This document shows, piece by piece, positions 1 to 64,000 of a DNA stretch of 64,000 bases. Both the position numbers and the translations under genes were made by a program. Numbering within the stretch: the stretch's first letter is position 1; the number at the start of each line of letters is the position of its first letter. The notes below the pieces were generated by a model. It worked only from the letters and a program-made list of their open reading frames with translations, searched no databases and was not told the origin of the DNA. Source of the DNA: Thermoanaerobaculia bacterium. GTDB taxonomy: Bacteria; Acidobacteriota; Thermoanaerobaculia; Gp7-AA8. The stretch lies in the NCBI GenBank assembly GCA_017883205.1, contig JADGNZ010000029.1, forward strand, positions 1 through 64,000, read 5' to 3'.

Positions 1-72
1 TTCTCCAACCCGCCACGAAAACGGAAGAATCAGCGCATCGCCGCCATCCTCCTCTGCGGAGGTCTAAGTTAG
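1..72 (+). CDS. possible 3' end of a gene cut by the window edge
   Basis: Frame 1 is open from the first base to a TAG at 70-72. It would give a short basic C-terminal tail of 23 residues. Nothing in it is recognisable and it may be chance. A repeat-type double hairpin follows at once, as is usual after genes in this window. Confidence 0.2.
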   Translation, partial: FSNPPRKRKNQRIAAILLCGGLS

Positions 73-77
73 CGCCT

Positions 78-122
78 ATGGGCGTCTCGCCCGCGGCCAC
101 CGGGCGTCTCCGCCCGGTGGTT
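78..122. repeat. double-hairpin intergenic element (family G, copy 1)
   Basis: Two adjacent hairpins with GCGTC at their tips: GGGCG-TCT-CGCCC (80-92) and CCACCGGGCG-TCTC-CGCCCGGTGG (97-120). The same two-hairpin layout recurs at 5869-5913 and 39297-39340. It may end transcription from the left. Confidence 0.6.
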
Positions 123-192
123 ACTTGGAGCAGTCACGCGTACGAAAGTCGTTGACAAAGCCGGCGCTTTGAACGATGAACGTCGCCACAAA

Positions 193-1686
193 ATGAACCT
201 CATTCGCCGGCCGGCATCCCTCGTTCTCGCACTGCTCTTCGCAACCGTAGCCCGGGCGCAGACACCTATCCTGCACTGGGGTGGGGATGCCGAGGGTGGG
301 GCGCCGTTTGTGGAGGCGGATCCGAATGATCCGTCGAATCTGCGCGGGTTCGACGTCGAGGTGGCGGGGGAGATCGCGAAGGGACTGGGACGCCGGCCGG
401 AGTTCGTGCAGGTGTCGTTCAGCGACATCGATCAGTCGGTGCAGCGGGGTGACTTCGACATCGGGATGAGCGGCGTGGAGGACACGCCGGCGCGGCGGAA
501 GATGCTGGCGGCGACGATTCCGTACTTCGAGTTTCATGAAGTGCTGACCGTGCGCGCCGAGGATCGGGGGAAGTTCGCGGCGCTGGCGGCGCTGCGCGGA
601 CGGCGCGTCGGCACGCTCGGCGGCACGATTGCGTACGAGAAGCTGCTGGCAGCCCAGAAGACCGACGGCGTGATCTGCGTCTCGTACGATGACGACGTCC
701 ATCCGTACGCCGACCTTCGCGCCGGACGTCTCGACGCGGTGCTGCTCGACAACATCATTGCGGCGCGGTCGATGCGGCGCGTGCCCGGGCTGTACACGGA
801 ACCGCGGCCGGTGGCGACGAGTCATTACATCGGCGTGCTGGCCACCAACAACACGGCGCTGCGCGACCGTGTCGACGAAGTCCTTCGCGCGCGTATGCGC
901 GACGGAACGCTGGAGCGGATCTATCGCAAGTGGAAGATCTGGGACGACTACCAACCGGCGTTTTTTGCGAGCGTACTGAACGCGGAGAAGGCTGTTCAGC
1001 AACGCGAGAAGAGGACGGCCGAGGGCGGCGCGACGCAGGATCTGGGGATCGTGTTGCGATACATCCCGGCATTGCTGCGCGCTTCGCTGATCACGATCGT
1101 GTTGTCGTGCGCGGCGATGGCGTTGGCGGTTCTCGTCGGCGTGTTCATCGCCAGCGGCCGTGTTTACGGCAGCGCGCCGGTGCGAGCGATTCTGACGATG
1201 TACGTCGAGGTCGTGCGCGGCACGCCGGTTCTGCTGCAGCTCTTCGTTCTTTACTACGGTCTCTCGTCGGTGATCCGGCTCCCTGCATTTCTTGCGGCGC
1301 TCCTCGGGCTCGGACTCAACTACGCGGCGTATGAAAGCGAGATTTACCGCGGTGCGCTGGAGGCTGTGCCGCGCGGTCAGCTCGAGGCGGCGCGGACGCT
1401 GGGTTTGACGGAGTCGCAAGTTCTGCGGCTCGTTCGCGGTCCGCAGGCGTTTCGCATCGCACTGGCGCCGATGACGAATGACTTCGTGGCGCTGCTCAAG
1501 GACTCATCGCTCGTCTCGGTGATCACGGTGATCGAGTTGACGAAGCAGACCTCGATCTTCGCGGCGAACATCGGAAGCTGGGTGATTCCGGGCATCCTCT
1601 GCGCGGCGCTCTATCTCGTGTTGTCGCTGCCGCTGTCGCGTCTGGCGGGACGGCTGGAGATGCGCTGGAAGGCGGCGACGGAATGA
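193..1686 (+). CDS. amino-acid ABC transporter, fused substrate-binding and permease protein
   Basis: A 497-residue fusion. The N-terminus is a signal peptide (MNLIRRPASLVLALL, likely cut near ARA-QT). A periplasmic solute-binding domain of the polar amino-acid family (SBP_bac_3) follows to about residue 260. It has the typical GFDVEVA and DIGMSGV segments. Residues ~290-490 form a HisM/GlnP-type permease with several membrane helices and an EAA loop (EAARTLGLTESQVLRLV). The reading frame is open from a TTG at 169, but the ATG at 193 begins the signal peptide and is preferred. The ATPase gene overlaps the stop by 4 nt, so the two are translationally coupled. The substrate cannot be told from sequence. 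Binding-permease fusions of this class are known, so the architecture is unusual rather than new. Confidence 0.9.
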   Translation: MNLIRRPASLVLALLFATVARAQTPILHWGGDAEGGAPFVEADPNDPSNLRGFDVEVAGEIAKGLGRRPEFVQVSFSDIDQSVQRGDFDIGMSGVEDTPARRKMLAATIPYFEFHEVLTVRAEDRGKFAALAALRGRRVGTLGGTIAYEKLLAAQKTDGVICVSYDDDVHPYADLRAGRLDAVLLDNIIAARSMRRVPGLYTEPRPVATSHYIGVLATNNTALRDRVDEVLRARMRDGTLERIYRKWKIWDDYQPAFFASVLNAEKAVQQREKRTAEGGATQDLGIVLRYIPALLRASLITIVLSCAAMALAVLVGVFIASGRVYGSAPVRAILTMYVEVVRGTPVLLQLFVLYYGLSSVIRLPAFLAALLGLGLNYAAYESEIYRGALEAVPRGQLEAARTLGLTESQVLRLVRGPQAFRIALAPMTNDFVALLKDSSLVSVITVIELTKQTSIFAANIGSWVIPGILCAALYLVLSLPLSRLAGRLEMRWKAATE

Positions 1687-2435
1687 GCGGCGTTCTGTCG
1701 ATTGCGAATCTCCGGCTACGCCGCGGGGAGCGTGAGATCTTGCGCGGGGTCAACGCAGACGTTCGCGCCGGCGAGCTCGTCGCGCTGATGGGTCTGTCCG
1801 GAGGCGGCAAGACGACGGTGTTGCGCTGCGTTGCGGCACTCGAGACGTTCGAGGATGGAGTGATCGACGTCGGAGGTGTGGTGCTTCGCCCGGGACCGGC
1901 GCCTTCGAGAAACACAATCCGCGAGCTACGCACGAGGGTGGGGATGGTGTTCCAGCTCCACTACCTCTTCGAACATTTGTCCGCCATGGGGAACGTCACG
2001 CTGGCGCCGATGCAGGTGGCGCATGTCCCCCGCGCCGACGCAGAGCGCCGCGCGACGGAGCTGCTGGAAGCGCTCGGCGTCGCGCACCGGCGCAATGCGC
2101 TTCCGCGCGAGCTCTCGGGGGGCGAGGCGCAGCGCGTGGCCATCGCGCGGGCGATGGCGATGGAGCCGCCGCTTCTGCTGATGGACGAGCCGACGGCGTC
2201 GCTCGATCCGGCCCGCCGCGGCGAACTGGGAGAGACGCTCCTGCAATTGACGACTACCGGCCGGACGCTGGTCGTGACGACACACGACGACGATTTCGCC
2301 CGCGACTTCGCCACGCGCGTGATCATCCTGGCCGAGGGAGAAGTGGTCGAGGAAGGGAACCCGCGCGAGGTGCTGACGAATCCGCAACATGCAGCGACGA
2401 AGCGGTTGTTGCAGTCGGCGCGGAGCGAGAAGTAG
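1683..2435 (+). CDS. amino-acid ABC transporter ATP-binding protein
   Basis: A 250-residue ABC ATPase of the GlnQ/HisP type that powers the fused binding-permease protein encoded just upstream (ATGA overlap). All nucleotide-binding motifs are visible: Walker A GLSGGGKTT near residue 38, signature LSGGEAQRVAIARA near 140, Walker B LLLMDEPTASLD near 160, and a switch histidine in VVTTHDDDF. Length is normal for the family. Together the two genes form a complete importer, which is two-gene only because the binding and membrane domains are fused. Confidence 0.93.
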   Translation: MSGVLSIANLRLRRGEREILRGVNADVRAGELVALMGLSGGGKTTVLRCVAALETFEDGVIDVGGVVLRPGPAPSRNTIRELRTRVGMVFQLHYLFEHLSAMGNVTLAPMQVAHVPRADAERRATELLEALGVAHRRNALPRELSGGEAQRVAIARAMAMEPPLLLMDEPTASLDPARRGELGETLLQLTTTGRTLVVTTHDDDFARDFATRVIILAEGEVVEEGNPREVLTNPQHAATKRLLQSARSEK

Positions 2436-2522
2436 CGATAACTGCGATCTCAGTTGTGACCCCGATCACAAGAATGCAGCGGGTATGCGGCAGAGAGTGG
2501 CGGCCGCGCAGGAATCAGGTCA

Positions 2523-2801
2523 TTGAAGCGGCATCTGACGGTGGCTGAGATCGAGCAGTACGTGACCCGCTCGGGTAGCGTTGACGAGATCATCGCCATC
2601 GCCGAGCACTTAGAGGCCTGCTTCGAGTGCCGCGATCGCGCGGTTGCGATCGTCGATCCCGGAACCACCGCTCACGAACTACGCCAACCGGAGCTGCCGC
2701 GTGAAAGGCGATGGACGCTCACAACCGGTGTCGTTGTGACGTGCATCGCAGTCGTCGTGATCGTTATTGCGATCCTCGTATTCGTAATCGGAAAAAGATG
2801 A
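2523..2801 (+). CDS. small membrane protein with zf-HC2-like N-terminus
   Basis: A 92-residue protein. Residues ~28-36 read EHLEACFEC, an H-x3-C-x2-C pattern like the zinc-binding anti-sigma (zf-HC2) fold. A single membrane helix of valine and isoleucine occupies about 66-89 at the C-terminus. The topology (cytosolic zinc module plus one helix) fits a mini anti-sigma factor, but no sigma factor gene is adjacent, so this is only a suggestion. The start used is TTG at 2523; no strong ribosome site is visible. The stop codon touches the first base of a 25-bp palindrome that probably ends the transcript. Confidence 0.6.
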   Translation: MKRHLTVAEIEQYVTRSGSVDEIIAIAEHLEACFECRDRAVAIVDPGTTAHELRQPELPRERRWTLTTGVVVTCIAVVVIVIAILVFVIGKR

Positions 2802-2866
2802 ACCACAGAGACACTGAGGACACAGAGGATGGCTCTTACTCTGTGTCCTCAGTGCCTCTGTGGTTC
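2801..2866. repeat. long palindrome, family A copy 1 (ACCACAGAGAC type)
   Basis: Arms of about 25 nt with one mismatch, starting AACCACAGAGACACTGAGG, loop near 2826-2840. It lies between convergent genes and could act as a bidirectional terminator. Other copies: 9273-9334, 27579-27644, 48358-48416. Confidence 0.8.
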
Positions 2867-2874
2867 AGCGGCTT

Positions 2875-4890
2875 CTATTGAATCGTCAGCGGAATGCTCG
2901 ACTTGCGTAGATCGTCGCTGCCGCGCTTGCGGACGACCACGTCGAGTGCCGCTGCCGACGCGTCGGCTGAATCGAGGCGGAGCAGGAGCAGCGATCGCAG
3001 GCCGCTGCCTGTCTGCGACACGATCGTCGATTTGGGGCTCGACTCGACGGAGAGCTCGTCGGGCGAGGCGTTCTCCACGAAGACCGCGAACGTGCGCGGC
3101 TCCCCACGCCGGACACTCACTCCGGCGGAGGGAATGAACGCCTGTCCGTTGACGACGAAGGGATAGCCGGCGTTGGTCTTGTCATGCGAGCTGCCGCGGA
3201 TCATGAGCCATTTCCCCGGCTCTTCGAGAAACAACGGCTGCGAGATCGCGACGTCGCCGGCCGCCGGCACGACGATGTCCTTGCGAACGAATCCCTTCTT
3301 TGCCGTCTCCGCAACGTTGACGAGACTCTTGATGGCGTAGCGTCCGGGAGGGAGGCTAAGGGTCGCGTAGTACTTGATGCCGTTCTTGAGGCTGTCGCCG
3401 AGCTTGGCGAGATCGAGGGCCAGTCGCTGGTAGGTCGAGTCGCGCACCAAGCCGTCTTCGTCGAACGCGTAAACGAAGATTTCCGCGGTCCCACGACGTG
3501 CCGTCCCAACAGCGGCTGCGAGATCCTGGCCGTTGACCTCGAGGATCACGGGGACCTGGGAGCTCGCTCCGGTTGTGGGAAACGGCGCCGCCAGCGATTC
3601 AAGGCGAATCGCGTCCTGCGGAATGTCGTTGATCATCACCTCGGCGCTCGACAGTGCGCGCTCGAGCACGTTCCCGGTGCCACCCTCGTAGTAACCGGTG
3701 CGCGCCGTGACTCGCGCCCCCGGCACGTCTACGTGCACTTTCAGCGCATGGAACTTTCCGGGCTTTTGTGCCGTGGTCTGGAAGCCGAGGACGTAGACGA
3801 ATTCCTGGGCTTTGAGAACGCGTCCGAAATCGGAGGAGAGATCGTTCGAGTTCTGGAAGACATAGCCGCCAGTGGAGCCGGCAAGCAGATGAAGCCCCTC
3901 GTTCGATTTCTGGACCACTCCCTTTCGGGCGTCGACGTCGGAACGAAGGCCGTGGATATCGACGGCGTCGAGGATCACATCTGACCGCCGGGCCGCCTCC
4001 GCGAGTCTCGTGATCAAGCTCATGCTGGCGGAGTTCCCGTAGCGGTCGTCGTTATTGATCTTCCACGTCTGCCCGGCCTCAACCGCCGTGTTCTCCTCAG
4101 TTTTTTCCGTTTGTCCACCGCGCGCGTCGCGTCCTTGAATGAGCCGCGACTCGAATCCCTCGGAGAGGAAGACGATGTGTTTCTGCCCGGCGACTGCCCG
4201 CAACGTGGTGGCGAGGCCCGTCAAGGAAGTTACCTGACGATCGATCTTGTCGCGGCTGTAGTCATCTTCGAGACGCGCAGATCCGCGAAGGATTTCCTTG
4301 AAGTCGGCTGAGATTCCCAAGGCATCCCCTCCTGGGGGAGCTGTCAGGTCCCCGGCGACCTCCTCCAACGGGTCGGTGCCTGCGACCTGAAGCGGATCGA
4401 AGCCCCGAAACGATTTCGGATTCTTGATTGCCGCCACGATGATCCGCCGATCGGTCGTGAACGCGCTGAGCAGATGGAAGCCGTGCTCGTTATCGAGCGT
4501 CGCGACGCCGACGCGGTCGCGCGGCCCCACCATCTTCTTGAGGAAGTCGCTGGCAGCGGCTTGCGCGCGAACCACCGTCTGTGGCGTGGAGAACGTGAGG
4601 TCGAAGAGGATAAGGAAGTTGCGGCGAGCCACCGGATTGAGCGGCGAGGTGGCCTTGACCGACGCGGGCGACGCGAAGTCGACGATGTCGAAGGACCGGA
4701 CCTGGCACTCCTTGCCCTCATCGAACACCTGGAAATCTTTGGCCTGAAGTCCACGGATCGGATTGCCGCTGCGGTCGACCACAGTTACCGGAACGTCGAC
4801 ATGGTTGATGGTGATGCTTTCCTTCAGCTGCGCCGAAGCCGCCGCCGCGATGGAAAGCACAATTGCTGCGCACTGCGAGACCTTCCGCAT
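2875..4890 (-). CDS. exported VWFA-related domain protein
   Basis: A 671-residue protein with a clear signal peptide (MRKVSQCAAIVLSIAAAASAQ). Residues ~25-75 form a strand-rich segment with the VPVTVVDRSGNPIRGL motif typical of VWFA-related proteins common in Acidobacteria. A von Willebrand A-like fold follows, with FLILFDLTFSTPQ carrying a DxTxS-type metal site near 95. The rest is beta-rich. Such proteins are exported or surface-linked and of unknown function. The ATG is preceded by GAAGGGG. A -10-like TACGAT lies on the minus strand at 4919-4914, and a 9-bp inverted repeat (4932-4957) sits just upstream as a possible operator. Confidence 0.8.
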   Translation of the reverse strand: MRKVSQCAAIVLSIAAAASAQLKESITINHVDVPVTVVDRSGNPIRGLQAKDFQVFDEGKECQVRSFDIVDFASPASVKATSPLNPVARRNFLILFDLTFSTPQTVVRAQAAASDFLKKMVGPRDRVGVATLDNEHGFHLLSAFTTDRRIIVAAIKNPKSFRGFDPLQVAGTDPLEEVAGDLTAPPGGDALGISADFKEILRGSARLEDDYSRDKIDRQVTSLTGLATTLRAVAGQKHIVFLSEGFESRLIQGRDARGGQTEKTEENTAVEAGQTWKINNDDRYGNSASMSLITRLAEAARRSDVILDAVDIHGLRSDVDARKGVVQKSNEGLHLLAGSTGGYVFQNSNDLSSDFGRVLKAQEFVYVLGFQTTAQKPGKFHALKVHVDVPGARVTARTGYYEGGTGNVLERALSSAEVMINDIPQDAIRLESLAAPFPTTGASSQVPVILEVNGQDLAAAVGTARRGTAEIFVYAFDEDGLVRDSTYQRLALDLAKLGDSLKNGIKYYATLSLPPGRYAIKSLVNVAETAKKGFVRKDIVVPAAGDVAISQPLFLEEPGKWLMIRGSSHDKTNAGYPFVVNGQAFIPSAGVSVRRGEPRTFAVFVENASPDELSVESSPKSTIVSQTGSGLRSLLLLRLDSADASAAALDVVVRKRGSDDLRKSSIPLTIQ

Positions 4891-4931
4891 GGGAACCCCT
4901 TCGTTGAATCACTATCGTACGCTCGGACACG

Positions 4932-4957
4932 TGTCATCACACGGGGTAGTGATGACA
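4932..4957. promoter_or_regulatory. candidate operator: 9-bp inverted repeat
   Basis: TGTCATCAC - 8 nt - GTGATGACA is a perfect inverted repeat. It starts 13 nt upstream of the -10-like TACGAT of the VWFA gene. No T-run follows on either strand, so a protein-binding site is more likely than a terminator. Confidence 0.4.
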
Positions 4958-5009
4958 TTTCGCAAAGATTTTTTGCCGAACTGGATCGCCCTCGTAAACA
5001 TGAGCGTGC

Positions 5010-5768
5010 TCAGCGTTTGAAGAAGAGAGCAATGCCCATGGCAAGACCGATGACCACGACGGCGCGCCGGACAAAGGTGCGGCCGAGGTGGCGGGCGACG
5101 CGCGCGCCGAGGTAGCCGCCGATGATCGCGGCGATGGCCATGATGAATCCGTCCTTCCACAGCACAGCTCCGGACCAGGCGAAGTAGATCGCGGCGACGC
5201 CGTTGATGCAGATGGCCAGCAGGTTCTTGAGACCGTTCATCTCGTGCATGTCCGTCAGGCCGATGAGTCCCAGCGCGGCCAGGATCAGGATGCCGATGCC
5301 GGCGCCGAAGTAGCCGCCATAGATGCCAACGAGGAACTGGAAGATGACGACGATCGTGATCCATCCAGCGCTCGGATTCTCGTGAGCGCGTGCGACCAGG
5401 CCGAGGCGGCGCGTGATCAGCTCTTGCGTGGCGAGGAGCAGCGTGGCGCCGAGGATCAGAAACGGCACGAGGCGCGTGAAGGTTGCCATGGAGGTGTGCA
5501 ACAGCAGAACTCCGCCTGTTGCCCCGCCGAGGAGCGCGGGAATCGTCAGGAGCAGAAGCCAGCGGCGGACGTTGGCCAGTTCGCGGCGGAAACCGACCAT
5601 GGCCGCAAACGACCCCGGCCAAAGGGCGAAGGTGTTCGTGGCGTTCGCCATCACCGGGTTGACGCCGATCCACACGAGCGCGGGAAAGGAGAGGAGCGTT
5701 CCGCCTCCCGCGATCGAGTTGATCGCGCCGGCCGCGAAGGCAGCGAGGGCGATGACGATGTTGTGCAT
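5010..5768 (-). CDS. TauE/SafE family membrane permease
   Basis: A 252-residue integral membrane protein with about eight hydrophobic helices. It has the glycine-rich opening AGAINSIAGGGTLLSFPAL, characteristic of the TauE/SafE (sulfite/organosulfonate exporter-like) family, and a second repeat half near GIYGGYFGAGIGILILA. The family moves sulfur-containing or other small anions, but the substrate cannot be read from sequence. Length matches the family. The gene follows glmM on the same strand, separated by ~190 nt of palindromic repeats, so it is probably a separate transcript. No good ribosome site is seen, because the upstream bases belong to a repeat arm. Confidence 0.85.
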   Translation of the reverse strand: MHNIVIALAAFAAGAINSIAGGGTLLSFPALVWIGVNPVMANATNTFALWPGSFAAMVGFRRELANVRRWLLLLTIPALLGGATGGVLLLHTSMATFTRLVPFLILGATLLLATQELITRRLGLVARAHENPSAGWITIVVIFQFLVGIYGGYFGAGIGILILAALGLIGLTDMHEMNGLKNLLAICINGVAAIYFAWSGAVLWKDGFIMAIAAIIGGYLGARVARHLGRTFVRRAVVVIGLAMGIALFFKR

Positions 5769-5769
5769 G

Positions 5770-6012
5770 GAGTCAGAGATCAGGAATCAGAGATAAGAGA
5801 TCAGGGCTCAGAGGCGGGACAGCATTTCATATTCCATGCGGTCGAGACGCGCGCCTTGCTGAGGAGTGCGGGCGTCTTCGCCCGCGGCCATCGAGGCGTC
5901 CCCGCCTCGATGGTTGGATCCGGCCCGATAGCTCCAATGGTTCTGAATGCAAAACGTCAATCGCGAGCTCGATTCCTGATCTCTGATCCCTGATTCCCGC
6001 TGATCTCTGATT
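5770..6012. repeat. nested palindrome: GATCAGAGATCAGG arms around a family G double hairpin
   Basis: Outer arms 5770-5812 and 5970-6012 are made of AGAGATCAGGAATCAG-like words in inverse orientation. Inside lie CGGGCG-TCTT-CGCCCG (5869-5884) and CCATCGAGGCG-TCCC-CGCCTCGATGG (5888-5913). The right arm forms the last codons of glmM. Related GATCAG-word elements occur at 53998-54057 and 58811-58873. Confidence 0.7.
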
Positions 6013-7558
6013 GCAGCACGACTCGCAGCGACTCGGCGATCTGCGTGATGAGCGCTCGATCCGGACCTTCGACCATGACGCGCACTTTGTTCTCGGTGCC
6101 GGAGTAGCGGACGAGGATGCGGCCCTGGCTATTCAACTGCGCCTGCGCGCCGGCCAGCGCCGCCTGATACTTCGGCAGCGATTCGAGCGGCGGCTTCGAG
6201 GCGACCGGTTGGTTCACGAGCAACTGCGGCATCGGCGTGAAGGTTCGGAGCTCGGAGAATGGCCTGCCTGCCTGCGTGAGCAACTCGCCGAAAACGAGAG
6301 CGGTGTGGGTACCGTCGCCGGTCGTATGAACGGCCAGGTCGATGATGTGGCCGGATTGCTCACCGCCGAGAATCGCGCCGCGCTCGAGCATCATCTCGAG
6401 TACGTACTTGTCGCCGACGTTGGCGCGGCAAAGCTCGATGCCATCCTCGCGGAGCTGCTGCTCGAAGCCGTAGTTCGACATCACAGTTGTGACGACGCAG
6501 CCGTTGCGGAGCGCGCCATTTCGTTTCAGGCGTTGCGCCCAGAGGTAGATGATCTCGTCGCCGTCGCGAATCTTTCCCGCGTCGTCGACGAAGATGGCGC
6601 GGTCAGCGTCGCCGTCGAAGGCGACGCCGAAGTCCGCCTTTTCCGCGACCACGGTTTTCGCCAGTCCCTCGGGATGCATGGCACCGCACTGGTCATTGAT
6701 GTTGCGGCCATTCGGCTGCGCGTTGATGACGACGACTTCCGCGCCCGCGCGGCGAAAGACCTCGGGCGCGATCCGGAACGTGGCGCCGTTTCCTGTGTCG
6801 AGTACGACCTTGCGTCCGCGCAACGCCTGGGGGGCGATGCCGTCATCGAGGAATTGCTCGTAACTCTCGATCAGCTCCAGGTTCTCGCGCGGCTCCCGAT
6901 CAGGAATGAGCACATCGTCGCGGCGAAGCGCGCGCAGCTCGTCCTCGATCTGTTCTTCAACACTGTCGGGGATTTTCATCCCATCGTGCCCGAAGATCTT
7001 GACGCCGTTGTCTTCGAACGGATTGTGCGAAGCGGAGATGGAGACTCCGGCCGCGGCGTGCGTGGTGCGGCAGAGGTAGGCCACCGCGGGAGTCGGGACG
7101 ATTCCGATGAAGATTGCTTTGCCGCCGCCATGCTCGATGCCGGCAGTCAGCGCCCGCGCGATCTCCGGACCTGATTCGCGCGTGTCCATGCCGAGGAGGA
7201 TGGTGGGGTGTGGGGAGTGGGGTGTGGGGGGTGGGGAGTCGGGGGTCGGGGGTCGGGAGTCGGGAGTCGGGTGTCGGAGAGAGTCAGCGGCAGTTTCTCC
7301 GACCCCCGACTCCCGGTTCACGGGGTGTCGGCTGTCGGGTGTCGGGTGTCGGAAGGTACCAACTGAAGGTTCTCCGACTCCCGACTCCCGACTCCCGACT
7401 CCCGGCGAAAGCCTTTCTCCCACCCCCCACTCCCCACTCCCCACTCCCTGCCAAAGCCGGTGCGCCAGCGCTTCGCCTAGCGCGAACATGGTCGGTCCGT
7501 CGAATGGGTACTGGTGGGCTTTGCCGCGGATGCCGTCGGTGCCGAATAAGGTCCTCAT
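5957..7558 (-). CDS. glmM: phosphoglucosamine mutase with a repeat-derived insertion
   Basis: Converts glucosamine-6-phosphate to glucosamine-1-phosphate for peptidoglycan precursors. The start is the ATG at 7558 (MRTLFGTDGIRG), overlapping the cdaR stop by 4 nt. Family motifs present: phosphoserine loop ISASHNPFEDNG, metal-binding DGDADRAIFVDD, and phosphate-binding RYSGTENKVRV near the end. The protein is 533 residues against a usual ~450. The excess is an ~82-residue low-complexity insert (residues ~38-119, bases ~7204-7448) between the first helix and TILLGMDTRESG. It is encoded by GGGAGTCGGG-type palindromic repeats, yet the frame stays open. The last residues (SEISGNQGSEIRNRARD) also come from a repeat arm. 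The enzyme core looks intact. In many bacteria the gene sits after cdaA-cdaR, as here. Confidence 0.93.
   Translation of the reverse strand: MRTLFGTDGIRGKAHQYPFDGPTMFALGEALAHRLWQGVGSGEWGVGERLSPGVGSRESGVGEPSVGTFRHPTPDSRHPVNRESGVGETAADSLRHPTPDSRPPTPDSPPPTPHSPHPTILLGMDTRESGPEIARALTAGIEHGGGKAIFIGIVPTPAVAYLCRTTHAAAGVSISASHNPFEDNGVKIFGHDGMKIPDSVEEQIEDELRALRRDDVLIPDREPRENLELIESYEQFLDDGIAPQALRGRKVVLDTGNGATFRIAPEVFRRAGAEVVVINAQPNGRNINDQCGAMHPEGLAKTVVAEKADFGVAFDGDADRAIFVDDAGKIRDGDEIIYLWAQRLKRNGALRNGCVVTTVMSNYGFEQQLREDGIELCRANVGDKYVLEMMLERGAILGGEQSGHIIDLAVHTTGDGTHTALVFGELLTQAGRPFSELRTFTPMPQLLVNQPVASKPPLESLPKYQAALAGAQAQLNSQGRILVRYSGTENKVRVMVEGPDRALITQIAESLRVVLQSEISGNQGSEIRNRARD
7204..7448. repeat. nested GGAGTCGGG/GTGGGGAGT palindrome inside glmM (family C)
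   Basis: Outer arm GGTGTGGGGAGTGGGG pairs with the CCCCACTCCCCACTCCC arm near 7421-7448. Inner arms of repeated GGGAGTC words (from ~7237) pair with GACTCCC words to ~7405. About 245 nt, close to a multiple of three. Related sequences: 47537-47568, 60575-60697, 63912-64000. Confidence 0.85.
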
Positions 7559-8325
7559 TGCTCCCTTTTGTGTCTGCGCTTTTGCACCGGCGGTTTTTCT
7601 GGCGGCTTCGTTTCGGCAGGCTTTTCGACGGACGCATCGTCGGCAGTTGTGTCCGTGGTTGCCGTCGCAGGCGCGACCGGTCCGAACTCGGCATTCACGG
7701 GCACGGTGACTTGTGTGATCAGCGGCTCGATGATGCGGACGAGTGACGAGTCGCTGACGACACCCACATTCTGCACGAATGTCTCCGAGCGGCCGCTCAT
7801 GATAATCCGTTCGGTCGCCACCTCCGTGACGTTCCGTATCTGCGACGCCGGACCGGAGAGGAGAGCATGATCGGGAACGAGCGTCGGATCGCCGGCGACA
7901 TATCCGGGAGGCGGTTGCCCGATCAGAAACGGCCGGATGGGGACGACGGTCTGCCGCAGCGCTTCCACGTGAAAGCGAAGTTTCATCGGCTCGATCGACA
8001 CGACGTCGATCTGCGGCGGAACGCTCATCGCCTGCGGGCTGAGCGTGATGACGGCATCGCCCGGGGTCACCCAACTCACGTCGAGCGTGACTTCGAGATT
8101 CTGCGATGAGAGCGATCGAAGGTCAGAGATCCGTCCGCGGAGACGAACGCTGACCGTGTCCGGAACGGGCGTGGTGATGACGAGGTCGCGCGGCATCCGC
8201 ACGATGGATACTGGCGCCGCGAACGCACGCTCCGACACCGGCTCCCGCCGCGGCGCAGAAACGAAGAACCAGACCGTGAACGCAAGGAACAGGGAGAGGA
8301 TGCGGAGGGAGAGGTTGTGGCTCAA
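7555..8325 (-). CDS. cdaR: YbbR-domain protein, CdaA regulator CdaR
   Basis: A 256-residue protein with one N-terminal membrane helix (LSLRILSLFLAFTVWFFVSA) followed by extracytoplasmic YbbR-like beta repeats. The tail is rich in Thr, Ala, Pro and Lys. In Firmicutes YbbR/CdaR binds and modulates the diadenylate cyclase CdaA; the conserved order cdaA-cdaR-glmM supports the same role here. The frame is open further upstream, but that part is encoded by a palindromic repeat. The TTG at 8325 has a perfect GGAGG six bases before it and begins right at the membrane helix, so it is the preferred start. The stop overlaps the glmM ATG (ATGA), indicating coupled translation. Confidence 0.85.
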   Translation of the reverse strand: MSHNLSLRILSLFLAFTVWFFVSAPRREPVSERAFAAPVSIVRMPRDLVITTPVPDTVSVRLRGRISDLRSLSSQNLEVTLDVSWVTPGDAVITLSPQAMSVPPQIDVVSIEPMKLRFHVEALRQTVVPIRPFLIGQPPPGYVAGDPTLVPDHALLSGPASQIRNVTEVATERIIMSGRSETFVQNVGVVSDSSLVRIIEPLITQVTVPVNAEFGPVAPATATTDTTADDASVEKPAETKPPEKPPVQKRRHKREQ

Positions 8326-8329
8326 GCTG

Positions 8330-8478
8330 CGCCTCCGGCAGCCTGGCGGCTGCCTCCGACGCGTTTTCGGTTGTCGGTTGATTGCGCCTTCGGCGCGTTG
8401 GAAAAAACCGGAGCGCGCAATCTCGGCAACGCGCCGAAGGCGCATCTAACCGACAACCGACAACGCGCCGAAGGCGCA
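8330..8478. repeat. palindromic repeats GCGCCTTCGGCGC between cdaA and cdaR
   Basis: Several copies of GCGCCTTCGGCGCGTTG and its inverse, plus GGTTGTCGGTTG facing CAACCGACAACC, form a large nested hairpin in the 154-nt gap. The gap still belongs to one operon by strand and content. Confidence 0.65.
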
Positions 8479-8479
8479 A

Positions 8480-9241
8480 TCATTTCAGCCGCTCCTGCAT
8501 CAGACGCAGTAGTTGATCGCTGTCGAGGTGCTCGTGCAGGACGCCTTCGCTCGTGGCGGAGATCGAACCATTCTCTTCCGAGATCACAATGACCAACGCA
8601 TCGCTATCCTCGGATAGCCCCAGCGCAGCCCGATGGCGTGTTCCGTGTGCGAGCTTCGGATCGGCGGATGTGGTGAGGGGAAGGAACGCGCCGGCGGCGA
8701 CGATGCGGTTGCCTCTGACGATCGCGGCACCATCGTGAAGCGGTCCGCCGGGCGTGAAGATGCTGATGAGCAATTCGGCGGAGGCGAGGGCATCGATCGG
8801 CTTCGCCGCTTCCGAGTACATCTTCAGGCTCTGCGCGCGCTCGATGGCGATCAGCGCGCCGATGCGGTTCGCGGAGAGCACCTTTGCCGCGTCGAGAATG
8901 ACGTCGAACGGAACAGGCGATGTTCCGCTCGAAAAAAGCGACAGCAACGGATTCGACGCCATGCGCGCCAGCGCGCGGCGGATCTCCGCCTGAAACAGGA
9001 CGATGACGGCGAAGGGAAGATAGAAAAGGATCTGGCGGGAGATCGCTTCGAGCGCCGGCAGGTTGAAGGCGCGTGCAACGAAGAACGTGCTGCCCAGCAA
9101 CACCATCCCGATCGAGACTTGCATCGCCCGCGTGCCGCGAATGAGCGCGAGGATGTTGTAGATGACGAACGCCACGATGATGATGTCGATGGCATCGCGC
9201 CACGAGAACTGGAGGGCCAGGATGCGGTCGTACCAACTCAT
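8480..9241 (-). CDS. cdaA: diadenylate cyclase CdaA (c-di-AMP synthase)
   Basis: A 253-residue protein with three N-terminal membrane helices (to about residue 85) and a cytoplasmic DisA_N diadenylate cyclase domain. It condenses two ATP into cyclic di-AMP. The catalytic DGA motif (GGPLHDGAAIV) and the RHRAA motif (GTRHRAALGLSE) are both intact, so it should be active. Length is close to the family norm (~270). c-di-AMP commonly controls osmolyte and potassium balance and cell-wall stress. Its neighbours cdaR and glmM are the classical partners, and murA and folP precede it on the same strand. No c-di-AMP phosphodiesterase is seen in the window. Confidence 0.95.
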   Translation of the reverse strand: MSWYDRILALQFSWRDAIDIIIVAFVIYNILALIRGTRAMQVSIGMVLLGSTFFVARAFNLPALEAISRQILFYLPFAVIVLFQAEIRRALARMASNPLLSLFSSGTSPVPFDVILDAAKVLSANRIGALIAIERAQSLKMYSEAAKPIDALASAELLISIFTPGGPLHDGAAIVRGNRIVAAGAFLPLTTSADPKLAHGTRHRAALGLSEDSDALVIVISEENGSISATSEGVLHEHLDSDQLLRLMQERLK

Positions 9242-9272
9242 GGCGATGCGATCCTGCGCGCTCTCAAAATAT

Positions 9273-9334
9273 TCACCACAGAGACACAGAGGACACAGAG
9301 TCGAATCTCTGTGCCCTCTGTGTCTCTGTGGTGA
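9273..9334. repeat. long palindrome, family A copy 2
   Basis: TCACCACAGAGACACAGAGG faces CCTCTGTGTCTCTGTGGTGA, with loop TCGAAT near 9301. It lies between folP and cdaA, two genes on the same strand. Confidence 0.8.
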
Positions 9335-9353
9335 GTGCTTTTTCGTCGGGATC

Positions 9354-10202
9354 TCATCGTCTTTCCTCGATCGCCATCCACACCTTCAGGAAGTCGACGG
9401 TCTCGCGTACGTCGTGTACACGCACGATCGCCGCGCCGGCCAGTTGCGCTGCGGCCACCGCCGCCAGCGAGCCGATGGCACGCTCAGGGCCGGAAGTGCG
9501 GCCAGTCAGATGACCGATGAACGCCTTGCGCGAGGCTCCGATCACGACCGGCCCGAGCGAGGTCAGCTCGTCCGCGCGGGCCAGCAGTTCCAGGTTCTGG
9601 TCGAAGGTCTTGGCGAAGCCGATACCGGGATCGATGAGGATCTTCTTGCGGTCGACGCCGGCGGCGATGGCATCGTCGATGATCGAGATCAGCTCGCGGG
9701 CGACGTCCGCCACCACGTCGTCGTACACCGCAAGCTCCTGCATCGTCGCCGGCTCGCCGCGCATGTGCATCAGGATCACCGGCACGCCGCTGCCGGCAAC
9801 GACTGCTGGCATCCCAGCCGAGTAGCGCATTCCGCTGACGTCGTTGACGATGTTCGCTCCCGCGCGAATGGCCTCTTCGGCGACTGCCGCCTTGCGTGTG
9901 TCGATCGAGATTTGAATCGCGCTGCGCTTGCGGATCTGCTCGATGACCGGAACGACGCGATCGATCTCGATCTGCGCCGCCAGAGGCTCCGCGCCGGGCC
10001 GTGTCGATTCGCCGCCGATGTCGATGATTGCCGCGCCGTCCGCTTCCATCTGCAGCGCTGCATGCAGGGCTTTGGTGTGATCGAGGTGAGCGCCGCCGTC
10101 CGAAAACGAGTCGGGCGTGACGTTGAGGATGCCCATGACGGCAGGCGAAGATGAAGGATGAAGGACGAAGGATGAACGGTCAGCAGCTCTCCCGGTGTTC
10201 AT
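9354..10202 (-). CDS. folP: dihydropteroate synthase
   Basis: Joins 6-hydroxymethyl-dihydropterin diphosphate to p-aminobenzoate in folate synthesis; this is the sulfonamide target. The TIM-barrel motifs are all present: VMGILNVTPDSFSDGG, GGESTRPGA, SIDT, NDVSG, DPGIGFAKT, GASRKAFIG and RVHDV. The length (282) is normal. The first ~20 residues are encoded by one arm of an AAGGATGAA-type palindrome (10147-10230), so the N-terminus has been shaped by a repeat; the enzyme core begins at MGILNV. It lies 29 nt after murA on the same strand and is probably co-transcribed with it. Confidence 0.95.
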   Translation of the reverse strand: MNTGRAADRSSFVLHPSSSPAVMGILNVTPDSFSDGGAHLDHTKALHAALQMEADGAAIIDIGGESTRPGAEPLAAQIEIDRVVPVIEQIRKRSAIQISIDTRKAAVAEEAIRAGANIVNDVSGMRYSAGMPAVVAGSGVPVILMHMRGEPATMQELAVYDDVVADVARELISIIDDAIAAGVDRKKILIDPGIGFAKTFDQNLELLARADELTSLGPVVIGASRKAFIGHLTGRTSGPERAIGSLAAVAAAQLAGAAIVRVHDVRETVDFLKVWMAIEERR

Positions 10203-10230
10203 CGTTCATCCTTCCTCATTCATCCTTCGA
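10147..10230. repeat. palindrome of AAGGATGAAGGA words at the folP start (family E)
   Basis: GATGAAGGATGAAGGACGAAGG (split here as short words) faces TTCATCCTTCCTCATTCATCC. The right arm supplies the bases just before and at the folP start codon, including a GAGGAAGG stretch that may serve as its ribosome site. Confidence 0.65.
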
Positions 10231-10231
10231 A

Positions 10232-11521
10232 CTACGAGTCCCGTTCCCGCCGGATCCGCGCTCCCAGAGGATTCAGCCGCTCCTCGATCCGCTCGTAGCC
10301 GCGGTCGATCTGGTTGATGTTGTGGATCACGCTTTCGCCTTTGGCGCAGAGTGCGGCGAGCAGCAGAGCCATTCCGGCGCGGATGTCGGGGCTGGAGATC
10401 TCCGCGCCGCTGAGGCGGTTGCCGCCGACGATGATGGCGCGGTGGGGATCGCAGAGGATGATGCGCGCGCCCATCTGGATCAATTTGTCGGTGAAGAAGA
10501 GCCGCGACTCGAACATTTTCTCGAAGATCATCACCGTGCCTTCGGCCTGCGTGGCGATAACGATCATGATCGAGAGCAGATCGGCGGGGAAGAGCGGCCA
10601 CGGTCCGTCGTCGATCTTCGGCACGGCCGCGCCGATGTCGTATCGGACGCGTAGCGCCTGATCCCTCGGGACCCGGATGTTCTTGCCCTCGATTTTGATA
10701 TCGATGCCGACCTTCTCGAGCATGTAGCGGACGGCGTACATGTGCTCGGGCACGGCATCTTCGATCACGAGCTCACTGCGCGTCACTGCGGCGAGGCCGA
10801 TGTAGGAGCCGACTTCGATGTGGTCGCTGGGGATGTGAAAGTCGCCGCCATGCAGCGAGTCGACCCCGCGGATGCGCAGCGAGTTCGTAGCGATGCCTTC
10901 GATCTGCGCGCCGAGGAGGTTGAGGAAGCGGCAGAGGTCCTGGACGTGAGGCTCCGCTGCCGCGTTGTAGATCAGCGTCTCCCCCTCGGCGAGAACCGCG
11001 GCCATGATGGCGTTCTCAGTCGCCGTCACCGACGCTTCGTCGAGGAACATGTTCGAGCCTTTGAGCGCTCGAACGGACATCCGGTACTCCTGCGCCGAGA
11101 CTTCGATCTGCGCGCCGAGGGATTCGAGGGCGAGGAGATGGGTATCGACGCGGCGTCGTCCGATGGCGTCGCCACCTGGCTTGGCGATGTTCGCCGCGCC
11201 GCAGCGCGCCAGCAGCGGCCCCGCCAGAAGGATCGAAGCGCGGATCTTTCGCGAGAGATCAGGGTCGGGGCTGGACGAGCAATCGCCCGTCGTCTGGATG
11301 CGAACGACGTTCGCCTCCACGCGCTCGACCGTGGCGCCGATGCCTTCCATGATCTGGAGCATGACCCGGACATCCTGAATGTCGGGAAGGTTGCGGAGGA
11401 TGACGGCCTCGTCGGTCAGCAGACACGCCGCCAGGATCGGCAGCGCCGCGTTCTTGTTCCCTCCCGGACGGATGCGTCCCTCCAGCCGGCGGCCACCTTC
11501 GACGATAAAGCGTTCCATCAT
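10232..11521 (-). CDS. murA: UDP-GlcNAc enolpyruvyl transferase with Asp at the catalytic Cys site
   Basis: First committed step of peptidoglycan synthesis: transfers enolpyruvate from PEP to UDP-GlcNAc. 429 residues. The substrate-binding NKNAALP motif is near residue 22. The loop that carries Cys115 in E. coli reads KPGGDAIGRRRVD here, so the catalytic position is Asp118 (codon GAC, 11170-11168). Asp replaces Cys naturally in Mycobacterium and Chlamydia and makes MurA insensitive to fosfomycin; the same is expected here. The start chosen is the first ATG of MMERF at 11521. It has a -10-like TACAAT ending 9 nt upstream and no ribosome site, so the mRNA may be leaderless. Confidence 0.94.
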   Translation of the reverse strand: MMERFIVEGGRRLEGRIRPGGNKNAALPILAACLLTDEAVILRNLPDIQDVRVMLQIMEGIGATVERVEANVVRIQTTGDCSSSPDPDLSRKIRASILLAGPLLARCGAANIAKPGGDAIGRRRVDTHLLALESLGAQIEVSAQEYRMSVRALKGSNMFLDEASVTATENAIMAAVLAEGETLIYNAAAEPHVQDLCRFLNLLGAQIEGIATNSLRIRGVDSLHGGDFHIPSDHIEVGSYIGLAAVTRSELVIEDAVPEHMYAVRYMLEKVGIDIKIEGKNIRVPRDQALRVRYDIGAAVPKIDDGPWPLFPADLLSIMIVIATQAEGTVMIFEKMFESRLFFTDKLIQMGARIILCDPHRAIIVGGNRLSGAEISSPDIRAGMALLLAALCAKGESVIHNINQIDRGYERIEERLNPLGARIRRERDS

Positions 11522-11530
11522 GTGGAGGGG

Positions 11531-11536
11531 ATTGTA
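11531..11536 (-). promoter_or_regulatory. -10 element of murA, leaderless type
   Basis: TACAAT on the minus strand, 9 nt before the ATG, with no Shine-Dalgarno between. Transcription would begin at or within a few bases of the start codon. Confidence 0.5.
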
Positions 11537-11641
11537 TGCGCGGTCTCGGGGTGTCGGCGTTGCGTGGTGGGCGCCGGGTTGCGGTTCCGGTTGCTGTGTT
11601 GCCACGCTACCCAACCGCTACCGCGCGGCCGCGAGACCGCG

Positions 11642-11647
11642 TACCAT
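11642..11647 (+). promoter_or_regulatory. -10-like element of the MBL-fold gene
   Basis: TACCAT lies 8 nt before the GTG start at 11656, and no ribosome site is present. Confidence 0.4.
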
Positions 11648-11655
11648 GACTCATC

Positions 11656-12492
11656 GTGATCGTGGCACCCCTCTCCTCAGGCAGCGCGGGCAATTCCTAC
11701 TACGTCGAAAGTGACGGCACTTCCATCCTGGTCGATGCCGGTCTTGGCCCTCGCGAAACGCGCAAACGGATGGAGCAGGTCGGCAAGGAGATCGAGCAGC
11801 TTCGCGCCATCATCATCACGCACGAGCACTACGACCACATCCGCGGCGCCGGCTCGATCGCGCGCAAATACGGCATTCCGATCTATCTGACCCAGGGCAC
11901 GCTCGACGCCAGCCGCATCGACCGCGAGAAGACGAAGACGATCATCTTCCCGAACGATTCCGTCTTCACGATCGGCGAGCTCAACATCCATGCGCAACGC
12001 ACGCTGCACGATGCCGCCGACCCAGCCTGCTTCGTGATCGAAGCCCGCGACGGTACCCGCGTTGGTGTCGCCAGCGACCTTGGGCACGCCGATGCGCCGG
12101 TGATCCGCCACCTCTCTGATTGCGACGGCCTGTTCTTCGAGGCCAATCACGACCTCGACATGCTGCGGATGGGAAGCTATCCGTGGTCGCTCAAGCGCCG
12201 GATCATGTCGCGATTCGGCCACCTTTCGAACGACGATTCGATGACCGCCGTGCAGCGGATGATCGGCGCCGATCTGAAGAACCTCTGCCTGATTCACCTC
12301 TCGCAGCGCAACAACCACGAGTCGATCGTGCGCGACATGGCCTCTCGGCTGCTGACGAGGCTCGGCGTTACGTCGCAGTTGGAGCTCTCGATCGCGAAAC
12401 AGTTCGAAGCGACTGGCGTTTACGAGATCTCGCGCCGCCGCCCTGCGCGGCCAAGGCTGCCTGCGCTGAACACGCAGCTAGCGTTGTTCTAG
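11656..12492 (+). CDS. YycJ/WalJ-type metallo-beta-lactamase-fold hydrolase with C-terminal QLALF
   Basis: A 278-residue MBL-fold protein. It opens with the YycJ-type sequence LSSGSAGNSYYVES. The metal site THEHYDHIRG follows near residue 55, then further ligands in ASDLGHAD and EANHDLDML. The YycJ-specific SRFGHLSNDDS segment is present. In Bacillus this family is linked to cell-wall signalling and to a 5'-3' exonuclease acting in mismatch repair. Here the protein ends in LNTQLALF, which fits the QLxLF sliding-clamp-binding consensus, and the next gene is a MutS-like ATPase. Both facts favour a DNA-repair role (inference). The GTG start at 11656 has a -10-like TACCAT 8 nt upstream and no ribosome site. 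Confidence 0.85.
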   Translation: MIVAPLSSGSAGNSYYVESDGTSILVDAGLGPRETRKRMEQVGKEIEQLRAIIITHEHYDHIRGAGSIARKYGIPIYLTQGTLDASRIDREKTKTIIFPNDSVFTIGELNIHAQRTLHDAADPACFVIEARDGTRVGVASDLGHADAPVIRHLSDCDGLFFEANHDLDMLRMGSYPWSLKRRIMSRFGHLSNDDSMTAVQRMIGADLKNLCLIHLSQRNNHESIVRDMASRLLTRLGVTSQLELSIAKQFEATGVYEISRRRPARPRLPALNTQLALF

Positions 12493-12499
12493 GCTCGAG

Positions 12500-12586
12500 A
12501 GCACAGACAAGAGTGTCTGTGCCACATTGCTTCTGGCTTCGAGGCGAGGGTTTTGTTTGTGTGGCACAGACACTCTTGTCTGTGCT
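12500..12586. repeat. perfect 26-bp inverted repeat (family F)
   Basis: Arm 12500-12525 (AGCACAGACAAGAGTGTCTG...) and arm 12561-12586 are perfect complements over 26 bp around a 35-nt loop. The arm contains a smaller near-palindrome of its own (ACAGACAAGAGTGTCTGT). It lies between the MBL-fold gene and the MutS-like gene. Confidence 0.8.
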
Positions 12587-12601
12587 CCCATTCACGCTGC
12601 A

Positions 12602-12607
12602 TATACT
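12602..12607 (+). promoter_or_regulatory. -10 element of the MutS-like gene
   Basis: TATACT (five of six consensus bases) ends 7 nt before the GTG at 12615; no ribosome site. Confidence 0.5.
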
Positions 12608-12614
12608 TCCGGCC

Positions 12615-14432
12615 GTGTCCGACCCTCGCGCCACGTACGAATCACGTTTAGCCACGCATCGCACGGAGGCCGCAACGCTCCGCGCCCGAGAGCGCACGAT
12701 CTCCATCGCCCGCATCGTTCTCTTCGCCATCGCGGTGATCATTGCCATCGCCCACTTCAGCGGCTGGATCGCCATCCCGATCGCCGGCTTCATCGCGTTG
12801 ATGGTCGCCCACGACCGCACGATCACGCGCCGGCGCCGTTCCGAGGCAGCGGCGCGATTCTGCGAGCGAGGGATCGAAAGGCTGAGCAGCCAGTGGCAGG
12901 GTAAGGGAGTGACCGGCAGCGGTTACGCCGCAGAGCATCATCCCTTCGCGGCGGATCTCGATCTCTTCGGAAAGGGCTCGCTCTACGAATGGCTGTGCAT
13001 CGCCGCAACGAGCGCTGGAAGGGCCACGCTGGCCAACTGGCTGCTGCACCCGGGCCAGGCAACGGCAGCCGAGGGTTATGAGCGTCAGGAAGCGGTCGGG
13101 GAGTTGCGTGGCCTCATCGAGCTTCGCGAGGAGATCGCAATCGCCGCTGCGGAAGTCGCCCACGACGTGGAAGAAGCGAAGCTCGACGAATGGTCGCGCG
13201 CGGAGACTCTACTGGCGCGGCGCGGCGAACGGATCGCCGCGATTGTCATTACCGCGCTGACCACGGCCGCACTCATCGCCGGCGTTCCGTCGCTTGTCAC
13301 GCGCTTCGTGAACGCCACCAACCCCGGCACGATGCCGCAGATCTCGCCGCTCTGGTCGCTGCCGCTACTGGTGATGATCGTGGTCGTATCGTTCTTCGCG
13401 CGCAGTATGTCCGCGCGCGTCGCGCAGGTTGTCGGCGCAGTCGAGCGTCGCGAGCCGGCGCTGGCGCTGCTGGCTGGTTTGCTATCGGTGCTGGAACGGC
13501 AGACGTTCGCATCCCGGCGGCTGGTCGCGTTGCGCGGACGCCTCGAACGAAACGGCGTCACCGCATCGCACCAGATAGAACGTCTACGCAAGCTCGTGGC
13601 GCTGCTCGACGCCAGGCGCAACCAGTTCTTCGCGCCGCTGGCCTTGCTGCTGCTCTGGTCGACACATATCGCCTTCGCCATCGAGCGCTGGCGGGTCGAG
13701 TCGGGAGCCGAGATCGTTGCGTGGATCTCAACGATTGCTGAGATCGAGGCGTTGCTCTCTCTGGCATCCTTCGCCTTCGAGCATCCAACCTTCGTGATGC
13801 CGGAGATCGTCGAAGGCGATGCGCTCTTCGACGGCGATGCAGTCGGCCATCCGCTCATCCCCGACGACCGCCGCGTCGCCAACGACGTGAGCATCGGCGG
13901 CGAGCTGCGCCTCCTCATCGTCAGCGGTTCGAACATGTCCGGCAAGAGCACGCTGCTGCGCGCGATCGGCGTGAACACGCTCCTCGCTCTCGCCGGCGCG
14001 CCCGTCTGCGCCGCGCGCCTGCGCGTGAGCCCGATGGCTGTGGGCGCATCGATCAGCCTCAACGACTCGCTGCAGGAAGGAGCATCGCGTTTCTATGCGG
14101 AGATTCTGCGCATCCGCGACATCCTGCGCATGACGCCTCCGCTCCTCTTCCTTCTCGACGAAGTCCTCGGCGGCACGAACTCCCACGACCGCCGCATCGG
14201 CGCCGCAGCCATCGTGCGCAGTCTCGCCGCCCGAGGCGCCATCGGCCTCGCCACAACGCACGACCTGGCCCTGGCCCAGATCGCCGACGAGCTCGCGCCC
14301 CGCGCCGCGAATGTCCACTTCGAAGACCGCATCGAAGACGGCCGTGTGATCTTCGATTACAAGAAACGCCCCGGCGTCGTGACGAAGAGCAACGCGCTGG
14401 AGCTGATGCGGGCGGTGGGGATCGAGGTGTGA
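12615..14432 (+). CDS. membrane-associated MutS-like ATPase
   Basis: A 605-residue protein. Two hydrophobic helices lie near residues 35-70 and two more near 215-265, all ahead of a C-terminal MutS domain V ATPase. That domain shows Walker A VSGSNMSGKSTLLRAIG, the MutS dimer motif SISLNDSLQEGASRFYAEI, Walker B PLLFLLDEVLGGTNSHDR and LATTHDLALA. The MutS mismatch-recognition domain (Phe-x-Glu) is absent. Proteins of this layout are widespread and annotated MutS-related, but their role is not established; membrane tethering argues against a classical mismatch sensor. The start is GTG at 12615, fixed by TATACT 7 nt upstream; the longer open frame upstream overlaps the MBL gene and palindrome F. 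Confidence 0.88.
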   Translation: MSDPRATYESRLATHRTEAATLRARERTISIARIVLFAIAVIIAIAHFSGWIAIPIAGFIALMVAHDRTITRRRRSEAAARFCERGIERLSSQWQGKGVTGSGYAAEHHPFAADLDLFGKGSLYEWLCIAATSAGRATLANWLLHPGQATAAEGYERQEAVGELRGLIELREEIAIAAAEVAHDVEEAKLDEWSRAETLLARRGERIAAIVITALTTAALIAGVPSLVTRFVNATNPGTMPQISPLWSLPLLVMIVVVSFFARSMSARVAQVVGAVERREPALALLAGLLSVLERQTFASRRLVALRGRLERNGVTASHQIERLRKLVALLDARRNQFFAPLALLLLWSTHIAFAIERWRVESGAEIVAWISTIAEIEALLSLASFAFEHPTFVMPEIVEGDALFDGDAVGHPLIPDDRRVANDVSIGGELRLLIVSGSNMSGKSTLLRAIGVNTLLALAGAPVCAARLRVSPMAVGASISLNDSLQEGASRFYAEILRIRDILRMTPPLLFLLDEVLGGTNSHDRRIGAAAIVRSLAARGAIGLATTHDLALAQIADELAPRAANVHFEDRIEDGRVIFDYKKRPGVVTKSNALELMRAVGIEV

Positions 14433-14537
14433 ATCGGATCTCGTCGGTGAGCGTTCCTCGGTGGGCGACACCGGCGAGCGTGCCAAAGGTACTAGAATTT
14501 GCGATATGGCGCACTCTCGTCAGGAGGGCTTTGAGAC

Positions 14538-15122
14538 GTGAAGGTTGCGTTCGGGATGAAGGCCCATTCCGGCTGGGCTGCGCTCGTCGTCGTTGGCATC
14601 CGCGACGGCGAATTCGCGGTTGTCGACCGGCGCCGCGTCGAGCTCGTTGAAGAGGAGTGGGCAAAGCAGCCGTATCACGCTGCCGAAGAGATGAAGGGCG
14701 CCGAGGCGCGCGAACTGGTCGGCCGAGGGATCGACGCTGCGCGGCGGATCGCGGTCCGGGAGATGCGGGCTGCGGTGAAGCGAGAGAAGGACCGGAAGAA
14801 CGAAGTGGTCGCTTGCGCCGTGCTGACCGGAAATCCCATGCCCGATTGGAGTGTCGAGGAGATCCTGTCGGTCCATTTCCGCATGCACAAAGCCGAAGGC
14901 GTTCTCTTCCGCGACGTGCTGGCTCGCGCCACGGAATCCTGCGCGCTGAAGCTGGTCGCGATCCCGGAGAAGCAGCTGATGAAGCACGCCGAGGAGGCGC
15001 TCGGCATCACGGCGAGGACTCTCGTCAGCAACGTTGCCGCGCTCGGGAAGGTCGTTGGGCCTCCGTGGGGGAAGGATCAGAAAGACGCGGTGCTGGCGGC
15101 GATGGTTGCGCTGCGGGTGTGA
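14538..15122 (+). CDS. conserved-looking hypothetical protein
   Basis: A 194-residue basic protein with no family I can name. It starts with a hydrophobic strand (GWAALVVVG), has a helix of charged residues in the middle (REMRAAVKREKDRKNE) and ends WGKDQKDAVLAAMVAL. The alternating strand-helix layout and a late Asp in the final helix faintly resemble a RuvC/YqgF-like RNase H fold, but the usual first Asp is missing, so no activity is claimed. The GTG start has AGGAGG 10 nt upstream, and a TAGAAT -10-like hexamer lies at 14493-14498. It sits between the MutS-like gene and an antitoxin gene. Confidence 0.7.
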   Translation: MKVAFGMKAHSGWAALVVVGIRDGEFAVVDRRRVELVEEEWAKQPYHAAEEMKGAEARELVGRGIDAARRIAVREMRAAVKREKDRKNEVVACAVLTGNPMPDWSVEEILSVHFRMHKAEGVLFRDVLARATESCALKLVAIPEKQLMKHAEEALGITARTLVSNVAALGKVVGPPWGKDQKDAVLAAMVALRV

Positions 15123-15153
15123 AGTTGCGCAAGCTGGTGGCCCAGGAGCTCAA

Positions 15154-15462
15154 ATGAAAAAGGAACTATTCGAGGAACTTGTCGAGAGCATCAAAGAAGC
15201 GGGCAAGATCCACCGAGGAGAAATGAAGGCGTCGCGCGAGTTCGTCTTTGATCCACAGGACGTCCGTGCGATCAGAGAGAAGCTACACAAATCGCAATCA
15301 GAGTTTGCCCGCATGATCGGGGTCAGCGTGTCAACGCTTCAGAACTGGGAACAGGGGAGGCGGCAACCCCATGGACCGGCACGAGCTCTGCTAGTCGTGG
15401 CATCAAAGGCCCCCGATGTCGTTGCGAAGGCCTTGTCCCGAACCACGCGCCGCGTTGCTTAA
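15154..15462 (+). CDS. XRE/NadS-like HTH antitoxin without a recognisable toxin
   Basis: A 102-residue DNA-binding protein. The N-terminal MKKELFEELVESIKEAG is typical of HigA/NadS-type antitoxins. A Cro/C1 helix-turn-helix follows at ~45-95 (LHKSQSEFARMIGVSVSTLQNWEQGRRQP). The start has AGGAG five bases upstream. In related systems a RelE/HigB-like toxin gene lies just before the antitoxin; here the preceding gene is an unrelated 194-residue protein, so the antitoxin looks orphaned. A degraded second antitoxin gene follows directly. Confidence 0.85.
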   Translation: MKKELFEELVESIKEAGKIHRGEMKASREFVFDPQDVRAIREKLHKSQSEFARMIGVSVSTLQNWEQGRRQPHGPARALLVVASKAPDVVAKALSRTTRRVA

Positions 15463-15478
15463 CCGGCCGTACCAGCCT

Positions 15479-15750
15479 GTGAGCGATAGCACTTTGACCC
15501 CCCGAACCGATGGACTAAAGTCGCAGCACTCTCGGATGCCGAGATCGACTCTACCGATATCCAACCCTTGACGATGCGTTCTTTGATCGAGCAACCATAC
15601 CTATGCCCCTACCCCTTGTTGAGGTGACCCTCCATATCGACCCGTACCTTCTTCGCTGGTTTCAGAATCAAGGCGCGCCGTAAGCTCATGATTGAAGCGC
15701 TGCAGACCTATGCTCAGGCCCATGAGAGGCTGCCGGGCGAAGGCGACTAA
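15479..15750 (+). pseudogene. frameshifted BrnA/CopG-like antitoxin relic
   Basis: Read with three single-base corrections, this stretch gives an antitoxin-like protein: SDAEIDSTDI, then LDDAFFDRATIPMP, then LVEVTLHIDPYLLRWFQNQG, then LMIEALQTYAQAHE, ending at TAA 15748-15750. This is the layout of BrnA-type antitoxins (DAEIDxSDIPPL...VTLxID..LL.WF..QG). The breaks lie near 15512 (missing T in TDW), near 15561 and near 15680. A GTG at 15479 could have been the start. No BrnT toxin is visible. Identification is from memory of the family and needs a profile search. Confidence 0.6.
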
Positions 15751-15908
15751 TCGGCATTTCTCTCCTTTGATCACAACTGTGAGAAATGACAAGTTAAACG
15801 GGCGGAAGCAAGCCGCGGGCCCTTGGCTGCTGCTGATGTTGTTGGCGTCGCGCCGTCCGTGAGCCGGCTGGGCACGTTTCGAACATCGATCCAATGTTTC
15901 ACACCCTC
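15751..15908. other. gap before the 21-bp array, nothing recognised
   Basis: No gene, hairpin or promoter that can be supported was seen between the antitoxin relic and the tandem array, apart from a partial first repeat unit from about 15888. Confidence 0.4.
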
Positions 15909-16475
15909 GACGCTGTGTCTTTCACCCGCGATGCCGTGATTCACACCCGCGATGATTTGCTCTGCACCCACGGTGATGTGTTTCGCACCCTCGATGCAGC
16001 GTTCTGCACCCGCGAGGCTGCTCTTTCCATCCACGATGCCGCGTTCTGCACCCCCGATGATGTCTGTTGCGCCCGCGATGCTGCGTCCGGCACCCACGAT
16101 GATGTGTTTCGCACCCCCGATGTAACGTTCTGCACCCACGACGCTGCGGTTTGCACCCCCGTTGCCGCGTTCTGCACCCCCGATGATGTCTGTTGCACGC
16201 GCGATGCTGCGTCCGGCACCCACGACGATGTGTTTCGCATCCCCGATGCAGCGGTCTGCACCCACGACGCTGCTGTTTCCACCCGCGATGCTGCGTTTTG
16301 CTCCCTCGATGCAGCGGTTTGCACCCGCAATGCTGCGTTTTGCACCCGCGACGGTGCTTTCTGAGCCAACGACGGTGCTTTTCGAACCGGCGACGGTGCT
16401 TTTTGAGCCAACGACGGTGCTTTTTGAACCAACGATGGTGTGTTTCGAACGGTCGGCGGTATTTCTTGAAGCTCA
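15909..16475. repeat. 27-unit 21-bp tandem array (array 1)
   Basis: Twenty-seven consecutive units of exactly 21 bp, for example GATGCCGCGTTCTGCACCCCC and GACGGTGCTTTTTGAACCAAC. The units differ from each other at many positions, yet no indel breaks the register. The period equals seven codons. Long frames are open on both strands across the array: plus 15894-16364, minus 15941-16621 with VQKAPSL/VQNAASR-type heptads, and minus 15771-16265. Which frame, if any, is translated is unknown. The array ends 221 nt before the VPS10-type gene. Confidence 0.85.
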
Positions 16476-16695
16476 GGCCCTTGCCGTGGCCCTCGATCTT
16501 CTGGACGAGCTATCCCACACTGAGCGGTGGCAAGATCGGCAGACCAGGGAAGAGCAAACTCCTCAACGCGACCTTCAAGCCCTCGTCCGCAAATCTGCTC
16601 GGCAACCTCGTGAGTAGGCATCCACCAATATTCATTGCAGCCGCGCCAACCTCCGAGTAGTGTTCCCGTCGCAAATCGTCAGATTGGAGGCACGC
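16476..16695. other. gap between array 1 and the VPS10-type gene
   Basis: Unique sequence of 220 nt. A frame leaving the array continues on the plus strand to 16617, and one on the minus strand starts with ATG at 16621, but neither unique part is recognised. A GGAGG site just before 16696 belongs to the next gene. Confidence 0.4.
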
Positions 16696-19600
16696 TTGAA
16701 AACTGTCCTGCTCACGATGTTCGTGTTCGTATCGGTTGCGCTCTTCGCTGCGGAGAAGCCGGCCACATCGAAGACCGCCACAACGAAGGCCGTCAGCCCG
16801 AAGGCTGCACCGGCTGCTGCTGACTACAACGAGGTCTTCAAAGGTATCAAGTTCCGTGAGATCGGGCCTGCGGCGATGGGCGGACGCATCGACGACTTTG
16901 CCGTCGTCGAGAGCAATCCCGACATCATCTACGTGGGTACGGCGTCCGGCGGCGTGTTCAAAACCATCAACGGTGGCACAACGTGGGAGCCGGTCTTCGA
17001 TGATCAGCCGGTGTCGACGATCGGCGATGTCACCGTCGCGCCGTCCGATCCTTCCATCGTCTGGGTCGGCAGCGGCGAGGCGAACAATCGCCAGAGCTCG
17101 TCGTGGGGCAACGGTGTCTACAAGTCAACCGACGCCGGGAAGACGTGGAAGCACGTAGGGCTCGACGCCACGATGCACATCGGCCGCATCGTCATTTCTC
17201 CTTCCGATCCGAACACGGTCTACGTTGCTGCTGGTGGCAACTTGTGGGGTCCGTCGAAGGATCGCGGGGTTTACAAGACGACCGACGGCGGGAAGACGTG
17301 GAACAACGTGCTCTTCGTGAATGAGGACACGGGCGCGAGCGACATCGCCATGAATCCCGATTCGCCCGGCACGCTGATCGCGGCGATGTACCAGCGCCGG
17401 CGCACCGTCTTCGGCTACAACGGCAGCGGACCCGGCTCCGGTTTGTACAAATCGACCGACGGCGGCGCCACGTGGAAGAAGCTGGAGAAAGGGCTGCCGT
17501 GGGATCCGGATGCGAAGAAACCGGCAGCTTCTGCTGACAAGGACAAAGTTGTCGATCCCGAAGCGGTCAAAGAGATTGGCCGGATCGGCGTCAATTTCTA
17601 TCGCCGCAACGCCAATGTCGTTTATGCGCTGATCGAGCATGCGAACGGCGGCGTCTTCCGCAGCGACGATCAGGGCGAGACGTGGACCCGCGCATCGGAG
17701 ACGAACCCGCGCGGCCAGTACTACAGCCAGATCGTGATCGATCCGAACAACGATCAGCGCCTGTGGGTTGCCGGCGCGCAGATGTATTACTCGGAGGATG
17801 GCGGGAAGACGTTCAAGAGCAACCTCGTGCAGAAGATTCACGGCGACTATCACGCCATGTGGATCGATCCGCGCGACTCGGATCACCTGATCGCCGGCTC
17901 GGACGGTGGCATCTACATGAGCCACGATCGCGGCAAAACGTGGGACTACCTAAACAACGTCGCCATCGGGCAGTTTTACGAGATCGGTTTGGACATGCAG
18001 AGGCCGTATCGCATCTGCGGCGGACTGCAGGACAACAACGTCTGGTGCGGACCTTCGGCCACGCTCGACACGCACGGCATCGCCAACTCTGACTGGTTCA
18101 CGGTCGGCGGCGGCGACGGCTTCTACGCGCAGTGGGATCCATCCGATCCGTCGACGGTTTACGGCGAGTCGCAGGACGGCAATCTACTGCGCCGTAATCT
18201 CAGGACGCACGAGTCGCGCTCGATCCGGCCTCCGGCTGCCGAGGGGGAGCGGCTGCGGTTTCAATGGAACTCGCCGCTGGTGGTTTCGGCGTTCGACAAC
18301 AAGACGCTCTACTACGGCGGCAACTATCTCTTCAAATCGACCGACCGCGGCGATTCCTGGACGCGCCTCGGCGGCGATCTCACCAACAATCAAGACCGCG
18401 ACACGCTCCCGATCATGGGACGCGTGCCCGACAAGCTCACGATGTCGCGCCACGACGGCGTGCAGGCGTGGCCGGAGATCACCACGATCAGCGAGTCGCC
18501 GCTAAACCGCGATCTTCTTTACGCCGGCACCGACGATGGCAACCTCCAGGTCACGCGCGACGGCGGTAAGACGTGGAAGAACGTGTCGCCGAAGAAGGGT
18601 ATCTACGTCAGCCGCATCGTCGCATCGCGATTCAATGAAGGCACGGCCTACGCGACGCTCGACGGGCATCGCAGCAACGACTTCGGCGTCTACGTGTTCG
18701 TGACGGCTGATTACGGCGAGACGTGGAAGCCGATCCGCAACGGACTCACCGACGACGCCGGCACCGTTCACGTCATCCGCGAGCACTACCGCAATCCGAA
18801 GCTGCTGTTCCTCGGCACGGAGCGCGGCTTGTACATTTCGAACGATCAGGGCGGGCACTGGACTCGCCTCAAACTCAATCTGCCGACGGTGCCGGTCGAC
18901 GACATCGCCATCCATCCGCGCGAGAACGACCTCGTGCTGGCGACCCACGGCCGCTCGATCTGGATCCTCGACGATCTCGGGCCGATCGAGCAGATGACCG
19001 ACGCAATCCCATCCGAGGATTTGCACGTGTTCAACACCCGAACCGCGACGGAGTGGCGCGTCGCCAACCGCAGCGGCGTGACCGGGCATAAAGCGTTCTT
19101 CGGACCCAATCCGCCGAATGGCGCGATCATCACGTATTTCCTGAAGAGCAAACCGGCCGAAAAAGAGAAAGTGAAGATCACCGTCAGCGACAAGGATGGC
19201 AAGCTCGTTCGCGAGATCGACGGCACCGGCGACGTTGGCGTCAATCGTGTGACGTGGGATCTGCGAATGCGAAATCCGAACGAAGCGCCGCGCCAGGAAG
19301 GGGCAGCCGGCGGAGGTGCCGAGGCCGAGTCCGAACAAGTCGGCGGACAGGGTGGTGAACAGGGCGCAGCCGGAGCGGGTGGTGGCGGGGGTGGCGGTTT
19401 CGGCGGGAATCAGGGAAGCCGCGTCGAGCCGGGCGAGTACACGGTGAAAGTGGCGTCAGGCAAGATCGAGCAGTCGACCAAAGTCGTCGTCGAAGATGAT
19501 CCGCGGATCGAGATGACGGCGGCGGATCGTGCGGCGCGGCGTCAGGCCCTGAACCAGCTATCGCAGATGGCGCAGCGGGGAGCAGCCACGCGGCGATCGA

Positions 19601-20028
19601 TCACCGGTCTGCATACCGCGCTCAAGGACTACAAGAAAACGAAGCTGCCGGAGAACGTGCAGAAGGCGGTCGAGGAGTTTACGAAGAAGGTCGAGGATCT
19701 CTGCCTCAAGGTTGGAACTCCCGCGCAATGCGGTCAGCCTGCGCTTCCGCTCGGATGGGCCGGACCACCCGTTGTCTACACGCCCCCGGCCGTGACGCAG
19801 CGGATCACGCAGTTGCTTGGCGGCATCGAGAACTACTCGGCGGCACCAACTGCGTGGCAGCTCGATCAGATCAAGCTGCTGCAGGGCATGCTCGCCGAGG
19901 TCTCGACGGCGGCGCAGACGCTGTCAAGGACGGATCTCGAGGCGCTCAACAAAATGATGCGCGACGCAAACGTGCCCTACATCGCCGTCCCCGCGGGCGG
20001 CGGTGGCGGTGGCGGACGACGGCAGTAG
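16696..20028 (+). CDS. exported VPS10/BNR-repeat (sortilin-like) protein
   Basis: 1,110 residues. The TTG at 16696 has GGAGG five bases upstream and opens a clean signal peptide (MKTVLLTMFVFVSVALFAA), so it is preferred over the GTG at 16660. Residues ~45-740 carry many Asp-box/BNR-like blades (STDGGATWKK, TTDGGKTWNN, DQGETWTRA, SEDGGKTFKS, SHDRGKTWDY), forming the multi-bladed propeller of the VPS10/sortilin family often named glycosyl hydrolase. A Fn3-like region and a very Gly-rich linker (AGAGGGGGGGFGG) come next, then a helical C-terminal part. No catalytic residues can be assigned; binding of peptides or polymers outside the cell is more likely. Such proteins are abundant in Acidobacteria and Bacteroidetes. 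Confidence 0.85.
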   Translation: MKTVLLTMFVFVSVALFAAEKPATSKTATTKAVSPKAAPAAADYNEVFKGIKFREIGPAAMGGRIDDFAVVESNPDIIYVGTASGGVFKTINGGTTWEPVFDDQPVSTIGDVTVAPSDPSIVWVGSGEANNRQSSSWGNGVYKSTDAGKTWKHVGLDATMHIGRIVISPSDPNTVYVAAGGNLWGPSKDRGVYKTTDGGKTWNNVLFVNEDTGASDIAMNPDSPGTLIAAMYQRRRTVFGYNGSGPGSGLYKSTDGGATWKKLEKGLPWDPDAKKPAASADKDKVVDPEAVKEIGRIGVNFYRRNANVVYALIEHANGGVFRSDDQGETWTRASETNPRGQYYSQIVIDPNNDQRLWVAGAQMYYSEDGGKTFKSNLVQKIHGDYHAMWIDPRDSDHLIAGSDGGIYMSHDRGKTWDYLNNVAIGQFYEIGLDMQRPYRICGGLQDNNVWCGPSATLDTHGIANSDWFTVGGGDGFYAQWDPSDPSTVYGESQDGNLLRRNLRTHESRSIRPPAAEGERLRFQWNSPLVVSAFDNKTLYYGGNYLFKSTDRGDSWTRLGGDLTNNQDRDTLPIMGRVPDKLTMSRHDGVQAWPEITTISESPLNRDLLYAGTDDGNLQVTRDGGKTWKNVSPKKGIYVSRIVASRFNEGTAYATLDGHRSNDFGVYVFVTADYGETWKPIRNGLTDDAGTVHVIREHYRNPKLLFLGTERGLYISNDQGGHWTRLKLNLPTVPVDDIAIHPRENDLVLATHGRSIWILDDLGPIEQMTDAIPSEDLHVFNTRTATEWRVANRSGVTGHKAFFGPNPPNGAIITYFLKSKPAEKEKVKITVSDKDGKLVREIDGTGDVGVNRVTWDLRMRNPNEAPRQEGAAGGGAEAESEQVGGQGGEQGAAGAGGGGGGGFGGNQGSRVEPGEYTVKVASGKIEQSTKVVVEDDPRIEMTAADRAARRQALNQLSQMAQRGAATRRSITGLHTALKDYKKTKLPENVQKAVEEFTKKVEDLCLKVGTPAQCGQPALPLGWAGPPVVYTPPAVTQRITQLLGGIENYSAAPTAWQLDQIKLLQGMLAEVSTAAQTLSRTDLEALNKMMRDANVPYIAVPAGGGGGGGRRQ

Positions 20029-20038
20029 ACGTGGAGCG

Positions 20039-20064
20039 GCGTCCCGCCGGCAACGGCGGGACGC
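20039..20064. terminator. hairpin between convergent genes
   Basis: Perfect 11-bp stem GCGTCCCGCCG / CGGCGGGACGC with a GCAA tetraloop, lying between the stop codons of the VPS10-type gene and the convergent RHH gene. There is no long T-run on either side. Confidence 0.55.
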
Positions 20065-20071
20065 TTTCGCG

Positions 20072-20299
20072 TTAGCGACGATCCATCAGATCGAAGAGCT
20101 TGTTGCGATCGAGCAGATCCACGCCTGGCTGCTCGGCGGCATTCCATCCGCGAAGCACCAGCTTTGGTTTGCTCGATTGAGCGAGAGCATTTCGAAGGAG
20201 ATCGTTTGCAACTTCTTGAACGGTGCGTCCCTCGCGCGCGGCGAGTTCTTTCACTCGTTTCAGAAGGTCGTCGTCAATCGCAAGTGTCGTTCGACTCAT
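20072..20299 (-). CDS. orphan VapB-like ribbon-helix-helix antitoxin
   Basis: A 75-residue protein with an N-terminal ribbon-helix-helix (MSRTTLAIDDDLLKRVKELAAREGR, given here as the first 25 positions, key residues R3, T5, L6, I8) and a C-terminal GVDLLDRNKLFDLMDRR that resembles the toxin-binding tail of VapB antitoxins. A VapC PIN-domain toxin would normally follow on the same strand, but the next gene is the convergent VPS10-type gene, so no partner exists here. A TACACT -10-like hexamer lies 7 nt before the ATG, so the gene probably has its own leaderless promoter. Confidence 0.75.
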   Translation of the reverse strand: MSRTTLAIDDDLLKRVKELAAREGRTVQEVANDLLRNALAQSSKPKLVLRGWNAAEQPGVDLLDRNKLFDLMDRR

Positions 20300-20306
20300 G
20301 CGTCAA

Positions 20307-20312
20307 AGTGTA
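20307..20312 (-). promoter_or_regulatory. -10 element of the RHH antitoxin gene
   Basis: TACACT on the minus strand, 7 nt before the ATG. The identical hexamer and spacing precede the PilZ gene. Confidence 0.5.
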
Positions 20313-20443
20313 TGGATCATGTGTCACGATGGCAAAGTGATCGTTGCAGCTCGAGTACGACATCTGCGCAACAAGCTTCGACTACTGGGCTGAGTTCAGG
20401 GACGCGGGGGGGGGCGTTCGCTGCGTGGCGTCACGCGCGGGTG

Positions 20444-20449
20444 TAAGAT
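20444..20449 (+). promoter_or_regulatory. -10 element of the small membrane protein gene
   Basis: TAAGAT lies 8 nt before the ATG at 20458, with no ribosome site. Confidence 0.45.
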
Positions 20450-20457
20450 CGCCGACC

Positions 20458-20868
20458 ATGGGCATAGTGATAGTCATCGTCCTCGCCGCGTTGATTGCAG
20501 TCTTGATCACCATAAAGCGTGGCAAAGACTCCACCAACCTTGCCCCTCGGGCGGGCGTCTCAACGACGACACAATACGATCCATCGGTCATTCTGGCATT
20601 CGCCAATAGCCTTTATGCGCGGGCCGCGTGGATCATCCTGCTCTACGCTGTTGTTGGACTAACAGTCGGAAGTGCAATCGGTATCGCTATCACAAGCACA
20701 ACACCCGATTCAGGTATCCTTCCAGTAGTAGTTTGTTCTCTGATCATCGGACTGCCTGCCGTTGAGCTCGGCCGACAGAAGGCGTTCGCACTCCGGCTGC
20801 AGGCGCAGATCGCGCTCTGCCAAGTTCAGATTGAAGCAAACACTCGAAACCTGTCGAGTACCCGTTAA
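20458..20868 (+). CDS. small membrane protein, unknown
   Basis: 136 residues with three hydrophobic helices: one at the N-terminus (IVIVIVLAALIAVLI), one near 60-80 (AWIILLYAVVGLTVGSAIGIAI) and one near 90-105 (ILPVVVCSLIIGLPAVEL). A basic, Gln-rich C-terminal tail follows. No family is recognised. The start is fixed by TAAGAT 8 nt upstream; the open frame extends further 5' but lacks support. Codon use is less GC-biased than in the neighbours. Confidence 0.6.
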   Translation: MGIVIVIVLAALIAVLITIKRGKDSTNLAPRAGVSTTTQYDPSVILAFANSLYARAAWIILLYAVVGLTVGSAIGIAITSTTPDSGILPVVVCSLIIGLPAVELGRQKAFALRLQAQIALCQVQIEANTRNLSSTR

Positions 20869-21037
20869 AGAGTTTCTCGCGTCGCCTTCGTCGAATCACG
20901 CCGCCCAACTCGGCGCTGCGCCGGACTTGGAGCCGCCCGTTGCTGCATCCCGAGTGCGGTACCATTTCGCGTGGGGCTCCAAGGTTGTGAGCTTGGAGCC
21001 GTTGTCAGTACTGCGGGTATCCCTTTTCGTCGCGTGA

Positions 21038-21043
21038 TGTAAT
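21038..21043 (+). promoter_or_regulatory. -10 element of the MFS gene
   Basis: TGTAAT ends 9 nt before the ATG at 21053; no ribosome site is seen. Confidence 0.4.
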
Positions 21044-21052
21044 CCCTTCCCG

Positions 21053-22351
21053 ATGCCCGATTTTCGACGAACACTGGAGCGTGCGTTCCGGCGCCGCATT
21101 GTCGTCAACGACACGGCGGACGCAGTCGTAGCGTCGGGCGCGAGCGCGCAGCTCGACGAGGTGCTCGGCGGTGATGCCACGACCGCAGTGGCCGCGGGCA
21201 CGATCGCCATCATGCTCGCCGGCGTGGCCGCGTTCCTCAATCTCTACGCGACGCAGCCGCTGCTGCCGATGTTCGCTCACTTGTTTGCAGCATCGAAGGC
21301 TGCGGTAGGAATGACGGTGAGCGCGGCCACGATCGGTGTGGCGCTCTCGGCACCGTTCTGCGGATTGATCGCGGAGCGCGCAGGCCGCAAGCGGGTCATC
21401 GTCATGGCGACGTTGCTTCTGGCGATCCCGACGCTGCTGGCATCGACGGCGACGTCGCTGACGATGCTGATCGTCTGGCGATTCCTGCAGGGCCTTGTGA
21501 TGCCGGGGATCTTCGGCGTGGCCATCGCCTACATCGCGGAGGAGTGGCCTCCGGGGAACGTGGCGCGGACGATGTCGCTCTACGTCAGCGCCACAGTCCT
21601 GGGCGGGTTCCTCGGGCGCGTCGTCATCGGCTACGCGGCCACGCATCGTATCGTTCCTTCGATTGCGCCGAGCTGGCGCGCCGGCTTCGTCGTTATCGGC
21701 GTGTGCGATCTTCTGTTCGGACTTGCCATCGCGCGCTGGCTGCCGCGTGACCGCAAGCTGGTTGTAGCGACCGCACAGACGGACGGCGGCGTTCTGCGCC
21801 ATCTGCGTAATCCAAAGCTGTTGGCGACGTATGCGGTCGGATTCAACGTGCTCTTCTCGCTCGTAGCCATCTTCACCTACATCACGTTCCATCTCGCCGC
21901 GCCACCGTATTTGCTGACTCCCGCGCAACTCAGCTCGCTCTTCGTTGTCTACCTCGCCGGTCTCATCGTAACGCCACTCGCCGGGATCGGCATCGGACAC
22001 TTCGGTTCGCGGCCCGTGCTCATCGTTGCAGTCCTCGGTTCGATGATCGGCGTGTCGATGACGCTCTTTCACTCGCTGCCGGTGATCATGGCCGGTCTCG
22101 TGCTCTGTTCGTCCGGCGTATTCGTCTGCCAATCGGCGTCGACGAGCTACATCCAGATGGCCTCACTGCCGGGCGGGCGGGCTTCGGCGGCCGGACTCTA
22201 TGTCGCCTGCTACTACACCGGCGGCAGCGTCAGCGGTGTGCTGCCGGGGTACTTCTGGCGTTTCGGCGGATGGACCGCGTGCGTCGTGCTCGTGCTCGTC
22301 GTGCAGCTCATGACGATCGGCGTTGCCGCGATCGGATGGCGGGAGTCGTGA
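21053..22351 (+). CDS. MFS transporter, YnfM/DHA1-type
   Basis: 432 residues, about 12 membrane helices after a ~45-residue hydrophilic N-terminus. The major facilitator loop 2-3 motif is visible as GLIAERAGRKRVIV. FLNLYATQPLLPMFA at the start of the first helix is typical of YnfM-like drug/sugar efflux proteins. The substrate is unknown. The last 4 nt overlap the GTG of the phosphopantetheinyl transferase gene, so the two are coupled, although no functional link is obvious. Confidence 0.88.
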   Translation: MPDFRRTLERAFRRRIVVNDTADAVVASGASAQLDEVLGGDATTAVAAGTIAIMLAGVAAFLNLYATQPLLPMFAHLFAASKAAVGMTVSAATIGVALSAPFCGLIAERAGRKRVIVMATLLLAIPTLLASTATSLTMLIVWRFLQGLVMPGIFGVAIAYIAEEWPPGNVARTMSLYVSATVLGGFLGRVVIGYAATHRIVPSIAPSWRAGFVVIGVCDLLFGLAIARWLPRDRKLVVATAQTDGGVLRHLRNPKLLATYAVGFNVLFSLVAIFTYITFHLAAPPYLLTPAQLSSLFVVYLAGLIVTPLAGIGIGHFGSRPVLIVAVLGSMIGVSMTLFHSLPVIMAGLVLCSSGVFVCQSASTSYIQMASLPGGRASAAGLYVACYYTGGSVSGVLPGYFWRFGGWTACVVLVLVVQLMTIGVAAIGWRES

Positions 22352-23010
22352 TCGATGTCTACTTCATCGATGTGAACGTTTCGCGTGAGGTCATCGGCGC
22401 GCTCGCGGAATTGCTCACGGACATCGAACGGGCGCGTGCGGACCGTTACCGCTTCGACGACGACCGCCGCCGCTCGATCGTTGCCCGGGCGGCAACTCGT
22501 CGGATTCTTTCGCGATTCACCGGCACAGCTGCGCGCGAGCTGCCAATCGTCGAAGGGGAGTATGGCAAGCCAGAGCTGGCTGGTGGCGAGATCGAGTTCA
22601 ACGCCAGCCACTCCGGCGATCTCGTCGCGCTGGCGTTCGCGCCCCAGACGCCGGTCGGAATCGACGTCGAGCGGCGCCGCAAGCTGCATGATGCGCTGGC
22701 ACTGGCGCGGCGTTACTTCTCGGAGGCGGAGCTCGCATTCGTTGAAGGCGCGGAGGACACCGGCGCCGCCTTCTTCATCGTCTGGACGGCGAAGGAAGCG
22801 ATCGTCAAAGCGAGCGGCAAAGGAATTGGTGCAAGCGACCTTCGCGGGTTCACAGTTCCGTTCGGTGCCGCGCAGCTACAACTGGTCACTGGCGCGTGGA
22901 GCGTGGCAATGCTCGAACCGCCCATGCCCGGCTATCACGCCGCGCTTGCCGCGCGTACCGGTGTCGAGCCAGTGAATCAGAGCACCGTCGATGCGTCGTC
23001 GCTTCTGTAA
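22348..23010 (+). CDS. 4'-phosphopantetheinyl transferase (Sfp type)
   Basis: Transfers the phosphopantetheine arm of CoA to a serine of carrier proteins. 220 residues. The two signature motifs are present: GIDVERRRK (magnesium-binding GIDVE) and WTAKEAIVKASGKGI (WxxKEA). NASHSGDLVALA precedes them. The GTG at 22348 overlaps the MFS stop (GTGA); an in-frame ATG at 22336 is an alternative giving four more residues. No acyl carrier, polyketide or peptide synthetase gene is nearby, so the partner is elsewhere. Confidence 0.9.
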   Translation: MIDVYFIDVNVSREVIGALAELLTDIERARADRYRFDDDRRRSIVARAATRRILSRFTGTAARELPIVEGEYGKPELAGGEIEFNASHSGDLVALAFAPQTPVGIDVERRRKLHDALALARRYFSEAELAFVEGAEDTGAAFFIVWTAKEAIVKASGKGIGASDLRGFTVPFGAAQLQLVTGAWSVAMLEPPMPGYHAALAARTGVEPVNQSTVDASSLL

Positions 23011-23020
23011 CGGATTGTTT

Positions 23021-23026
23021 TACACT
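23021..23026 (+). promoter_or_regulatory. -10 element of the PilZ gene
   Basis: TACACT ends 7 nt before the GTG at 23034; no ribosome site. Same hexamer and spacing as for the RHH antitoxin. Confidence 0.55.
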
Positions 23027-23033
23027 TGATGCG

Positions 23034-23693
23034 GTGGTTCGACCGGCCGAAGAGCAGAGAAAGTATCAGCGTGTGACACTGGTCCGTCCGCTGGTGGCGC
23101 GGATTGGATCGGCGCGGGTTTACGTAACCGAGGCATCGCTGAGCGGGCTTCGTGTGGCGCATCAGAGCAACATTCCGCCCGAGGGATCGATCTGCGGAAT
23201 CGTCTTCGAGTGGGATGGCACTCCCGTCTCGCTGGAGTGCCGTGTCACGCGCAGCACGCTCTTCAAGGCCGCCCGCAGCGCTCGGGAAACGAGTGTTTAT
23301 CACGCCGGACTGGAGATCGTCCGCGGCGGCGACGCCTCGATGATGACGCTGCGCGATATGATCACCAGCATCGTGGCCCGTGCGCTGGACGAGCAGAAGG
23401 CCAATGCTCACGGCATCCCACCGATCGCCGCGCAGACGTTTCAGACGGGCAAGGGGACGTTGTTCATCCGCTGCGAATTGGTTGACGGAGCCTGGCGGCG
23501 AGGAGAGACGAAGCGCCCGGAACAGCCAAGGAACGGATTCACGATCTCCGCCGAGGAAGATCCGGACCACGTCGCGATGCTGTGTGAGACATTCGCGAAC
23601 GCCGACCTCGAAGGTCAGGCGCTGATCAAACTGATGGCGGAGCTCAGCATCAGCAAAGCCGAGGGGATTCCGACGCGGCGATACTTTCCGTAA
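23034..23693 (+). CDS. PilZ-domain protein (candidate c-di-GMP receptor)
   Basis: 219 residues. The N-terminal PilZ domain shows the RxxxR arm as RKYQR (residues 9-13) and the second motif as EASLSGLRV near 33-41, where Glu stands at the usual Asp/Asn position. The C-terminal half (~120-219) is a separate alpha/beta segment I do not recognise. Binding of cyclic di-GMP is expected from the family but weakened by the Glu. The GTG at 23034 is chosen because TACACT ends 7 nt upstream. Downstream lies a family B palindrome between convergent genes. Confidence 0.8.
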   Translation: MVRPAEEQRKYQRVTLVRPLVARIGSARVYVTEASLSGLRVAHQSNIPPEGSICGIVFEWDGTPVSLECRVTRSTLFKAARSARETSVYHAGLEIVRGGDASMMTLRDMITSIVARALDEQKANAHGIPPIAAQTFQTGKGTLFIRCELVDGAWRRGETKRPEQPRNGFTISAEEDPDHVAMLCETFANADLEGQALIKLMAELSISKAEGIPTRRYFP

Positions 23694-23700
23694 AGGCTTT

Positions 23701-23758
23701 CACGCGGAGAACGCGGAGGGCGCGGAGAGCCACTCCGCATCTCCGCGCCTCCGCGTGA
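23701..23758. repeat. long palindrome, family B copy 1 (CACGCGGAGACGCGGAG type)
   Basis: CACGCGGAGAACGCGGAGG faces CTCCGCGCCTCCGCGTG between the convergent PilZ and M16 protease genes. Other copies: 26621-26675, 31392-31452, and a half copy at 57810-57838. Confidence 0.8.
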
Positions 23759-23770
23759 CGAGGTTTTGAA

Positions 23771-26536
23771 TTACGGCTTCGGCGCAGCAGCAGATTTCGC
23801 GAAGTCGCCCGCTTTGACGATCGTGATCTTCGACGGATCGATCCACTTCTTCACCGCCGCGTTGACCTGCTCCGCTGTCAGATCGGAGATCTTCTTGTCC
23901 AGCGCTGCATCCCAGGCCAGCGTCCGATTCGTGAAGAGCTCCGCGGCCAGGGTTCGCGAAAGTCCGGCATCCTGCGCGCGACCCAGCTTGCGGCTTTCCA
24001 GCAGGCCCTTCTTTGCTTCGGCGATCTCCGCCGGCGTGAAGCCTTCCTTCACAGCCTTGTCCACCTCTTCCTTGAACGCCGTCTCCAGTTTCGCGGCGTT
24101 TTGCGGTGCGTAGATAGCGAACGTTGTGAAGGCGCCGTTCTTGTCGAATGGGCTGGCTTGAACATTCGAGCCGACGCCGTAGCTCAAACCCTCTTTCTGC
24201 CGGATGCGGTTGCCGAGGCGCGAATAGAGCGTGCCGCCGCCGAGAATGTAGTTGCCGAGGACGAGTGCTGAGTAATCGGGATCATCGTCGCGGAGTTGGA
24301 GATTGACTCCGGCCAGGAAGATGGCGTTGGCCTTATCCGGCGTCTCCATCGACTGATTCGTTGCTGCGATGTCGTGGTAAATGCGTGGCACGCGCACGAA
24401 TGGCGTAGTGCTCTTCCACGAGCCTGCGATCTCGGTCAGTTGCGCGGTAACCTGCTTCGGATCGAAATCGCCGACGAGCGCGACCTCGGCATTCGAAGCT
24501 CCGTAGAACGTCGCATAGAAATTCTTCACATCCTCGAGCGTGAGCGCGTTGATGTCGGCGATGTCTTCCTCGGACGTCGTGACATAGCGAACGTCGCCTT
24601 TCGGGTACGGGTTCATCCGCCGCTGAAACTCCGTCGATCCTACCGATTGCGGGTCGCTGCGCTGCTGCTCGGCCTGCGCCAACTGCTCCTGCTTCCACTG
24701 GCTGAATTCCGAGGCGGGGAAGACGGGATCGCGCAGAACCTCGCCGACCAACGCCAGCACCGCCGGAAGATTCTCGCGCGTCGTCTCCACGTTGACGCTG
24801 AGCTGTGTCGCTCCACCACCGACAGTCACGCGTGCCTTCAGCTTGTCGAATTCATCCTTGAGTTGTTGGCGCGTGTGCTTGCTTGTCCCGCGCATGAGCA
24901 TGTCCGCCGCGGCCACGCCGGCTGTCGAGCGGTTCATGAGCGTCTTCTCGTCGCCGAAGTGCAGCGCGGCGGAGACATTCACCGTTGAACCGCGCGTCTT
25001 CTTTGGCAGAAGGGCGATTTTCAATCCGCCCGGCAGCGTGGTACGCGTCGTGCGCGCGTCGATGTTCGCAGGCGAAGGATCGAACGCCTCGCCAGCCGCG
25101 ATGGCGGCGTCGCCCTTGTAGTCCTTGACAATCGCCGCGACGTCGGACGGCGGCGGGATCTCAGCGCGAACCGGCTTCTTGTCGGGGATGAACTCGCCGA
25201 CAGTCCGATTTGAAGCGATGAAGTACGTATTCGCGATGCGCTGCACGTCTGCCGGCGTGACCTTGCGGATGCGGTCGCGGTTGAGGAAGAAGAGGCGCCA
25301 GTCGCCCGCTGCGATCGACTCGCTGAGAGCGATCCCGACGCGGTCCGCGGCGTTGAGGGTCATGTCGATGTTCTTGAGCATGCCGATGCGCGCGCGATCG
25401 ACTTCTTCTTTGGTCGGCGGCGTCGCTTTCAAGTCGTCGATCGTCTGCAGAAAGGTCTTCTTCGCATCATCCAGCGACTGCTCCTGCCGCACCTCGGCAG
25501 AGAGGGTCACGAATCCTGGATCGTGCAGTCCGGGCATGAAGCCGCCGACCGACGTCGCCTTCTTCGGCTCGACGAGCGCTTTGTAGAGCCGGCCCGACGG
25601 CGTGTCGATCAGAAGCCGCAGAAGCACCTGCGCTGCCGCCGAATCGGGGTGCGACTCCGCCGGCACGTGATAGGCAACGCTGAGTGCCTGCACGTCGCCG
25701 ACGCGTCTAAGTGTGACGTCGCGCTCCCCATCCTGCGCCGGCTCGGCCGTGTATGGCTCCTCGAGCTTGCGTGTCGGACGCGGAATCGGTCCATAAATCT
25801 TCTCGACCTCGGCGAGTGTCTTTGCTTCGTCGAACTTTCCGGCCACCAGCAGGACGACGTTGTCCGGCTGGTAATACTTGCGCCAGAACGCCTGCAGGCG
25901 ATCGATGGGAACGCGCTCGATGTCCGCGCGCGAACCGATCGTCGAATGTCCGTAGTTGTGCCAGAGGTAGGCGGTGGAGAGCACGCGCTCGTCGAGGACG
26001 TTCTCCGGATCGTTCTCGCCCGCCTCGAATTCGTTCCGCACGACGGTCATCTCGGAATCGAGGTCCTTCCGGGCGATGAAGGAGTGCTGCATCCGGTCGG
26101 CTTCGAGCGCGAGCGCGAACTTCACGTTGTCGTCGGTGGCCGGAAGAATCTCGAAATAGTTCGTCCGGTCGTACCAGGTCGAAGCGTTGTAGTTGGCGCC
26201 GTGCTCTTTGAGCGCCTGCGGGATGTTTTTGTGGTCCGGCGTCCCCTTGAACATCATGTGCTCGAGGAGATGGGCCATCCCGGTCTCGCCGTAGCTCTCG
26301 TGGCGCGAGCCGACGAGGTAGGTGAGGTTGATGACGACCGTCGGTTTGGTCTGATCGGGAAAGAGGAGGACGCGCATGCCGTTGGCAAGGTCGTACTCCG
26401 TGATTCCTTCGACGGACGTGATCTTTTCAGCCGCGGTTTTCGCCGGCGTCGATGCTTTCTTTGCCGTCGCCGGGGCGGCAAACGACGCCGCCGCGAACGC
26501 GACGAGGAACAGGCACGATATCCACTGTTTTCTCAA
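23771..26536 (-). CDS. periplasmic M16 family metalloprotease, double-domain
   Basis: 921 residues with a signal peptide (WISCLFLVAFAAASFAAPA). The first M16 half carries the inverted zinc motif HLLEH within GMAHLLEHMMFKG near residue 90, with the downstream glutamate region EMTVVRNEFEAGEND. The second half is an M16 domain without a zinc motif, as in pitrilysin-like fused proteases that clamp around unfolded peptides. The start is the TTG at 26536 with GAGGAG upstream; the ATG at 26572 lies before the site and would put charged residues ahead of the signal peptide. Likely degrades small peptides in the periplasm. Confidence 0.9.
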   Translation of the reverse strand: MRKQWISCLFLVAFAAASFAAPATAKKASTPAKTAAEKITSVEGITEYDLANGMRVLLFPDQTKPTVVINLTYLVGSRHESYGETGMAHLLEHMMFKGTPDHKNIPQALKEHGANYNASTWYDRTNYFEILPATDDNVKFALALEADRMQHSFIARKDLDSEMTVVRNEFEAGENDPENVLDERVLSTAYLWHNYGHSTIGSRADIERVPIDRLQAFWRKYYQPDNVVLLVAGKFDEAKTLAEVEKIYGPIPRPTRKLEEPYTAEPAQDGERDVTLRRVGDVQALSVAYHVPAESHPDSAAAQVLLRLLIDTPSGRLYKALVEPKKATSVGGFMPGLHDPGFVTLSAEVRQEQSLDDAKKTFLQTIDDLKATPPTKEEVDRARIGMLKNIDMTLNAADRVGIALSESIAAGDWRLFFLNRDRIRKVTPADVQRIANTYFIASNRTVGEFIPDKKPVRAEIPPPSDVAAIVKDYKGDAAIAAGEAFDPSPANIDARTTRTTLPGGLKIALLPKKTRGSTVNVSAALHFGDEKTLMNRSTAGVAAADMLMRGTSKHTRQQLKDEFDKLKARVTVGGGATQLSVNVETTRENLPAVLALVGEVLRDPVFPASEFSQWKQEQLAQAEQQRSDPQSVGSTEFQRRMNPYPKGDVRYVTTSEEDIADINALTLEDVKNFYATFYGASNAEVALVGDFDPKQVTAQLTEIAGSWKSTTPFVRVPRIYHDIAATNQSMETPDKANAIFLAGVNLQLRDDDPDYSALVLGNYILGGGTLYSRLGNRIRQKEGLSYGVGSNVQASPFDKNGAFTTFAIYAPQNAAKLETAFKEEVDKAVKEGFTPAEIAEAKKGLLESRKLGRAQDAGLSRTLAAELFTNRTLAWDAALDKKISDLTAEQVNAAVKKWIDPSKITIVKAGDFAKSAAAPKP

Positions 26537-26620
26537 GGGCTCTCCTCTGGTTTCGTGGTGTAGGGACGCCATTCTGCAACTTCAGGCGTCCTCGCGCTAG
26601 CTGAACGAAAGAGAGACGTT

Positions 26621-26675
26621 TTTCACGCGGAGACGCGGAGAAACCCTCCGCGTCCCCCGCGTCTCCGCGTGAAAC
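26621..26675. repeat. long palindrome, family B copy 2
   Basis: TTTCACGCGGAGACGCGGAG faces CCCGCGTCTCCGCGTGAAA upstream of two divergent genes, so here it cannot serve simply as a terminator. Confidence 0.8.
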
Positions 26676-26726
26676 GGTTTTCTTTTCCTCGATGCGTGTG
26701 TCTCACATCCCATAACGGAGGATGCA

Positions 26727-27515
26727 ATGCGACACCGAATTCTGATTCTCGCTCTCTCACTTCTGGCAACTCAGGCCTTCGCCGCCCGCACGAGCGGATT
26801 CGCCCTCAACGTGCTCGTCGACGACGTGGCCCGATCGGAGTACTTCCACGGCGGCACCGTCTACATCGAAGCCGTTCGTGGCTCGAGCTACAGCCTGCGC
26901 CTCACCAACCCGACGCCCTATCGCGTCGCCGTCGCGCTGTCCGTCGACGGCCTCAACACGATCGACGCCAAACACACCGATGCCCGCAGCGCCTCGAAGT
27001 GGGTGCTTGAGCCGTACGAGTCGACGACGATCTCCGGCTGGCAGGTCAGCGACCGCGCCGCGCGCAGCTTCTACTTCACAGGCGAGCGCCACTCCTACGG
27101 CGCCAAGCTCGGCCAGACCGAAAACCTCGGCGTCATCGAAGCCGTCTATTTTCGCGAGCGCCAGCACGACGTCGAGATCTACCATCATTCGTATAGTGAC
27201 GAACGGTCCAACGGCGCCGACGCCGGGCGCTCCCAGCCCGTGCCAGCACCGCTGGCCGCCGGCTCCGCCGCCCCCTCCGCCAAAGCGCAGCGACACGACA
27301 CCTCCGACGACTACGCCGCCACAGGAATGGGCCACCGGGCGGAACACGAAATCTACAGCGTCGACATGGACCTCGACCCAACCCCGATCGCCTCGGTCCG
27401 CATCCGCTACGAATTCCGCCAGCAACTGGTCAAGCTCGGCATCCTGCCGCAGTACGTCTCGCCGCTCGAACGACGGGAGCATGCGAGTGGGTTCGGGGGG
27501 TATTGCCCGGAGTAG
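26727..27515 (+). CDS. exported hypothetical protein
   Basis: 262 residues with a signal peptide (MRHRILILALSLLATQAFAA). The mature part to ~150 looks like a beta-rich domain (VYIEAVRGSSYSLRLTNP, GWQVSDRAARSFYFTGE). A low-complexity Ala/Pro linker and a C-terminal segment ending FGGYCPE follow. No family is known to me. GGAGG precedes the ATG. It stands alone between two palindromes. Confidence 0.75.
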   Translation: MRHRILILALSLLATQAFAARTSGFALNVLVDDVARSEYFHGGTVYIEAVRGSSYSLRLTNPTPYRVAVALSVDGLNTIDAKHTDARSASKWVLEPYESTTISGWQVSDRAARSFYFTGERHSYGAKLGQTENLGVIEAVYFRERQHDVEIYHHSYSDERSNGADAGRSQPVPAPLAAGSAAPSAKAQRHDTSDDYAATGMGHRAEHEIYSVDMDLDPTPIASVRIRYEFRQQLVKLGILPQYVSPLERREHASGFGGYCPE

Positions 27516-27578
27516 GCTCGGGTTGTTGACAGCTCGCGCGAATTCGGACCTGCAGCAGCTTTAAGCCGCGCGTCGCTC

Positions 27579-27644
27579 AACCACAGAGACGCCAGAGGTC
27601 ACAGAGGCAACGGTCAGCTCTGTGACCTCAGTGTCTCTGTGGTT
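27579..27644. repeat. long palindrome, family A copy 3
   Basis: AACCACAGAGACGCCAGAGG faces CCTCAGTGTCTCTGTGGTT between convergent genes. Confidence 0.8.
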
Positions 27645-27670
27645 CATTCTTCTTGTCACTGCCACTCGAT

Positions 27671-28243
27671 TCACACCCTAGGCTCGGCCGCAGCCTCGTA
27701 GAGCTCGTGAATATCGAGCTGCGCTCCGACCAGCAGCTCCGCGGTCGCGCCCTCTCGCACGATCGCTGAGCGCCAGCGGTTGTCGTTTTCGCGCGTCCAG
27801 ACTTCCACCGAACGGTCGCGGTGCGACACGAGGACGTACTGCTTCAGCGACGGAAGCGTTTTGTAATGCTCGAATTTGTCGCCCGTGTCGTAGTCTTCGG
27901 TGCTCCGGCTCAGGACCTCGATGATCAGCGCGGGATTGGTGACTGCCTGCGAGTCGTCTTCATCGCGCACGCTCGGCCCGCAGATGATGGAGATGTCCGG
28001 ATATGTGGCCAGGCCGGACGGCGTGCGTACGCGCAGGTCGGCGTCGTACGCGCGGCAGTTGCCGCCGCGAAGTTGCGCAAAAAGCAATCCGATCGCGGCA
28101 GCGGCGAGGGCTGCGTGTTCCGGCGTGCCTCCGGCCATCGCGTAGATCTGGCCGCTGAGGAACTCGTGCTTGACGTTGCTCGAGGCCTCGAGTGCGAGGT
28201 AGTCCGCATACGTGAAGTTGCTTTGATGAAGAGGTACGGACAT
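27671..28243 (-). CDS. Uma2 family putative restriction endonuclease-like protein
   Basis: 190 residues of the Uma2 (DUF820) family, a PD-(D/E)XK nuclease fold common in cyanobacteria and soil bacteria. Visible pieces: N-terminal FTYADYLALEASSNVKHEFLSG (key E and G), the YPDISIICGP catalytic Asp, and LIIEVLSRSTEDYDTGDKFEHY with Glu and Lys. The family's target is unknown. Start at ATG 28243 with a GATAAT -10 8 nt upstream. A single copy stands here without partner genes. Confidence 0.85.
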   Translation of the reverse strand: MSVPLHQSNFTYADYLALEASSNVKHEFLSGQIYAMAGGTPEHAALAAAAIGLLFAQLRGGNCRAYDADLRVRTPSGLATYPDISIICGPSVRDEDDSQAVTNPALIIEVLSRSTEDYDTGDKFEHYKTLPSLKQYVLVSHRDRSVEVWTRENDNRWRSAIVREGATAELLVGAQLDIHELYEAAAEPRV

Positions 28244-28251
28244 CAAGACGA

Positions 28252-28257
28252 ATTATC
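28252..28257 (-). promoter_or_regulatory. -10 element of the Uma2 gene
   Basis: GATAAT on the minus strand, 8 nt before the ATG; no ribosome site. Confidence 0.45.
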
Positions 28258-28368
28258 GCATGCGAGCAAGATCTTGGAAGGCGGTCCGTAGCTCTCCGAA
28301 ATCTTCGTCCGGAGGCGGCAACGCGTTATCATCGATCCATCCTTCAATTCATCGGGAGACGATCGACA

Positions 28369-31300
28369 ATGAAGAGAGCCATCGCGGCGGTTGTTTGCGC
28401 GCTTTCGTTCTTCGCTGTTTCGCTTTTCGGGCAGACCAGCTCTTCGCTCACGGGCATCGTGACTGCCGAGGGGAGGGCGTTGCCGGGCGTGGTGGTGACG
28501 ATCTCCTCGCCGGAGTTACAGGGAGCTCGACAGACCTTAACGGGTGACGGCGGCGCGTACAGCTTTTCCGCGTTGCCGCCGGGCGAGTATGCGATCTCGA
28601 TGACGTTTGGGGGGATGGAGACGCAGCGATTGCATTCGTCGCTTCGACTTTCGCAAACATCGCGCGTCGACGGGGTACTCAAGCCTGCCGGGACAAGCGA
28701 AGCCATCACTGTCACCGCCGCGGCTCCCTCGGTGATCGAGAGTCCGCAGATCTCCACGAACATGACGCTGCCGTTCATCGAGCGGCTGCCGATTCAGCGC
28801 AATCAGCTTGCGACTGCGCAGTTCGCGCCGGGCGTCAACGGCAACACGCTCGCGAATGGGGAGCTCTACATCTCGGGCGGCCCGGGATACGACAACCTCG
28901 TGCTCGTCAACGGCGTCGCCGTCACGGAGCAGACGCGCGGGCAGATGCGGCCGATGTATGTCGAAGATGCCATCCAGGAGACGACGGTATTGACCGGCGC
29001 GATCTCTGCTGAGTACGGCCGGTTCAGCGGAGGCGTCGTCAACAGCATCACGAAGTCGGGCGGCAATCAGTTGGCTGGCTCGCTGCGCGATTCGCTCAGC
29101 AATCCGGCGTGGGTGGCGCAGTCGCCGGCGCTGGAAACGCGCGAGAACAATCTCAATCACGTCGGCGAAGGCACTCTCGGTGGCTTCCTCATTCGCGATC
29201 ACCTCTGGTTCTTCGGCGCGGGACGACTGGCGAAGAACGACACCTCGCGGCAGACGGTCTCCATTCCGGCATCGGCGACGAATCCGATCTCGCCTGCATC
29301 GCCGGCGATCAGCTATGCCGAGGGGAATGATCAGAAGAGATATGAGGCGAAGTTGACGTCGCAGATTGGCGCGCGGCAAACGCTGGCCGCGTCGTGGTTC
29401 GGCGTCAACACGTTAGGAACGAACGCGCGTTTCTCTGCCAATCTTTACGACGAGGCCAGCCTCACGACGCGCACCGATCCGGAGTCGCTCCTGGCCGTGC
29501 ATTACAACGGCATGGCTGCCACGAACCTGCTGCTGGAAGGCCACTACTCGGCGCGCAAGTTCTCCGACCGCACTGGCGCGCCGACGACGGATTTGATCGC
29601 GGGAACGGTTCTTCTCGACCGCAATAACAACAACACACGCTTCCACTCGCCGTCGCTTTGTGATATCTGCGACGCCGAGCGCCGCAACAACAAGGATGTC
29701 CTGCTCGAGGGTCACGACTTTTTCGATGCGAAATCGTTTGGCAGCCACGACCTCGTCGCCGGCGTCGATCGCTTCACCGAGAGCCGCTATGCGAACAATC
29801 ATCAATCGGGCAGCGACTTCTCGATCTTCGTGACGAAGGCGCAGTTCAGCAACGGGGTGATCTATCCCGTGATCACGCCGTCGAACGCGAACGGTGGCGG
29901 CACGTTCATCCGCTGGACGCCGATCCTCACGCCTGCGAGCGCGAACGACCTGCGGACCGATTCCGCGTTCGTCAACGACACTTGGAGCGCGACGTCGCAT
30001 CTGACCATGACGGTCGGCGCACGATTCGACCGCAATCACGCAGTCGATGCTGACGGCGTCGTCAGCTCGAACGATTCCAAGCTCTCGCCGCGGCTCTCCG
30101 CGCAGTACGACCTTCGCGGCGACGGACGGCATCGATTCTCGGTTTCGTTCGGCGAGTACGCCTCGCGCATCGCGGACAACATCGCTTCGTCGAATCAAGC
30201 GGCAGGCAACGCTGCGGCCATCGACTTCGCGTACCGAGGTCCGGCCATCAACAACACGTCGCTGACCGTGCCGATGGATGACGCGATCCGCCGCATCTTC
30301 GACTACTTCAACAACACGCAAGGCGGCACGGCCAACCGCACGGCGGTGAACCTGCGCGCCAACGGCTCGCGCACGATTCCCGGCTTCGCCACCTATTTCG
30401 ACGGCTCGCTGGCATCGCCCTCGGTGCGCGAATTCACGACGGGATACGGCGCGCAAATCGGCAGGAATGGGTTCGTTCGCGCCGACTATGTTCACCGCGA
30501 CTGGCGTGATTTCTACGCGGCCAGCGTCACCACGGCCACGCAAAAAGCGAACACGCCCCTCGGCATCCCCGTCGATATGCAGCTCGTCCGCAACAGCAAC
30601 AACATGGTGCGTCAGTATCGCGGCGTGCAGTTGCAGGCGCGCTGGACGCCGGACCGCTTCGACTTCGGCACGCACTACACCTGGTCGAAGCTGCGCGGCA
30701 ATGACGACAGCGAGAGCGCGACGACAGGCGCCACGGCGAACATCGATCCGACGCTCTTCTACCCCGAGTACTTCGCGTACAGCCGGGCCGCGCCGATCGG
30801 ATACCTGGCCGGCGATCAGCGTCATCGTGTTCGCGCCTGGGCCGGCTATCGTCTACCCCTGCCGGCCGGTTCGCTCGAAGCGACAGTCATGCAGAGTTAC
30901 GAATCAGGGATGCCGTACTCGATCGCCGGCGCGATCAACCTCACACGTTACGCCGGCGCGCCCGCGAACCTCGGCTACAACTCGGTGCCCAACGGCCTGT
31001 ACTACTTCAGTGGACGCGGCGAGCTTCGCACGGACGCGACGCGCTCGACAGATCTCGCGCTGCGCTACAGCGTTCGCGTGTCCGCGCTGGAGTTTTTCGC
31101 GCAGGGCGATCTGCTCAATGCGTTCAACAATGCCGCAATCTTCGATCCGCAGCGCCTCAGTACGACAGTCACGACCGCGGCGACATCCGCGACGTTCCTG
31201 CCGTTCGATCCGGCGAAAACGACGCCGGTGCAGTGTCCGACGGGTGCATCCGCCGCGGTATGCACGGCGATGGGCGCGAACTACCAGCTCGCGTCAAACT

Positions 31301-31374
31301 TCGGGACGCCGCTGAACAACCTTGCGTACCAAGTGCCGCGAACCGTGCGGATGTCGTTGGGGGTTCGGTTCTGA
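28369..31374 (+). CDS. TonB-dependent receptor with carboxypeptidase-regulatory-like domain
   Basis: 1,001 residues. Signal peptide (MKRAIAAVVCALSFFAVSLFG), then a carboxypeptidase-regulatory-like beta sandwich at ~22-105 (SLTGIVTAEGRALPGVVVTI, GAYSFSALPPGEYAISM), then a plug domain (NMTLPFIERLPIQRNQ, AEYGRFSGGVVNSITKSGGN) and a long beta-barrel ending in aromatic Phe (VRMSLGVRF), as needed for outer-membrane insertion. This is the acidobacterial Oar/CarboxypepD_reg type. The ligand is unknown. A GGGAGA site precedes the ATG. Confidence 0.9.
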   Translation: MKRAIAAVVCALSFFAVSLFGQTSSSLTGIVTAEGRALPGVVVTISSPELQGARQTLTGDGGAYSFSALPPGEYAISMTFGGMETQRLHSSLRLSQTSRVDGVLKPAGTSEAITVTAAAPSVIESPQISTNMTLPFIERLPIQRNQLATAQFAPGVNGNTLANGELYISGGPGYDNLVLVNGVAVTEQTRGQMRPMYVEDAIQETTVLTGAISAEYGRFSGGVVNSITKSGGNQLAGSLRDSLSNPAWVAQSPALETRENNLNHVGEGTLGGFLIRDHLWFFGAGRLAKNDTSRQTVSIPASATNPISPASPAISYAEGNDQKRYEAKLTSQIGARQTLAASWFGVNTLGTNARFSANLYDEASLTTRTDPESLLAVHYNGMAATNLLLEGHYSARKFSDRTGAPTTDLIAGTVLLDRNNNNTRFHSPSLCDICDAERRNNKDVLLEGHDFFDAKSFGSHDLVAGVDRFTESRYANNHQSGSDFSIFVTKAQFSNGVIYPVITPSNANGGGTFIRWTPILTPASANDLRTDSAFVNDTWSATSHLTMTVGARFDRNHAVDADGVVSSNDSKLSPRLSAQYDLRGDGRHRFSVSFGEYASRIADNIASSNQAAGNAAAIDFAYRGPAINNTSLTVPMDDAIRRIFDYFNNTQGGTANRTAVNLRANGSRTIPGFATYFDGSLASPSVREFTTGYGAQIGRNGFVRADYVHRDWRDFYAASVTTATQKANTPLGIPVDMQLVRNSNNMVRQYRGVQLQARWTPDRFDFGTHYTWSKLRGNDDSESATTGATANIDPTLFYPEYFAYSRAAPIGYLAGDQRHRVRAWAGYRLPLPAGSLEATVMQSYESGMPYSIAGAINLTRYAGAPANLGYNSVPNGLYYFSGRGELRTDATRSTDLALRYSVRVSALEFFAQGDLLNAFNNAAIFDPQRLSTTVTTAATSATFLPFDPAKTTPVQCPTGASAAVCTAMGANYQLASNFGTPLNNLAYQVPRTVRMSLGVRF

Positions 31375-31391
31375 GTTTCTGAGAACGGTTT

Positions 31392-31452
31392 TCACGCGGA
31401 GACGCGCAGGTCACGGAGCACACCACCGCGTTTCTCCGCGTCTCCGCGTGAT
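31392..31452. repeat. long palindrome, family B copy 3
   Basis: TTCACGCGGAGACGCGCAGG faces CTCCGCGTCTCCGCGTGA between two genes on the same strand. Confidence 0.75.
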
Positions 31453-31482
31453 ACGCCTTTCGTTTCGTGTGACACTTGACGA

Positions 31483-32235
31483 ATGAAATTGCGGCTCGTG
31501 TTACTCATCCTTCTTGCCACTGTCGCTCGTGTCGGCGAACCGGGTCATTGGGCCGAGGTGAATGGGCATCGGATGTACTACGAGACGAGTGGCTCGGGGC
31601 GGCCGATGCTGTTGTTGCATGGCGGCGGCAACACCATCCACGGCTCGTTCGCGAAGCAGCTCGAGGTCTTTACGAAGACGCATTCGATCATCGCGCCGGA
31701 GCAGATCGGCCATGGTCACACGCCTGATGTCGCGGGTCCGCTCACGTACGCACGCATGGCCAGCGACACGGCTGCGCTACTCGTCAAGCTCGGACTCAAG
31801 GATGTCGACGTCGTCGGATGGAGCGATGGCGGGATCGTGGCTCTCATCCTTGCCGTGCGACATCCGGAGTTGGTACGGCGCGTCGCGGTCAGCGGCGCGA
31901 ACTTCACGCCCGAGGGATATCTGGCGGACGACTTGCGGCAGATGCGCGCCAGAGATGTCGAGTCGCCGGCGACTCTCGACCAGAGGCTCAATCACCTTTG
32001 GGCGACATCACCAACGAAGGACGAGTTGAGTCCGGCGCTCCTGTCGGGAGTTCACAAGAGAGTGCTCGTCATGGTTGGCGACCACGACGCCATCCAGCTC
32101 GATCACACAATCGCGCTTTATCGCGCGTTGCCCGATGCCCGGCTCTGCATTCTGCCGGGAACCGGACACGGAACGTTCATTCAGCGGCCGGAGTGGGTGA
32201 ATGCGATTGTGGCGTCGTTTCTGGACGAGCCGTAG
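31483..32235 (+). CDS. alpha/beta hydrolase
   Basis: 250 residues with an N-terminal signal-like helix (MKLRLVLLILLATVARV). The alpha/beta hydrolase fold shows the oxyanion region LLLHGGGNTIHGSF, nucleophile elbow GWSDGG (Ser near residue 115), acid in MVGDHDAI and histidine in GTGHGTFI. The substrate cannot be assigned. The nearest -10-like sequence is GACACT, 6 nt before the ATG. Directly after the stop lies a truncated redoxin relic on the other strand. Confidence 0.85.
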   Translation: MKLRLVLLILLATVARVGEPGHWAEVNGHRMYYETSGSGRPMLLLHGGGNTIHGSFAKQLEVFTKTHSIIAPEQIGHGHTPDVAGPLTYARMASDTAALLVKLGLKDVDVVGWSDGGIVALILAVRHPELVRRVAVSGANFTPEGYLADDLRQMRARDVESPATLDQRLNHLWATSPTKDELSPALLSGVHKRVLVMVGDHDAIQLDHTIALYRALPDARLCILPGTGHGTFIQRPEWVNAIVASFLDEP

Positions 32236-32243
32236 GTCTGTGC

Positions 32244-32305
32244 CTCACTGCATTCACCGAGTTGCGGAACGGTCATCAGTAGCCGCGATAGAAGATGAGG
32301 ATGTC
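32244..32305 (-). pseudogene. truncated redoxin relic 1, carrying the TGA active-site codon
   Basis: Minus-strand sequence matching the core of the redoxin gene at 34835-35599. It reads ILIFYRGY, then TGA (32278-32276, in place of Trp), TGA (32275-32273, at the selenocysteine position) and PFRNS. It then jumps straight to the bases found after the intact gene's stop (GGTGAATGCAGTGA). The middle and C-terminal part is deleted. It lies between the hydrolase stop and the next plus-strand gene. Confidence 0.7.
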
Positions 32306-32332
32306 TCTGGGGTCCGGTTCTGAATTGCGGCG

Positions 32333-32338
32333 CATAAT
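32333..32338 (+). promoter_or_regulatory. -10 element of the exported protein gene
   Basis: CATAAT ends 9 nt before the ATG at 32348. An AGGAG lies only 2-3 nt from the start, too close for a normal ribosome site. Confidence 0.4.
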
Positions 32339-32347
32339 CGAGGAGCC

Positions 32348-33667
32348 ATGTCTCCGCAGCTCGTTTTTCTTACGCTCTTTCTCGGTTTGATCTCCGGACG
32401 AAACGACGTCGATTTGCAGGCGGGACCGGAGATCAAGTCCATTCGCATCCTGCTTGACGGCCGTCAGATTGCTGCGATGAAAGAGCCGCCGTGGCATGCG
32501 ACGGTCGATTTCGGCCCCTCCATCGTTCCCGGCGAACTGGCCGCTGCCGGCTACGACGCACAGGGAAACGAGGTGGTGCGCGTCGCGCAAACGGTCAATC
32601 TGCCGCGGCCTGAGGCGGAGCTCGTGATCGCACTACAGAACGACGCAAGCGGGACGCCGCGATCGGCCGCGCTGCGATGGGAGCATCTGCTCGGGGCGAA
32701 GCCGGTCAAAACGTCGCTTGCCATCGACGGCAAGGAGATTCCGCTCGACAGCACGAGCAGTGCGCGCCTGCCGCGGCTGGACATGAATCACCCGCACGTG
32801 ATCGCCGCCGAGATGAAATTCGACGACGGATTCAGCATGCGACGGGAGCTCATCGCCGGTGGGGCAATCAGCTACACGGCCGATACGCAGTTGACGCCGG
32901 TCGGTGTCAGACAGGCAACCGCGGCGCCGCCGGCCGATACCGGCGATTGCTTCACCAGCGCCGGATCGCCGGTACGCATTGCGGCGATCGAGAAAAGTCC
33001 TGCACTCGTCGTCGTCGTACTCGATCCTGATCCGCAGGAAGCCATCGGGGCGCTCAGCCCGGCGACGAATCCGTCGATGTACTTGAGTGGTAGAAATGAC
33101 GTGCGCCACCTGATCCCGCTGGAGTCCGGCACACGGATGCGCATTCTGTGGCCCTTCGCGAAGCAGCACAAGACGACGAGCAACGCCTCAGCGTTCCTGT
33201 TTCCGCGGTCGAACGATGTCGAGGCGAGCGAAGGCGGCCTGGTGTGGCTGCTCACGCGAACGTACGGCGAGCGAGTCGATGAATCCGAGCCGCGCCGGAT
33301 CGCCGACGCTGTCGGCGTTGCCGGTCTCGAAGCCATTACCAGTGCGAACCGCCGCGCGGTCGTTCTCGCGCTGAGCCGCTTCGAAGACAAAAGTACGCAC
33401 GATGCCGCCTCCATCCGCAACTATCTCGCCTCGATCGGTGTGCCGCTTTTCGTCTGGTCGTTCACCGGGCCGCGGCCGGAACTGCGCGATACCTGGGGAG
33501 AGGTCGACGATGTCTCGTCGCACGGAAAACTGAAGGTTGCCGCCGCCCGTCTTCGCGCGGAGCTCGCGTCGCAGCACGTGGCCTGGATCGCCGCCGATCC
33601 CGTAGCCGCGCTGCGGATCACTCCCACGGGACGCTGCGGAATCACGCCGATGGCCGCGGCACGGTAG
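32348..33667 (+). CDS. exported protein resembling VWFA-related proteins
   Basis: 439 residues. Short hydrophobic N-terminus (MSPQLVFLTLFLGLISG), then beta-rich segments typical of acidobacterial VWFA-related proteins (IKSIRILLDGRQIAAM, WHATVDFGPSIVPGEL). The C-terminal half shows alternating strands and helices like a VWA fold (SPALVVVVLDPDPQEA, RRAVVLALSRFEDKS, GVPLFVWSFTG). A clear DxSxS metal site is not seen. Function unknown. It is flanked on both sides by relics of the redoxin gene. Confidence 0.65.
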   Translation: MSPQLVFLTLFLGLISGRNDVDLQAGPEIKSIRILLDGRQIAAMKEPPWHATVDFGPSIVPGELAAAGYDAQGNEVVRVAQTVNLPRPEAELVIALQNDASGTPRSAALRWEHLLGAKPVKTSLAIDGKEIPLDSTSSARLPRLDMNHPHVIAAEMKFDDGFSMRRELIAGGAISYTADTQLTPVGVRQATAAPPADTGDCFTSAGSPVRIAAIEKSPALVVVVLDPDPQEAIGALSPATNPSMYLSGRNDVRHLIPLESGTRMRILWPFAKQHKTTSNASAFLFPRSNDVEASEGGLVWLLTRTYGERVDESEPRRIADAVGVAGLEAITSANRRAVVLALSRFEDKSTHDAASIRNYLASIGVPLFVWSFTGPRPELRDTWGEVDDVSSHGKLKVAAARLRAELASQHVAWIAADPVAALRITPTGRCGITPMAAAR

Positions 33668-33679
33668 TCGATCGCGTCG

Positions 33680-33733
33680 TCACTCTTTCAATGCAGCGCG
33701 TGCCGCTTCCAGCATCTGCTCCGGCCGCGTGTC
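33680..33733 (-). pseudogene. truncated redoxin relic 2 (C-terminal end only)
   Basis: The minus strand reads TRPEQMLEAARAALKE-stop, nearly identical to the RPEQMLEAAR end of the intact redoxin at 34835-34880. Nothing upstream of it resembles the rest of that gene. It lies directly after the stop of the exported protein gene. Confidence 0.7.
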
Positions 33734-33773
33734 GCTTGCTGCGAACGGTTCGGCGGCGGATTCAGCGACGATA

Positions 33774-33779
33774 TAGAAT
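33774..33779 (+). promoter_or_regulatory. -10 element of the RelA/SpoT-domain gene
   Basis: TAGAAT ends 9 nt before the ATG at 33789, inside GATATAGAATC. No ribosome site. Same hexamer and spacing as the DDAH gene. Confidence 0.5.
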
Positions 33780-33788
33780 CAATGCCCG

Positions 33789-34562
33789 ATGGAGACCCTC
33801 AGCAAGGCGCAGATTGATCGTCTTGGCGAAAGGCTCCGCGCGCAAGCTTTTGGCGAAGCAGAACTTAGGTTGTTGGACGAGTATCGGCGGACGTTCGGTT
33901 CAGCTTACGATCGGGTGGTCGCGAACGTTCAGCGCATCCTAGGCGTTCCCGTGAGCGGCCGGCCCGCGAAGTCAACGAGCTCGATCATCGAGAAACTGAA
34001 TCGGGAGTCAATCCGCTTGTCGCAAATGCAAGACATCGCCGGGTGTCGCGCGATCGTGGCTGATTTGCCTCACCAAGATCTTGCCGTGAATGCGATGGCG
34101 CGTGAGTTGGACAGCGTTGCGATTCAGGATCGACGTGAAAAGCCAAGCCATGGATACCGTGCGGTGCATCTGATTGTTCGAGAAGATGGCAAGCCCATCG
34201 AAGTTCAGGTTCGAACATCTCTGCAACACGTCTGGGCGGAGGTGTCCGAGAAACTTGCGGACACAATCGATCCATCGATTAAGTACGGAGGCGGTCCGAT
34301 GGCCCTGCGTCAAGTATTGGACAAAGTGGCAACACAAGCGCGTCAGATTGAAGAACTTGAAGCAGAACTGGTGGTCGTGCGTCAAACATTGGACAGAGTG
34401 GCGACGCAACGTCTGACTAAAGACATAGAAGCACAACTGGCGCGTGTCGGCGCTAGTGGCGCCGTCATTGCCGAACAGCTACGCGAGACTCGCGAGGAGT
34501 ACGTAAGCAGTTTGCATTCGATAATCAAGGATTTGAATGGTACTGACTTGGAGGCCTTCTAG
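33789..34562 (+). CDS. RelA/SpoT-domain nucleotidyltransferase (possible toxSAS)
   Basis: 257 residues. Residues ~50-160 form a RelA/SpoT synthetase domain without HD hydrolase or TGS regions: RPAKSTSSIIEKL, QMQDIAGCRAIV, DRREKPSHGYRAVHLIV and PIEVQVRTSLQHVWAEV, with the key Tyr and Glu present. The C-terminal ~90 residues are a predicted coiled coil with leucine and valine heptads. Small single-domain enzymes of this kind make (p)ppGpp, or, in toxSAS toxin-antitoxin systems, make ppApp or pyrophosphorylate tRNA. The next gene (81 aa) starts on the last base of its stop, a toxin-antitoxin-like arrangement. The DNA is visibly less GC-rich than its surroundings, which suggests acquisition. Product and target are not known. 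Confidence 0.85.
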   Translation: METLSKAQIDRLGERLRAQAFGEAELRLLDEYRRTFGSAYDRVVANVQRILGVPVSGRPAKSTSSIIEKLNRESIRLSQMQDIAGCRAIVADLPHQDLAVNAMARELDSVAIQDRREKPSHGYRAVHLIVREDGKPIEVQVRTSLQHVWAEVSEKLADTIDPSIKYGGGPMALRQVLDKVATQARQIEELEAELVVVRQTLDRVATQRLTKDIEAQLARVGASGAVIAEQLRETREEYVSSLHSIIKDLNGTDLEAF

Positions 34563-34807
34563 TGTTTTTCCTGATTGACTACGATCGATCTCGTGGCGAG
34601 CTCTCAAGTATCGAGATGTTCGACGATTCAGAACGCACTGCTGCCGAGAATAAGCGCCTGAAGAGAGAGCTATCGTTGCATCGCAAGGGCGTGAAGCGGG
34701 AAATAGTCCTGTTGCAAGCAGCCAGTGAGGATGCGTTGAAGGAAACGCATGGACGGTATTTCGCCAATATCGCGACACTGGCCGAAATCGAATCACGTGC
34801 GATCTAA
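34562..34807 (+). CDS. small partner of the RelA/SpoT-domain protein (candidate antitoxin)
   Basis: 81 residues, no named family. It starts GTG at 34562, sharing one base with the upstream TAG, with GGAGG seven bases before. The N-terminus is strand-like (MFFLIDYDRSRGEL), then a charged helical part (SERTAAENKRLKRELSLHRKG), a strand (KREIVLLQAAS) and a short helix (DALKETHGRYF). The tight coupling to a RelA/SpoT-domain gene suggests an antitoxin or regulatory subunit. This is inference from context; a general response-type regulator is equally possible. Confidence 0.65.
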   Translation: MFFLIDYDRSRGELSSIEMFDDSERTAAENKRLKRELSLHRKGVKREIVLLQAASEDALKETHGRYFANIATLAEIESRAI

Positions 34808-34834
34808 AACGAAGAGCGGTGGACGTCACTGCAT

Positions 34835-35599
34835 TCACCGAAGGCTGCGTGCTGCTTCCAGCATCTGCTCCGGCCGCGCGCGGATGCGGAGATCTTCGGT
34901 CAGGTTGCGCCAGCGCACGATGCTGTTGCGGTCGACCAGGAACTCGGCGGGCCGCGCGATGTCGTGTCCACCCGGGCTCTCTCCTTTGTGCAGGAGGTCG
35001 TACCGCCGGATGGTCTCGGTGTCGGGATCGGAGAGAAGCGGAAAGGTGTAGCCGGTTTTCTTCACGAGATCGCGCGACTCCTCGGGCGTGTCGACGCTGA
35101 TCGCAACCGGTTGGATGCCGGCAGCGCGGAACTCGGCGAGATGATTTTCAATACCCCGTAACTCGGAGTTGCAGAACGGTCACCAGTAGCCGCGGTAGAA
35201 GATGAGGATGACGCCCTTCGTCGCCGGCTCGGCCAGCAGTCCTGCGAGCGCCACCGGCTTTCGATGGATATCGAGCAGGACGAAATCGGGCGCCTTGCTG
35301 CCGATCGCCGGCGCGTGCGAGGAAGCAGGAAGCCACTTCGCGCCGATGAATATGTCCCAGCAGAAGAGGACGCAGAGGAGTACTCCGAAGACAGTCGCGA
35401 TCCACACGCCGGTCCGTCGTCCCGTTGCGCGACGAAGTCCGATCACTAACAGCGCGATGGCGACGGCGAAGAGAACCAGATTTACCCACGGCACATCGCG
35501 CGTGATCGGAAAACGGGCAAAGAAGACAAAGTAGCTGATGAACGCGGCGACGCTGAGCGCAAAACCGGACCAGAGCTGCCAGTTGAAGCGGCGGGGCAT
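34835..35599 (-). CDS. membrane-anchored redoxin with in-frame TGA, probable selenoprotein
   Basis: A continuous 254-residue product if the TGA at 35182-35180 is read as selenocysteine (Sec140). Residues 1-90 hold three membrane helices (SGFALSVAAFISYFVFF, LVLFAVAIALLVIGL, ATVFGVLLCVLFCWDIF). A thioredoxin-fold AhpC/TSA-like redoxin domain follows: GSKAPDFVLLD, then GVILIFYRGYW-U-PFCNSELRG, VAISVDTPEESRDLVKK, FPLLSDPD, PAEFLVDRNSIVRWRN. In relatives the first residue of the motif is Cys (WCPFC), so TGA sits exactly on the peroxidatic position, giving a UxxC site, and the frame remains conserved and open to the true stop. A short hairpin (35179-35156) follows the TGA. It needs a selenocysteine machinery elsewhere. 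The leaderless -10 TATGAT lies 6 nt before the ATG. Confidence 0.82.
35156..35179 (-). promoter_or_regulatory. candidate bacterial SECIS hairpin after the TGA
   Basis: Directly after the TGA, CCGT (35179-35176) can pair with ACGG (35159-35156) and AACT (35170-35167) with AGTT (35163-35160), loop CCG, with a TCTGC bulge on one side. Position fits a bacterial SECIS element; the fold is weak and unproven. Confidence 0.35.
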
Positions 35600-35605
35600 G
35601 AGGCC

Positions 35606-35611
35606 ATCATA
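35606..35611 (-). promoter_or_regulatory. -10 element of the redoxin gene
   Basis: TATGAT on the minus strand ends 6 nt before the ATG at 35599; no ribosome site. Confidence 0.5.
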
Positions 35612-35686
35612 GGCGAACAGTCAGCCCCTCGTGATCAAGCTGGAAAAGCAGGGTAGGGATTTGCCTTTTTCGCGACTCTCCTCAAC

Positions 35687-36661
35687 ATGCTTACAGCACT
35701 TTTGTTCGCCGCCGCCACCGCCACCCTCCCGTCACTTCCACCAGTGTCCGGCACCGGGTCCCTCGGCACTCCGGCCAATCCCGCGCAGTTCACGTTCTAC
35801 GTCGGCGGCGACAACCGTCCCGACTCCGGCAACGACCCTTCGCCGGCGTTCGAAGCGTTGATCCCAGCGATGCAGAACGCCATGAAGACGACGCCGGCCG
35901 CATTCGTGCTCTGGGGCGGCGACATCATCAAGGGGAAGAAGTCGTCTGACGCGAAAACGCAGTATCCGCTCGTGCTGCCGTGGTTCGCCAAGCTCGGCGT
36001 GCCGGTGTTCAGCGTCCCGGGCAACCATGAGCTGGACACAAAGGTAAGCGGCAACTGCAAAGAAGGTCCCGACGACAACGGCAAACTGCTCGCCGACTAC
36101 ACGGCTTCCGTTTCCCAGCAGCCGTACGGCTGGTTCCAGTACGGGAACTCCGTCTTCATCGGCATCAACACCGAGGAGGTTCCGGGCAAGGATTCTCAGC
36201 CCAGCGGCTGCTACAACGGGTATGTCAGCACGACCCAGCTTTCGCTCGTGCAGGCGGAGATTTCCGCGTTGCCGAAGGGGACGAACGTCTTCCTTTTCAT
36301 GCACCGCCCGACGCAGGACGACAACTCGCACGCCATGCGCCCGGACCCGGCTGACAACGGCACGAAGTACGGCAAGAAGATCATGGCCTTCGTCAACTAT
36401 GTCAACTCGCTGACCAATCCGAACGTGGTCTACGTTTTTGCCTCGCACGATCACCGTTACTACCAGGCGGTTGCCGGCACTTCCAGCAAGACTGGATTCG
36501 TCGTCAGCGGCGGCGGGGGCGCGCCTCTCTCGGGCTGCCCCGACAAGGGCCGTCCGGGCGCGTACTACCACTGGCTGCAAGTCGCAGTGAACGGAACAAC
36601 CGTCACGGTGACTCCGGTTCCGCTCACGAACACCACGCCGTGTGGGGCGCCGCCACAATGA
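35687..36661 (+). CDS. exported metallophosphoesterase
   Basis: 324 residues with a short N-terminal hydrophobic signal (MLTALLFAAATATLPSL). The calcineurin-like two-metal site is visible in order: VGGDNRPDS, LWGGDIIKG, VPGNHELD, FLFMHRP and ASHDHRYY, i.e. Asp, Asp, Asn-His, His and His-x-His. The substrate is unknown; the family hydrolyses phosphomono- and diesters. No cofactor or partner gene is adjacent. Start: ATG 35687, weak ribosome site. Confidence 0.88.
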   Translation: MLTALLFAAATATLPSLPPVSGTGSLGTPANPAQFTFYVGGDNRPDSGNDPSPAFEALIPAMQNAMKTTPAAFVLWGGDIIKGKKSSDAKTQYPLVLPWFAKLGVPVFSVPGNHELDTKVSGNCKEGPDDNGKLLADYTASVSQQPYGWFQYGNSVFIGINTEEVPGKDSQPSGCYNGYVSTTQLSLVQAEISALPKGTNVFLFMHRPTQDDNSHAMRPDPADNGTKYGKKIMAFVNYVNSLTNPNVVYVFASHDHRYYQAVAGTSSKTGFVVSGGGGAPLSGCPDKGRPGAYYHWLQVAVNGTTVTVTPVPLTNTTPCGAPPQ

Positions 36662-36679
36662 CAACGTCGATTGTCGTGT

Positions 36680-37456
36680 CTACTTTTTCAACACCTCGTC
36701 GTCCGGTTGCACGCCCACCACGGCGCCCTTCGCTTTCATCCACGTCGCCAGCTCGTCATGTTTTCCGCGCATCGCCTCGGCCAACGGAGTCTGGCCGTTG
36801 TCGGCGACGGAGTTGATCTCGGCGCCGTGGTCGAGGAGGAGTTGCACGAGATCGTTGCGCCCGAGGAGGGCCGCTTCGTGCATCGGGGTGAAACCTTTGG
36901 ATTGACGGACCAGAACGTCCGCGCCGTGATCGAGAAGGATCTTCGCGGTCGCGTATTGGCCGCTCAACAACGCAGCCTGCAGCGGCGTGTTGCGGAACTT
37001 CGAGCCGGCGCGGGCGTCGATCGCGGCGCCCTTGCGGATCAGCAGTTCAGCGGTTGCGGCGTTGCCGCCGAACGCCGCCATGTGCAGAAGCGTCCAGCCG
37101 AATGGCGTGCGGCTCGTGAGCGCGGCGGGATCGGTGAGCATCGCTTCGAGTTGCGCCGCGGTGCCCAGCGCTGCGGTCTCGAAGAGATCCAGCTTCGCGT
37201 GAGGCCGTAGCGCTCGCAGGACCTCGTTCTTCGCGGGATCGGTGAAGCCTTCGCCGTTATTGATGAAGAGCGCGATGGTGACGGCGCCGGTTCCTTTCGG
37301 ACTGCGCACATTCGCCAGCCCAGGATCGCGGGCGAGCATCGACTTCACTGTGACCGCGTCCCCGCCCGCGACGGCTTTCAGAAAATCGGCGGCATCGTCG
37401 GCGGTCAGCGGAAGGGCGACGATGATGAGTAACAGGGAAAGTCCAGCGAATCGCAT
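36680..37456 (-). CDS. exported ankyrin-repeat protein
   Basis: 258 residues with a signal peptide (MRFAGLSLLLIIVALPLTA). About six ankyrin repeats follow: GWTLLHMAAFGGNAATAELL, NTPLQAALLSGQYATAKILL, FTPMHEAALLGRNDLVQLLL, QTPLAEAMRGKHDELATWM and two more degenerate ones before them. Ankyrin repeats bind proteins, and the signal peptide places this one in the periplasm. GGAGG precedes ATG 37456; the frame is open further upstream without support. Convergent with the phosphoesterase gene. Confidence 0.85.
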   Translation of the reverse strand: MRFAGLSLLLIIVALPLTADDAADFLKAVAGGDAVTVKSMLARDPGLANVRSPKGTGAVTIALFINNGEGFTDPAKNEVLRALRPHAKLDLFETAALGTAAQLEAMLTDPAALTSRTPFGWTLLHMAAFGGNAATAELLIRKGAAIDARAGSKFRNTPLQAALLSGQYATAKILLDHGADVLVRQSKGFTPMHEAALLGRNDLVQLLLDHGAEINSVADNGQTPLAEAMRGKHDELATWMKAKGAVVGVQPDDEVLKK

Positions 37457-37581
37457 GATGAAATCCTCCGCGGCACAAGGTACGCACCAAAGTGCATCCG
37501 CGCATGTGCCGCTCGGGGCAACGCGCGGCATGTGACTTCCGGCCTATTCACGAGCCTGATCCGCTGTGTCATCCTCCTGCC

Positions 37582-38655
37582 ATGCCGCACACGCGCATCC
37601 TCGGCGTCGCGGGCCTGACAGCCTGGTTGATGGTCGGTCTTCCGGTGATCATTCAGGGCGCCACCGTTCCCGGAACGATGCTGCGATGGGCGGTTGCGTA
37701 CATTCTCTTCGGCGCGCTCTTCGTGGCCGATCTCGCGCGACCTCGCCGTTCGATGATGGCGATGGAAGTGCTCTGCATCGTCGTGATGGTGCTGCTTCTT
37801 TGCGACGGCTTCGAAGGCACTCTGCTCGTGCTGATCGCGATGCGCCTTCCGTCGCTCATGGATCGGAAGCGCGGTCTCGCCTGGATCGTCATTCAGACCT
37901 TGCTTCTCGCCGGCGCGGTTGCCTTTCACTGGAACGGCCGATCGGCATGGCTGCTCGCACCGCCGTATTTCGGTTTCCAGATCCTGGCCTTCTTCACGTT
38001 CGAGATTCTCGACCGCGAAGTGCGGACGAACGCGCAGCTTCGCGCCATGCAGGATCTCGTCGCCGATGGCGGCCGTCTCGCCGAACGGCTTCGCATCGCG
38101 CGCGAGCTGCACGATGCGCTCGGGCATCACCTCACCGCGCTGACGCTCAATCTCGAGGCGGCGCTCGTGCGCACGGAAGGCGCGGCGCACGGCGACGTCG
38201 AGAAGGCGCAGGCTCTGGCGCGCACGCTGCTGGCCGACGTCCGCTCGATCGTGGCCGAGAAGAACGCCGACGATTGTCTCGACCTCGGGCGCGCGCTGCG
38301 CACGCTGGTGGCCGATCTGCCGCGGCCTCGCGTGCAACTCGAGGTCGATCAATCGCTGCGCGTCGAAGATCCCGAGCAGGGACTGGTCATTCTTCGATGC
38401 GTGCAGGAAGTGGTGACGAATGCGGCGCGCCACTCCGGCGCCGAGAATCTCTGGATCACCGTGCGCCGCACCGTTGATGGCTTCGAAGTGCGTGCGCGTG
38501 ACGATGGCCGGGGACGTGGCGGCGCGCGCGATGGCTTCGGCTTGCGCGGCATGCGCGAGCGCATCGAGAACGCCGGCGGCGCGCTGACGATCGAGAGCGG
38601 CACAGGCCGCGGCTTCGCTCTGACCGCGTTTCTTCCGGCGCGGAGTGCACCGTGA
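37582..38655 (+). CDS. NarL-type sensor histidine kinase
   Basis: 357 residues. Five or six membrane helices (to ~150), a short linker, then a HisKA_3 dimerisation domain with phospho-acceptor His in RIARELHDALGHHLTALTL near residue 178. A HATPase_c domain follows (CVQEVVTNAARHSGAENL, RDDGRGRGGARDGFGLRGM). No periplasmic sensor domain is seen, so it probably senses a membrane or intramembrane signal. Its stop overlaps the response regulator GTG by 4 nt. The autophosphorylation partner is therefore the next protein. Confidence 0.92.
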   Translation: MPHTRILGVAGLTAWLMVGLPVIIQGATVPGTMLRWAVAYILFGALFVADLARPRRSMMAMEVLCIVVMVLLLCDGFEGTLLVLIAMRLPSLMDRKRGLAWIVIQTLLLAGAVAFHWNGRSAWLLAPPYFGFQILAFFTFEILDREVRTNAQLRAMQDLVADGGRLAERLRIARELHDALGHHLTALTLNLEAALVRTEGAAHGDVEKAQALARTLLADVRSIVAEKNADDCLDLGRALRTLVADLPRPRVQLEVDQSLRVEDPEQGLVILRCVQEVVTNAARHSGAENLWITVRRTVDGFEVRARDDGRGRGGARDGFGLRGMRERIENAGGALTIESGTGRGFALTAFLPARSAP

Positions 38656-39284
38656 TCCGCGTCTTCATCGCTGACGATCAGCTTCTCATTCGCCAGGGCA
38701 TCCGCACGCTGCTGGAGATGGACGCGGAGATCGTCATCGCCGGCGAGGCCGAAGATGGCGCAGAGACGATCGAGCGGGTTCCGCTTGCCGAGGCGGACGT
38801 GCTGCTTCTTGACGTGCGGATGCCGAAGAAAAGCGGTGTCGACGTCCTTCGCGAGCTTGCCGCGGCCAACGTGCTCCCACCGACGCTGGTGCTGACGACA
38901 TTCGACGACACGCCGGTCGTGCTCGACGCCATTCGTGCCGGTGCGCGCGGCTTCCTGCTCAAGGACATCTCGTATCAGCAGCTCATGAGTGCGATCCGGG
39001 CCATTGCCGCGGGAGGGACGGTGTTTCAGCCCGCGATCACGCAGCGTCTTCTTCGCGCCGCTGGGACGCCCGCCCCCGACGCGATGCCGATCGAGGAGCT
39101 GACCGCGCGCGAGCTGGAAGTCGTCCGCCTCATGGCAGGCGGCTACAGCAACAAAGAGATCGCCCACGCCCTCGGCACCGCCGAGGGAACGATCAAGAAC
39201 CAGGTCTCGAGCATCCTGTCGAAGTTCGGCGTGCGCGATCGAACAAGGGCGGTGTTGAAGGCGCTGGAGGCGCGGCTGCTGTAG
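38652..39284 (+). CDS. NarL/LuxR-type response regulator
   Basis: 210 residues. Receiver domain with acidic pocket (FIADDQ), phospho-acceptor Asp in VLLLDVRMPKKSG near residue 54 and Lys in LLKDISYQQL. The C-terminal LuxR helix-turn-helix reads LTARELEVVRLMAGGYSNKEIA. It starts GTG overlapping the kinase stop, forming one operon. The regulon is unknown; a family G hairpin follows the stop, probably ending the transcript. Confidence 0.93.
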   Translation: MIRVFIADDQLLIRQGIRTLLEMDAEIVIAGEAEDGAETIERVPLAEADVLLLDVRMPKKSGVDVLRELAAANVLPPTLVLTTFDDTPVVLDAIRAGARGFLLKDISYQQLMSAIRAIAAGGTVFQPAITQRLLRAAGTPAPDAMPIEELTARELEVVRLMAGGYSNKEIAHALGTAEGTIKNQVSSILSKFGVRDRTRAVLKALEARLL

Positions 39285-39296
39285 TCACGAGGAGTG

Positions 39297-39340
39297 CGGT
39301 CGTCTCGACCGCGGGCACTCGGGCGTCCTCGCCCGAGTGC
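39297..39340. repeat. double-hairpin element, family G copy 3
   Basis: GCGGTCG-TCT-CGACCGC and GCACTCGGGCG-TCCT-CGCCCGAGTGC lie just after the response regulator stop. Layout as at 80-120 and 5869-5913. Confidence 0.7.
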
Positions 39341-39342
39341 TG

Positions 39343-39597
39343 TCAGGGCGGAGGTCGAGATTCGTCGACCGGTCGAGGCACTTCAAGCCATCTCGAAATC
39401 TCGTCAGCGACGCGCTGCCGAGCGAGGTCATCGATCGACCTATTGATTGAGACTAAGCTACCAGGCAAGAGGTTCCAGCGACGCAAGAGAAGCTCTTGAT
39501 GGTGTTGCATAGTCACCATTTCTGGTGATTTAGGGTGCTTTTGAAGCTCATTTGTTCCCTTTTCATGGATTCGGATCATCGAGTCTTCTAGCCGCAT
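39343..39597 (-). CDS. possible small protein leaving array 2
   Basis: 84 codons open on the minus strand. The first codons (MRLEDSMIRIHE) are built from the degenerate edge of array 2, and the rest is unique (HHQELLLRRWNLLPGSL, SIDDLARQRVADEI). The coiled-coil-like start plus a unique tail look protein-like, but there is no ribosome site and no recognised homologue. Confidence 0.3.
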   Translation of the reverse strand: MRLEDSMIRIHEKGTNELQKHPKSPEMVTMQHHQELLLRRWNLLPGSLVSINRSIDDLARQRVADEISRWLEVPRPVDESRPPP

Positions 39598-39600
39598 TGT

Positions 39601-39827
39601 CGATTCAACGATGCGGATCGATGAATCGACGATTCACATTGTCAATCTGCCGATGCGGAGCGATGAATCGACACTGCGTATCATCGATCCGACAATGTGG
39701 AGCCATGATCGTCACTGCGCATCATCGATATGACGATCCGCATCATCGAAAGGACAATGCACATCGTCGATCTGACGATACGCAGCCACGATTGACGATG
39801 CGCATCAAAGATCGTTCGATGCGCCTA
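39601..39827. repeat. degenerate 21-bp repeats at the left edge of array 2
   Basis: Words such as GACGATGCGGATCGATGAATC recur about every 21 bp with many substitutions, in both orientations because the word is nearly self-complementary. Grades into the well-conserved part. Confidence 0.6.
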
Positions 39828-40122
39828 GAAGATCGTTCGCAACGACTAGAAGACCATTCGCAACGCGTAGAAGGTCGTTTGCAACGACTAGAAGACCCTT
39901 CGCATCGCGTAGAAGACCCTTCGCAACGCGTAGAAGACCCTTCGCATCGCGTAGAAGACCCTTCGCAACGCGTAGAAGGTCCTTCGCAACGCGTAGAAGA
40001 CCCTTCGCAACGCGTAGAAGACCCTTCGCAACGCGTAGAAGACCCCTTCGCAACGCGTAGAAGGTCGTTTGCAGCGACTGGAAGGCCGTTCGCAACGCCT
40101 GGAAGGTCGTTCGCTGCGCCTG
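39828..40122. repeat. 14-unit 21-bp tandem array (array 2)
   Basis: Units such as GAAGACCCTTCGCAACGCGTA repeat 14 times; one unit near 40045 has an extra C, so the array is 295 bp. On the plus strand one frame reads RVEDPSQ heptads up to that base and is then shifted. The array ends 231 nt before the alpha-2-macroglobulin start, close to the 220-nt gap of array 1. Confidence 0.85.
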
Positions 40123-40353
40123 GGAAGATCGTTCCCTGCCCTCGCCACAATCCCGCCACATTCCTGGTGTTGGTTCTCCTCATCTGACCACGCGCACGTC
40201 ACATCGGGGCGTCATATTGGTCGCGAAGGATCGAAGGAGATGGCGATGGGGAGCAGCGACACGACCAACACGGAGTACGAACCGCGGGTCCCGAGGGGAC
40301 CAGTGAATTCCGCGTCACAAAACGGCAACGCCTCTCGTGCTAACCTCCGCCGC

Positions 40354-43300
40354 ATGAAGCGAGCGCTACTTGGGGCCGTCCTTTTCCTCACTGCTGTCTC
40401 TTCCTTCGCCGCCGACAAAAACCTCACCATCATCAAGGCTGGACCGATTAGCGAAGTAGCCAATCTGGCTGAGGCGAATGAGATTCGCGTCGTGTTCAGC
40501 GAGCCGATGGTTGTCGTCGGCAAGATTCCGAAGGCTCTCGACGTGCCGTGGTTTCACGTCGAGCCGGCGATCAACGGCTCATTCCGGTGGTCGGGAACGA
40601 CGACGCTGATCTTCACGCCCGATCCGAAGACGCCGCTGCCGTTCGCGACGAAGTACGACGTCACGATCGACGCCGCGGCGAAAGCGGTCAGCGGAAAGAC
40701 GCTCGGCAAGCCGTATCACTTCTCGTTCACCACGCCGACGATCCAGCTTCTGCGCACCGACTGGTACCGCAAAGGCGGCAAGTACGACGGCGCGGTCGTG
40801 ATCGCGCTCTGGTTCAATCAGCCGGTCGATGGTGCAACGCTCGGCTCGCACCTGGTGCTCCGCACCGTCGCACATGAATTCAAAGCACCCCCGCTTCCGG
40901 CGCGCGACCGGCTGGCGAAGCTCGAGCCGCCGCAGCCCGCTGCGTTCGACGCGAAGATAGCGAAGGCGCAGCAGGCCGCGGCAAGCGACGGACAGCCGGT
41001 GCTCTCCTTCCTTGCGACGGAGTGGGATAAGAAACACTTCAAGCCGGTGCCGGAGATGGTCATCGTCGAGACGAAACCGGGCGTGCCGCCTGACACGAAC
41101 CTGCAGATCTTCGTCGACGACAAGCTGGCAAAGAACGCGAACAGCGTTGCCAGCGGGCATCCGCAAACCTTCACCATCGAGCTGGGCCCGGCGTTCTTCA
41201 TCGAGAAGGCGGAGTGCCTGGCGGAGTGCGGCCCCGAGTATTACAACCCGATCTCCTTCCGCGTGAACGGCGGCGTGCCGTTCGTGAACTTCAAGAAAGC
41301 CGTCAGCGTCATCGACGTCACCGATCCGGCGCACGAGTTGCCGGTCACGCCGTCCGAGCCGAAGCGCGAAGTCGATCCGAGCGCCGCTCCCGCGACGCAG
41401 TACAGCCTCGACGAGCTCGGATACTCCGTGATCCCTGCGCACACATACGCGGTCCGCGTCGATCCTTCGCTCAAGTCGGAGAGCGGCCAGACGCTCGGCT
41501 ACACGTGGATGGCCGTCGTCGAGTACTGGCACAAAGCGGCCTACATCAGCTTCGGAGATGGGCACGGTGTGTGGGAGTCGAGCGGCGGCCCGCTGCTGCC
41601 CTTCCACGGCCGGAACTTCAAGAATGTCACGCAGTGGATGACACCGTTGTCACTCGACAAGCTCGTCCCGACGATCGTCGATCTGCAGAAAGAGGGCTTC
41701 AAGAAAACGCCCGAAACCGGCGGCGCCCAGCGCAATCTCGCGCCCGTCGCGGACAAGCTGCAGTCGTACGGCCTCAATCTCAAGTCCGCACTGTCATCGA
41801 TCGGCAACGGCATCGTCTGGGCCGTCATCAAGCCGGGCGACCCGATCGCGAAGTCGAAGACGTATTCCGAGGACACTGCTGGAACGATCGTGCAGGTGAC
41901 AAACCTCGGCATCACCGTAAAGGACTCGCCGCAGAACACCCTCGTCCTCGTCACGCGGCTCGACAACGCCGCGCCGGTGGCAGGAGCGAAGGTGTCGATC
42001 CGGACGATCGAGAACAAAGTCTTCTGGACCGGGACCACCGACGCGAACGGCATCGCCATCGCGCCGAATACCGATCTCCGCGTGGAGCGGAACAAGAAGA
42101 ACGAGAAAGGCGAGGAAGTCCCTGTCGAGTCGTGGGAAGCATTCGGCCTGCACTTCGTGGTGACCGCCGAGAAAGACGGCGATAGCGCGTACGCCTCGAG
42201 CGACTGGAACGACGGCATCACGCCGTGGGAGTTCGGACTCAACTTCGACCTCGATGAAGCGAAGCCGCTTCTGCGCGGTACGACGTTCACTGACCGCGGT
42301 GTCTACAAGCCGGGCGAAGAAGTACACGCCAAGATCGTGCTTCGCAGCGACACACCGACCGGCATGCAGCTCCTGCCGGCCGGCACCGACGTCGACATCG
42401 TCGTCACCGACGCGCACGACAAAGAGGTCGACAAGCGCACGGTCAAGTTGAATGACTGGAGCAGCTCGGAGTGGGTGTGGACCGTGCCCGCCGACGGCGT
42501 CCTCGGCGACTACGGCATCAAAGCGTCGGTCAAATCGCAGCGCCTGATGACGTTCGGCAGTTTCCTGGTTGCTGCGTACCGCCGTCCGGAGTTCCGCGTC
42601 GATGTAACACTCAAGGGAGCGCCTCCGATCGCCGGGACGAAACTGAACGGCACGATCATCGGCAAGTATCTCTTCGGCGGCGCGATGGCATCGCGACCGG
42701 TGAAGTGGACGTATTCGAAGGTCCCTGTTTACGACGTTCCATCTGCGATCCGCGAGCGGTTCCAGGAAGGGCAGTGGGAGTTCCTCGGCGAAGACCCCGA
42801 GCAACGCCGGGAAGGCGAAACGATCAACACAATGGAGCCGAAGCTCGACGCCAAGGGTGAATTGAAACTGACGCTCGATACCGACATCGCCGCGGGCGTG
42901 CCGTGGAGCTACGTGCTCGAAGGCAACGTGACCGACGTCTCGCGCCAGCAGCTCGCCAACCGCACGGCGTTCCGCGTTCATCCGGCGCCGTGGTACATCG
43001 GCGTGAAGTCGCCGAACTACTTCTCCGACGCTACGAAGGGGCTCGACACCGCCATCGTCGCTGCCGCGCTCGATGGCACGGCAACGGCCGGTGTCTCCGT
43101 CAGCGTCGACCTTCATCGCATCCAGTGGAACTCCGTGCGCGAGGCTGCCGGCAATGGCTTCTACAACTGGCAAACGGAGCGCAAAGAGCTTCCCGCCGGA
43201 CATTGGGATGTGACCACGCAGGCGACGGCTGCCCCGCTGCACATTCCGCTCGGCGAAGGCGGCGAATATCTCATCATCGCAACTGCAAAGGATGCCGAGG

Positions 43301-46125
43301 GCCGCTCGACGACGACACGCACCTGGTTCTACGCGGTCGGTGGCGGCTACACGGCATGGGCGCGCGCGGACAGCAACCGCATCGAGCTCGTGCCGGAGAA
43401 GAAGACGTACAAGCCCGGCGAAACGGCGCGGATCATGGTGAAGTCGCCGTGGGAGCACGCAACGGCGCTGCTCACGACCGAGCGCGAAGGCGTGCGCACC
43501 TGGAAGACGTTCGAGCTGACCTCGACGCAGACGACCGTCTCCGTGCCGATCACCGAGAAAGACATTCCGAACCTTTTCGTCGCAGTAACGTTGCTCAAAG
43601 GCCGTACGAAGGATGGCATCGAGGACGAGAGCGATCCCGGCAAGCCCGCGTTCCGCCTCGGCTACACAGCGCTGAGCGTCGTTGACGCAGCGAAGCGTTT
43701 GAAGGTCGCGGTCAAAGCAAATAGCGTCGAGTATCGCCCGGCATCGAAGGCGCGCATCGAAGTCGATGTGCATGACGCCGCCGGCAAGCCGACGCAATCC
43801 GAAGTGACGTTGTGGGCCGTCGATTACGGCGTCCTTTCGCTGACCGCGTACGAAACGCCTGACGTGCTCCAGTCGATCTACCTCGAAAAATCGCTGCAAG
43901 TCATCAACTTCGATTCGCGCCAGAAGATCGTCAGCCGCCGCGTGCTGACGCCGAAGGGCGAGACGCAGGGTGGCGGCGGCGGCAAGGACGCCGGACCGGG
44001 CGTGATGCGCAAAGACTTCCGCGTGCTCGCGTTCTGGGTCGGCTCCGTCGTCACGGACGCGAAGGGTCACGCGAAGACGGATGTCACGCTCCCCGAGTCG
44101 CTGACGACGTATCGCATCATGGCCGTCGCCGGCGACCGCGGCTCGCGCTTCGGTTGGGCGCAGAACGAGATCCGCATCAACAAGCCGGTGCTGCTGACAC
44201 CGACGTGGCCACGCTTCCTCGCCGTCGGCGACAAGGCGTTCTTCGGCGGCGTCGTGCACTCGCAGCTCAAGCAGCCGGGCAAGGCGACGGTAACGATCAA
44301 GTCGCTCGATCCGTCGATCGTCGAATTCACGCAGCCAACGTCGCAGACAATTGACATCGCCGCGGAAGGTTCTGCCGAGGTGCGGTTCAACGGGTCGGCG
44401 AAAGCGGTCGGCAGCGCAAGACTGCAGGTGACCGTTTCGCTCAACAAGGAGACCGACGCGTTCGAAGACTCGCTGCCGGTGCGCATCCTCACGCCGTCCG
44501 AGACCGTCGCCGCGTACGGCGAGGCCAAGCCCGACGCGAAGGAGACGCTGGCGGTTCCGAAGGATGTCGTGCCGTCATCCGGCGGACTGCACGTCGAGCT
44601 TTCGTCGACGGCGATGGTCGGCTTGGCCGAGGGCGCCGCGTATCTTGTCGATTATCCGTACGGCTGCGCGGAACAGCGCTCGTCCGGCGCCATGGCTCTC
44701 ATGCTGTCCTCCGACCTCGGCGACGCATTCGCGCTTCCCGGCATCGACCCGAAGAAGGGCCGCACCATCGCGCAAGCGACGATCAATGAGCTCAACAATT
44801 TCCAGTGCGGCGACGGTGGCTTCGCGTTCTGGGCAGGCGAGTGCTACACCGAATCGCCGTACATGACCGCGACCGTTCTGCACGTGATGCAGCGCGGCGA
44901 GAAGTTGAAGTACGACGTCAACAAAGACGTGACGAAGCGCGGGTATGACTACCTCGACGCCAAGCTCAAGGAACCGCGTCCGACGAACGAGGGCTGGTGG
45001 CCGGCGTACACGGCATGGCAGGCCTTCGCGGTCAAGGTTTTGACCGAGGGCGGTCGGAACGAAGATAGCCACATCACGCGGCTCTACTCATATGTCGATC
45101 GGATGCCGTTGTTCGGCATCGCGTATCTCACCGACGCCATGCTGGCGAAGGGAGAGAAGGGTCCGCGCGTCGACGAGCTCACGCGCCGCATCACCAACGG
45201 CATCCTGCCCGAGGGCGGCAGCGCGCACGTCGAAGAGCTGTCCGATCCCTACCTTCTTTATTACTGGAGCTCGAGCGTTCGCTCTACCGCCATCGCCCTC
45301 GGCACTCTCACCCGCCACGGCGAGAGCGAGCAGATGGTCAAGCAGATGGTGCGCTGGCTGATGAAAGTGCGCCGTCAGGGACGTTGGGGCAACACGCAGG
45401 AAAACATCTGGGCGATGGAGTCGCTCGTCGACTACTACCGCAAGTACGAGAGCGAGACGCCGGACTTCACCGCAGTCGTGAAGATCGGCGCGGACACGAT
45501 CGCCAACGATTCATTCAAAGGCCGCAGCACCGAGGCGAAGAATCACGACATCCCGATGCAGCAGCTCATGGCGCGGCCGGCGGGAGACACGCCGGTGACG
45601 TTCGATCGTCAAGGTACAGGCACGCTCTTCTACCTGATGCGTCTGCGCTACACGCCGGTTGGTCTCATGCACGACGCGCTCAATCAGGGTTTCAGCGTCG
45701 AGCGGAAGTACTCGCTGAAGACATTCAAGGCTGGCGATTTGATCAAGGTCACGCTACGCATCCGCAACACGAAGGAGCGGCGCTTCGTGGCGGTGATCGA
45801 TCCGATTCCCGCGGGTACGGAGCCGGTGGAGTCGTGGTTCGCCACGACCGCGAGCGATCTGGCCGCGGAGCAAAGTAAGAACGATACGCAGGGCGATGAC
45901 TGGATGTCGTGGTGGAAACACGGCGGCTTCGATCACGTCGAGCGTCACGATGACCGCGTCAACCTCTTCGCCACGCGCCTCGGCGAAGGGATGCACGAGT
46001 TCACGTACATGGTTCGCGCCACGACTGCCGGCACGTTCATCACCGCGCCGACGCATGCCGAGGAGATGTACGAGCCCGAAGTCTTCGGGAGAACGGCCAG
46101 CGAGGTCATCGAGGTCAAACCGTGA
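40354..46125 (+). CDS. bacterial alpha-2-macroglobulin with thioester motif
   Basis: 1,923 residues, longer than E. coli YfhM (~1,650). Signal peptide MKRALLGAVLFLTAVSSFAA without a lipobox Cys, so soluble in the periplasm or released. The N-terminal part carries Big_5-like and macroglobulin (MG) domains (RGVYKPGEEVHAKIVLR is an MG signature). The bait/thioester region holds CAEQ in YPYGCAEQRSS near residue 1438, which would form the covalent protease-trapping thioester. It is partnered by pbpC, one base downstream: the known pair in which A2M shields the wall where PbpC repairs it. The ATG 40354 is chosen at the signal peptide; the frame is open into array 2 but that part is repeat. Confidence 0.92.
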   Translation: MKRALLGAVLFLTAVSSFAADKNLTIIKAGPISEVANLAEANEIRVVFSEPMVVVGKIPKALDVPWFHVEPAINGSFRWSGTTTLIFTPDPKTPLPFATKYDVTIDAAAKAVSGKTLGKPYHFSFTTPTIQLLRTDWYRKGGKYDGAVVIALWFNQPVDGATLGSHLVLRTVAHEFKAPPLPARDRLAKLEPPQPAAFDAKIAKAQQAAASDGQPVLSFLATEWDKKHFKPVPEMVIVETKPGVPPDTNLQIFVDDKLAKNANSVASGHPQTFTIELGPAFFIEKAECLAECGPEYYNPISFRVNGGVPFVNFKKAVSVIDVTDPAHELPVTPSEPKREVDPSAAPATQYSLDELGYSVIPAHTYAVRVDPSLKSESGQTLGYTWMAVVEYWHKAAYISFGDGHGVWESSGGPLLPFHGRNFKNVTQWMTPLSLDKLVPTIVDLQKEGFKKTPETGGAQRNLAPVADKLQSYGLNLKSALSSIGNGIVWAVIKPGDPIAKSKTYSEDTAGTIVQVTNLGITVKDSPQNTLVLVTRLDNAAPVAGAKVSIRTIENKVFWTGTTDANGIAIAPNTDLRVERNKKNEKGEEVPVESWEAFGLHFVVTAEKDGDSAYASSDWNDGITPWEFGLNFDLDEAKPLLRGTTFTDRGVYKPGEEVHAKIVLRSDTPTGMQLLPAGTDVDIVVTDAHDKEVDKRTVKLNDWSSSEWVWTVPADGVLGDYGIKASVKSQRLMTFGSFLVAAYRRPEFRVDVTLKGAPPIAGTKLNGTIIGKYLFGGAMASRPVKWTYSKVPVYDVPSAIRERFQEGQWEFLGEDPEQRREGETINTMEPKLDAKGELKLTLDTDIAAGVPWSYVLEGNVTDVSRQQLANRTAFRVHPAPWYIGVKSPNYFSDATKGLDTAIVAAALDGTATAGVSVSVDLHRIQWNSVREAAGNGFYNWQTERKELPAGHWDVTTQATAAPLHIPLGEGGEYLIIATAKDAEGRSTTTRTWFYAVGGGYTAWARADSNRIELVPEKKTYKPGETARIMVKSPWEHATALLTTEREGVRTWKTFELTSTQTTVSVPITEKDIPNLFVAVTLLKGRTKDGIEDESDPGKPAFRLGYTALSVVDAAKRLKVAVKANSVEYRPASKARIEVDVHDAAGKPTQSEVTLWAVDYGVLSLTAYETPDVLQSIYLEKSLQVINFDSRQKIVSRRVLTPKGETQGGGGGKDAGPGVMRKDFRVLAFWVGSVVTDAKGHAKTDVTLPESLTTYRIMAVAGDRGSRFGWAQNEIRINKPVLLTPTWPRFLAVGDKAFFGGVVHSQLKQPGKATVTIKSLDPSIVEFTQPTSQTIDIAAEGSAEVRFNGSAKAVGSARLQVTVSLNKETDAFEDSLPVRILTPSETVAAYGEAKPDAKETLAVPKDVVPSSGGLHVELSSTAMVGLAEGAAYLVDYPYGCAEQRSSGAMALMLSSDLGDAFALPGIDPKKGRTIAQATINELNNFQCGDGGFAFWAGECYTESPYMTATVLHVMQRGEKLKYDVNKDVTKRGYDYLDAKLKEPRPTNEGWWPAYTAWQAFAVKVLTEGGRNEDSHITRLYSYVDRMPLFGIAYLTDAMLAKGEKGPRVDELTRRITNGILPEGGSAHVEELSDPYLLYYWSSSVRSTAIALGTLTRHGESEQMVKQMVRWLMKVRRQGRWGNTQENIWAMESLVDYYRKYESETPDFTAVVKIGADTIANDSFKGRSTEAKNHDIPMQQLMARPAGDTPVTFDRQGTGTLFYLMRLRYTPVGLMHDALNQGFSVERKYSLKTFKAGDLIKVTLRIRNTKERRFVAVIDPIPAGTEPVESWFATTASDLAAEQSKNDTQGDDWMSWWKHGGFDHVERHDDRVNLFATRLGEGMHEFTYMVRATTAGTFITAPTHAEEMYEPEVFGRTASEVIEVKP

Positions 46126-48341
46126 TGTTCTTCAAAGTGGAGCGCCGGCGGCTCGCCGGCTGGACCGCCGGCGGCCTCGCCGGCGGTCTTCTCGCTCTCG
46201 CACTCTGGATCCGCCTCGGCCCGATCCCGACGATCACCCCCGATACCTCGCCGGTCATCGTCGACCGTAACGGCGTCGTGTTGTACGAGCCGCTTACTCC
46301 CTCGGGCACCCGCAACGAGTGGCTCGACGTCGTCCCCGAGTCGATCGCGGCCGCGACGATCGCCGCCGAGGATCGCCGCTTCGAGCATCATCCCGGCATC
46401 GATCCGATCGCGATCGCGCGCGCGGTCGCGCACGACATCCGCCATCTACGCGCCGTCGAAGGCGGATCGACGATCACGCAGCAGGTGGCAAAGATGCTGC
46501 TCGGCAACCCGCCGCGCACGATCGCGTCGAAAATGCGCGAGGCCGTCATCGCGCTGCGCCTCGAACATCGCTATACCAAGCGCCAGATCCTCGCGCTGTA
46601 CGTGAATCTCGCGCCGTATGGCGAGCAGACGATCGGTGTGGCCCGCGCCAGCCGGCGCTACTTCGGATGTGCGCCGGAGGAGTTGACGATCGCGCAGTCG
46701 GCATGGCTGGCGTCACTGCCGCAACGGCCGTCGACGCCACGCCGCGCGTTGGCAAGGCAGCGTGTCGTTCTCGCTCGCATGCACGCGCTGGGATTGATCG
46801 ACGACGCATCGTGGCGCGAAGCGCGTGCCGAGCGGCTGTCACTCGATCGCGGTATCCAACCAACGCTCGCTCCTCACTTTGTCGAGCAGGTTCGGAGCCG
46901 GTCCGGCGCGCAACCCAATCACCTCGTGAAGACAACGCTCGATGCGGTGTTGCAGCAAAACGTTCGCGGCATCATTGCCGCGGAGCGCGCGAACCTTCTT
47001 CGTCACGGCGCGCACAGCGTAGCCGTCGTCGTTCTCGACAACGAGACGGGTGGGTGGCTGGCGTGGGAAGGTTCGGGCGATTACTTCGGGACCGAGTTTG
47101 GCGGCGCGATCGATGGCGTGACGACGTTGCGTCAGCCGGGCTCGACACTCAAGCCGTTCACTTACGCGCTGGCGTTCGAAGAAGGAATCACCCCGGCGAC
47201 CGTGCTCGCGGACGTGCCTTCGCACTTTCCGACTGCTGAGGAAGGCGTCGTCTACACGCCGCGAAACTATGACGGAGGCTATCGCGGTCCGCTGCGTGCA
47301 CGCGCCGCGCTGGCCGGATCGGAAAACGTTCCCGCCGTTGCGCTCCTCGAGAAAGTAGGACCTCCTGCGTTGCTGCGCCTGCTGCGCGGCACCGGCTTTC
47401 GCGATCTCACCCACACCGCTGATTACTACGGCCTCGGACTCACGCTCGGCGACGCCGAGGTGACGCTCGAGCAACTCGTGAGCGCGTACGCGACGTTCGC
47501 AAGGGGAGGGACGGCCGTCTCCACGACGATGCTGCTCCGACCCCCGACCCCCGACTCCCGACCCCCGCGCATCGTCTCCCCTCGCACCGCGTTCTGGATC
47601 ACCGACATCCTCAGCGACTCGCACGCGCGCGAGTTCATCTTCGGCCGCGGCGGCAATCTCGATTTTCCGTTTCCGGTCGCAGTGAAGACTGGTACGTCGC
47701 AGGCGTACCACGACAACTGGACGATCGGCTACACGCGCGCCGTCACGGTCGGCGTCTGGGTCGGCAACTTCGATCGCCAGGCGCTGCGCAGTTCGAGCGG
47801 CGTCACCGGAGCCGGCCCGATCTTCCATTCGGTCATGCTCGCGGCGATGCGCCGCGCCGGCGACAACGGCGAGCGCGAGATCGTCGATCGCCCCGACGAC
47901 CTCGAGCAGCAGCCGATCTGCGCGCTGTCAGGATTGCGGCCATCGACATCGTGTCCCGCGATCGAGAGCGAATGGCTGCCGCGCGAAGCGCCCGTCGAGT
48001 TCTGCGCCTGGCATCACGCGGGCCGGATCGACTGGCCCGAGGAGTACCGCGATTGGGCGAGCGCGCGCGAACGCCGCACGCTGGCGTCGGCCCCACGTGC
48101 GCTGGCCGGACGCGAAACACGATTCCGCATCACCAGCCCGTCCAACGACACGACGTACCTGGTCGATCCAACGCTCCATCGCGAGTTTCAGGCGATCCAC
48201 CTGCGAGCAACAAGCGACGCAATATGGAGCGTCGACGGAAAGCCGGCCGCGAGCGAGTGGCCGTTGCGAACCGGAAAGCATTCGATCGTCGCCACGAACC
48301 GCCGCGGAGAACGCGACGCAATAGCAATCACGGTGCGTTAG
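46125..48341 (+). CDS. pbpC: penicillin-binding protein 1C
   Basis: 738 residues. Membrane anchor near 15-30, then a GT51 glycosyltransferase (AAEDRRFEHHPGIDPIAIARA, GGSTITQQVAKMLLG), a transpeptidase with SxxK in QPGSTLKPF, SxN in AGSENVP and KTGTS, and a C-terminal BiPBP_C domain. Polymerises and cross-links peptidoglycan. ATG 46125 shares a base with the A2M stop; GTG 46122 would add one residue. Two repeat intrusions are visible: the membrane-anchor DNA (46141-46187) is a family H palindrome, and residues near LLRPPTPDSRPPRIVSP come from a family C word (47537-47568). Confidence 0.93.
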   Translation: MFFKVERRRLAGWTAGGLAGGLLALALWIRLGPIPTITPDTSPVIVDRNGVVLYEPLTPSGTRNEWLDVVPESIAAATIAAEDRRFEHHPGIDPIAIARAVAHDIRHLRAVEGGSTITQQVAKMLLGNPPRTIASKMREAVIALRLEHRYTKRQILALYVNLAPYGEQTIGVARASRRYFGCAPEELTIAQSAWLASLPQRPSTPRRALARQRVVLARMHALGLIDDASWREARAERLSLDRGIQPTLAPHFVEQVRSRSGAQPNHLVKTTLDAVLQQNVRGIIAAERANLLRHGAHSVAVVVLDNETGGWLAWEGSGDYFGTEFGGAIDGVTTLRQPGSTLKPFTYALAFEEGITPATVLADVPSHFPTAEEGVVYTPRNYDGGYRGPLRARAALAGSENVPAVALLEKVGPPALLRLLRGTGFRDLTHTADYYGLGLTLGDAEVTLEQLVSAYATFARGGTAVSTTMLLRPPTPDSRPPRIVSPRTAFWITDILSDSHAREFIFGRGGNLDFPFPVAVKTGTSQAYHDNWTIGYTRAVTVGVWVGNFDRQALRSSSGVTGAGPIFHSVMLAAMRRAGDNGEREIVDRPDDLEQQPICALSGLRPSTSCPAIESEWLPREAPVEFCAWHHAGRIDWPEEYRDWASARERRTLASAPRALAGRETRFRITSPSNDTTYLVDPTLHREFQAIHLRATSDAIWSVDGKPAASEWPLRTGKHSIVATNRRGERDAIAITVR
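46141..46187. repeat. family H palindrome within the pbpC membrane-anchor codons
   Basis: AGCGCCGGCGGCTCGCCGG... matches the intergenic copy at 56944-56990 nearly base for base (GCCGGCTGGACCGCC shared). Here it encodes RRRLAGWTAGGLAGG. Confidence 0.65.
47537..47568. repeat. family C word inside pbpC
   Basis: CCGACCCCCGACCCCCGACT and following bases are the GACTCCC/GACCCCC word seen at 7204-7448, kept in frame in the loop before IVSPRTAFW. Confidence 0.7.
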
Positions 48342-48357
48342 GTTTCCAGGAGAAACG

Positions 48358-48416
48358 AACCACAGAGGCACTGAGATCACAGAGGTTTTCTCTGTGTCCT
48401 CTGAGTCTCTGTGGTG
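48358..48416. repeat. long palindrome, family A copy 4
   Basis: AACCACAGAGGCACTGAGAT faces TCCTCTGAGTCTCTGTGGT after pbpC. Confidence 0.8.
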
Positions 48417-48453
48417 ATGGTTTGGAATCTCCCAAAATCCCGCACGAATCCCG

Positions 48454-48459
48454 CATAAT
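48454..48459 (+). promoter_or_regulatory. -10 element of the C26 hydrolase gene
   Basis: CATAAT ends 7 nt before the ATG at 48467; no ribosome site. Confidence 0.5.
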
Positions 48460-48466
48460 CAGCGGC

Positions 48467-49234
48467 ATGAACAAGCCTCTCATCGGTATCGCTTCGGACG
48501 TCGCTCACCGCGGAGGGGAGCGCGACCGGGCGTTTGTTTACACGACCTACATTGAATCGTTGAAGCGCGCAGGCGCGGTGCCGGTGTTGATCCCGCCGCA
48601 GCCGGAGAATGCGGCTGACGTTCTCGATGGACTCGACGGGATTCTTCTCGCCGGCGGCGATGACTGCGATCCGGCCGAGTATGGCGAAGAGAAGCATCCG
48701 AGCTGCGAGCCGATGGACCCTCGACGCCAGAAGAACGACCTCGGGCTGGCCAAACTGGCGCGTCAGCGCGGGGTGCCGACGCTCGGCATTTGTCTCGGCG
48801 TGCAGGTGATGAACGTGGCTGCGGGAGGGACGCTCATTCAGGACATCGGTTCGGCGGTCGGCACGAAGATCGATCACGCCAGTGAACCGAGCGACCGTCA
48901 TCGCCACGATGTGCTCATCGACGGCGCCACGAAACTCGGCAGCATCCTCGGCGCGAAGGAACTGAACGTGAACTCCTCGCACCACCAGGCGGTCGGCCGC
49001 GTTGCGGACGGACTCCGCGTCACGGCGCACGCCCCCGACGGAATCGTCGAAGGTCTCGAAGATCCGTCGCATCCCTTCTACGTCGGCGTGCAATGGCACC
49101 CCGAAGACATGCCCTTGGAACCGTCGGCGACGTCGATCTTCGGCGCTTTCGTGGAAGCCGCGCGAACGCATGCGGCGCGGAAGGAAGCAGCATCACCGGA
49201 ATTGTCACCGGTCGGTGCGGCGCATTCGGAATAG
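48467..49234 (+). CDS. gamma-glutamyl-gamma-aminobutyrate hydrolase family protein (peptidase C26)
   Basis: 255 residues, class I glutamine-amidotransferase-like fold. Nucleophile Cys in LGICLGVQVMN near 109, His and Glu in VQWHPEDMP near 225; LLAGGDDCDPAEYGE is the family's substrate-loop region. The family (PuuD-like) cleaves gamma-glutamyl bonds, for example in putrescine breakdown. No puu genes are nearby, so the substrate is uncertain. Leaderless start with CATAAT 7 nt upstream. Confidence 0.88.
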   Translation: MNKPLIGIASDVAHRGGERDRAFVYTTYIESLKRAGAVPVLIPPQPENAADVLDGLDGILLAGGDDCDPAEYGEEKHPSCEPMDPRRQKNDLGLAKLARQRGVPTLGICLGVQVMNVAAGGTLIQDIGSAVGTKIDHASEPSDRHRHDVLIDGATKLGSILGAKELNVNSSHHQAVGRVADGLRVTAHAPDGIVEGLEDPSHPFYVGVQWHPEDMPLEPSATSIFGAFVEAARTHAARKEAASPELSPVGAAHSE

Positions 49235-49279
49235 CGACTTTCCCGGTGCCGTTTGCGAAGCCCGGACGGGAGGACTCAC

Positions 49280-50125
49280 GTGAAAAGGACTGCTCTGATC
49301 GCCGCGATTGCGCTGCTGTTCGTTCAGCAAGCCGTCGCTTCGCCATGGCTCAAAGAGATTGCGGCCGCGCAGAAGAAGGCGAAAGAAAAGAACCAGTTGA
49401 TCTTTGTCGACCTCTTCGCCGACTGGTGCGGCTGGTGCCATAAGTTCGAGCAGGAAGTGATCCCCTCGGAAGCGTTTCAGAACGCCACGGACAAGATGGT
49501 CCTCCTCCGTCTCAACACCGAGGACGGGAAAGATGGGACGAAGCTGTCGCATGACTACGGCATCAGCTCGCTGCCGACCTTCGTCGTGCTGAACAGTGAT
49601 CTTTTGATCGCCGGCGTCCTCAAGGGCTACTCTCCGGCGAAGGAGTTCGCGCTGTCGCTCCAGGACACGGAGAGCAAATACAAAGACTTCATGAAGCGCG
49701 TCTCCGACGAACCGTCGATCGCCAAGGATTATGTGAAACGTCTGGCGCTGGCGAAGGAGTTCGAGTCGCGGGCCGGCTATGCGCAGAGTGAGTCGCGTCT
49801 GCGCAAGCTCATCGCAGAATCCGCGGTGCCCGTGGGCGTCCGAGATGATGCATACGTCGAGTTGGCCATGACGCAGATGCTGCAGAAGAAGTTCGACGAT
49901 GCCCGGAAGACGATTGCGAAGTTCCAGACGGTTCAGACGAAGGGTGACGCTTACGAGCGCTCGCGGCTTCTCACCGGCGACATCTATCTGCAATCAGGAA
50001 ACGCAGTGGGCGCGCTGACCGAATACCGGGCATTCCGGACGAAGTTCCCGAACTCGCAATACAGCCGCAACGTCGAGATGATGATCGCGCAACTCGAGCG
50101 TCAGCTTGGCGCGCCGCGGCGGTAG
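49280..50125 (+). CDS. periplasmic thioredoxin-like protein with TPR-like tail
   Basis: 281 residues, signal peptide MKRTALIAAIALLFVQQAVA starting at GTG 49280, which has GGGAGG upstream. The thioredoxin fold has the active site FADWCGWCHKFEQEV, the WCxWC variant common in DsbD-fused or partner thioredoxins. The C-terminal half is helical with TPR-like repeats (RDDAYVELAMTQML, GDIYLQSGNAVGALTEYRAFR). The next gene is DsbD, the likely source of electrons for this protein. Confidence 0.88.
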   Translation: MKRTALIAAIALLFVQQAVASPWLKEIAAAQKKAKEKNQLIFVDLFADWCGWCHKFEQEVIPSEAFQNATDKMVLLRLNTEDGKDGTKLSHDYGISSLPTFVVLNSDLLIAGVLKGYSPAKEFALSLQDTESKYKDFMKRVSDEPSIAKDYVKRLALAKEFESRAGYAQSESRLRKLIAESAVPVGVRDDAYVELAMTQMLQKKFDDARKTIAKFQTVQTKGDAYERSRLLTGDIYLQSGNAVGALTEYRAFRTKFPNSQYSRNVEMMIAQLERQLGAPRR

Positions 50126-50148
50126 GACTCCGAAATGTTGAGTGTTGA

Positions 50149-51903
50149 ATGCTGAGTGTTGCATTGCGGTCGCGTCGCTTCTTCCCCGTCGCTCTGCTCT
50201 TCCTTACAACGAATTCCTTCGCCCAGCTCTCCGCGGGCGGCGCCGCGAATGCCATTCCGCAGCAGGAGTTGATCAAGATCAGCGGCGCGGTTAACGCGCG
50301 CACTGGCGACGAGGTTCACGGTGTCGTCACGGCCACGATCGAGAACGGCTGGCACATCAACTCCAACAAGCCGCTCGACGACTTCGTCATCCCCAGCGCG
50401 CTTGTGCTCGACGGAACGACCGCCGACCTCGTGTCTGCCGAATACCCGCCGCACACGGTTCGCGGATTCACGTTCAGCGGTGGCCAGAAGCTCGCCGTCT
50501 ACGAAGGAACGATCCGCATCCCCTTCACCGCGAAGTTGAAAAGCGGCGCGACGTCGATCAAAGGCAAACTGCACTACCAGGCCTGCAACGACAACGTCTG
50601 CCTCCCGCCGCGGGACGCCGAGGTGACGATCGATGCGGCCGTTGTTGCTGCGACCAACACCGCACCCGCGGCATCACCGGCTTCTTCAAACTTCGCGCCC
50701 CTCTCCGCCGCCCCGAAAGGTGGCGCACCGGTCGCGAACGACCAGCTTTCCGCGGCCTACGCCGCGCACGGCCTGCCGTTGGCGCTCCTCATCCTCTTCA
50801 TCGGCGGCCTGGCGCTGAACCTGACCCCGTGCGTCTTTCCAATGATCCCGATCACCGTCGGCTTCTTCGCCATGCAGAGTGACGGACGGCGTTCGCGCCG
50901 GTTCGCACTTTCGCTGGCGTATGTCATCGGCATCGTCATCACCTACTCGGCCCTCGGCGTCTTCGCGGCGCTCAGCGGCCGGATGTTCGGTTCATGGCTG
51001 CAGTCGCCGGCCGTGCTGATCGGCTTTGCCGTACTGATGCTCGTCCTGGCGTCGTCGATGTTCGGCGCCTGGGAGTTTCGCGTGCCGCAGTTCATCACCA
51101 GCCGCTCGGCGGGCAAGGCCGGTCTTGCGGGCGCGCTGACGATGGGACTCTTCGTCGGGATCGTTGCCGCGCCGTGCGTCGGACCTGTGGTGGTCGCGCT
51201 CTTCACGCTGGTGGCGGCGATCGCGAAGCCGGTCATCGGACTGGCCATGTTCGCGTCTCTCGGATTTGGACTTGGCTTTCCCTATCTCATCGCGCTCAAC
51301 GTTTTCCCGAAACCGGGCGAGTGGATGGTGCAGGTCAAGAAGGCGATGGGCTTCGTCCTCATCGCCATGGCCTTCTACTTCTTGCGCGCGGTCGTCGGCG
51401 AGACAGCCTTCCACGCCGGCGTCGCTGCCAGCCTGCTGATCGGCGCGGTGTTTCTCTTCGCAAGCCGAGGACCGAGGGGAAGAGCGATGCGGCTGGCGTG
51501 TGCGACATTGTTGCTGATCGCCGGGATCTTTTTCGCCATTCCGGCACGCAAAGGTGCGGAAGTGCAGTGGCAGAAATACGACGCGACGGCCGTCACCGCA
51601 GCGAAGGGCAAGCCGGTCATCATCGACTTCTTCGCGACGTGGTGCATCCCGTGTAAGGAGCTGGACGAGAAGACGTTCAGCGACGCGCGCGTAGCGCGTG
51701 ACCTCGACCGCTTCACTCGCGTCAAAGCGGACCTTACGAACGCTGAGGATCCGGTGGTGAAGGAGCTGACGAAGCGCTACGCCATCGTGGGCGTGCCGAC
51801 GGTGGTCTTCATCGATTCGTCGGGACACGAGCAGCCGCAATCGCGTCTGACTGGTTTCGAGAGTGCGGAGCAGTTCCTCGCCCGGACGCAGCAGGTCAAG
51901 TGA
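50149..51903 (+). CDS. dsbD: thiol:disulfide interchange protein DsbD
   Basis: 584 residues, all three modules in order: signal peptide and periplasmic alpha domain (~25-170) with LHYQACNDNVCLPP; eight-helix membrane core with NLTPCVFPMIP and APCVGPVVV cysteines; C-terminal thioredoxin gamma domain with FFATWCIPCKELDEKTF. It passes electrons from cytoplasmic thioredoxin to the periplasm. The start ATG 50149 lies in a short TTGAATGCTGAGTGTTG repeat-like stretch with no ribosome site, so translation may be coupled to the upstream gene. Its stop overlaps the next GTG. Confidence 0.93.
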   Translation: MLSVALRSRRFFPVALLFLTTNSFAQLSAGGAANAIPQQELIKISGAVNARTGDEVHGVVTATIENGWHINSNKPLDDFVIPSALVLDGTTADLVSAEYPPHTVRGFTFSGGQKLAVYEGTIRIPFTAKLKSGATSIKGKLHYQACNDNVCLPPRDAEVTIDAAVVAATNTAPAASPASSNFAPLSAAPKGGAPVANDQLSAAYAAHGLPLALLILFIGGLALNLTPCVFPMIPITVGFFAMQSDGRRSRRFALSLAYVIGIVITYSALGVFAALSGRMFGSWLQSPAVLIGFAVLMLVLASSMFGAWEFRVPQFITSRSAGKAGLAGALTMGLFVGIVAAPCVGPVVVALFTLVAAIAKPVIGLAMFASLGFGLGFPYLIALNVFPKPGEWMVQVKKAMGFVLIAMAFYFLRAVVGETAFHAGVAASLLIGAVFLFASRGPRGRAMRLACATLLLIAGIFFAIPARKGAEVQWQKYDATAVTAAKGKPVIIDFFATWCIPCKELDEKTFSDARVARDLDRFTRVKADLTNAEDPVVKELTKRYAIVGVPTVVFIDSSGHEQPQSRLTGFESAEQFLARTQQVK

Positions 51904-52505
51904 CGATTCTTTCGATCGAGGCGGTCACACGCGTTCGCGAGCGCATCGCCTGCGCGCACGATCTCGCCAACGCGCGCTTCCGCGAAGCCTTCGCAGCGGG
52001 GCCGCTCGCGCCGATGGCACACATGGCCATGCAGGCCGCGGCGCTGGTCGAGTGCGCGGCCGGACTGCGCGTTCGCGGAGAAATCCGCTACGACGTGATC
52101 GGCGACGAGAGCACGCCGTACATCGCCGGCTCGCGCGACGTTCCGATCTACGAGGCCTTCGACGTCGACAGGAATGCGGAGGCGGTCTTCGAGTACTGGC
52201 TCGTCATCAGCGACATTGTCGGCGCGACCTCGTGGCGCATGACGCGGCTGGTCGCAACCGCTGACGAATACGACGCTGCGCTGATGCGGATGCAGTCCCC
52301 GCAGATCGTTCGCGCGCTGATCGTCACGCATCTGCCCTCAGTCGATGTGCGCGACGACGGCACGGCCTTCCTCGAAGCGACGGTCTACACGCGCGCCGAA
52401 GAGGAGCGGGTCGAGCGGCGCCAACTGCTGCTCGATGTGCACAACGAGTTTCACTACCACGGCCGCGAGCTCGTCGCCGAGGGACGTGGTGGTGTGCGGA
52501 TCTAG
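51900..52505 (+). CDS. hypothetical protein coupled to dsbD
   Basis: 201 residues; the GTG overlaps the dsbD stop by 4 nt. No signal peptide. A helical N-terminal third (VRERIACAHDLANARFREAF) precedes strands (IRYDVIGDESTPYIAG, RDVPIYEAFDVDRN), and the C-terminus ends EFHYHGRELVAEGRGGVRI. No family is recognised. Coupled translation suggests a link to redox or export; this is context only. Confidence 0.65.
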   Translation: MTILSIEAVTRVRERIACAHDLANARFREAFAAGPLAPMAHMAMQAAALVECAAGLRVRGEIRYDVIGDESTPYIAGSRDVPIYEAFDVDRNAEAVFEYWLVISDIVGATSWRMTRLVATADEYDAALMRMQSPQIVRALIVTHLPSVDVRDDGTAFLEATVYTRAEEERVERRQLLLDVHNEFHYHGRELVAEGRGGVRI

Positions 52506-52522
52506 ACCGGCGCAGGCGTTTC

Positions 52523-53269
52523 TTAAGCCCGCAACACCCCGCTCAGGATCTCGTACGATTTCAACTCGTGCCCGAGGAAATTGCGCCGGAAGAACGCCGC
52601 CAGCGAGCGGACCTCGAACAGCACATCCGCGGCAATTTCACTCGCCGCGATCTCGCCAACCGGAGTGCGCATGATTGCGTCGAGCGCCGCGGCGACGTCG
52701 TTGGCGATCACCTGCGCATCGACGGGCGCGCAGTTCGGGCAGACGAATCCATGCGCATGCGCATCGAACCGCAATGGCCGCCCGAGCGGCTCGTCGCAGA
52801 CGTTGCAGTTGCGTAGCGACGGCAGGATTCCCGCCAGCCGCAACGTCCACACTTCAGCGTACGCCACGACATGCAGCGGTGACGCCCCCGCCAGCAGCGC
52901 CTCGGTCGTGCGATCGAGCAGCCGGTAGATTAGCTCCGCCGGATCGCCCGACTGCGCGAACGTATCGACCGTCTCGGCGAGATACGAAGCCGCAACGCTC
53001 GCCGCAAGATTCTGCTGCGCCGGAAAGAGCGATCGGATCAGATCGACCGACTCGATCCGCACCACCTCATCGTTCTCGCGCTCGACGTAACCGATGCGCA
53101 CTTTCGCCAGCGGCTCGAGCGAAGCCCCGAACCGCGTCCGCATCGACCGCGCGCCGTACGCGTATCCCTTCACCTTCCCATGGTCCGGCGTGAGAAACAC
53201 GACCAGCTTGTCGCGCTCGCGAGCCGGGAAGGTGTGCAGGATGATCGCTTCGGTGCGTTGAGGCCGCAT
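52523..53269 (-). CDS. recO: DNA repair protein RecO
   Basis: 248 residues. N-terminal OB fold (EAIILHTFPARERDKLVVFL, KVKGYAYGARSMRTRFG) and a helical C-terminal domain with a Cys4 zinc motif (CNVCDEPLG ... CPNCAP near 160-180). RecO helps load RecA on SSB-coated DNA. Length is normal. The ATG is preceded by TACTCT 8 nt upstream, again a leaderless layout. Confidence 0.92.
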   Translation of the reverse strand: MRPQRTEAIILHTFPARERDKLVVFLTPDHGKVKGYAYGARSMRTRFGASLEPLAKVRIGYVERENDEVVRIESVDLIRSLFPAQQNLAASVAASYLAETVDTFAQSGDPAELIYRLLDRTTEALLAGASPLHVVAYAEVWTLRLAGILPSLRNCNVCDEPLGRPLRFDAHAHGFVCPNCAPVDAQVIANDVAAALDAIMRTPVGEIAASEIAADVLFEVRSLAAFFRRNFLGHELKSYEILSGVLRA

Positions 53270-53277
53270 CGCGGAGG

Positions 53278-53283
53278 AGAGTA
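53278..53283 (-). promoter_or_regulatory. -10 element of recO
   Basis: TACTCT on the minus strand, 8 nt before the ATG; identical to the -10 of the trp leader. Confidence 0.45.
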
Positions 53284-53328
53284 CATTGGATGGAAGCAGA
53301 GCGTGTTCGATGGACGCTGCTCTGCGGA

Positions 53329-53952
53329 TTACTCCAACCGTGCACTCCGGATGTAATCGAGCCGCGGGAACTCGCGATTGAGCCAGGCGTTGCCGCCGCC
53401 GAAGAGCGCGTCCTGATGGCCGGCGCGCATTCCGCCGCCGGATGTTTCGCCATAGCCGGAGTAGAGGCGGTCGGCGACGTCCATGCCGGAGATGACGGCG
53501 CCGAAGGGCGCGAAGCCCTGGGCATTAAACGGACGGTTGTCGGCGAGGTTGATGAAGATCTGCGTCGCGCGGGTGTTCGCGGTCGTGAAGGCATAGGCGA
53601 CGGCGCCGCGCGTATTCGACTGCTGCGGAGGATCATCGGGCAGCGTCGCCAGGTGCCAGGCTTGGGCAACCCGAGGATCGCCGGGGATGCCGAATTGGAC
53701 GAAGACGCCCTGGCGCACGCGGAAGAATCGCTGGCCATCGAAGAAGTGGTGCATTACGAGATTGTAAAAACGGTCCGCGCCGAGCGGTGCCCAACTGCGA
53801 TGCACTTCGACGACGAAGTCGCCCTGGCTCGTGGCAAAGCGGACTCGAAAGTGCTCGGGTGCGCGTGCGTTCAAGCGGGGATCGTGCGGATCAAGCAGCA
53901 GGGGAGCGCAGGCGGCGAGCAGGTAGGTGAGGATGTAGATGCAACGGCGCAT
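53329..53952 (-). CDS. exported cyclophilin-type peptidylprolyl isomerase
   Basis: 207 residues with a short signal and possible lipobox (ILTYLLAAC, Cys16). The cyclophilin core reads FATSQGDFVVEV, RFYNLVMHHFFDGQRFFRVRQGVFVQFG, TQIFINLADN and FGAVISGMDVAD. The catalytic Arg of FFRV is present; the usual His before it (FHR) is Phe. It catalyses prolyl cis-trans change in envelope proteins. ATG 53952 is chosen over 53961 because GGAGA lies at the right distance. Confidence 0.88.
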   Translation of the reverse strand: MRRCIYILTYLLAACAPLLLDPHDPRLNARAPEHFRVRFATSQGDFVVEVHRSWAPLGADRFYNLVMHHFFDGQRFFRVRQGVFVQFGIPGDPRVAQAWHLATLPDDPPQQSNTRGAVAYAFTTANTRATQIFINLADNRPFNAQGFAPFGAVISGMDVADRLYSGYGETSGGGMRAGHQDALFGGGNAWLNREFPRLDYIRSARLE

Positions 53953-53997
53953 GGCTGTCATTCTCCGATATCCGGCGACAGTGGAGAGTGGAGAGAC

Positions 53998-54057
53998 TAG
54001 AGATCAGAGATCAGGATCCTGCTACCGACCTCTGATCGCTGATTCTCTGATCTCTCG
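53998..54057. repeat. GATCAGAGATCAGG palindrome (family D)
   Basis: AGAGATCAGAGATCAGGA faces CTCTGATCGCTGATTCTCTG. It separates the divergent cyclophilin gene from the aro/trp promoter. Confidence 0.7.
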
Positions 54058-54061
54058 CATA

Positions 54062-54090
54062 TTGACACCTTCCTTCGTCGCCGTTACTCT
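54062..54090 (+). promoter_or_regulatory. promoter of the aroD-aroE/trpE operon
   Basis: Perfect -35 TTGACA (54062-54067), 17-nt spacer, -10 TACTCT (54085-54090). The predicted start of transcription is near 54097, only a few bases before the leader peptide ATG. Confidence 0.7.
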
Positions 54091-54099
54091 CGCACTTCG

Positions 54100-54141
54100 A
54101 TGAACGCGTCTCGCACCTCGTGGTGGTTCCTCCGCAGCTAG
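54100..54141 (+). CDS. Trp leader peptide MNASRTSWWFLRS
   Basis: Thirteen codons and a TAG. Two adjacent Trp codons (TGG at 54121-54126) are followed by Phe. Single Trp codons are rare and tandem ones rarer, so this is a strong attenuation signal upstream of trpE. It has no ribosome site, but the start of transcription predicted from TTGACA/TACTCT lies about 3 nt before its ATG, so it would be translated from a leaderless mRNA, as described for trpL in rhizobia and streptomycetes. Confidence 0.72.
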   Translation: MNASRTSWWFLRS

Positions 54142-54180
54142 CGGGCAGCGCGCATGCGCCCCGCGTTTGGGAAGGGGCGC
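54141..54180 (+). promoter_or_regulatory. mutually exclusive attenuator stems
   Basis: GCGGG (54141-54145) can pair with CCCGC (54160-54164), while GCGCCCC (54156-54162) can pair with GGGGCGC (54174-54180); both cannot form together. A ribosome stalled at the Trp codons leaves the first free. How this connects to the terminator-like stem below is not resolved. Confidence 0.5.
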
Positions 54181-54202
54181 GAAAAATCTGACGGTTTCAG
54201 CC

Positions 54203-54244
54203 AACCTCTTCTCGAAAGAAAAATCCGAGTAGAGGTTTTGTTTG
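54203..54244 (+). terminator. attenuator terminator-like stem before aroD-aroE
   Basis: AACCTCT, a T-T mismatch, CTCG, an 11-nt loop, CGAG, T, AGAGGTT, then TTGTTTG: a stem of 7 + 4 bp followed by a T-rich run directly before the ATG at 54245. The right arm contains AGAGG, the ribosome site, so translation could be hidden too. Confidence 0.6.
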
Positions 54245-55528
54245 ATGAAGCTGGCCGTTACGATCTTCGAAGAAACGCCCGAGCGCGCGATTGACGCGAT
54301 CCGTGCGTTGGACAGCGATCACGACGCGATCGAGCTACGCGCCGATGCGTTCGGTGGGCGAGTGGTCGATTGGCCGGCCGTGCGCGCGGCGACGACCAGG
54401 CCGGTCATCGCCACGAATCGCGGCCGAGGACATGTCGATGTGGATGCCACGCTTGCCGCCGGAATCGACTTCATGGATGTCGAGTGGGGCGGCGTGATTC
54501 CGAACGTTCATCGCGACCGGATCGTCCTTTCGCATCACGATTACGACGGGATGCCGGATGTCGAGTCGCTCGTGCCGGCGATGCGCACCGCGGGTTGCGC
54601 GCAGGTGAAGGTGGCTGTGACGCCGCGGGATTTCGCCGATAACGCGCGGCTGCTCGCTTTGCTCGACGGGAGATCCGATCTCACAGTCATCGGGATGGGC
54701 GGCCGCGGGCTGTACGCGCGCATCCTTGCGCCGTTCTTCGGATCGGCAATGCAGTTCGTCAGCGTCGATGAGGCGCATTCGGCAGCTCCCGGGCAATTGA
54801 CGCTCGATCGGGCCCTGGCGATTTACGGACCTCATCGCCAGACCCTCCGGGCCGATACGATCTTCGCCATCACCGGCAATCCCGCGGCACACAGCGGATC
54901 ACCGGCCATTCACAACACTATCTTTCGCGAGCGCGGCGTCGCTGCGGCGTATGCGATCTTCGAAACGGAGAACTTCCTCGACATTGCGGGGCCGTTCGCC
55001 CGAGGAGAGCGATTTGCGCCGAAGGGGCTGTCGGTTACCGCGCCATTCAAGGAAGAAGCACTGGCGTTCGCGCAGCGCACTGGCGCGGAGATCGCGCCGA
55101 ACGCGCTCGAAGCGGGCGCGGTCAATACGCTTGTTCGCATCGGCGGTCGGATCGTCGCTGACAACACGGACGTCGACGGCTTCGCCGCGCTCATTAGCAA
55201 AGTGAACGCGCGCAGCGCTGCGGTGATCGGCGCCGGCGGCACCGCGCGTGCGGCGCTCGTTTCCCTTCGCCGGGCCGGAATCGCCGCGACCGTCTTCAAC
55301 CGGACAACGGGCAAGCTCGACGCTCGGCCGCTCGACGCGTTGTCGTCGTGGCGCGGCGATCTCATCATCAACACGTTGCCGGGAAACGTTGCCATCGCGC
55401 TGCCGCCTGCCGGTACCATCATCGAAGCGGCTTATGGCGGCGAATCGCGAGCAACCTTCACCGGACTCGATCTTCTTCGCGCACAGGCTGTGCGTCAAAA
55501 CGAGCTCTTTCTCGAGGCATGCAAATGA
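54245..55528 (+). CDS. fused 3-dehydroquinate dehydratase (type I) / shikimate dehydrogenase
   Basis: 427 residues catalysing two consecutive shikimate steps. AroD part (~1-205): catalytic His in LSHHDYDGMP and Schiff-base Lys in AQVKVAVTP. AroE part (~210-427): AITGNPAAHSGSPAIHN, catalytic Lys in GLSVTAPFKEEAL, Asp in NTDVDGFAAL, NADP loop GAGGTARAAL and the final LRAQAVRQNELF. The fusion is known from plants, Chlamydia and some bacteria. ATG 54245 follows an attenuator. The stop overlaps the trpE ATG by 4 nt. Confidence 0.94.
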   Translation: MKLAVTIFEETPERAIDAIRALDSDHDAIELRADAFGGRVVDWPAVRAATTRPVIATNRGRGHVDVDATLAAGIDFMDVEWGGVIPNVHRDRIVLSHHDYDGMPDVESLVPAMRTAGCAQVKVAVTPRDFADNARLLALLDGRSDLTVIGMGGRGLYARILAPFFGSAMQFVSVDEAHSAAPGQLTLDRALAIYGPHRQTLRADTIFAITGNPAAHSGSPAIHNTIFRERGVAAAYAIFETENFLDIAGPFARGERFAPKGLSVTAPFKEEALAFAQRTGAEIAPNALEAGAVNTLVRIGGRIVADNTDVDGFAALISKVNARSAAVIGAGGTARAALVSLRRAGIAATVFNRTTGKLDARPLDALSSWRGDLIINTLPGNVAIALPPAGTIIEAAYGGESRATFTGLDLLRAQAVRQNELFLEACK

Positions 55529-56946
55529 ATCTGGATGATCTTCGCAAGGATTACGACATCGTTCCCGTCGCGCGTGAGCTGAGCGCCGACGCCATTACGC
55601 CGGTAGCAGCCTTCGCGGCGCTCTCCGGCGATGGCGAGGCGTTTCTGTTCGAGAGCGTCGAGCGGGGAGCGAACGTCGGCCGTTACTCGTTCGTCGGCTT
55701 CGACCGCCGGCGCAGTCTTCGTTTCGACGCCACCACACCCGAATCTGCCCGTGTTCTCGATGAAGAGCTGCGGCCGCTACGCGTCTATCGCGAAGAGGAC
55801 TTCCCCCCGTTCTTCGGCGGCGCGGTCGGGTTCTTCGGCTACGGTGTGGCCGGCTGGACCGAGCGCATTCCCGACACGCATCCGAACGACAGCGGCATCC
55901 CCGATGCGCGGCTGCTCTTCTTCGACAACGTCGTCGTCTTCGATCACGTGAAGCAGCGCCTCCACGTCATCGCCAATCTCTTCACGTCCGATGCGCATGC
56001 GTCGTTCGAAGAGGCCAATGCTCGTCTCGACCGCGCCATCGAGCGGTTGCGCGCCGCGCGTGTCGAGTTGCTCGCATTCCCCGAGCACATCGCCGACGTC
56101 GCCTTCACGCCGAACATCCCGCGTCCCGATTTCGAAGGGGTGGTGCGCGCGGCGAAGGAAGAGATCACAGCCGGCGAAGTTTTTCAGATCGTCCTGTCGC
56201 AGAGCTGGAGCGCGGAGTTTCCGGAATCGGAGGCGTTGACGCTGTATCGCGTGCTGCGCTCGGTCAATCCGTCGCCGTACATGTTCCTGTTGCGCACGCC
56301 GGAGTGCACGCTCGTCGGCGCGTCGCCGGAAATGCTCGTGCGCGTCGACGGCACGCGAGCGGAGACGCGCCCGATCGCCGGAACGCGCCCGCGCGGCGCG
56401 ACCGAGGAGGAGGATGCGGAGTTGGAGCGCGCGCTCGTGGCCGATCCGAAAGAGCAGGCCGAACACCTCATGCTCGTCGACCTCGGCCGCAACGACCTCG
56501 GGCGTGTCTGCGTCAGCGGATCGGTCTCGGTCTCCGACTTCTGCCACATCGAGCGCTACAGCCACGTCATGCACCTCGTCACGAACGTCGAGGGAACGCT
56601 ACGCGACGACCGCAGTCCCGTCGATCTCTTCCTCTCCTGCTTCCCGGCCGGCACGCTCACCGGCGCGCCGAAGATCCGGGCCATGGAGCTCATCGACGCG
56701 CACGAGACCACGCGCCGTGGCCCGTACGGCGGTGCCGTCGCCTACTTCGGATTCAGCGGCAACATGGATAGCTGTATCACCATCCGCACGATCGTCCTCG
56801 CCAACGGCAAAGCATCGGTGCAAGCCGGCGCCGGCATCGTCTACGACTCCGATCCCGCGCACGAGTACGAGGAAACGATGAGCAAGTCCGCCGCGCTGAA
56901 GCTGGCCATCAGGATCGCGACGACCGTTTTGAACAAGCCAACGTAG
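55525..56946 (+). CDS. trpE: anthranilate synthase component I
   Basis: 473 residues. Chorismate-binding fold with the N-terminal Trp feedback motif as LFESVERG (LLES class), then PIAGTRPRG, DLGRNDLGRVC, the signature FPAGTLTGAPKIRAME and AGAGIVYDSDP. First committed step of tryptophan synthesis from chorismate. ATG 55525 overlaps the aroD-aroE stop (ATGA) with GAGG upstream. No trpG or other trp genes follow; the glutaminase subunit must come from elsewhere. Confidence 0.94.
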   Translation: MNLDDLRKDYDIVPVARELSADAITPVAAFAALSGDGEAFLFESVERGANVGRYSFVGFDRRRSLRFDATTPESARVLDEELRPLRVYREEDFPPFFGGAVGFFGYGVAGWTERIPDTHPNDSGIPDARLLFFDNVVVFDHVKQRLHVIANLFTSDAHASFEEANARLDRAIERLRAARVELLAFPEHIADVAFTPNIPRPDFEGVVRAAKEEITAGEVFQIVLSQSWSAEFPESEALTLYRVLRSVNPSPYMFLLRTPECTLVGASPEMLVRVDGTRAETRPIAGTRPRGATEEEDAELERALVADPKEQAEHLMLVDLGRNDLGRVCVSGSVSVSDFCHIERYSHVMHLVTNVEGTLRDDRSPVDLFLSCFPAGTLTGAPKIRAMELIDAHETTRRGPYGGAVAYFGFSGNMDSCITIRTIVLANGKASVQAGAGIVYDSDPAHEYEETMSKSAALKLAIRIATTVLNKPT

Positions 56947-56990
56947 CGCCGGCCGCTGGCCGGCTGGACCGCCGCCGGCCCGGCGGCGAC
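56944..56990. repeat. family H palindrome after trpE
   Basis: GTAGCGCCGGCCGCTGGCC... nearly identical to the copy inside pbpC at 46141-46187. The first bases include the trpE stop. Confidence 0.65.
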
Positions 56991-57017
56991 TCTTCGCAGC
57001 TTACGGAATGCGCCCGA

Positions 57018-57023
57018 TAGAAT
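57018..57023 (+). promoter_or_regulatory. -10 element of the DDAH gene
   Basis: TAGAAT ends 9 nt before the ATG at 57033; no ribosome site. Confidence 0.5.
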
Positions 57024-57032
57024 GCCCGCACC

Positions 57033-57797
57033 ATGCTCGTCGCACTGACCCGTGCCGTCCCGCAGTCGATCAGCCGCTGCGAACTGACGCACCTCGATCG
57101 CAACCCGATCGACATTGAGCTCGCGAGGACGCAGCATCACGCGTATGAAGCCGCGCTATCCGACGCCGGTTGCAGAATCGAGCGTCTGCCCGCCGCAGAC
57201 GAGCTCCCTGACTCCGTCTTTGTCGAAGACACGGCGATCGTGCTCGACGAAGTCGCGATCATCACGCGTCCGGGCGCAGAGTCGCGACGGCCGGAGACAC
57301 CATCCGTCGCCGCAGTACTGCGCAAATACCGCGAGCTGATCTTCATCGAGTCACCGGCAATTCTCGACGGCGGCGACGTGCTGCGCATCGGCCGAAAGGT
57401 TTTCGTCGGTCAATCCACCAGAACGAATGCGGAAGGCTTTCGGCAACTGTCGGCCGCACTCATCCCGTTCGGCTATTCCGTGCAAGCCGTCACCCCTCGG
57501 GGATGCCTTCATCTCAAATCGGCCGTGACCGCGTTTTCCGACGATGGCGTGGTCATCAACCCGGAGTGGGTCGATGCATCGACGTTCAAAGGGATGCAGC
57601 TCATCACCGTCGATCCCTCCGAGTCCTCCGCCGCGAATGTCCTTCGCGTTCGCGACGTCGTGCTATGCGCGGCGTCTTTTCCGCGAACCGCACAACGTCT
57701 TCGCGGTGCGGGCGTGAACGTGACGATGGTCGACGCGTCGGAGCTGGCGAAGGCGGAAGGCGCGCTGACTTGTTGCAGTGTCATTGTGGTGAGCTGA
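57033..57797 (+). CDS. dimethylargininase (DDAH)-like hydrolase
   Basis: 254 residues of the guanidino-group modifying (pentein) fold. Catalytic residues in family positions: acid in SVFVEDTAIV, His in PRGCLHLKSAV, Cys near the C-terminus in GALTCCSVIV. DDAH splits methylated arginine to citrulline and methylamine; related enzymes act on free arginine or agmatine, so substrate is a prediction. Alone, with leaderless promoter. Confidence 0.88.
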   Translation: MLVALTRAVPQSISRCELTHLDRNPIDIELARTQHHAYEAALSDAGCRIERLPAADELPDSVFVEDTAIVLDEVAIITRPGAESRRPETPSVAAVLRKYRELIFIESPAILDGGDVLRIGRKVFVGQSTRTNAEGFRQLSAALIPFGYSVQAVTPRGCLHLKSAVTAFSDDGVVINPEWVDASTFKGMQLITVDPSESSAANVLRVRDVVLCAASFPRTAQRLRGAGVNVTMVDASELAKAEGALTCCSVIVVS

Positions 57798-57809
57798 AAG
57801 GCGGAGACC

Positions 57810-57838
57810 GTTTCACGCGGAGACGCGGAGAACGCGAA
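57810..57838. repeat. half copy of palindrome family B
   Basis: TTTCACGCGGAGACGCGGAG without its facing arm, just after the DDAH gene. Confidence 0.6.
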
Positions 57839-57844
57839 GGTGGT

Positions 57845-57895
57845 TTGATCAGCGCTCGGCTTTTCGCGCTGAACGCGCAGCTCGCACTGTTCTGA
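57845..57895 (+). pseudogene. orphan gene tail encoding LNAQLALF
   Basis: The last codons before a TGA at 57893-57895 read ISARLFALNAQLALF, matching the C-terminus (ALNTQLALF) of the MBL-fold protein at 12466-12492. Upstream it is cut off by the half palindrome at 57810-57838. Probably the 3' end of a lost gene with a clamp-binding tail. Confidence 0.4.
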
Positions 57896-57901
57896 GTTTT
57901 C

Positions 57902-58005
57902 GAAAGCGGTGGCTGCGCCACGCGCACTCCAAAGCGCTTCGCGCAAAACGTTGGCAGCATTTCGCGCGAAGCGCTGTGGACTGCGGTGGCGCAGCCACCG
58001 CTTTC
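57902..58005. repeat. nested palindrome (AAAGCGGTGGCTGCGCCAC)
   Basis: GAAAGCGGTGGCTGCGCCAC (57902-57921) faces GTGGCGCAGCCACCGCTTTC (57986-58005), a perfect 20-bp arm; inside, AGCGCTTCGCGC faces GCGCGAAGCGCT. Confidence 0.75.
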
Positions 58006-58047
58006 ATCACTCGCAAGGTGCCCGAACCCTGTTCCATCTACGAACAC

Positions 58048-58692
58048 TCACCGCACGACCGGATTGTTGCTGGCATCAACAAACCGCACCTTTGTCGCAC
58101 CGAGCGTGTGCAGCAGCCCCGCGATCCTCGCCTCGGCGTTTTGCTGCGCGAGCGGGAGGATGCCTTTGTGGACTGCTTCGTTGCGGATGTTCTGCTCGGC
58201 GTATTGGCGTGCGCGGCCTTCCATGCCGACGTCGGCGCGGCGGAAGACGCCCGTGCGCCGGCCGGTGACGCGCGTGGTGCGGTTATCGATGCGCGAGACG
58301 AGGAGTTGGGGAGGCGGAAGGCGTACGACGATCGTGCCGTTAGACTCGCGGCGGACATCCTCCTGCTTCAACAGCGACAGGTCGACGCCGGCGATGACGT
58401 CGCCGGTGGCGTAGAGCGTCAGCTCGTCACCGGCCAGAGCGTTCGGAATGAGGTCGTATGTCTGCCTGATCGTGCTGATGCTGGTGACGCGCATGGTTGC
58501 GGTCTCGAGGCGGTTGAGGTCGCGAACGCGCGTCACGAGCGTTCCCAGGTCGACCGTTTCCTCCTTCGACGTCACGGCGCTGACGGCGGCCTGATCGATG
58601 CGGCGAACCAGAAACCAGACGGTCGCCGCCGCGATGGCCACGATGAACGCCGTGGCGCCGAGAAGGGTTAGGATCTGTCGTCGTCGCGTCAT
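58048..58692 (-). CDS. DUF4230 family membrane-anchored protein
   Basis: 214 residues. N-terminal membrane helix (LLGATAFIVAIAAATVWFLV), then a DUF4230 domain with strands and helices (ATMRVTSISTIRQT, ELTLYATGDVIAGVDLSLL, TIVVRLPPPQLLVSRID) and a C-terminal helix (AEQNIRNEAVHKGILPLAQQNAEARI, key residues only). Members are widespread and their role is unknown. Start ATG 58692. Confidence 0.8.
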   Translation of the reverse strand: MTRRRQILTLLGATAFIVAIAAATVWFLVRRIDQAAVSAVTSKEETVDLGTLVTRVRDLNRLETATMRVTSISTIRQTYDLIPNALAGDELTLYATGDVIAGVDLSLLKQEDVRRESNGTIVVRLPPPQLLVSRIDNRTTRVTGRRTGVFRRADVGMEGRARQYAEQNIRNEAVHKGILPLAQQNAEARIAGLLHTLGATKVRFVDASNNPVVR

Positions 58693-58810
58693 GGATTCCA
58701 GAATTTCGTTTGCTTTTGGAATTTTCTGCTATTCTTCCGCTCTCCCGGTAGGATCCAAGGAAGAATTCAAGGGTACGGCGGCCCTTCCGGCCTTCGGCCT
58801 TCTGCCTCGG

Positions 58811-58873
58811 GCTGCTGATCCTGATCAACTAGTCCTGATCGACTAACCCACTGATCTCTAATCCGCTGATCGC
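58811..58873. repeat. GCTGATCCTGATCAACTAG repeat words (family D)
   Basis: CTGATC-type words in tandem within the gap between two minus-strand genes, related to 53998-54057. Only partly palindromic. Confidence 0.45.
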
Positions 58874-58908
58874 TTTCCACTCCCTCCGATCACTCACGGG
58901 AACGAACG

Positions 58909-59952
58909 CTACATCCCGCTGTCTCTTCGCAGGCGCCACTGCTTCTCGATGTGTCCGGCAAAGCTTGATCTGCCGGTTTCGAGCCACTCGGTCAGAAGGT
59001 CGATGCTGATCTCGTCGAGCGAGTCGATGATGGCCAGGCTGGCCGCCTGCGCCACGCGCTCGATCGGCTTCTCGAGTTGTGCGATGGTTTTGGCCGATCG
59101 GGTCAGACGCCAGGCCAGATCTTCGTCGCGATTCATCGCCAGGATTCGGTTCGCGAGCAACGTCAGCAGCACCGCGCCGTTCCAGTTCGTGCGGCGATCC
59201 CAACGCGGCGGAATGACGAAGTCTTCGGCGTTGATCTCGCCCGCCAGCGCGGCGATGTGACGTTCGGTCGCCAGGCGAATCGGCCCGAGGTCCGCGTGGA
59301 ACAGCATTTCGTAAGTGTCGTTCTGGTCGTCGCCAGTGAGCGATCGCGCAAGCGCGTTCCGCGCGGTGGCATCAAGTTCGACCGGCGCTCCGGCGAAGAA
59401 CAAAGCCGCATACTTCTTTGCCAGCTCGGCGAGCTCGGCTAGCGCCGTGAGATCGGTCGTGACCGGATAGATGATCGGAATCACGACGCCCCAGCGCAGT
59501 CCCCGTTCCTTTGCCTCGACGAACAGCGTTTCGATTCGCGAAAACTCGAGTGGCCATGGCGCGATGGCGATGACGGCATCATCCTGAACTTCCGCCGGCA
59601 ACTCGCCGCGCGCAGAAACGAGGTGGAGTGCCGCGACCTGCTGCTCCGCGCAAAACTGCAACGCTTCCTGGCCACGCCGGAAGATCACCTCGGCAAACTC
59701 GGTGGCGTCGATCATCACGGGCGCGTGCAGCGGATGCCGCGCCGTCGTGCGCTCGAGATCGTCGCGCACGTTCTCGCACACCGCCACCTCGAAACGGTCC
59801 GCACACGACGCGCGCAGATCGATGTAGTCGATGGCGATCGGGGCGGCGCGCCGCGGGCTGTAGGGCGCAATCGTCGTGGCCGCCCAATACGGTGGCTCGG
59901 GCACGTGCGCGCGCGTGAGCCGCAGATGCTGCGTCTTCTTGTAGACGATCAA
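58909..59952 (-). CDS. hypothetical protein downstream of ribE
   Basis: 347 residues, no family recognised. Alternating strands and helices to about 210 (VMIDATEFAEVIFRRG, VAALHLVSARGE, RWGVVIPIIYPVTT, ALFFAGAPVEL) look like a TIM-barrel-type alpha/beta protein; a helical tail follows. No cofactor motif seen. The TTG at 59952 is preceded by TACACT 8 nt upstream, a leaderless promoter within the ribE-to-gene gap, so it can be expressed apart from rib genes. Confidence 0.7.
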   Translation of the reverse strand: MIVYKKTQHLRLTRAHVPEPPYWAATTIAPYSPRRAAPIAIDYIDLRASCADRFEVAVCENVRDDLERTTARHPLHAPVMIDATEFAEVIFRRGQEALQFCAEQQVAALHLVSARGELPAEVQDDAVIAIAPWPLEFSRIETLFVEAKERGLRWGVVIPIIYPVTTDLTALAELAELAKKYAALFFAGAPVELDATARNALARSLTGDDQNDTYEMLFHADLGPIRLATERHIAALAGEINAEDFVIPPRWDRRTNWNGAVLLTLLANRILAMNRDEDLAWRLTRSAKTIAQLEKPIERVAQAASLAIIDSLDEISIDLLTEWLETGRSSFAGHIEKQWRLRRDSGM

Positions 59953-59960
59953 GCCGCGAC

Positions 59961-59966
59961 AGTGTA
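59961..59966 (-). promoter_or_regulatory. -10 element before the 347-residue gene
   Basis: TACACT on the minus strand, 8 nt before the TTG start; third copy of this exact hexamer at such a position. Confidence 0.45.
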
Positions 59967-59975
59967 ATGCGCGTC

Positions 59976-60572
59976 TCAGCGCCGGAGGTATGGCGTGACC
60001 AGCGATTGCACGTACTTGGCGAGCATGTCGAGCTCGAGATTCACACGATCGCCCTCGGCCGCGTCGCCGAGGTTGGTACGAGCGAGAGTTTCGGGGATGA
60101 GCGCCGCGCCGAAGGTGGAGCCGTCGGGTTCGACGACGGTCAGCGACACGCCATCGACGGCGATGGAGCCTTTGTCGACGATGAGGGCCGCATACTCGGC
60201 GGGATTGCTCCAGCGATAGACCGCGAACGCACCTTCGCGTTTGATGGACTCAAGCGTTCCCACTCCGTCGACGTGTCCCTGCACGAGATGCCCGCCAAGC
60301 CGGTCGCCGAGAGCCATCGCGCGCTCGACGTTGATGCGTGCTCCGCGAACGAGTGCGCCGAGCGTCGTGCGCGCGAGCGTTTCGTTCGAGACGTCGGTGA
60401 GGAGCGATCCGTCATCCTGCGGGAGAACGGTCAGGCAGACGCCGTTGACGGCCAGACTCTCGCCTCGCGCGAACGGCTCCGGATCTTCGGTGCGCACGCG
60501 CAGTTGCGCACCCGACTCGCTGATGACGAGCGATTCGATGATACCGGTGCGATGGATGATGCCTGTGAACAT
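59976..60572 (-). CDS. ribE: riboflavin synthase alpha chain
   Basis: 198 residues, two lumazine-binding barrels in tandem: MFTGIIHRTGIIES and NGVCLTVLPQD in the first, MALGDRLGGHLVQGHVDGVG and DGVSLTVVEPD in the second. Dismutates two lumazine molecules to riboflavin. ATG shares its A with the ribD stop (TAATG), so the two genes are coupled. Confidence 0.94.
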   Translation of the reverse strand: MFTGIIHRTGIIESLVISESGAQLRVRTEDPEPFARGESLAVNGVCLTVLPQDDGSLLTDVSNETLARTTLGALVRGARINVERAMALGDRLGGHLVQGHVDGVGTLESIKREGAFAVYRWSNPAEYAALIVDKGSIAVDGVSLTVVEPDGSTFGAALIPETLARTNLGDAAEGDRVNLELDMLAKYVQSLVTPYLRR

Positions 60573-61687
60573 TAGGGGGTGGGTTTTGGGGCGTGGGGTG
60601 TGGGAGATAATGTGCTCGGAGTTGATGGAGCTGCAGATGATGGAGCTGAAGTTTCCGCTTCGCTCCCACCCCCCACCCCCAACTCCCCACCCCCCGGATA
60701 CAAAGTAATCATCAGATCCTCTCCTACGGTCTCGACGCGATCAAAGCGAAAGCGAGGAGCGTCTGTCAACTTCGCGATGCCGTCACCGCTGAAGATCGAA
60801 GGGGCCGTAGCTCCCCCCACGACCATCGGTGCGACGAAAAGGATCATCTTCTGCCACCGGCCTCGGCTGATGAATTCCGAGAGCACGTTGGATCCTCCTT
60901 CAACGATCACCGAGTGGATGCCCTGTCCGTAAAGACCTGCCAGGAGCTCGTCGAGATCGGCGTCTCGGGTGATATGAATCGTCGATCCGCCGTCGGTTAG
61001 GACGCTTGCGTCGGGCGGAACGACGGAGCTGCGATCGAGGATAACGCGTGTCCAGCCTGCAGCAGACGTGTTCCAGCCGAGCCGGCGCGTGAGGCGCGGG
61101 TTGTCGGCGCGCACCGTGCCGCCGCCGACTAGGATCGCGTCGAGCTCCTCGCGCAGCGCCAGGCTCTTCTCGCGTGACGCTTCCGAGGTAATCCACTGGC
61201 TTTGTCCGGTCACGGTGGCCAGCTTGCCATCGAGCGTCATTCCCGCTTTCAGCAGCACGAACGGACGCCGGTGTGTGACGGCGTGGATGAACGTCTCGTT
61301 GAGCCGGCGCGCCTCGGTTTCGAGCACGCCGGTGGTGACGTCGATGCCCGCCGCGCGCAACTTCTCGATTCCGCCGCGCGCCGCATCGTGGGGATCGCGC
61401 ATGGCGACGACGACGCGCGCGACGCCGGCGTCGATGATGGCGTCGACGCAGGGTGGCGTGCGGCCGTGGTGTGCGCATGGTTCCAGCGTCACGATCATCG
61501 TGGCGCCGCGCGCGTCGCAACCGCGCAACGCCTCGATCTCTGCGTGCGGCTCACCAGCGCGATGATGCCATCCTTCGCCGATGAGGTAGCCATCGCGGGC
61601 GATGACGCATCCGACCATCGGATTCGGACTCACGGAGTAGCGGCCACGCGCAGCGAGATCGAGCGCGTGTCGCATGAGGTCTTCCAC
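60572..61687 (-). CDS. ribD: bifunctional riboflavin deaminase-reductase with repeat-derived tail
   Basis: 371 residues. N-terminal zinc deaminase with HAEIEAL and TLEPCAHHGRTPPC, then the NADPH reductase (LLKAGMTLDGKLAT, SVIVEGGSNVLSEFI). Steps two and three of riboflavin synthesis. After LMITLYPGG the last ~35 residues (SAPSSAAPSTPSTLSPTP and similar) are encoded by the arms of a GTGGGG/CCCCAC palindrome, not by normal RibD sequence. No FMN riboswitch is visible upstream: the 92-nt gap holds the degP terminator. Confidence 0.93.
   Translation of the reverse strand: MEDLMRHALDLAARGRYSVSPNPMVGCVIARDGYLIGEGWHHRAGEPHAEIEALRGCDARGATMIVTLEPCAHHGRTPPCVDAIIDAGVARVVVAMRDPHDAARGGIEKLRAAGIDVTTGVLETEARRLNETFIHAVTHRRPFVLLKAGMTLDGKLATVTGQSQWITSEASREKSLALREELDAILVGGGTVRADNPRLTRRLGWNTSAAGWTRVILDRSSVVPPDASVLTDGGSTIHITRDADLDELLAGLYGQGIHSVIVEGGSNVLSEFISRGRWQKMILFVAPMVVGGATAPSIFSGDGIAKLTDAPRFRFDRVETVGEDLMITLYPGGGELGVGGGSEAETSAPSSAAPSTPSTLSPTPHAPKPTP
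60575..60697. repeat. GTGGGGTGTGGGAG palindrome coding for the RibD tail (family C variant)
   Basis: GGGGTGGGTTTTGGGGCGTGGGG near 60575-60600 (short words) faces CCCACCCCCCACCCCCAACTCC near 60664-60690. In frame with ribD up to its stop. Confidence 0.7.
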
Positions 61688-61711
61688 GACGCGATTGTAG
61701 TGGCTAAAAAC

Positions 61712-61741
61712 AAAACCGCCGGCGAAGTCGCCGGCGGTTTC
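61712..61741 (-). terminator. rho-independent terminator of the DegP gene
   Basis: Perfect 12-bp stem AAACCGCCGGCG / CGCCGGCGGTTT with a 4-nt loop, followed on the minus strand by TGTTTTTAG. Lies 39 nt after the DegP stop. Confidence 0.85.
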
Positions 61742-61779
61742 TGCCGGCGATCTGCCGGCGTTACAAGTGATGTGTTGTC

Positions 61780-63348
61780 TCAGGGCACATGGATGAAGCG
61801 GTAGCCGGAAATTGCGGCGCCGCCTCGGCCTGCCGGCGAGGTCACGTAAATACGCGCAGTCTGGCCGCCCTTGAGATGATCGATCGCCGCACGGAACTGC
61901 GCCAGGTTGGTGATCTTCTCGCCCTGCACTTCGCTGATGACGTCGCCCTCGCTGAGGACATCGCCGGCGGGAGAGACTTCCTTGACGCTCGTCACGAGGA
62001 CGCCGGTGATGTTGTCGGCCTGGCCGTACTGCTGGCGCAACTGCGGCGTGAGCTCCTGAACGGACATACCGAGCTTGTTGTGCGCTGGTGCGGCCTCATC
62101 GGGGGTAGTCACGTCCGGCTTATCGCCATCGGGGGCTCGCTCGATCGTCGAAGCGGTCAGCGTCTTGCGCTTGCCGTCGCGGATGACAGTCAAATTGATC
62201 TTGTTGCCGACCGGCTGATACGAGATGTAGTCGATGAGCTGGCGGTTGTTGTTGACCGGATGTCCGTCCGCTTCGATGATGACGTCGCCGGGCTGGAGGC
62301 CTGCGCGCTCGGCTGGTTTGCCGGGCTCGATCGTCTGCACGAGGGCTCCTCGGGCATCCGCTAGATTGAAGCCGTTCTTAACGTCCTCGGTGACGTCGAT
62401 GATACCCATGCCGAGGTAGCCGCGCGTGACTTTGCCTTGCTTGAGCTGCGAGAGCAGGCGCTTGGCGGTGTTGATCGGGGTGGCGAAGCCGAGGCCCTGC
62501 GCGCCACCACCGCGGATGGCGGTATTGATGCCGACGACCTCGCCGTTGACGTTCATCAGCGGGCCGCCCGAGTTGCCGAAGTTGATGGCGGCATCGGTCT
62601 GGATGAAGTTTTCGAACGAGCTCGTCTCCTTGCTCAGGCCGAGGGAGCGGCCTTTGGCGGAGATGACGCCTACGGTAAGCGTGTTTTCGAACTGATAGGG
62701 ATTGCCGACGGCGATGGCCCAGTCACCCTTGCGGATGCGGTCGGAGTCGCCGAGCGGAACGAAAGGAAGAGCCTGGCCGGCCTCGATCTTGAGCAGCGCG
62801 ATGTCGGTGGCCGGGTCGCGGCCGATGATCTTTGCTTCGAGCGTGCGGCCGCCGATGCCGTTCTCGTCGGCACCCATGTGAACCTCAACGGTTCGTGCGC
62901 CGTCGATGACGTGGTTGTTCGTCATGATGTAGCCATCGGGGGAAATGATGAAGCCGGATCCACCGGCGACCTGCTTCTGTTCGTCGTCATCGCCGCCCGG
63001 GACTTTTCCGTGAGGGCTCCGCTGGCCGTTGCCATTCCCGCGAGGATCGGGGAAGAAGAAGTCGAAGGGATCGGCTCCGAATGGGGTGCCTTTGCGGAGG
63101 TCGCTGGTCTTGATGACCTCGGTCGACCGGATCGAAACGACCGCGGGCATGACCCGCGCCGCGACGTCGGCGAAGGACGGAATCGTGACCGTCGGGACCG
63201 GAGCGTTGGAGAGTGTTGCAGGGACGGCTGACGACTGCGCGTTCGACGCCTTCATGAAGCCGAGGTCGGCGCTGAGCACGACTCCGAAGGCAACCGAAGC
63301 GATGATGATCGCAATCGTCGACAGAATACGTTTGGTGGTTGGTTTCAT
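61780..63348 (-). CDS. DegP/HtrA family periplasmic serine protease
   Basis: 522 residues. Membrane-spanning or signal segment (IAIIIASVAFGVVLSA), trypsin-like domain with His in TNNHVIDGA, Asp in DPATDIALLKIE and Ser in NFGNSGGPLMN, then two PDZ domains (GYLGMGIIDVTEDV, GLQPGDVIIEADG; LGMSVQELTPQL, LSEGDVISEVQGE). Chaperone-protease for envelope quality control. ATG 63348 has AAGGAG 10 nt upstream. A strong terminator follows. Confidence 0.94.
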   Translation of the reverse strand: MKPTTKRILSTIAIIIASVAFGVVLSADLGFMKASNAQSSAVPATLSNAPVPTVTIPSFADVAARVMPAVVSIRSTEVIKTSDLRKGTPFGADPFDFFFPDPRGNGNGQRSPHGKVPGGDDDEQKQVAGGSGFIISPDGYIMTNNHVIDGARTVEVHMGADENGIGGRTLEAKIIGRDPATDIALLKIEAGQALPFVPLGDSDRIRKGDWAIAVGNPYQFENTLTVGVISAKGRSLGLSKETSSFENFIQTDAAINFGNSGGPLMNVNGEVVGINTAIRGGGAQGLGFATPINTAKRLLSQLKQGKVTRGYLGMGIIDVTEDVKNGFNLADARGALVQTIEPGKPAERAGLQPGDVIIEADGHPVNNNRQLIDYISYQPVGNKINLTVIRDGKRKTLTASTIERAPDGDKPDVTTPDEAAPAHNKLGMSVQELTPQLRQQYGQADNITGVLVTSVKEVSPAGDVLSEGDVISEVQGEKITNLAQFRAAIDHLKGGQTARIYVTSPAGRGGAAISGYRFIHVP

Positions 63349-63531
63349 ATTGACGAGGCTCCTTAGAAAGAACGGTAATCGGTTATGTCTGGCATTGCCG
63401 GCCCATTTGCCCCGACTGGCCAATGGGCCGCTTTCTATCCTGAGACGAACGAGATCGCGAAAAGTTTCGGTGGCCCGCTCGTCTGCGAATACGAAGAACA
63501 CAATCGGCCGTTGAAGCGTTCCGCCAAACGT

Positions 63532-63557
63532 AAAAAAAGGCCCCGTTTTGCGGGGCC
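63532..63557 (-). terminator. rho-independent terminator of the GlsB-like gene
   Basis: GGCCCCG-CAAAA-CGGGGCC followed on the minus strand by TTTTTTTA. Confidence 0.88.
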
Positions 63558-63588
63558 TGAGGAAAAAAGGGCGGGTTGCGGCGGGCCG

Positions 63589-63840
63589 TCAGACGACGGC
63601 ACGCCTTCCCACGATTAAACGGTAGATAAACAGCAGGACGATCGCGCCGATGATGGAGCCGATCCAACCGGCCGTCTGTTCGTTGTGACCGAGCATCGAA
63701 GCGAGAAAGCCTCCGACGAACGATCCGGCGACACCCAGCAGGATCGTGACGATCCAGCCGCCCGGGTCGCGTCCGGGCATGAGGAACTTGGCGATCGCGC
63801 CCACTACGAGACCGAATAGAAGCCATCCAAGGATGTTCAT
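63589..63840 (-). CDS. GlsB/YeaQ/YmgE family small membrane protein
   Basis: 83 residues, three hydrophobic helices rich in glycine: [36 protein letters not shown] and [17 protein letters not shown]; the loop MPGRDPGGW is the family hallmark. Related to transglycosylase-associated proteins induced by stress. AAGGAG precedes the ATG. Function unproven. Confidence 0.9.
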
Positions 63841-63911
63841 TTTTTCTCCTTCAAGGTTGGCCAGCGCAGGTGGCCGGCGTGATTCTGGTTGAGCAAGTGA
63901 AGTGCCATGGA

Positions 63912-64000
63912 TGGGGGTCGTGCGTCGGGGGTCGGGTGTCGGAGATTGGAGTCGGGTTTTTTGAGGGTGTCGCGTGTCGGGAGTCGGGTGTCGAAGCTGG
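63912..64000. repeat. family C words at the right edge
   Basis: GGGGGTCGTGCGTCGGGGGTC and GGGAGTCGGGTGTCG words continue to the last base. The facing arm must lie beyond the window. Confidence 0.7.

Follow-up and report, generated by a model that had tools for sequence, protein, structure and literature searches.

Redoxin and TonB-receptor gene relics at the joints of a rearranged selenoprotein locus in a Thermoanaerobaculia bacterium

How did the 3′ end of one gene come to lie downstream of three different genes within a few kilobases? The question is raised by a locus in the window, the 64,000-nucleotide stretch of contig JADGNZ010000029.1 (Thermoanaerobaculia bacterium) that we analysed. 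A TonB-dependent receptor gene (T, 28369..31374, plus strand; CarboxypepD_reg and Plug domains, Pfam PF13620 and PF07715) is followed by an alpha/beta hydrolase gene (H, 31483..32235, plus; PF00561), a redoxin relic of 59 nt (r1, 32245..32303, minus), a relic of the TonB-receptor gene 3′ end (T′, 32299..32322, plus), a gene for an exported protein of 439 aa (E, 32348..33667, plus), a 50-nt relic of a redoxin 3′ end (r2, 33680..33729, minus), a pair of genes encoding a RelA/SpoT-domain protein (Rel1, 33789..34562, plus) and its 81-aa partner (Rel2, 34562..34807, plus), and an intact redoxin gene of 765 nt (R, 34835..35599, minus). The three redoxin pieces share one orientation and, as an earlier note on this DNA had claimed, each abuts a different plus-strand gene or pair: r1 begins 9 nt past the hydrolase stop, r2 begins 12 nt past the stop of the exported-protein gene, and the redoxin-locus repeat starts 18 nt past the end of Rel2, with the stop codon of R 27 nt past it.

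The intact copy, also recognised in the earlier note, encodes an AhpC/TSA-type redoxin (PF00578) with TGA at codon 140 (35180-35182, minus strand), within a U-P-F-C motif. In domain and UxxC motif it resembles the Prx-like thiol:disulfide oxidoreductase selenoproteins, as far as these are described in the passages cited (PMC13188914), from which it differs in that about 90 N-terminal residues form a hydrophobic stretch which, read by eye, looks membrane-spanning. With a threshold of E 1e-30 or better, orthologs are found in 5 of 18 family genomes, a single copy in each, and all five orthologs, that of the window included, carry the in-frame TGA at the redox position. Codon freezing was used in place of single-sequence folding as the measure of SECIS-like constraint: among codons for invariant residues in the five genomes, 7 of 8 directly after Sec (35156..35179, minus strand) are identical, versus 23 of 81 elsewhere (Fisher p 0.0018). 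The single-sequence fold 3′ of the TGA is no better than shuffles (z 0.21) and gives a SECIS hairpin no support. The genome also encodes tRNA-Sec (71.4 bits, cut-off 47) and selB (346 bits, cut-off 242), and the use of selenocysteine by R is, on these sequence criteria, well supported. A scan of genome_contigs returned distant redoxins only, at most 34% identical; there is also a C60 redoxin paralog (locus L009).

Both relics are recognisable by their match to the intact locus. In r1, positions 32259-32303 match 35166-35210 at 93% over 45 nt, and positions 32245-32260 are identical to 34826-34841 over 16 nt, forming a direct repeat; between these pieces 326 nt are missing, the internal deletion that had been proposed from the letters alone. 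Its score was reached by 0 of 400 dinucleotide shuffles, with an E-value of 9e-12 across the whole 6.37-Mb genome. For r2, the match is certain over 33698-33729, which are 97% identical to 34847-34878 over 32 nt (0 of 400 shuffles; E 2e-7 across the same genome); gapped extension reaches 33678-33729, and beyond the initial TCACT the match is poor until 33698. Since the two matches span 45 and 32 nt and no shuffle equals them, similarity extends well past the 20 nt or so below which the earlier note would have given up its claim. One could still suppose that r2 belongs to another protein, whose end happens to contain the residues RPEQMLEAAR, for the frame of r2, read by eye, stays open over some 32 codons, its upstream part (33730-33788) has no redoxin similarity and only 32 nt are well matched. 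This is improbable given the strength of the match, the lack of any further genomic match below E 0.004 that would make a third copy, and a strand and placement relative to a plus-strand gene that agree with those of the other two pieces. The in-frame tail of r2, RPEQMLEAARAALKE followed by a stop, differs from the 16-nt tail common to r1 and R, as that of another allele would.

The coding content of r1 shows how far it has decayed. The old Sec codon survives as TGA at 32273-32275, and the earlier note took its persistence as independent support for selenocysteine. That argument fails, because the adjacent Trp codon has also become TGA (TGG to TGA, 32276-32278) and the partner Cys codon is gone (TGC to CGC), with the sequence downstream deleted; the survival of TGA in a relic does not count as evidence for selenocysteine. 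At a Tyr codon, r1 retains TAT, as in 4 of 4 orthologs, where R has TAC, and so is not a recent copy of the gene as it now stands.

Between r1 and the exported-protein gene lies a fourth relic, T′, which the earlier note did not include. It reads MSLG[V]RF followed by a stop, with one base lost, and its intact counterpart is the last 25 nt of the TonB-receptor gene (31350-31374), the best match among 91 ORF ends of the window. The match was reached by 0 of 20000 shuffles when GGATG was included and by 4 of 20000 without it. T′ joins r1 at GGATG, a microhomology of 5 bp with the window's own TonB-receptor gene and of up to 8 bp with that of family genome G001, and runs directly into E. A single 112-base gap thus holds pieces of two genes fused at microhomology, and links a change in gene order to a physical joint. 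A search for a third TonB relic ahead of the RelA/SpoT pair gave no significant match (p 0.27).

Gene order in relatives indicates what may have been joined. In sister genome G002, the stop of the hydrolase gene (81%) directly abuts that of the single intact redoxin gene, with no exported-protein gene, RelA/SpoT pair or second redoxin between them; r1 thus occupies the ancestral redoxin place beside the hydrolase. In G001, the TonB-receptor gene (80%; 82% in G002) is followed immediately by a homolog of E. The exported protein has no Pfam or NCBIfam match, and homologs are present in G001 (one of them directly downstream of the TonB-receptor gene), G002 and G000. None lies beside a redoxin gene in the seven genomes searched, G003, G008 and G015 among them; in G008 the result is limited by contig ends, its homolog running off one. 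The window interleaves two adjacencies that are probably ancestral, TonB receptor with exported protein and hydrolase with redoxin.

Of the RelA/SpoT pair, Rel1 (PF04607, PDLC04999) matches positions 7-238 of 349 in the PADLOC PDC-S33 profile (E 8e-29) and Rel2 matches positions 265-335, in its C-terminal part (E 5e-5), so that together they cover most of this single model, which the window splits into two overlapping genes. The function of PDC-S33 is putative, and the pair is a possible phage-defence pair, a PADLOC candidate. By its composition the pair is foreign, the GC3 of Rel1 being 0.58 as against 0.76-0.83 in the neighbours measured. It is rare: of 396 phylum genomes 4, this one among them, carry it, and the partner is kept beside Rel1 in all three of the others. 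Plasmids yielded only distant RelA/SpoT proteins (96 records, all below 60% identity, with 24-32% among the best 15 of 96), as did phages (13 records, all below 60%). A phage origin was considered and rejected, a pattern scan of viral_contigs having returned no relative.

We propose that a single ancestral redoxin gene served as homologous anchor for the stepwise acquisition of DNA beside it, and we regard this account as probable by a modest measure. In the ancestral state, the hydrolase gene would have stood tail-to-tail with a single Sec-redoxin gene, as in G002. DNA carrying a TonB-gene end and E would then have entered at the redoxin 3′ half, and the RelA/SpoT pair would have arrived afterwards or together with it. 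One side may have been joined at the GGATG shared by redoxin and TonB-gene end, and the other restored through redoxin homology, which on this proposal is why R is intact and why the displaced copy or copies survive as truncated 3′ ends, r1 by the hydrolase and r2 by E. Decay of r1, through the 326-nt deletion and disabling mutations, would have followed. The relics with their boundaries, the r1/T′ junction and the differing arrangements in relatives are direct observations; the mode of insertion (homology-facilitated illegitimate recombination, HFIR, or a circularised fragment integrating through one crossover), the number of events, two, and their order are inferred.

This account is favoured because in G002 hydrolase and redoxin abut and r1 lies in that very place, and because r1 and R flank the 2.5-kb insert (hydrolase and redoxin being about 2.6 kb apart) as a partial duplication of 385 nt (34826..35210, minus strand), of which r1 is the copy later deleted internally. 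It is favoured also because T′ places a TonB-gene end before E, the order seen in G001, and because the RelA/SpoT pair is foreign in composition and rare, yet kept paired elsewhere. The TAT codon of r1 and the distinct in-frame tail of r2 count for it as well. Published products, in the passages cited (PMC3240628), point the same way: after single crossovers the cargo adjoins a 109-950 bp duplication of the homologous locus, and microhomology at HFIR joints measures 3-10 bp. Those were fresh laboratory events, whereas the window would hold an old, decayed natural scar. Against the account, the typical HFIR product described there is a deletion and not a duplication; no intermediate genome was found (redoxin in 5 of 18 family genomes, seven searched for E); and 33730-33788, the presumed donor flank of the RelA/SpoT pair, had no convincing or informative match in the 18 family genomes. 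The order of events is also awkward, because r1 and R share the 16-nt tail and r2 differs.

The main rival, possible but rather unlikely, is a tandem duplication with reciprocal loss. An ancestral row of TonB receptor, exported protein, perhaps the RelA/SpoT pair, hydrolase and redoxin would have been duplicated from the TonB-gene end to mid-redoxin at GGATG, into two or three copies, and differing losses would have left TonB receptor-hydrolase-r1, T′-E-r2 and RelA/SpoT-redoxin. A single r1/T′ joint would then explain the separation of TonB receptor from E, the adjacency of hydrolase and r1 and the intact redoxin, with deletions only thereafter, and with three copies every gene survives once in exactly the observed layout. 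The tandem duplication-random loss model, which in the papers listed concerns mitochondrial genomes, would likewise interleave the genes and leave partial copies at the joints. The ancestral row that it requires was seen in none of the genomes examined, G001 and G002 included; in G002 the TonB-receptor and hydrolase genes lie on separate contigs (C216 and C174), both well inside them. Against the references compared, there is no trace of a lost E copy between TonB receptor and hydrolase or of a lost hydrolase copy between the RelA/SpoT pair and redoxin, and extra events would be needed for r2's own tail and for the foreign pair.

The earlier note had offered either repeated recombination at the same site, which fits, or the insertion of genes into a tandem array of redoxins. 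Three full redoxin genes side by side would account for three 3′ ends in one orientation. Relatives lend this no support, and we reject it on the sister genomes as quite improbable: each of the five family genomes with this redoxin has one copy, which in G002 stands in the ancestral place, and T′ between r1 and E marks a joint with TonB DNA, not redoxin with redoxin. The plus-strand genes are indeed absent between hydrolase and redoxin in G002, as the note anticipated, but from beside a single gene and not from an array. Site-specific capture of cassettes, integron- or transposon-like, at an attachment site in the redoxin 3′ end would suit three different genes that each end at a piece of one sequence, pieces that all begin with TCACT, and the 16-nt direct repeat; it is highly improbable, as the pieces are of unequal extent (59, 50 and 765 nt) with inner edges at differing positions of the redoxin, what is repeated is redoxin coding sequence, and r2 soon departs from it past TCACT.

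Stepwise acquisition beside the redoxin would have a parallel in the T6SS effector-immunity gene arrays of Vibrio cholerae, formed by sequential displacement, where, in the passages cited (PMC5361080), successive additions at a conserved anchor displace older DNA and leave 3′-end remnants, and for which HFIR has also been proposed. In the window a selenoprotein gene would be the anchor, the cargo does not consist of effector-immunity pairs, and the added segments number only one or two. More tentatively, and we think this unlikely, the redoxin 3′ end may be a recurrent, integrase-free capture site, with hydrolase, exported protein and defence pair as successive occupants of one slot between TonB-receptor gene and Sec-redoxin, three of them strung together here and each marked by the redoxin 3′ end left with it.

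The rearrangement is of an ordinary kind, and its scar is unusually easy to read: short relics where genes end can reveal the joints of past recombination. The locus also illustrates how two genes that form a rare defence candidate can come to lie next to a conserved gene and leave it whole.

From left to right, the region holds a TonB-receptor gene (28369-31374, +), an alpha/beta hydrolase gene (31483-32235, +), a redoxin 3'-end relic, r1 (32245-32303), a relic of the TonB-receptor gene 3' end, T' (32299-32322), an exported-protein gene (32348-33667, +), a second redoxin relic, r2 (33680-33729), the RelA/SpoT pair, the intact redoxin gene (34835-35599, -) and a metallophosphoesterase gene (35687-36661, +), and it is a genuine, well-preserved recombination scar of a known kind. 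On the minus strand, the redoxin stop TGA is followed by an in-frame ATG CAG TGA (34826-34837), so that the gene ends with two TGA codons, only the first of which is assigned as the stop.

Both redoxin relics proposed in the earlier note are genuine. Relic r1 matches the intact redoxin at 93% over 45 nt, with an adjoining 16 nt that is identical to the intact locus and extends 9 nt past the stop, 326 nt of the gene being absent between the two pieces; r2 matches at 97% over 32 nt. Genome-wide E-values are 9e-12 and 2e-7, and neither score was attained in 400 shuffles. The r2 frame (33680-33778, -) is open for ~32 codons, ending RPEQMLEAARAALKE, and its upstream half had no match among the comparisons made. 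Other self-matches across the 64-kb window, classified in part, are mostly low-complexity arrays, palindrome-like matches to their own reverse complement and short-repeat families. Short dispersed repeats, several near-palindromic, lie at 31414-31466, 26636-26687, 27579-27646, 2799-2867, 9266-9341 and 48347-48426, one of them within the gap between the TonB-receptor and hydrolase genes, and two arrays of 21-nt-based tandem repeats occupy separate parts of the window (15902-16470 and 39593-40134).

The earlier account was right that the scar is real but overlooked T', and the scar is more complex than described. The sequence between r1 and the exported-protein gene, GGATGTC-TCTGGGGTCCGGTTCTGA, is a TonB-receptor gene end that has lost one base (MSLG[V]RF stop). 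Compared with the end of the receptor gene in the window, T' outscored all 20000 shuffles with GGATG counted; with GGATG left out, it exceeded every one but 4 of 20000. Of the window's 91 ORF ends, that of the receptor gene ranked first. By eye, the three substitutions are all synonymous once the lost base is allowed for, and one (CTG) is the codon of a family genome, G002. Relics r1 and T' overlap in GGATG, which suggests that redoxin and TonB DNA were joined at a microhomology.

Of 18 family genomes, 5 carry a redoxin ortholog at E 1e-30 or better, each in a single copy. In G002 the hydrolase and redoxin stops touch directly, and because r1 lies where the redoxin ends in that genome, hydrolase-r1 appears to be the ancestral adjacency; the G002 TonB-receptor gene is on a different contig from the redoxin, without the exported-protein gene. 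G001 has no redoxin of this kind, and there the receptor gene is followed by an exported-protein homolog (58% identity), a second homolog (61%) lying elsewhere on the same contig; GGCGCATAATCG, just upstream of the exported-protein gene, is common to the window and the receptor-adjacent G001 copy. The window thus interleaves both adjacencies. Redoxin 3' neighbours, compared in G002, G003 and G015, are not the same from genome to genome; judged by eye, they are a 663-aa membrane-protein-like gene in G003 and a 220-aa gene in G015. In the window, the intact redoxin is now 2.6 kb from that ancestral place, and its neighbour is the metallophosphoesterase gene, an adjacency that a comparison by eye shows in G003 too.

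When a circularised fragment integrates by a single crossover, part of the target is duplicated and the copies flank the insert, as is the case here; homology-facilitated illegitimate recombination, with its few-bp joint, could be a related route of insertion; the part of the source consulted gives duplications of 109-950 bp for the former and 3-10 bp at the joint for the latter (PMC3240628). Relic r1 is old: at one codon it retains TAT, as do 4/4 orthologs, against TAC in the present gene, and its Trp and partner Cys codons have since disappeared. The r2 tail differs from that of the redoxin yet is in frame, which suggests that it came from another allele, and so from a second event; this is the weakest step of this reading of the sequence. 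Tandem duplication with reciprocal loss would yield the identical topology and explains r1/T' elegantly, but it requires an ancestral row unseen so far, and we regard it as unlikely, though the main rival. The closest parallel to the scar in logic, among the literature consulted and as far as the portion seen describes them, is the displacement arrays of Vibrio cholerae (PMC5361080).

The earlier note also took the TGA kept in r1 as support for selenocysteine (Sec), but in a relic without Trp and partner Cys codons it proves nothing. Real evidence that the redoxin uses Sec comes from TGA at the equivalent codon in 5/5 orthologs, from the identity across five genomes of 7/8 invariant-residue codons after it, including a TTA leucine codon despite the GC-rich genome, vs 23/81 elsewhere (p 0.0018), and from a tRNA-Sec gene and selB, both in the genome. 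A single-sequence fold after the Sec codon was no better than shuffles, which counts against it. The codons after the TGA (35156-35182; G002, G003, G008, G015) are frozen across genera, as a SECIS would require. UxxC Prx-like selenoproteins are already known, as the consulted part of one source describes (PMC13188914), and other redoxin paralogs of this genome that also contain TGA (G000:C60:626-1072 and G000:C41:2173-2664) are probably additional selenoproteins.

The RelA/SpoT pair (33789-34562 and 34562-34807, +) jointly matches the PADLOC candidate PDC-S33, which is one protein with a 349-position model, at positions 7-238 and 265-335, and resembles a two-gene split form of it (33789-34807), with a synthetase-like protein and an 81-aa partner. 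Relatives with solved structures, among those found, are RelA/SpoT-family proteins and GTP pyrophosphokinases. An anti-phage function is a candidate one, carried by the database label; a literature search found no paper on PDC-S33 by name. The pair is low in GC (GC3 0.58 vs 0.76-0.83 in six other genes measured), scattered across the phylum (relatives of the first gene, E 1e-20 or better, in 4/396 sampled genomes, counting the window's own) and paired in the genomes seen, the partner being kept in 3/3 others with such a relative. It is possible that the redoxin-side slot captures genes repeatedly, which would be new.

Follow-up and report, generated by a model that had tools for sequence, protein, structure and literature searches.

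INTRODUCTION

Prx-like thiol:disulfide oxidoreductases with a PF00578 domain and a UxxC or UxxU redox site form a recognised family of selenoproteins (PMC13188914 Table 1, PMC1794560), and Prx-like 1 was described from marine metagenomes (PMC2398784). A UxxC redoxin family protein (PF08534) likewise figures among the listed selenoprotein families (PMC13188914, PMC9312934), and a 2006 count for the Acidobacteria arrived at four selenoproteins belonging to three families (PMC1794560). The review text mentions no transmembrane form of the Prx-like or redoxin selenoproteins (PMC13188914). A preliminary description of a 64,000-nucleotide stretch of acidobacterial DNA (hereafter the window) proposed a membrane-anchored redoxin with selenocysteine (Sec) at the first position of its active site, noting that Sec-containing Prx-like proteins exist, in agreement with the above literature. 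Here, we computed the open frame through the UGA codon, its conservation, the SECIS hairpin, the Sec machinery, the domain and the membrane anchor of this gene, and conclude with high confidence that it encodes a selenoprotein in which UGA 140 is read as Sec; this confidence pertains to the selenoprotein reading and not to the substrate.

RESULTS AND DISCUSSION

The redoxin frame continues across an in-frame TGA

The gene and the features that define its reading frame are as follows.

34835..35599, minus strand: complete gene of a membrane-anchored Prx-like UxxC redoxin, in all probability a selenoprotein (254 codons and a TGA stop)
35180..35182, minus strand: in-frame TGA, codon 140, very probably read as Sec (conservation, Cys homologues, machinery)
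35171..35182, minus strand: UPFC (UxxC) redox motif, codons 140–143 (position 140 and C143 invariant in 51/51 relatives)
34838..35305, minus strand: AhpC-TSA/Redoxin (thioredoxin-fold) domain, residues 99–254 (Pfam, fold comparison, AlphaFold)

The frame around codon 140 reads ...ILIFYRGYW-TGA-PFCNSEL... on the minus strand and runs for 114 sense codons beyond the TGA to a normal TGA stop at 34835–34837, precisely as had been claimed. An ordinary ORF list splits the gene into 35180–35599 (139 aa) and 34835–35065 (76 aa), the very two false frames that had been predicted. The Pfam match of the read-through protein, in contrast, spans the TGA, with AhpC-TSA (PF00578) at E 3.5e-29 over residues 99–230 (101.7 bits against a gathering cut-off of 26) and a match to Redoxin as well. 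The openness of the redoxin frame through TGA 140 is far beyond chance.

The gene belongs to a large subfamily

A scan of GTDB genomes with the DNA pattern YRG[YF]W-U-PFCxxEL returned 98 stretches bearing the TGA motif. Of these, 86 are full-length, in that their alignment to the window protein starts no later than residue 25 and reaches at least residue 240, and have 110–147 codons after the TGA; at least 7 of the remaining 12 are truncated by the end of a contig or locus. As the pattern itself contains the TGA, these counts show the breadth of the subfamily and not the share of Sec forms within it. Record titles place the matches in Acidobacteriota, Rokubacteria, Verrucomicrobia, Planctomycetes/Phycisphaerae and a few Proteobacteria MAGs; close relatives are found in numerous other uncultured bacteria, chiefly of soil and groundwater, and the host is itself a soil acidobacterium. 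The redoxin gene is a member of a large subfamily and not a lone oddity, and this coherent set of probable selenoproteins extends over Acidobacteriota, Rokubacteria, Verrucomicrobiota and Planctomycetota, mostly in uncultured MAGs. Gene neighbourhood was dropped as a hint to function, as its context is not conserved: no neighbour recurs, and the largest cluster (9/99 loci) resembles antisense ORFs. Separately, redoxins with RSAVWUPPC or RSAVWUPYC, an in-frame TGA and a long C-terminal extension (family f8; L033, L035, L039, L043 and similar loci) recur in one family of the class.

The TGA and the sequence beyond it are under constraint

TGA 140 is kept in orthologues at 73, 61, 60 and 59% identity and occupies the same column in 8/8 aligned orthologues; the orthologue at 60% identity (G008) has an additional TAA within the span counted by the search. 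Among the matches listed across the phylum, each full-length one at 37% identity or above carries one TGA, including further relatives at 37–55% identity. Against the four closest orthologues, dN/dS is 0.19–0.31 after the TGA and 0.30–0.46 before it. Loss of the TGA in close relatives together with lost constraint downstream had been named as what would speak against the Sec reading; instead, the TGA is retained and constraint is stronger downstream than upstream. Codons +1 to +9 after the UGA are synonymously frozen (7/8, as opposed to 23/81 elsewhere; Fisher p = 0.0018), and Leu +7 is TTA in the redoxin gene and all four closest orthologues, a codon that makes up 1.1% of Leu in the genes of the window. 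In relatives with Cys at the site of codon 140, the surrounding motif is YRGxWCPFC or a close variant, including in two membrane-anchored Cys forms (L038, L191), which bears out the WCPFC given in the preliminary description.

The window also holds a trace of a second copy.

32241..32317, minus strand: decayed relic of a second redoxin copy, 77 nt (45-nt UGA/SECIS core joined to the 3′ tail of the gene)

The 45-nt core is 93% identical to the redoxin gene and is fused to the tail of that gene, ggtgaatgcagtga; the relic is located immediately past the end of a gene for an alpha/beta hydrolase. G002, a close relative, has its intact redoxin ∼14 bp from this hydrolase, so that the relic is best read as the remains of a partial duplication. 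As a second functional copy it is ruled out, being a 77-nt remnant in which a Trp codon has become TGA and the second Cys codon CGC. Between the relic and the intact redoxin there are now two genes, one of unknown family and one with a RelA/SpoT domain. Beside the relic, the plus strand carries a 439-aa protein (32348–33667) to which Pfam gives no match at E 1e-5. Elsewhere in the window, short tandem repeats that can be seen in several frames (39743–40187) lie just upstream of, and overlap the start of, a very large ORF (40069–46125).

The presence of such a relic, as well as the two ORFs given by ordinary gene callers, would fit UGA 140 being a real stop, with the locus being a pseudogene, a pair of separate proteins or the result of a sequencing error. 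We consider this barely credible, as the orthologues and about 98 further stretches, spread over several phyla, keep the TGA, the sequence downstream is under purifying selection, and the domain match runs straight across the TGA.

A conserved SECIS-type hairpin follows the UGA

35153..35169, minus strand: bacterial SECIS hairpin, stem ACUCCG/CGGGGU, loop AGUUA (conservation, compensatory changes)

The bSECIS model (PMC13188914) calls for a loop of 3–9 nt, a stem of 4–16 bp, a G in the first two loop positions, a distance of 16–37 nt from the UGA and an MFE of −7.5 or lower. The hairpin of the redoxin gene conforms to this model, with a 5-nt loop, a 6-bp stem, G as the second loop nucleotide and a loop 16 nt after the UGA, which is the lower limit; its MFE is close to the limit (−7.7 for 38 nt, −7.4 for 33 nt). 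Compared with dinucleotide shuffles of the single sequence, its stability is not unusual (z about −0.3 to −0.4), and single-sequence folding energy was accordingly dropped as evidence, so that the case for a SECIS is built on conservation. An Rfam scan of the 64-kb window gave no match. Relative to alternative synonymous codings of this peptide, the hairpin stands out (p = 0.006).

Among 11 sequences, comprising family members and paralogues from few independent lineages, 93.5% of cells pair and double-sided changes occur in 6/7 pairs. Across 47 orthologues, 95.7% pairing is observed, with 25 double-changed cells as opposed to 3.4 expected by shuffling. The clearest compensation is between ACUCCG/CGG[A/G]GU and ACCUCG/CGAGGU, where TCC (Ser) is replaced by CTC (Leu) and CGG by CGA; this Ser to Leu change with its compensated stem pair is found in one acidobacterial branch. 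At least three hairpin types occur among the orthologues (L066–L161), with loops AGUU[A/G] at +17, GGU at +25 and GGNC at +25, and the type follows the protein tree (a quick FastTree run, some deep nodes of which are weak), each mostly within one clade. The subfamily thus offers a natural test set for constraint by RNA structure versus protein sequence inside a coding region.

The host genome encodes the selenocysteine machinery

The preliminary description had proposed a search of the genome for selA, selB, selD and tRNA-Sec, and all four are present in the host assembly (6.37 Mb, 105 contigs, 99.7% complete): selA scores 477 bits, selB 346 bits and selD 367 bits, and the tRNA-Sec reaches 71.4 bits, above the Rfam cut-off, with anticodon tca by ARAGORN. 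The selD gene carries an in-frame TGA of its own (L057, G000:C35:91437-92372). Other in-frame TGA genes of the genome are a secreted UxxC redoxin with YRGYWUAYC (L010, G000:C60:626-1072), a redoxin with FTGGU (L011, G000:C41:2173-2664) and a Bcp-like gene with TPGU (L014, G000:C26:70467-70781). The host organism seems to have several selenoproteins.

Within the class, tRNA-Sec scores are bimodal, at 59 bits or above or at 55 bits or below. Matches in the lower group resemble tRNA-Ser and none was counted as tRNA-Sec; three such matches of the host genome are called tRNA-Ser by ARAGORN. selA is found in 22/22 genomes of the class checked, including all 12 that lack a clear tRNA-Sec, which makes assembly gaps the likely reason for the missing tRNA. 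With selA in all of them, the Sec trait does not discriminate within the class and is therefore uninformative about the TGA gene.

The Cys found at this site in homologues would also suit a selenium-independent reading, in which a reassigned tRNA decodes UGA 140 as Cys or Trp. The full Sec system of the genome and the conserved SECIS-type hairpin argue against such a reading, as does the use of UGA as an ordinary stop as well, including at the end of the redoxin gene itself, and we regard it as very improbable. The Sec reading of TGA 140 that had been put forward, giving a UxxC site, is thereby supported by the machinery, the Cys homologues, the SECIS-type hairpin and the retention of the TGA. 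At the ribosome, UGA 140 would be decoded as Sec because the SECIS hairpin follows it and SelB, carrying Sec-tRNA-Sec, would act there.

A three-helix anchor precedes a peroxiredoxin-type fold

35525..35581, minus strand: predicted transmembrane helix 1, residues 7–25 (AlphaFold and hydropathy)
35429..35488, minus strand: predicted transmembrane helix 2, residues 38–57 (AlphaFold and hydropathy); the helix 2–3 loop is rich in Lys/Arg
35336..35413, minus strand: predicted transmembrane helix 3, residues 63–88 (AlphaFold and hydropathy)

The AlphaFold model, computed with 51 relatives (pLDDT 95.8, pTM 0.89), shows three helices followed by a peroxiredoxin-type thioredoxin fold, and hydropathy gives three hydrophobic segments in 50/51 relatives, in agreement with the three-helix membrane anchor that had been claimed. 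Lys and Arg are placed mostly in the N-terminus and the helix 2–3 loop in 43/50 relatives, though not in all, a distribution from which the positive-inside rule predicts an extracytoplasmic redoxin domain; the domain is thus probably periplasmic, in an N-in/C-out arrangement. The nearest solved folds are those of the peroxiredoxins AhpE and Bcp (VIA-align Z about 24.5, rmsd 1.5–1.9).

The active site suggests a thiol:disulfide-reductase-type role

In a profile alignment to AhpE, C143 falls on the peroxidatic Cys, U140 on the Thr and R136 on the Pro of PxxxTxxC, so that C143 is all that is kept of the PxxxT/SxxC motif of canonical peroxiredoxins. The conserved Arg of AhpE aligns with P217 (Pro in 47/51 relatives), although the neighbouring R216 is kept in 46/51 and a one-residue shift could restore the Arg. 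In a profile alignment to ResA, W139-U140-P-F-C143 falls on WCxxC. Judged from these alignments, the active site looks more like that of a thiol:disulfide oxidoreductase, set on a peroxiredoxin-like fold, and it is on account of this likeness that we prefer a role of the thiol:disulfide-reductase type, exerted at the surface of the membrane, to which we give about an even chance. The redox centre would then be U140-P-F-C143, in which the Sec selenolate would attack the substrate, C143 would resolve the Sec via a selenenylsulfide, and a periplasmic thiol donor would reduce the latter; sidedness, catalytic order, substrate and reductant are what we infer for this redoxin.

The same selenoprotein may instead be mainly a membrane-tethered peroxidase whose peroxidatic residue would be U140 or C143 and whose substrate would be H2O2 or lipid hydroperoxides. 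Such a role would agree with the AhpE/Bcp type of the nearest folds, the annotation of the Cys relatives as "peroxiredoxin-like family protein" and the position of C143, whereas the loss of PxxxTxxC and the displacement of the Prx Arg (unless shifted onto R216) are at odds with it, and UxxC together with a Pro conserved at the P217 site is of the thiol:disulfide type; we hold the peroxidase role as a tentative, less favoured possibility. It is unlikely that the subfamily as a whole constitutes a widespread, periplasmic, three-helix-anchored selenoperoxidase directed against membrane lipid hydroperoxides in uncultured bacteria. If true, this would represent a bacterial functional counterpart of GPX4 that was missed since annotation cuts at the UGA.

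Comparison with known systems

ResA is anchored by one helix. Like ResA (PDB 3c71, 1st9), the window protein would be a membrane-tethered thiol oxidoreductase, with WUPFC aligned to WCxxC, the two differing in the Cys of ResA as opposed to the probable Sec of the window protein. The score against the ResA model (NCBIfam PRK03147) is 53.4 bits, below the cut-off of 170, and that against the SelL-related redox protein (NF040769), a model matched by 51/51 relatives at E < 0.001, is 47.7 bits, below the cut-off of 120. The NCBIfam search returned no model above its cut-off for the window protein, and automatic annotation therefore probably truncates it. With AhpE and PrxQ/Bcp (PDB 4x0x, 1xxu, 3hjp) the protein shares the fold over 150–156 residues, but PxxxTxxC is absent, the Prx Arg is out of place in the profile alignment, and a membrane anchor and UxxC are present. 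Cys-containing peroxiredoxin-like proteins (WP_058758872.1, WP_278333090.1) are ∼30–34% identical over the redoxin domain and carry YRGxWCPFC or YRGxWCPYC, in which Cys replaces Sec. None of the plasmid records covers 80% of the window protein, and hence none matches the anchor as well.

The Prx-like PF00578 selenoproteins come closest in kind, sharing PF00578, UxxC with Sec first, a bacterial SECIS and Cys homologues, and differ by description in that the window protein has a three-helix N-terminal anchor. The PF08534 redoxin selenoprotein shares the Redoxin match and UxxC and is set apart, again by description, by a text that mentions no anchor; the accessions listed for it may well be close relatives of the window protein. 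The literature searched yielded nothing specific on an anchored Sec redoxin, and the listed representatives, some of which may already fall within the anchored subfamily, were compared by description. On that basis, the UxxC Prx-like kind of selenoprotein is already known, and the novelty of this locus lies at the low end, in a three-helix anchored variant that is apparently new.

Follow-up and report, generated by a model that had tools for sequence, protein, structure and literature searches.

The window (the whole 64-kb stretch of DNA analysed) was mapped to contig C54 of a 6.4-Mb genome (G000). The leader described here fills the intergenic gap between a divergent cyclophilin gene and aroDE-trpE (Table 1). 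By profile matches, the aroDE product was assigned as a type I dehydroquinase joined to a shikimate dehydrogenase, and its nearest named matches were MAGs labelled Acidobacteriota and Thermoanaerobaculia (73–74% identity). A fused shikimate enzyme (aroD-aroE) as first gene, with trpE in the operon, had been read from the window in an earlier note and was confirmed by matches to PF01487, PF08501 and TIGR00564. Immediately 5' of the promoter lies an inverted repeat (GAGATCAGAGATCAGGATC...CTGATCGCTGATTCTCTGATCTCTC, window positions 53990–54057), of which about 30 similar copies were seen elsewhere in the genome; palindromes of short words of a similar kind were seen in the leader regions of G010, G013 and G017.

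The same note had described a TTGACA box, a 17-nt spacer, TACTCT, an ATG 9 nt on and a 13-codon peptide with tandem TGG, all of which were found where it had placed them. A single instance of this promoter-to-ATG pattern was found in the window, where 0.01 would be expected. Across related leaders of all kinds, a TTGAC(N) box stands 15–18 nt 5' of the -10 hexamer in 27 of 32, and the distance from -10 to start codon is mostly 6–12 nt, without a Shine-Dalgarno (SD) sequence. The promoter spacing and the missing SD fit leaderless transcripts, with a transcription start that would follow from the spacing. A start 3' of the peptide, which the note had named as a refutation, finds no sign in this conserved promoter position. 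Strict single-sequence scanners run on the window copy called neither a promoter nor a terminator; its -10 is weak and its terminator loop long.

Table 1. Features of the aroDE-trpE leader and its surroundings in the window, and of the two related leaders in the same genome (G000).
Feature	Position	Strand	Remarks
Cyclophilin gene	53329–53961	-	divergent neighbour of the leader
-35 hexamer TTGACA	54062–54067	+	sequence; TTGAC(N) box in related leaders
-10 hexamer TACTCT	54085–54090	+	17-nt spacer to -35; 9 nt before leader ATG
Leader peptide ORF, probably leaderless, MNASRTSWWFLRS*	54100–54141	+	13 codons; stop TAG at 54139–54141
Tandem Trp codons TGG TGG (sensor)	54121–54126	+	WW or WWW kept in 10 genomes
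S1 (GCGGGCAGCGC)	54141–54151	+	pairs with S2; would be covered by a ribosome at the stop codon
S2 (GCGCCCCGC)	54156–54164	+	pairs with S1 or S3
S3 (GGGAAGGGGCGC)	54169–54180	+	pairs with S2 (anti-antiterminator) or S4 (antiterminator)
S4, terminator 5' arm (CCTCTTCTCG)	54205–54214	+	alignment of relatives, window fold
S5, terminator 3' arm, with TTTTGTTT	54226–54243	+	starts with CGAGTAGAGG (54226–54235)
aroDE, fused 3-dehydroquinate dehydratase / shikimate dehydrogenase	54245–55528	+	PF01487 4e-27, PF08501 4e-16; NCBIfam aroE/aroD
trpE, anthranilate synthase component I	55519–56946	+	TIGR00564 1.7e-154
Tyr/Phe leader MTRTAQRFAYYYGYFT (L152)	C64:19867–19968 (listed C64:19879); L203:8333–8470		before chorismate mutase and DAHP synthase
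His leader MSTNFVQQHHHHHI (L158)	C28:69497–69598		before hisZ-hisG-hisD-hisC-hisH-hisAF

In the window sequence, a hairpin directly 3' of the leader stop codon is followed by a second G-rich arm and then by S4 and S5, and TTTTGTTTG runs into the aroDE ATG at 54245. Alternative GC stems and a terminator-like stem touching that ATG were thus present as had been claimed. Their logic differs from the simple E. coli trp scheme, being a chain of five segments that begins at the stop codon. Folded alone, the window sequence was not significant (z -0.93), and the case was therefore tested on relatives.

Nineteen genomes were compared, 18 from the family and a single one from the order (Acidobacteriota, Thermoanaerobaculia-type). 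Retention of the WW peptide 5' of the operon in relatives had been proposed as a check, and a WW or WWW leader was found before aroDE in 10 of the 19 (G000, G002, G003, G005, G006, G010, G012, G014, G017 and G018), covering two families. The peptides differ around the Trp run (e.g., MNAPRNWWWSRRS, MNASLRLWWWPSSE, MNAPRNSWWYRRA and MARPVPFTAHGWWNEL); in all ten the last Trp codon lies 13–16 nt from the next G run. TrpE follows aroDE in G000 and G010. In G012, S1 and S2 are lost and S3 stands directly behind the stop codon, a shorter chain that keeps the same sign of control. Covariance-model search detected no Trp copy in the other nine genomes, G001 among them, and the missing leader in G001 is apparently a loss. 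In this genome, of the same genus as the window's, aroDE stands closely behind recO (C28, L172) with no Trp leader.

A first covariance model (R1) was built from eight Trp leaders, the window copy included, and scored the aroDE leaders of its members at E values of 2e-12 to 4e-19. It also matched leaders with Tyr/Phe or His peptides elsewhere in the Trp-leader genomes. A second model (R2) was drawn from the stop codon onward with the codon run left out and the window copy in its training set; it recovered the window copy at E 1.7e-11 and gave three clear copies in G000, namely the aroDE-trpE leader, one on C64 and one on C28. The catalogue came to 32 leaders (10 Trp, 12 Tyr/Phe and 10 His), and G000, G002, G010 and G012 each have all three kinds. 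In 32 of 32 the codon run ends at the scaffold and suits the operon product: Trp before aroDE, Tyr/Phe before chorismate mutase/DAHP synthase, and His before hisZ and his genes. Seven of the leaders were found by R2 outside its training set, and each carries a His or Tyr/Phe run. It is very improbable that the stems are a constitutive terminator or processing hairpins beside an incidental WW peptide: terminators with similar CCTCTTCC/GGAAGAGG stems do score weakly elsewhere in these genomes, but product-matched codon runs at the scaffold in every catalogued leader, seven of them outside model training, argue against that explanation.

The pairing scheme was examined in a structure alignment of 24 scaffolds. 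Paired cells made up 97.6% for S2:S3 and 95.8% for S4:S5, and these two stems together held five pairs with changes on both sides (four of them in S4:S5), a count reached in 0 of 500 shuffles. S3:S4 was paired in 93.2% of cells, with covariation not clearly above shuffles (58 of 500 as high). Stem covariation in relatives, the other check that had been suggested, was accordingly clear for the first two stems and weak for the third. Every member in which S2 was recognised folds the S1:S2 hairpin, which starts no more than a few bases from the stop codon.

Ribosome positions were followed in an equilibrium model. In most transcripts ending at S4, a ribosome front before the stop codon gives S1:S2 and S3:S4, and a front beyond +3 to +9 brings most members to S2:S3. 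When the front was advanced from the stop codon as far as +12, S4 pairing changed by a mean of 0.45, versus 0.05 in shuffled spacers, a shift that supports S3:S4 as an antiterminator. S2:S3 is favoured almost regardless of ribosome position in several of the His copies and in two of the Tyr/Phe ones. For S4 pairing in the window copy, the equilibrium shift was only 0.06, owing to the length of its S3:S4. While a ribosome occupies the stop codon, S3:S4 is favoured in this copy at equilibrium until S5 has been made, and in the full transcript S2:S3 and S4:S5 prevail (0.82–1.00); the window switch would thus rely on S2:S3 forming first, and the order of folding matters. In the fold of the untranslated window RNA a leader segment pairs with S3, a candidate default-off element.

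We put at roughly 85% the probability that this leader acts as a ribosome-mediated transcription attenuator of aroDE-trpE, with charged tRNA-Trp as its signal. The sequence, its conservation, the gene context and the pairing potential were observed, and the transcription start, the stalling, and the direction and size of the response are inferred. Such control by a Trp leader peptide was the central claim of the earlier note, and it is supported by the conserved WW/WWW runs, the matching operon and the alternative pairs. The RNA would start at or a few bases from the leader ATG, as the promoter spacing suggests, and the leader would be translated from a leaderless mRNA. When charged tRNA-Trp is short, the ribosome would stall on TGG TGG and leave S1, about 14–16 nt 3', free to pair with S2; S3 would then capture S4 as the antiterminator, no terminator would form, and RNA polymerase would enter aroDE-trpE. 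With ample Trp, the ribosome would go on to the stop codon and mask S1; S2:S3 and S4:S5 would form, and transcription would stop just 5' of the aroDE start.

The terminator arm may also act on translation. The nearest SD-like sequence to aroDE is an AGAGG inside S5, which likely doubles as its SD. In 23 of 32 loci the gene start lies 7–14 nt 3' of S5, with the AGAGG or similar of S5 as the closest SD-like sequence, and several loci with a more distant gene start show another one. The terminator state therefore probably hides the ribosome site and blocks aroDE translation, judging from this arrangement, and the antiterminator would free the site as well. Control that is mainly translational, with S4:S5 hiding AGAGG and termination minor, would suit this gene-start distance, as well as the interrupted U tract (TTTTGTTT) and long terminator loop of the window copy. 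We regard it as improbable: a T run of at least 4 follows S5 in nearly all copies, and the nine loci without so close a gene start (in some, a repeat or another SD-like sequence intervenes) retain the T-tailed hairpin.

From the S2–S5 letters that they have in common, the three leaders of G000 are taken to be paralogous attenuators that share one RNA scaffold from the stop codon on and differ in their codon runs. We lean, by a small margin of confidence, to a history in which a leaderless scaffold was duplicated within Acidobacteriota and re-aimed at Trp, Tyr/Phe or His by the codon run alone, with mixed Trp and His runs in operons that carry both aroDE and his genes, and with termination coupled to hiding of the ribosome site. 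If the copies were instead convergent, the same constraints would have produced similar stems; some 90 nt of G+C-rich stems are too short for a reliable tree, and in other families of the class a different stem sequence (CCGGGAC) serves the same logic. Yet S2 (GCGCCCC), S3 (GAAGGGGCGC) and S4 (CCTCTTCC) are near-identical across the Trp, Tyr/Phe and His copies, which exceeds what pairing needs, and convergence is judged unlikely.

Weaker matches in other families retain the architecture. His leaders precede hisZ-hisG at L175 and L196 and a hisZ-like frame at L177. A Trp leader precedes aroDE-hisD-hisAF-hisZ in G018 (L169), and a mixed WW+HHH leader precedes aroDE-hisZ-hisD-aminotransferase in G061 (L170). 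The joint presence of Trp and His codons in leaders of such combined aroDE-his operons may hint at how the scaffold spread. HHH leaders were also found before aroDE in G069 (L179) and G070 (L178). As separate observations, the leader before aroDE in G145 (L171) mixes Trp and His codons, and in G070 no his gene lies right behind aroDE on the same strand. In another Acidobacteriota family, candidate Cys leaders with terminators and CCC peptides stand before ATP sulfurylase (L191 and L183, in G286 and G264); their peptides end in GCCCPICP* and ACCCRTLRRPVSGR*. Several model matches were set aside: in other families, L186, L188 and L190 (weak matches, plain terminators on individual reading), L184 in G300 (a SAM riboswitch, RF00162, E 2.7e-18, with a CCTCTTCG-type terminator), L182 (a SAM-riboswitch-like leader resembling L184), and weak matches in G007 and G008 (no codon run).

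By profile search, trpD and trpB were placed on C64; the frames around these two look like a trpGDCFBA cluster, in which trpG, C, F and A are named from position and partial sequence only. A Trp leader was sought before trpGDCFBA and none was found. The Tyr/Phe leader starts at the end of this cluster, its ATG overlapping the stop codon of the last gene; the overlap is an ATGA (L203:8333–8336) with the gene in the trpA position. Read-through RNA from the trp cluster could therefore translate the Tyr/Phe leader by coupling, and a local promoter could give a leaderless one. From where the leaders stand, Trp attenuation would act on aroDE and trpE, and DAHP synthase and chorismate mutase would come under Tyr/Phe attenuation. 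The suggestion that Trp throttles the common pathway is borne out only in part: the entry enzyme, DAHP synthase, is under the separate Tyr/Phe leader, and no leader was found for trpGDCFBA itself.

Acidobacteriota are a soil phylum with few cultured members, and most known cases of leader-peptide attenuation come from Proteobacteria and Actinobacteria. With the present leaders the phylum gains an assigned attenuator set for Trp, Tyr/Phe, His and possibly Cys. If true, exchangeable codon runs on a single scaffold would show amino-acid sensors arising by duplication, and the scaffold would be a compact design by which RNA reads ribosome position at a stop codon. At gathering score, neither the window nor the related leaders matched Rfam Trp_leader, other Rfam leaders or T-box, the SAM riboswitch of L184 being the only match. 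In the open literature no description of leader-peptide attenuation in Acidobacteria/Acidobacteriota was found; subscription papers (e.g., the 2010 Lopatovskaya comparative survey) lay outside this scope, and an earlier prediction is possible.

Like E. coli trpL, the window leader combines a short peptide carrying tandem Trp codons with a proposed stall-dependent choice between antiterminator and terminator. It differs in its leader without an SD, its five segments, aroDE as the first gene, and a sensing segment (S1) at and after the stop codon, not in the coding part. The his attenuator of E. coli and Salmonella is a chain of segments A–F, and here too there are more than four alternative segments, S1–S5 acting like B–F; no clear segment A is established, however, the sensor is Trp, and the G012 chain is shortened. 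In Sinorhizobium meliloti, trpL is leaderless with its RNA starting at the ATG, and of three trp operons only trpE(G) is attenuated (PMC7298713). The likeness to trpL/rnTrpL would lie in the leaderless start and also in trpE, which here stands separate from trpGDCFBA, where no leader turned up; the present case lies in another phylum, with aroDE in the operon and a scaffold common to Tyr/Phe and His copies. Trp attenuators occur in Actinobacteria (PMC1262725), and bacilli have similar His leaders before hisZ and hisS* (PMC2965389); a 2010 survey recorded almost no predicted Acidobacteria attenuator with an assigned function (PMC2965389). Those actinobacterial and Bacillus leaders are likewise leader peptides outside Proteobacteria, but theirs share one amino acid, whereas here one scaffold serves three signals. 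Attenuation of this class is textbook knowledge, and what is new is a scaffold shared between leaders with swapped codons.
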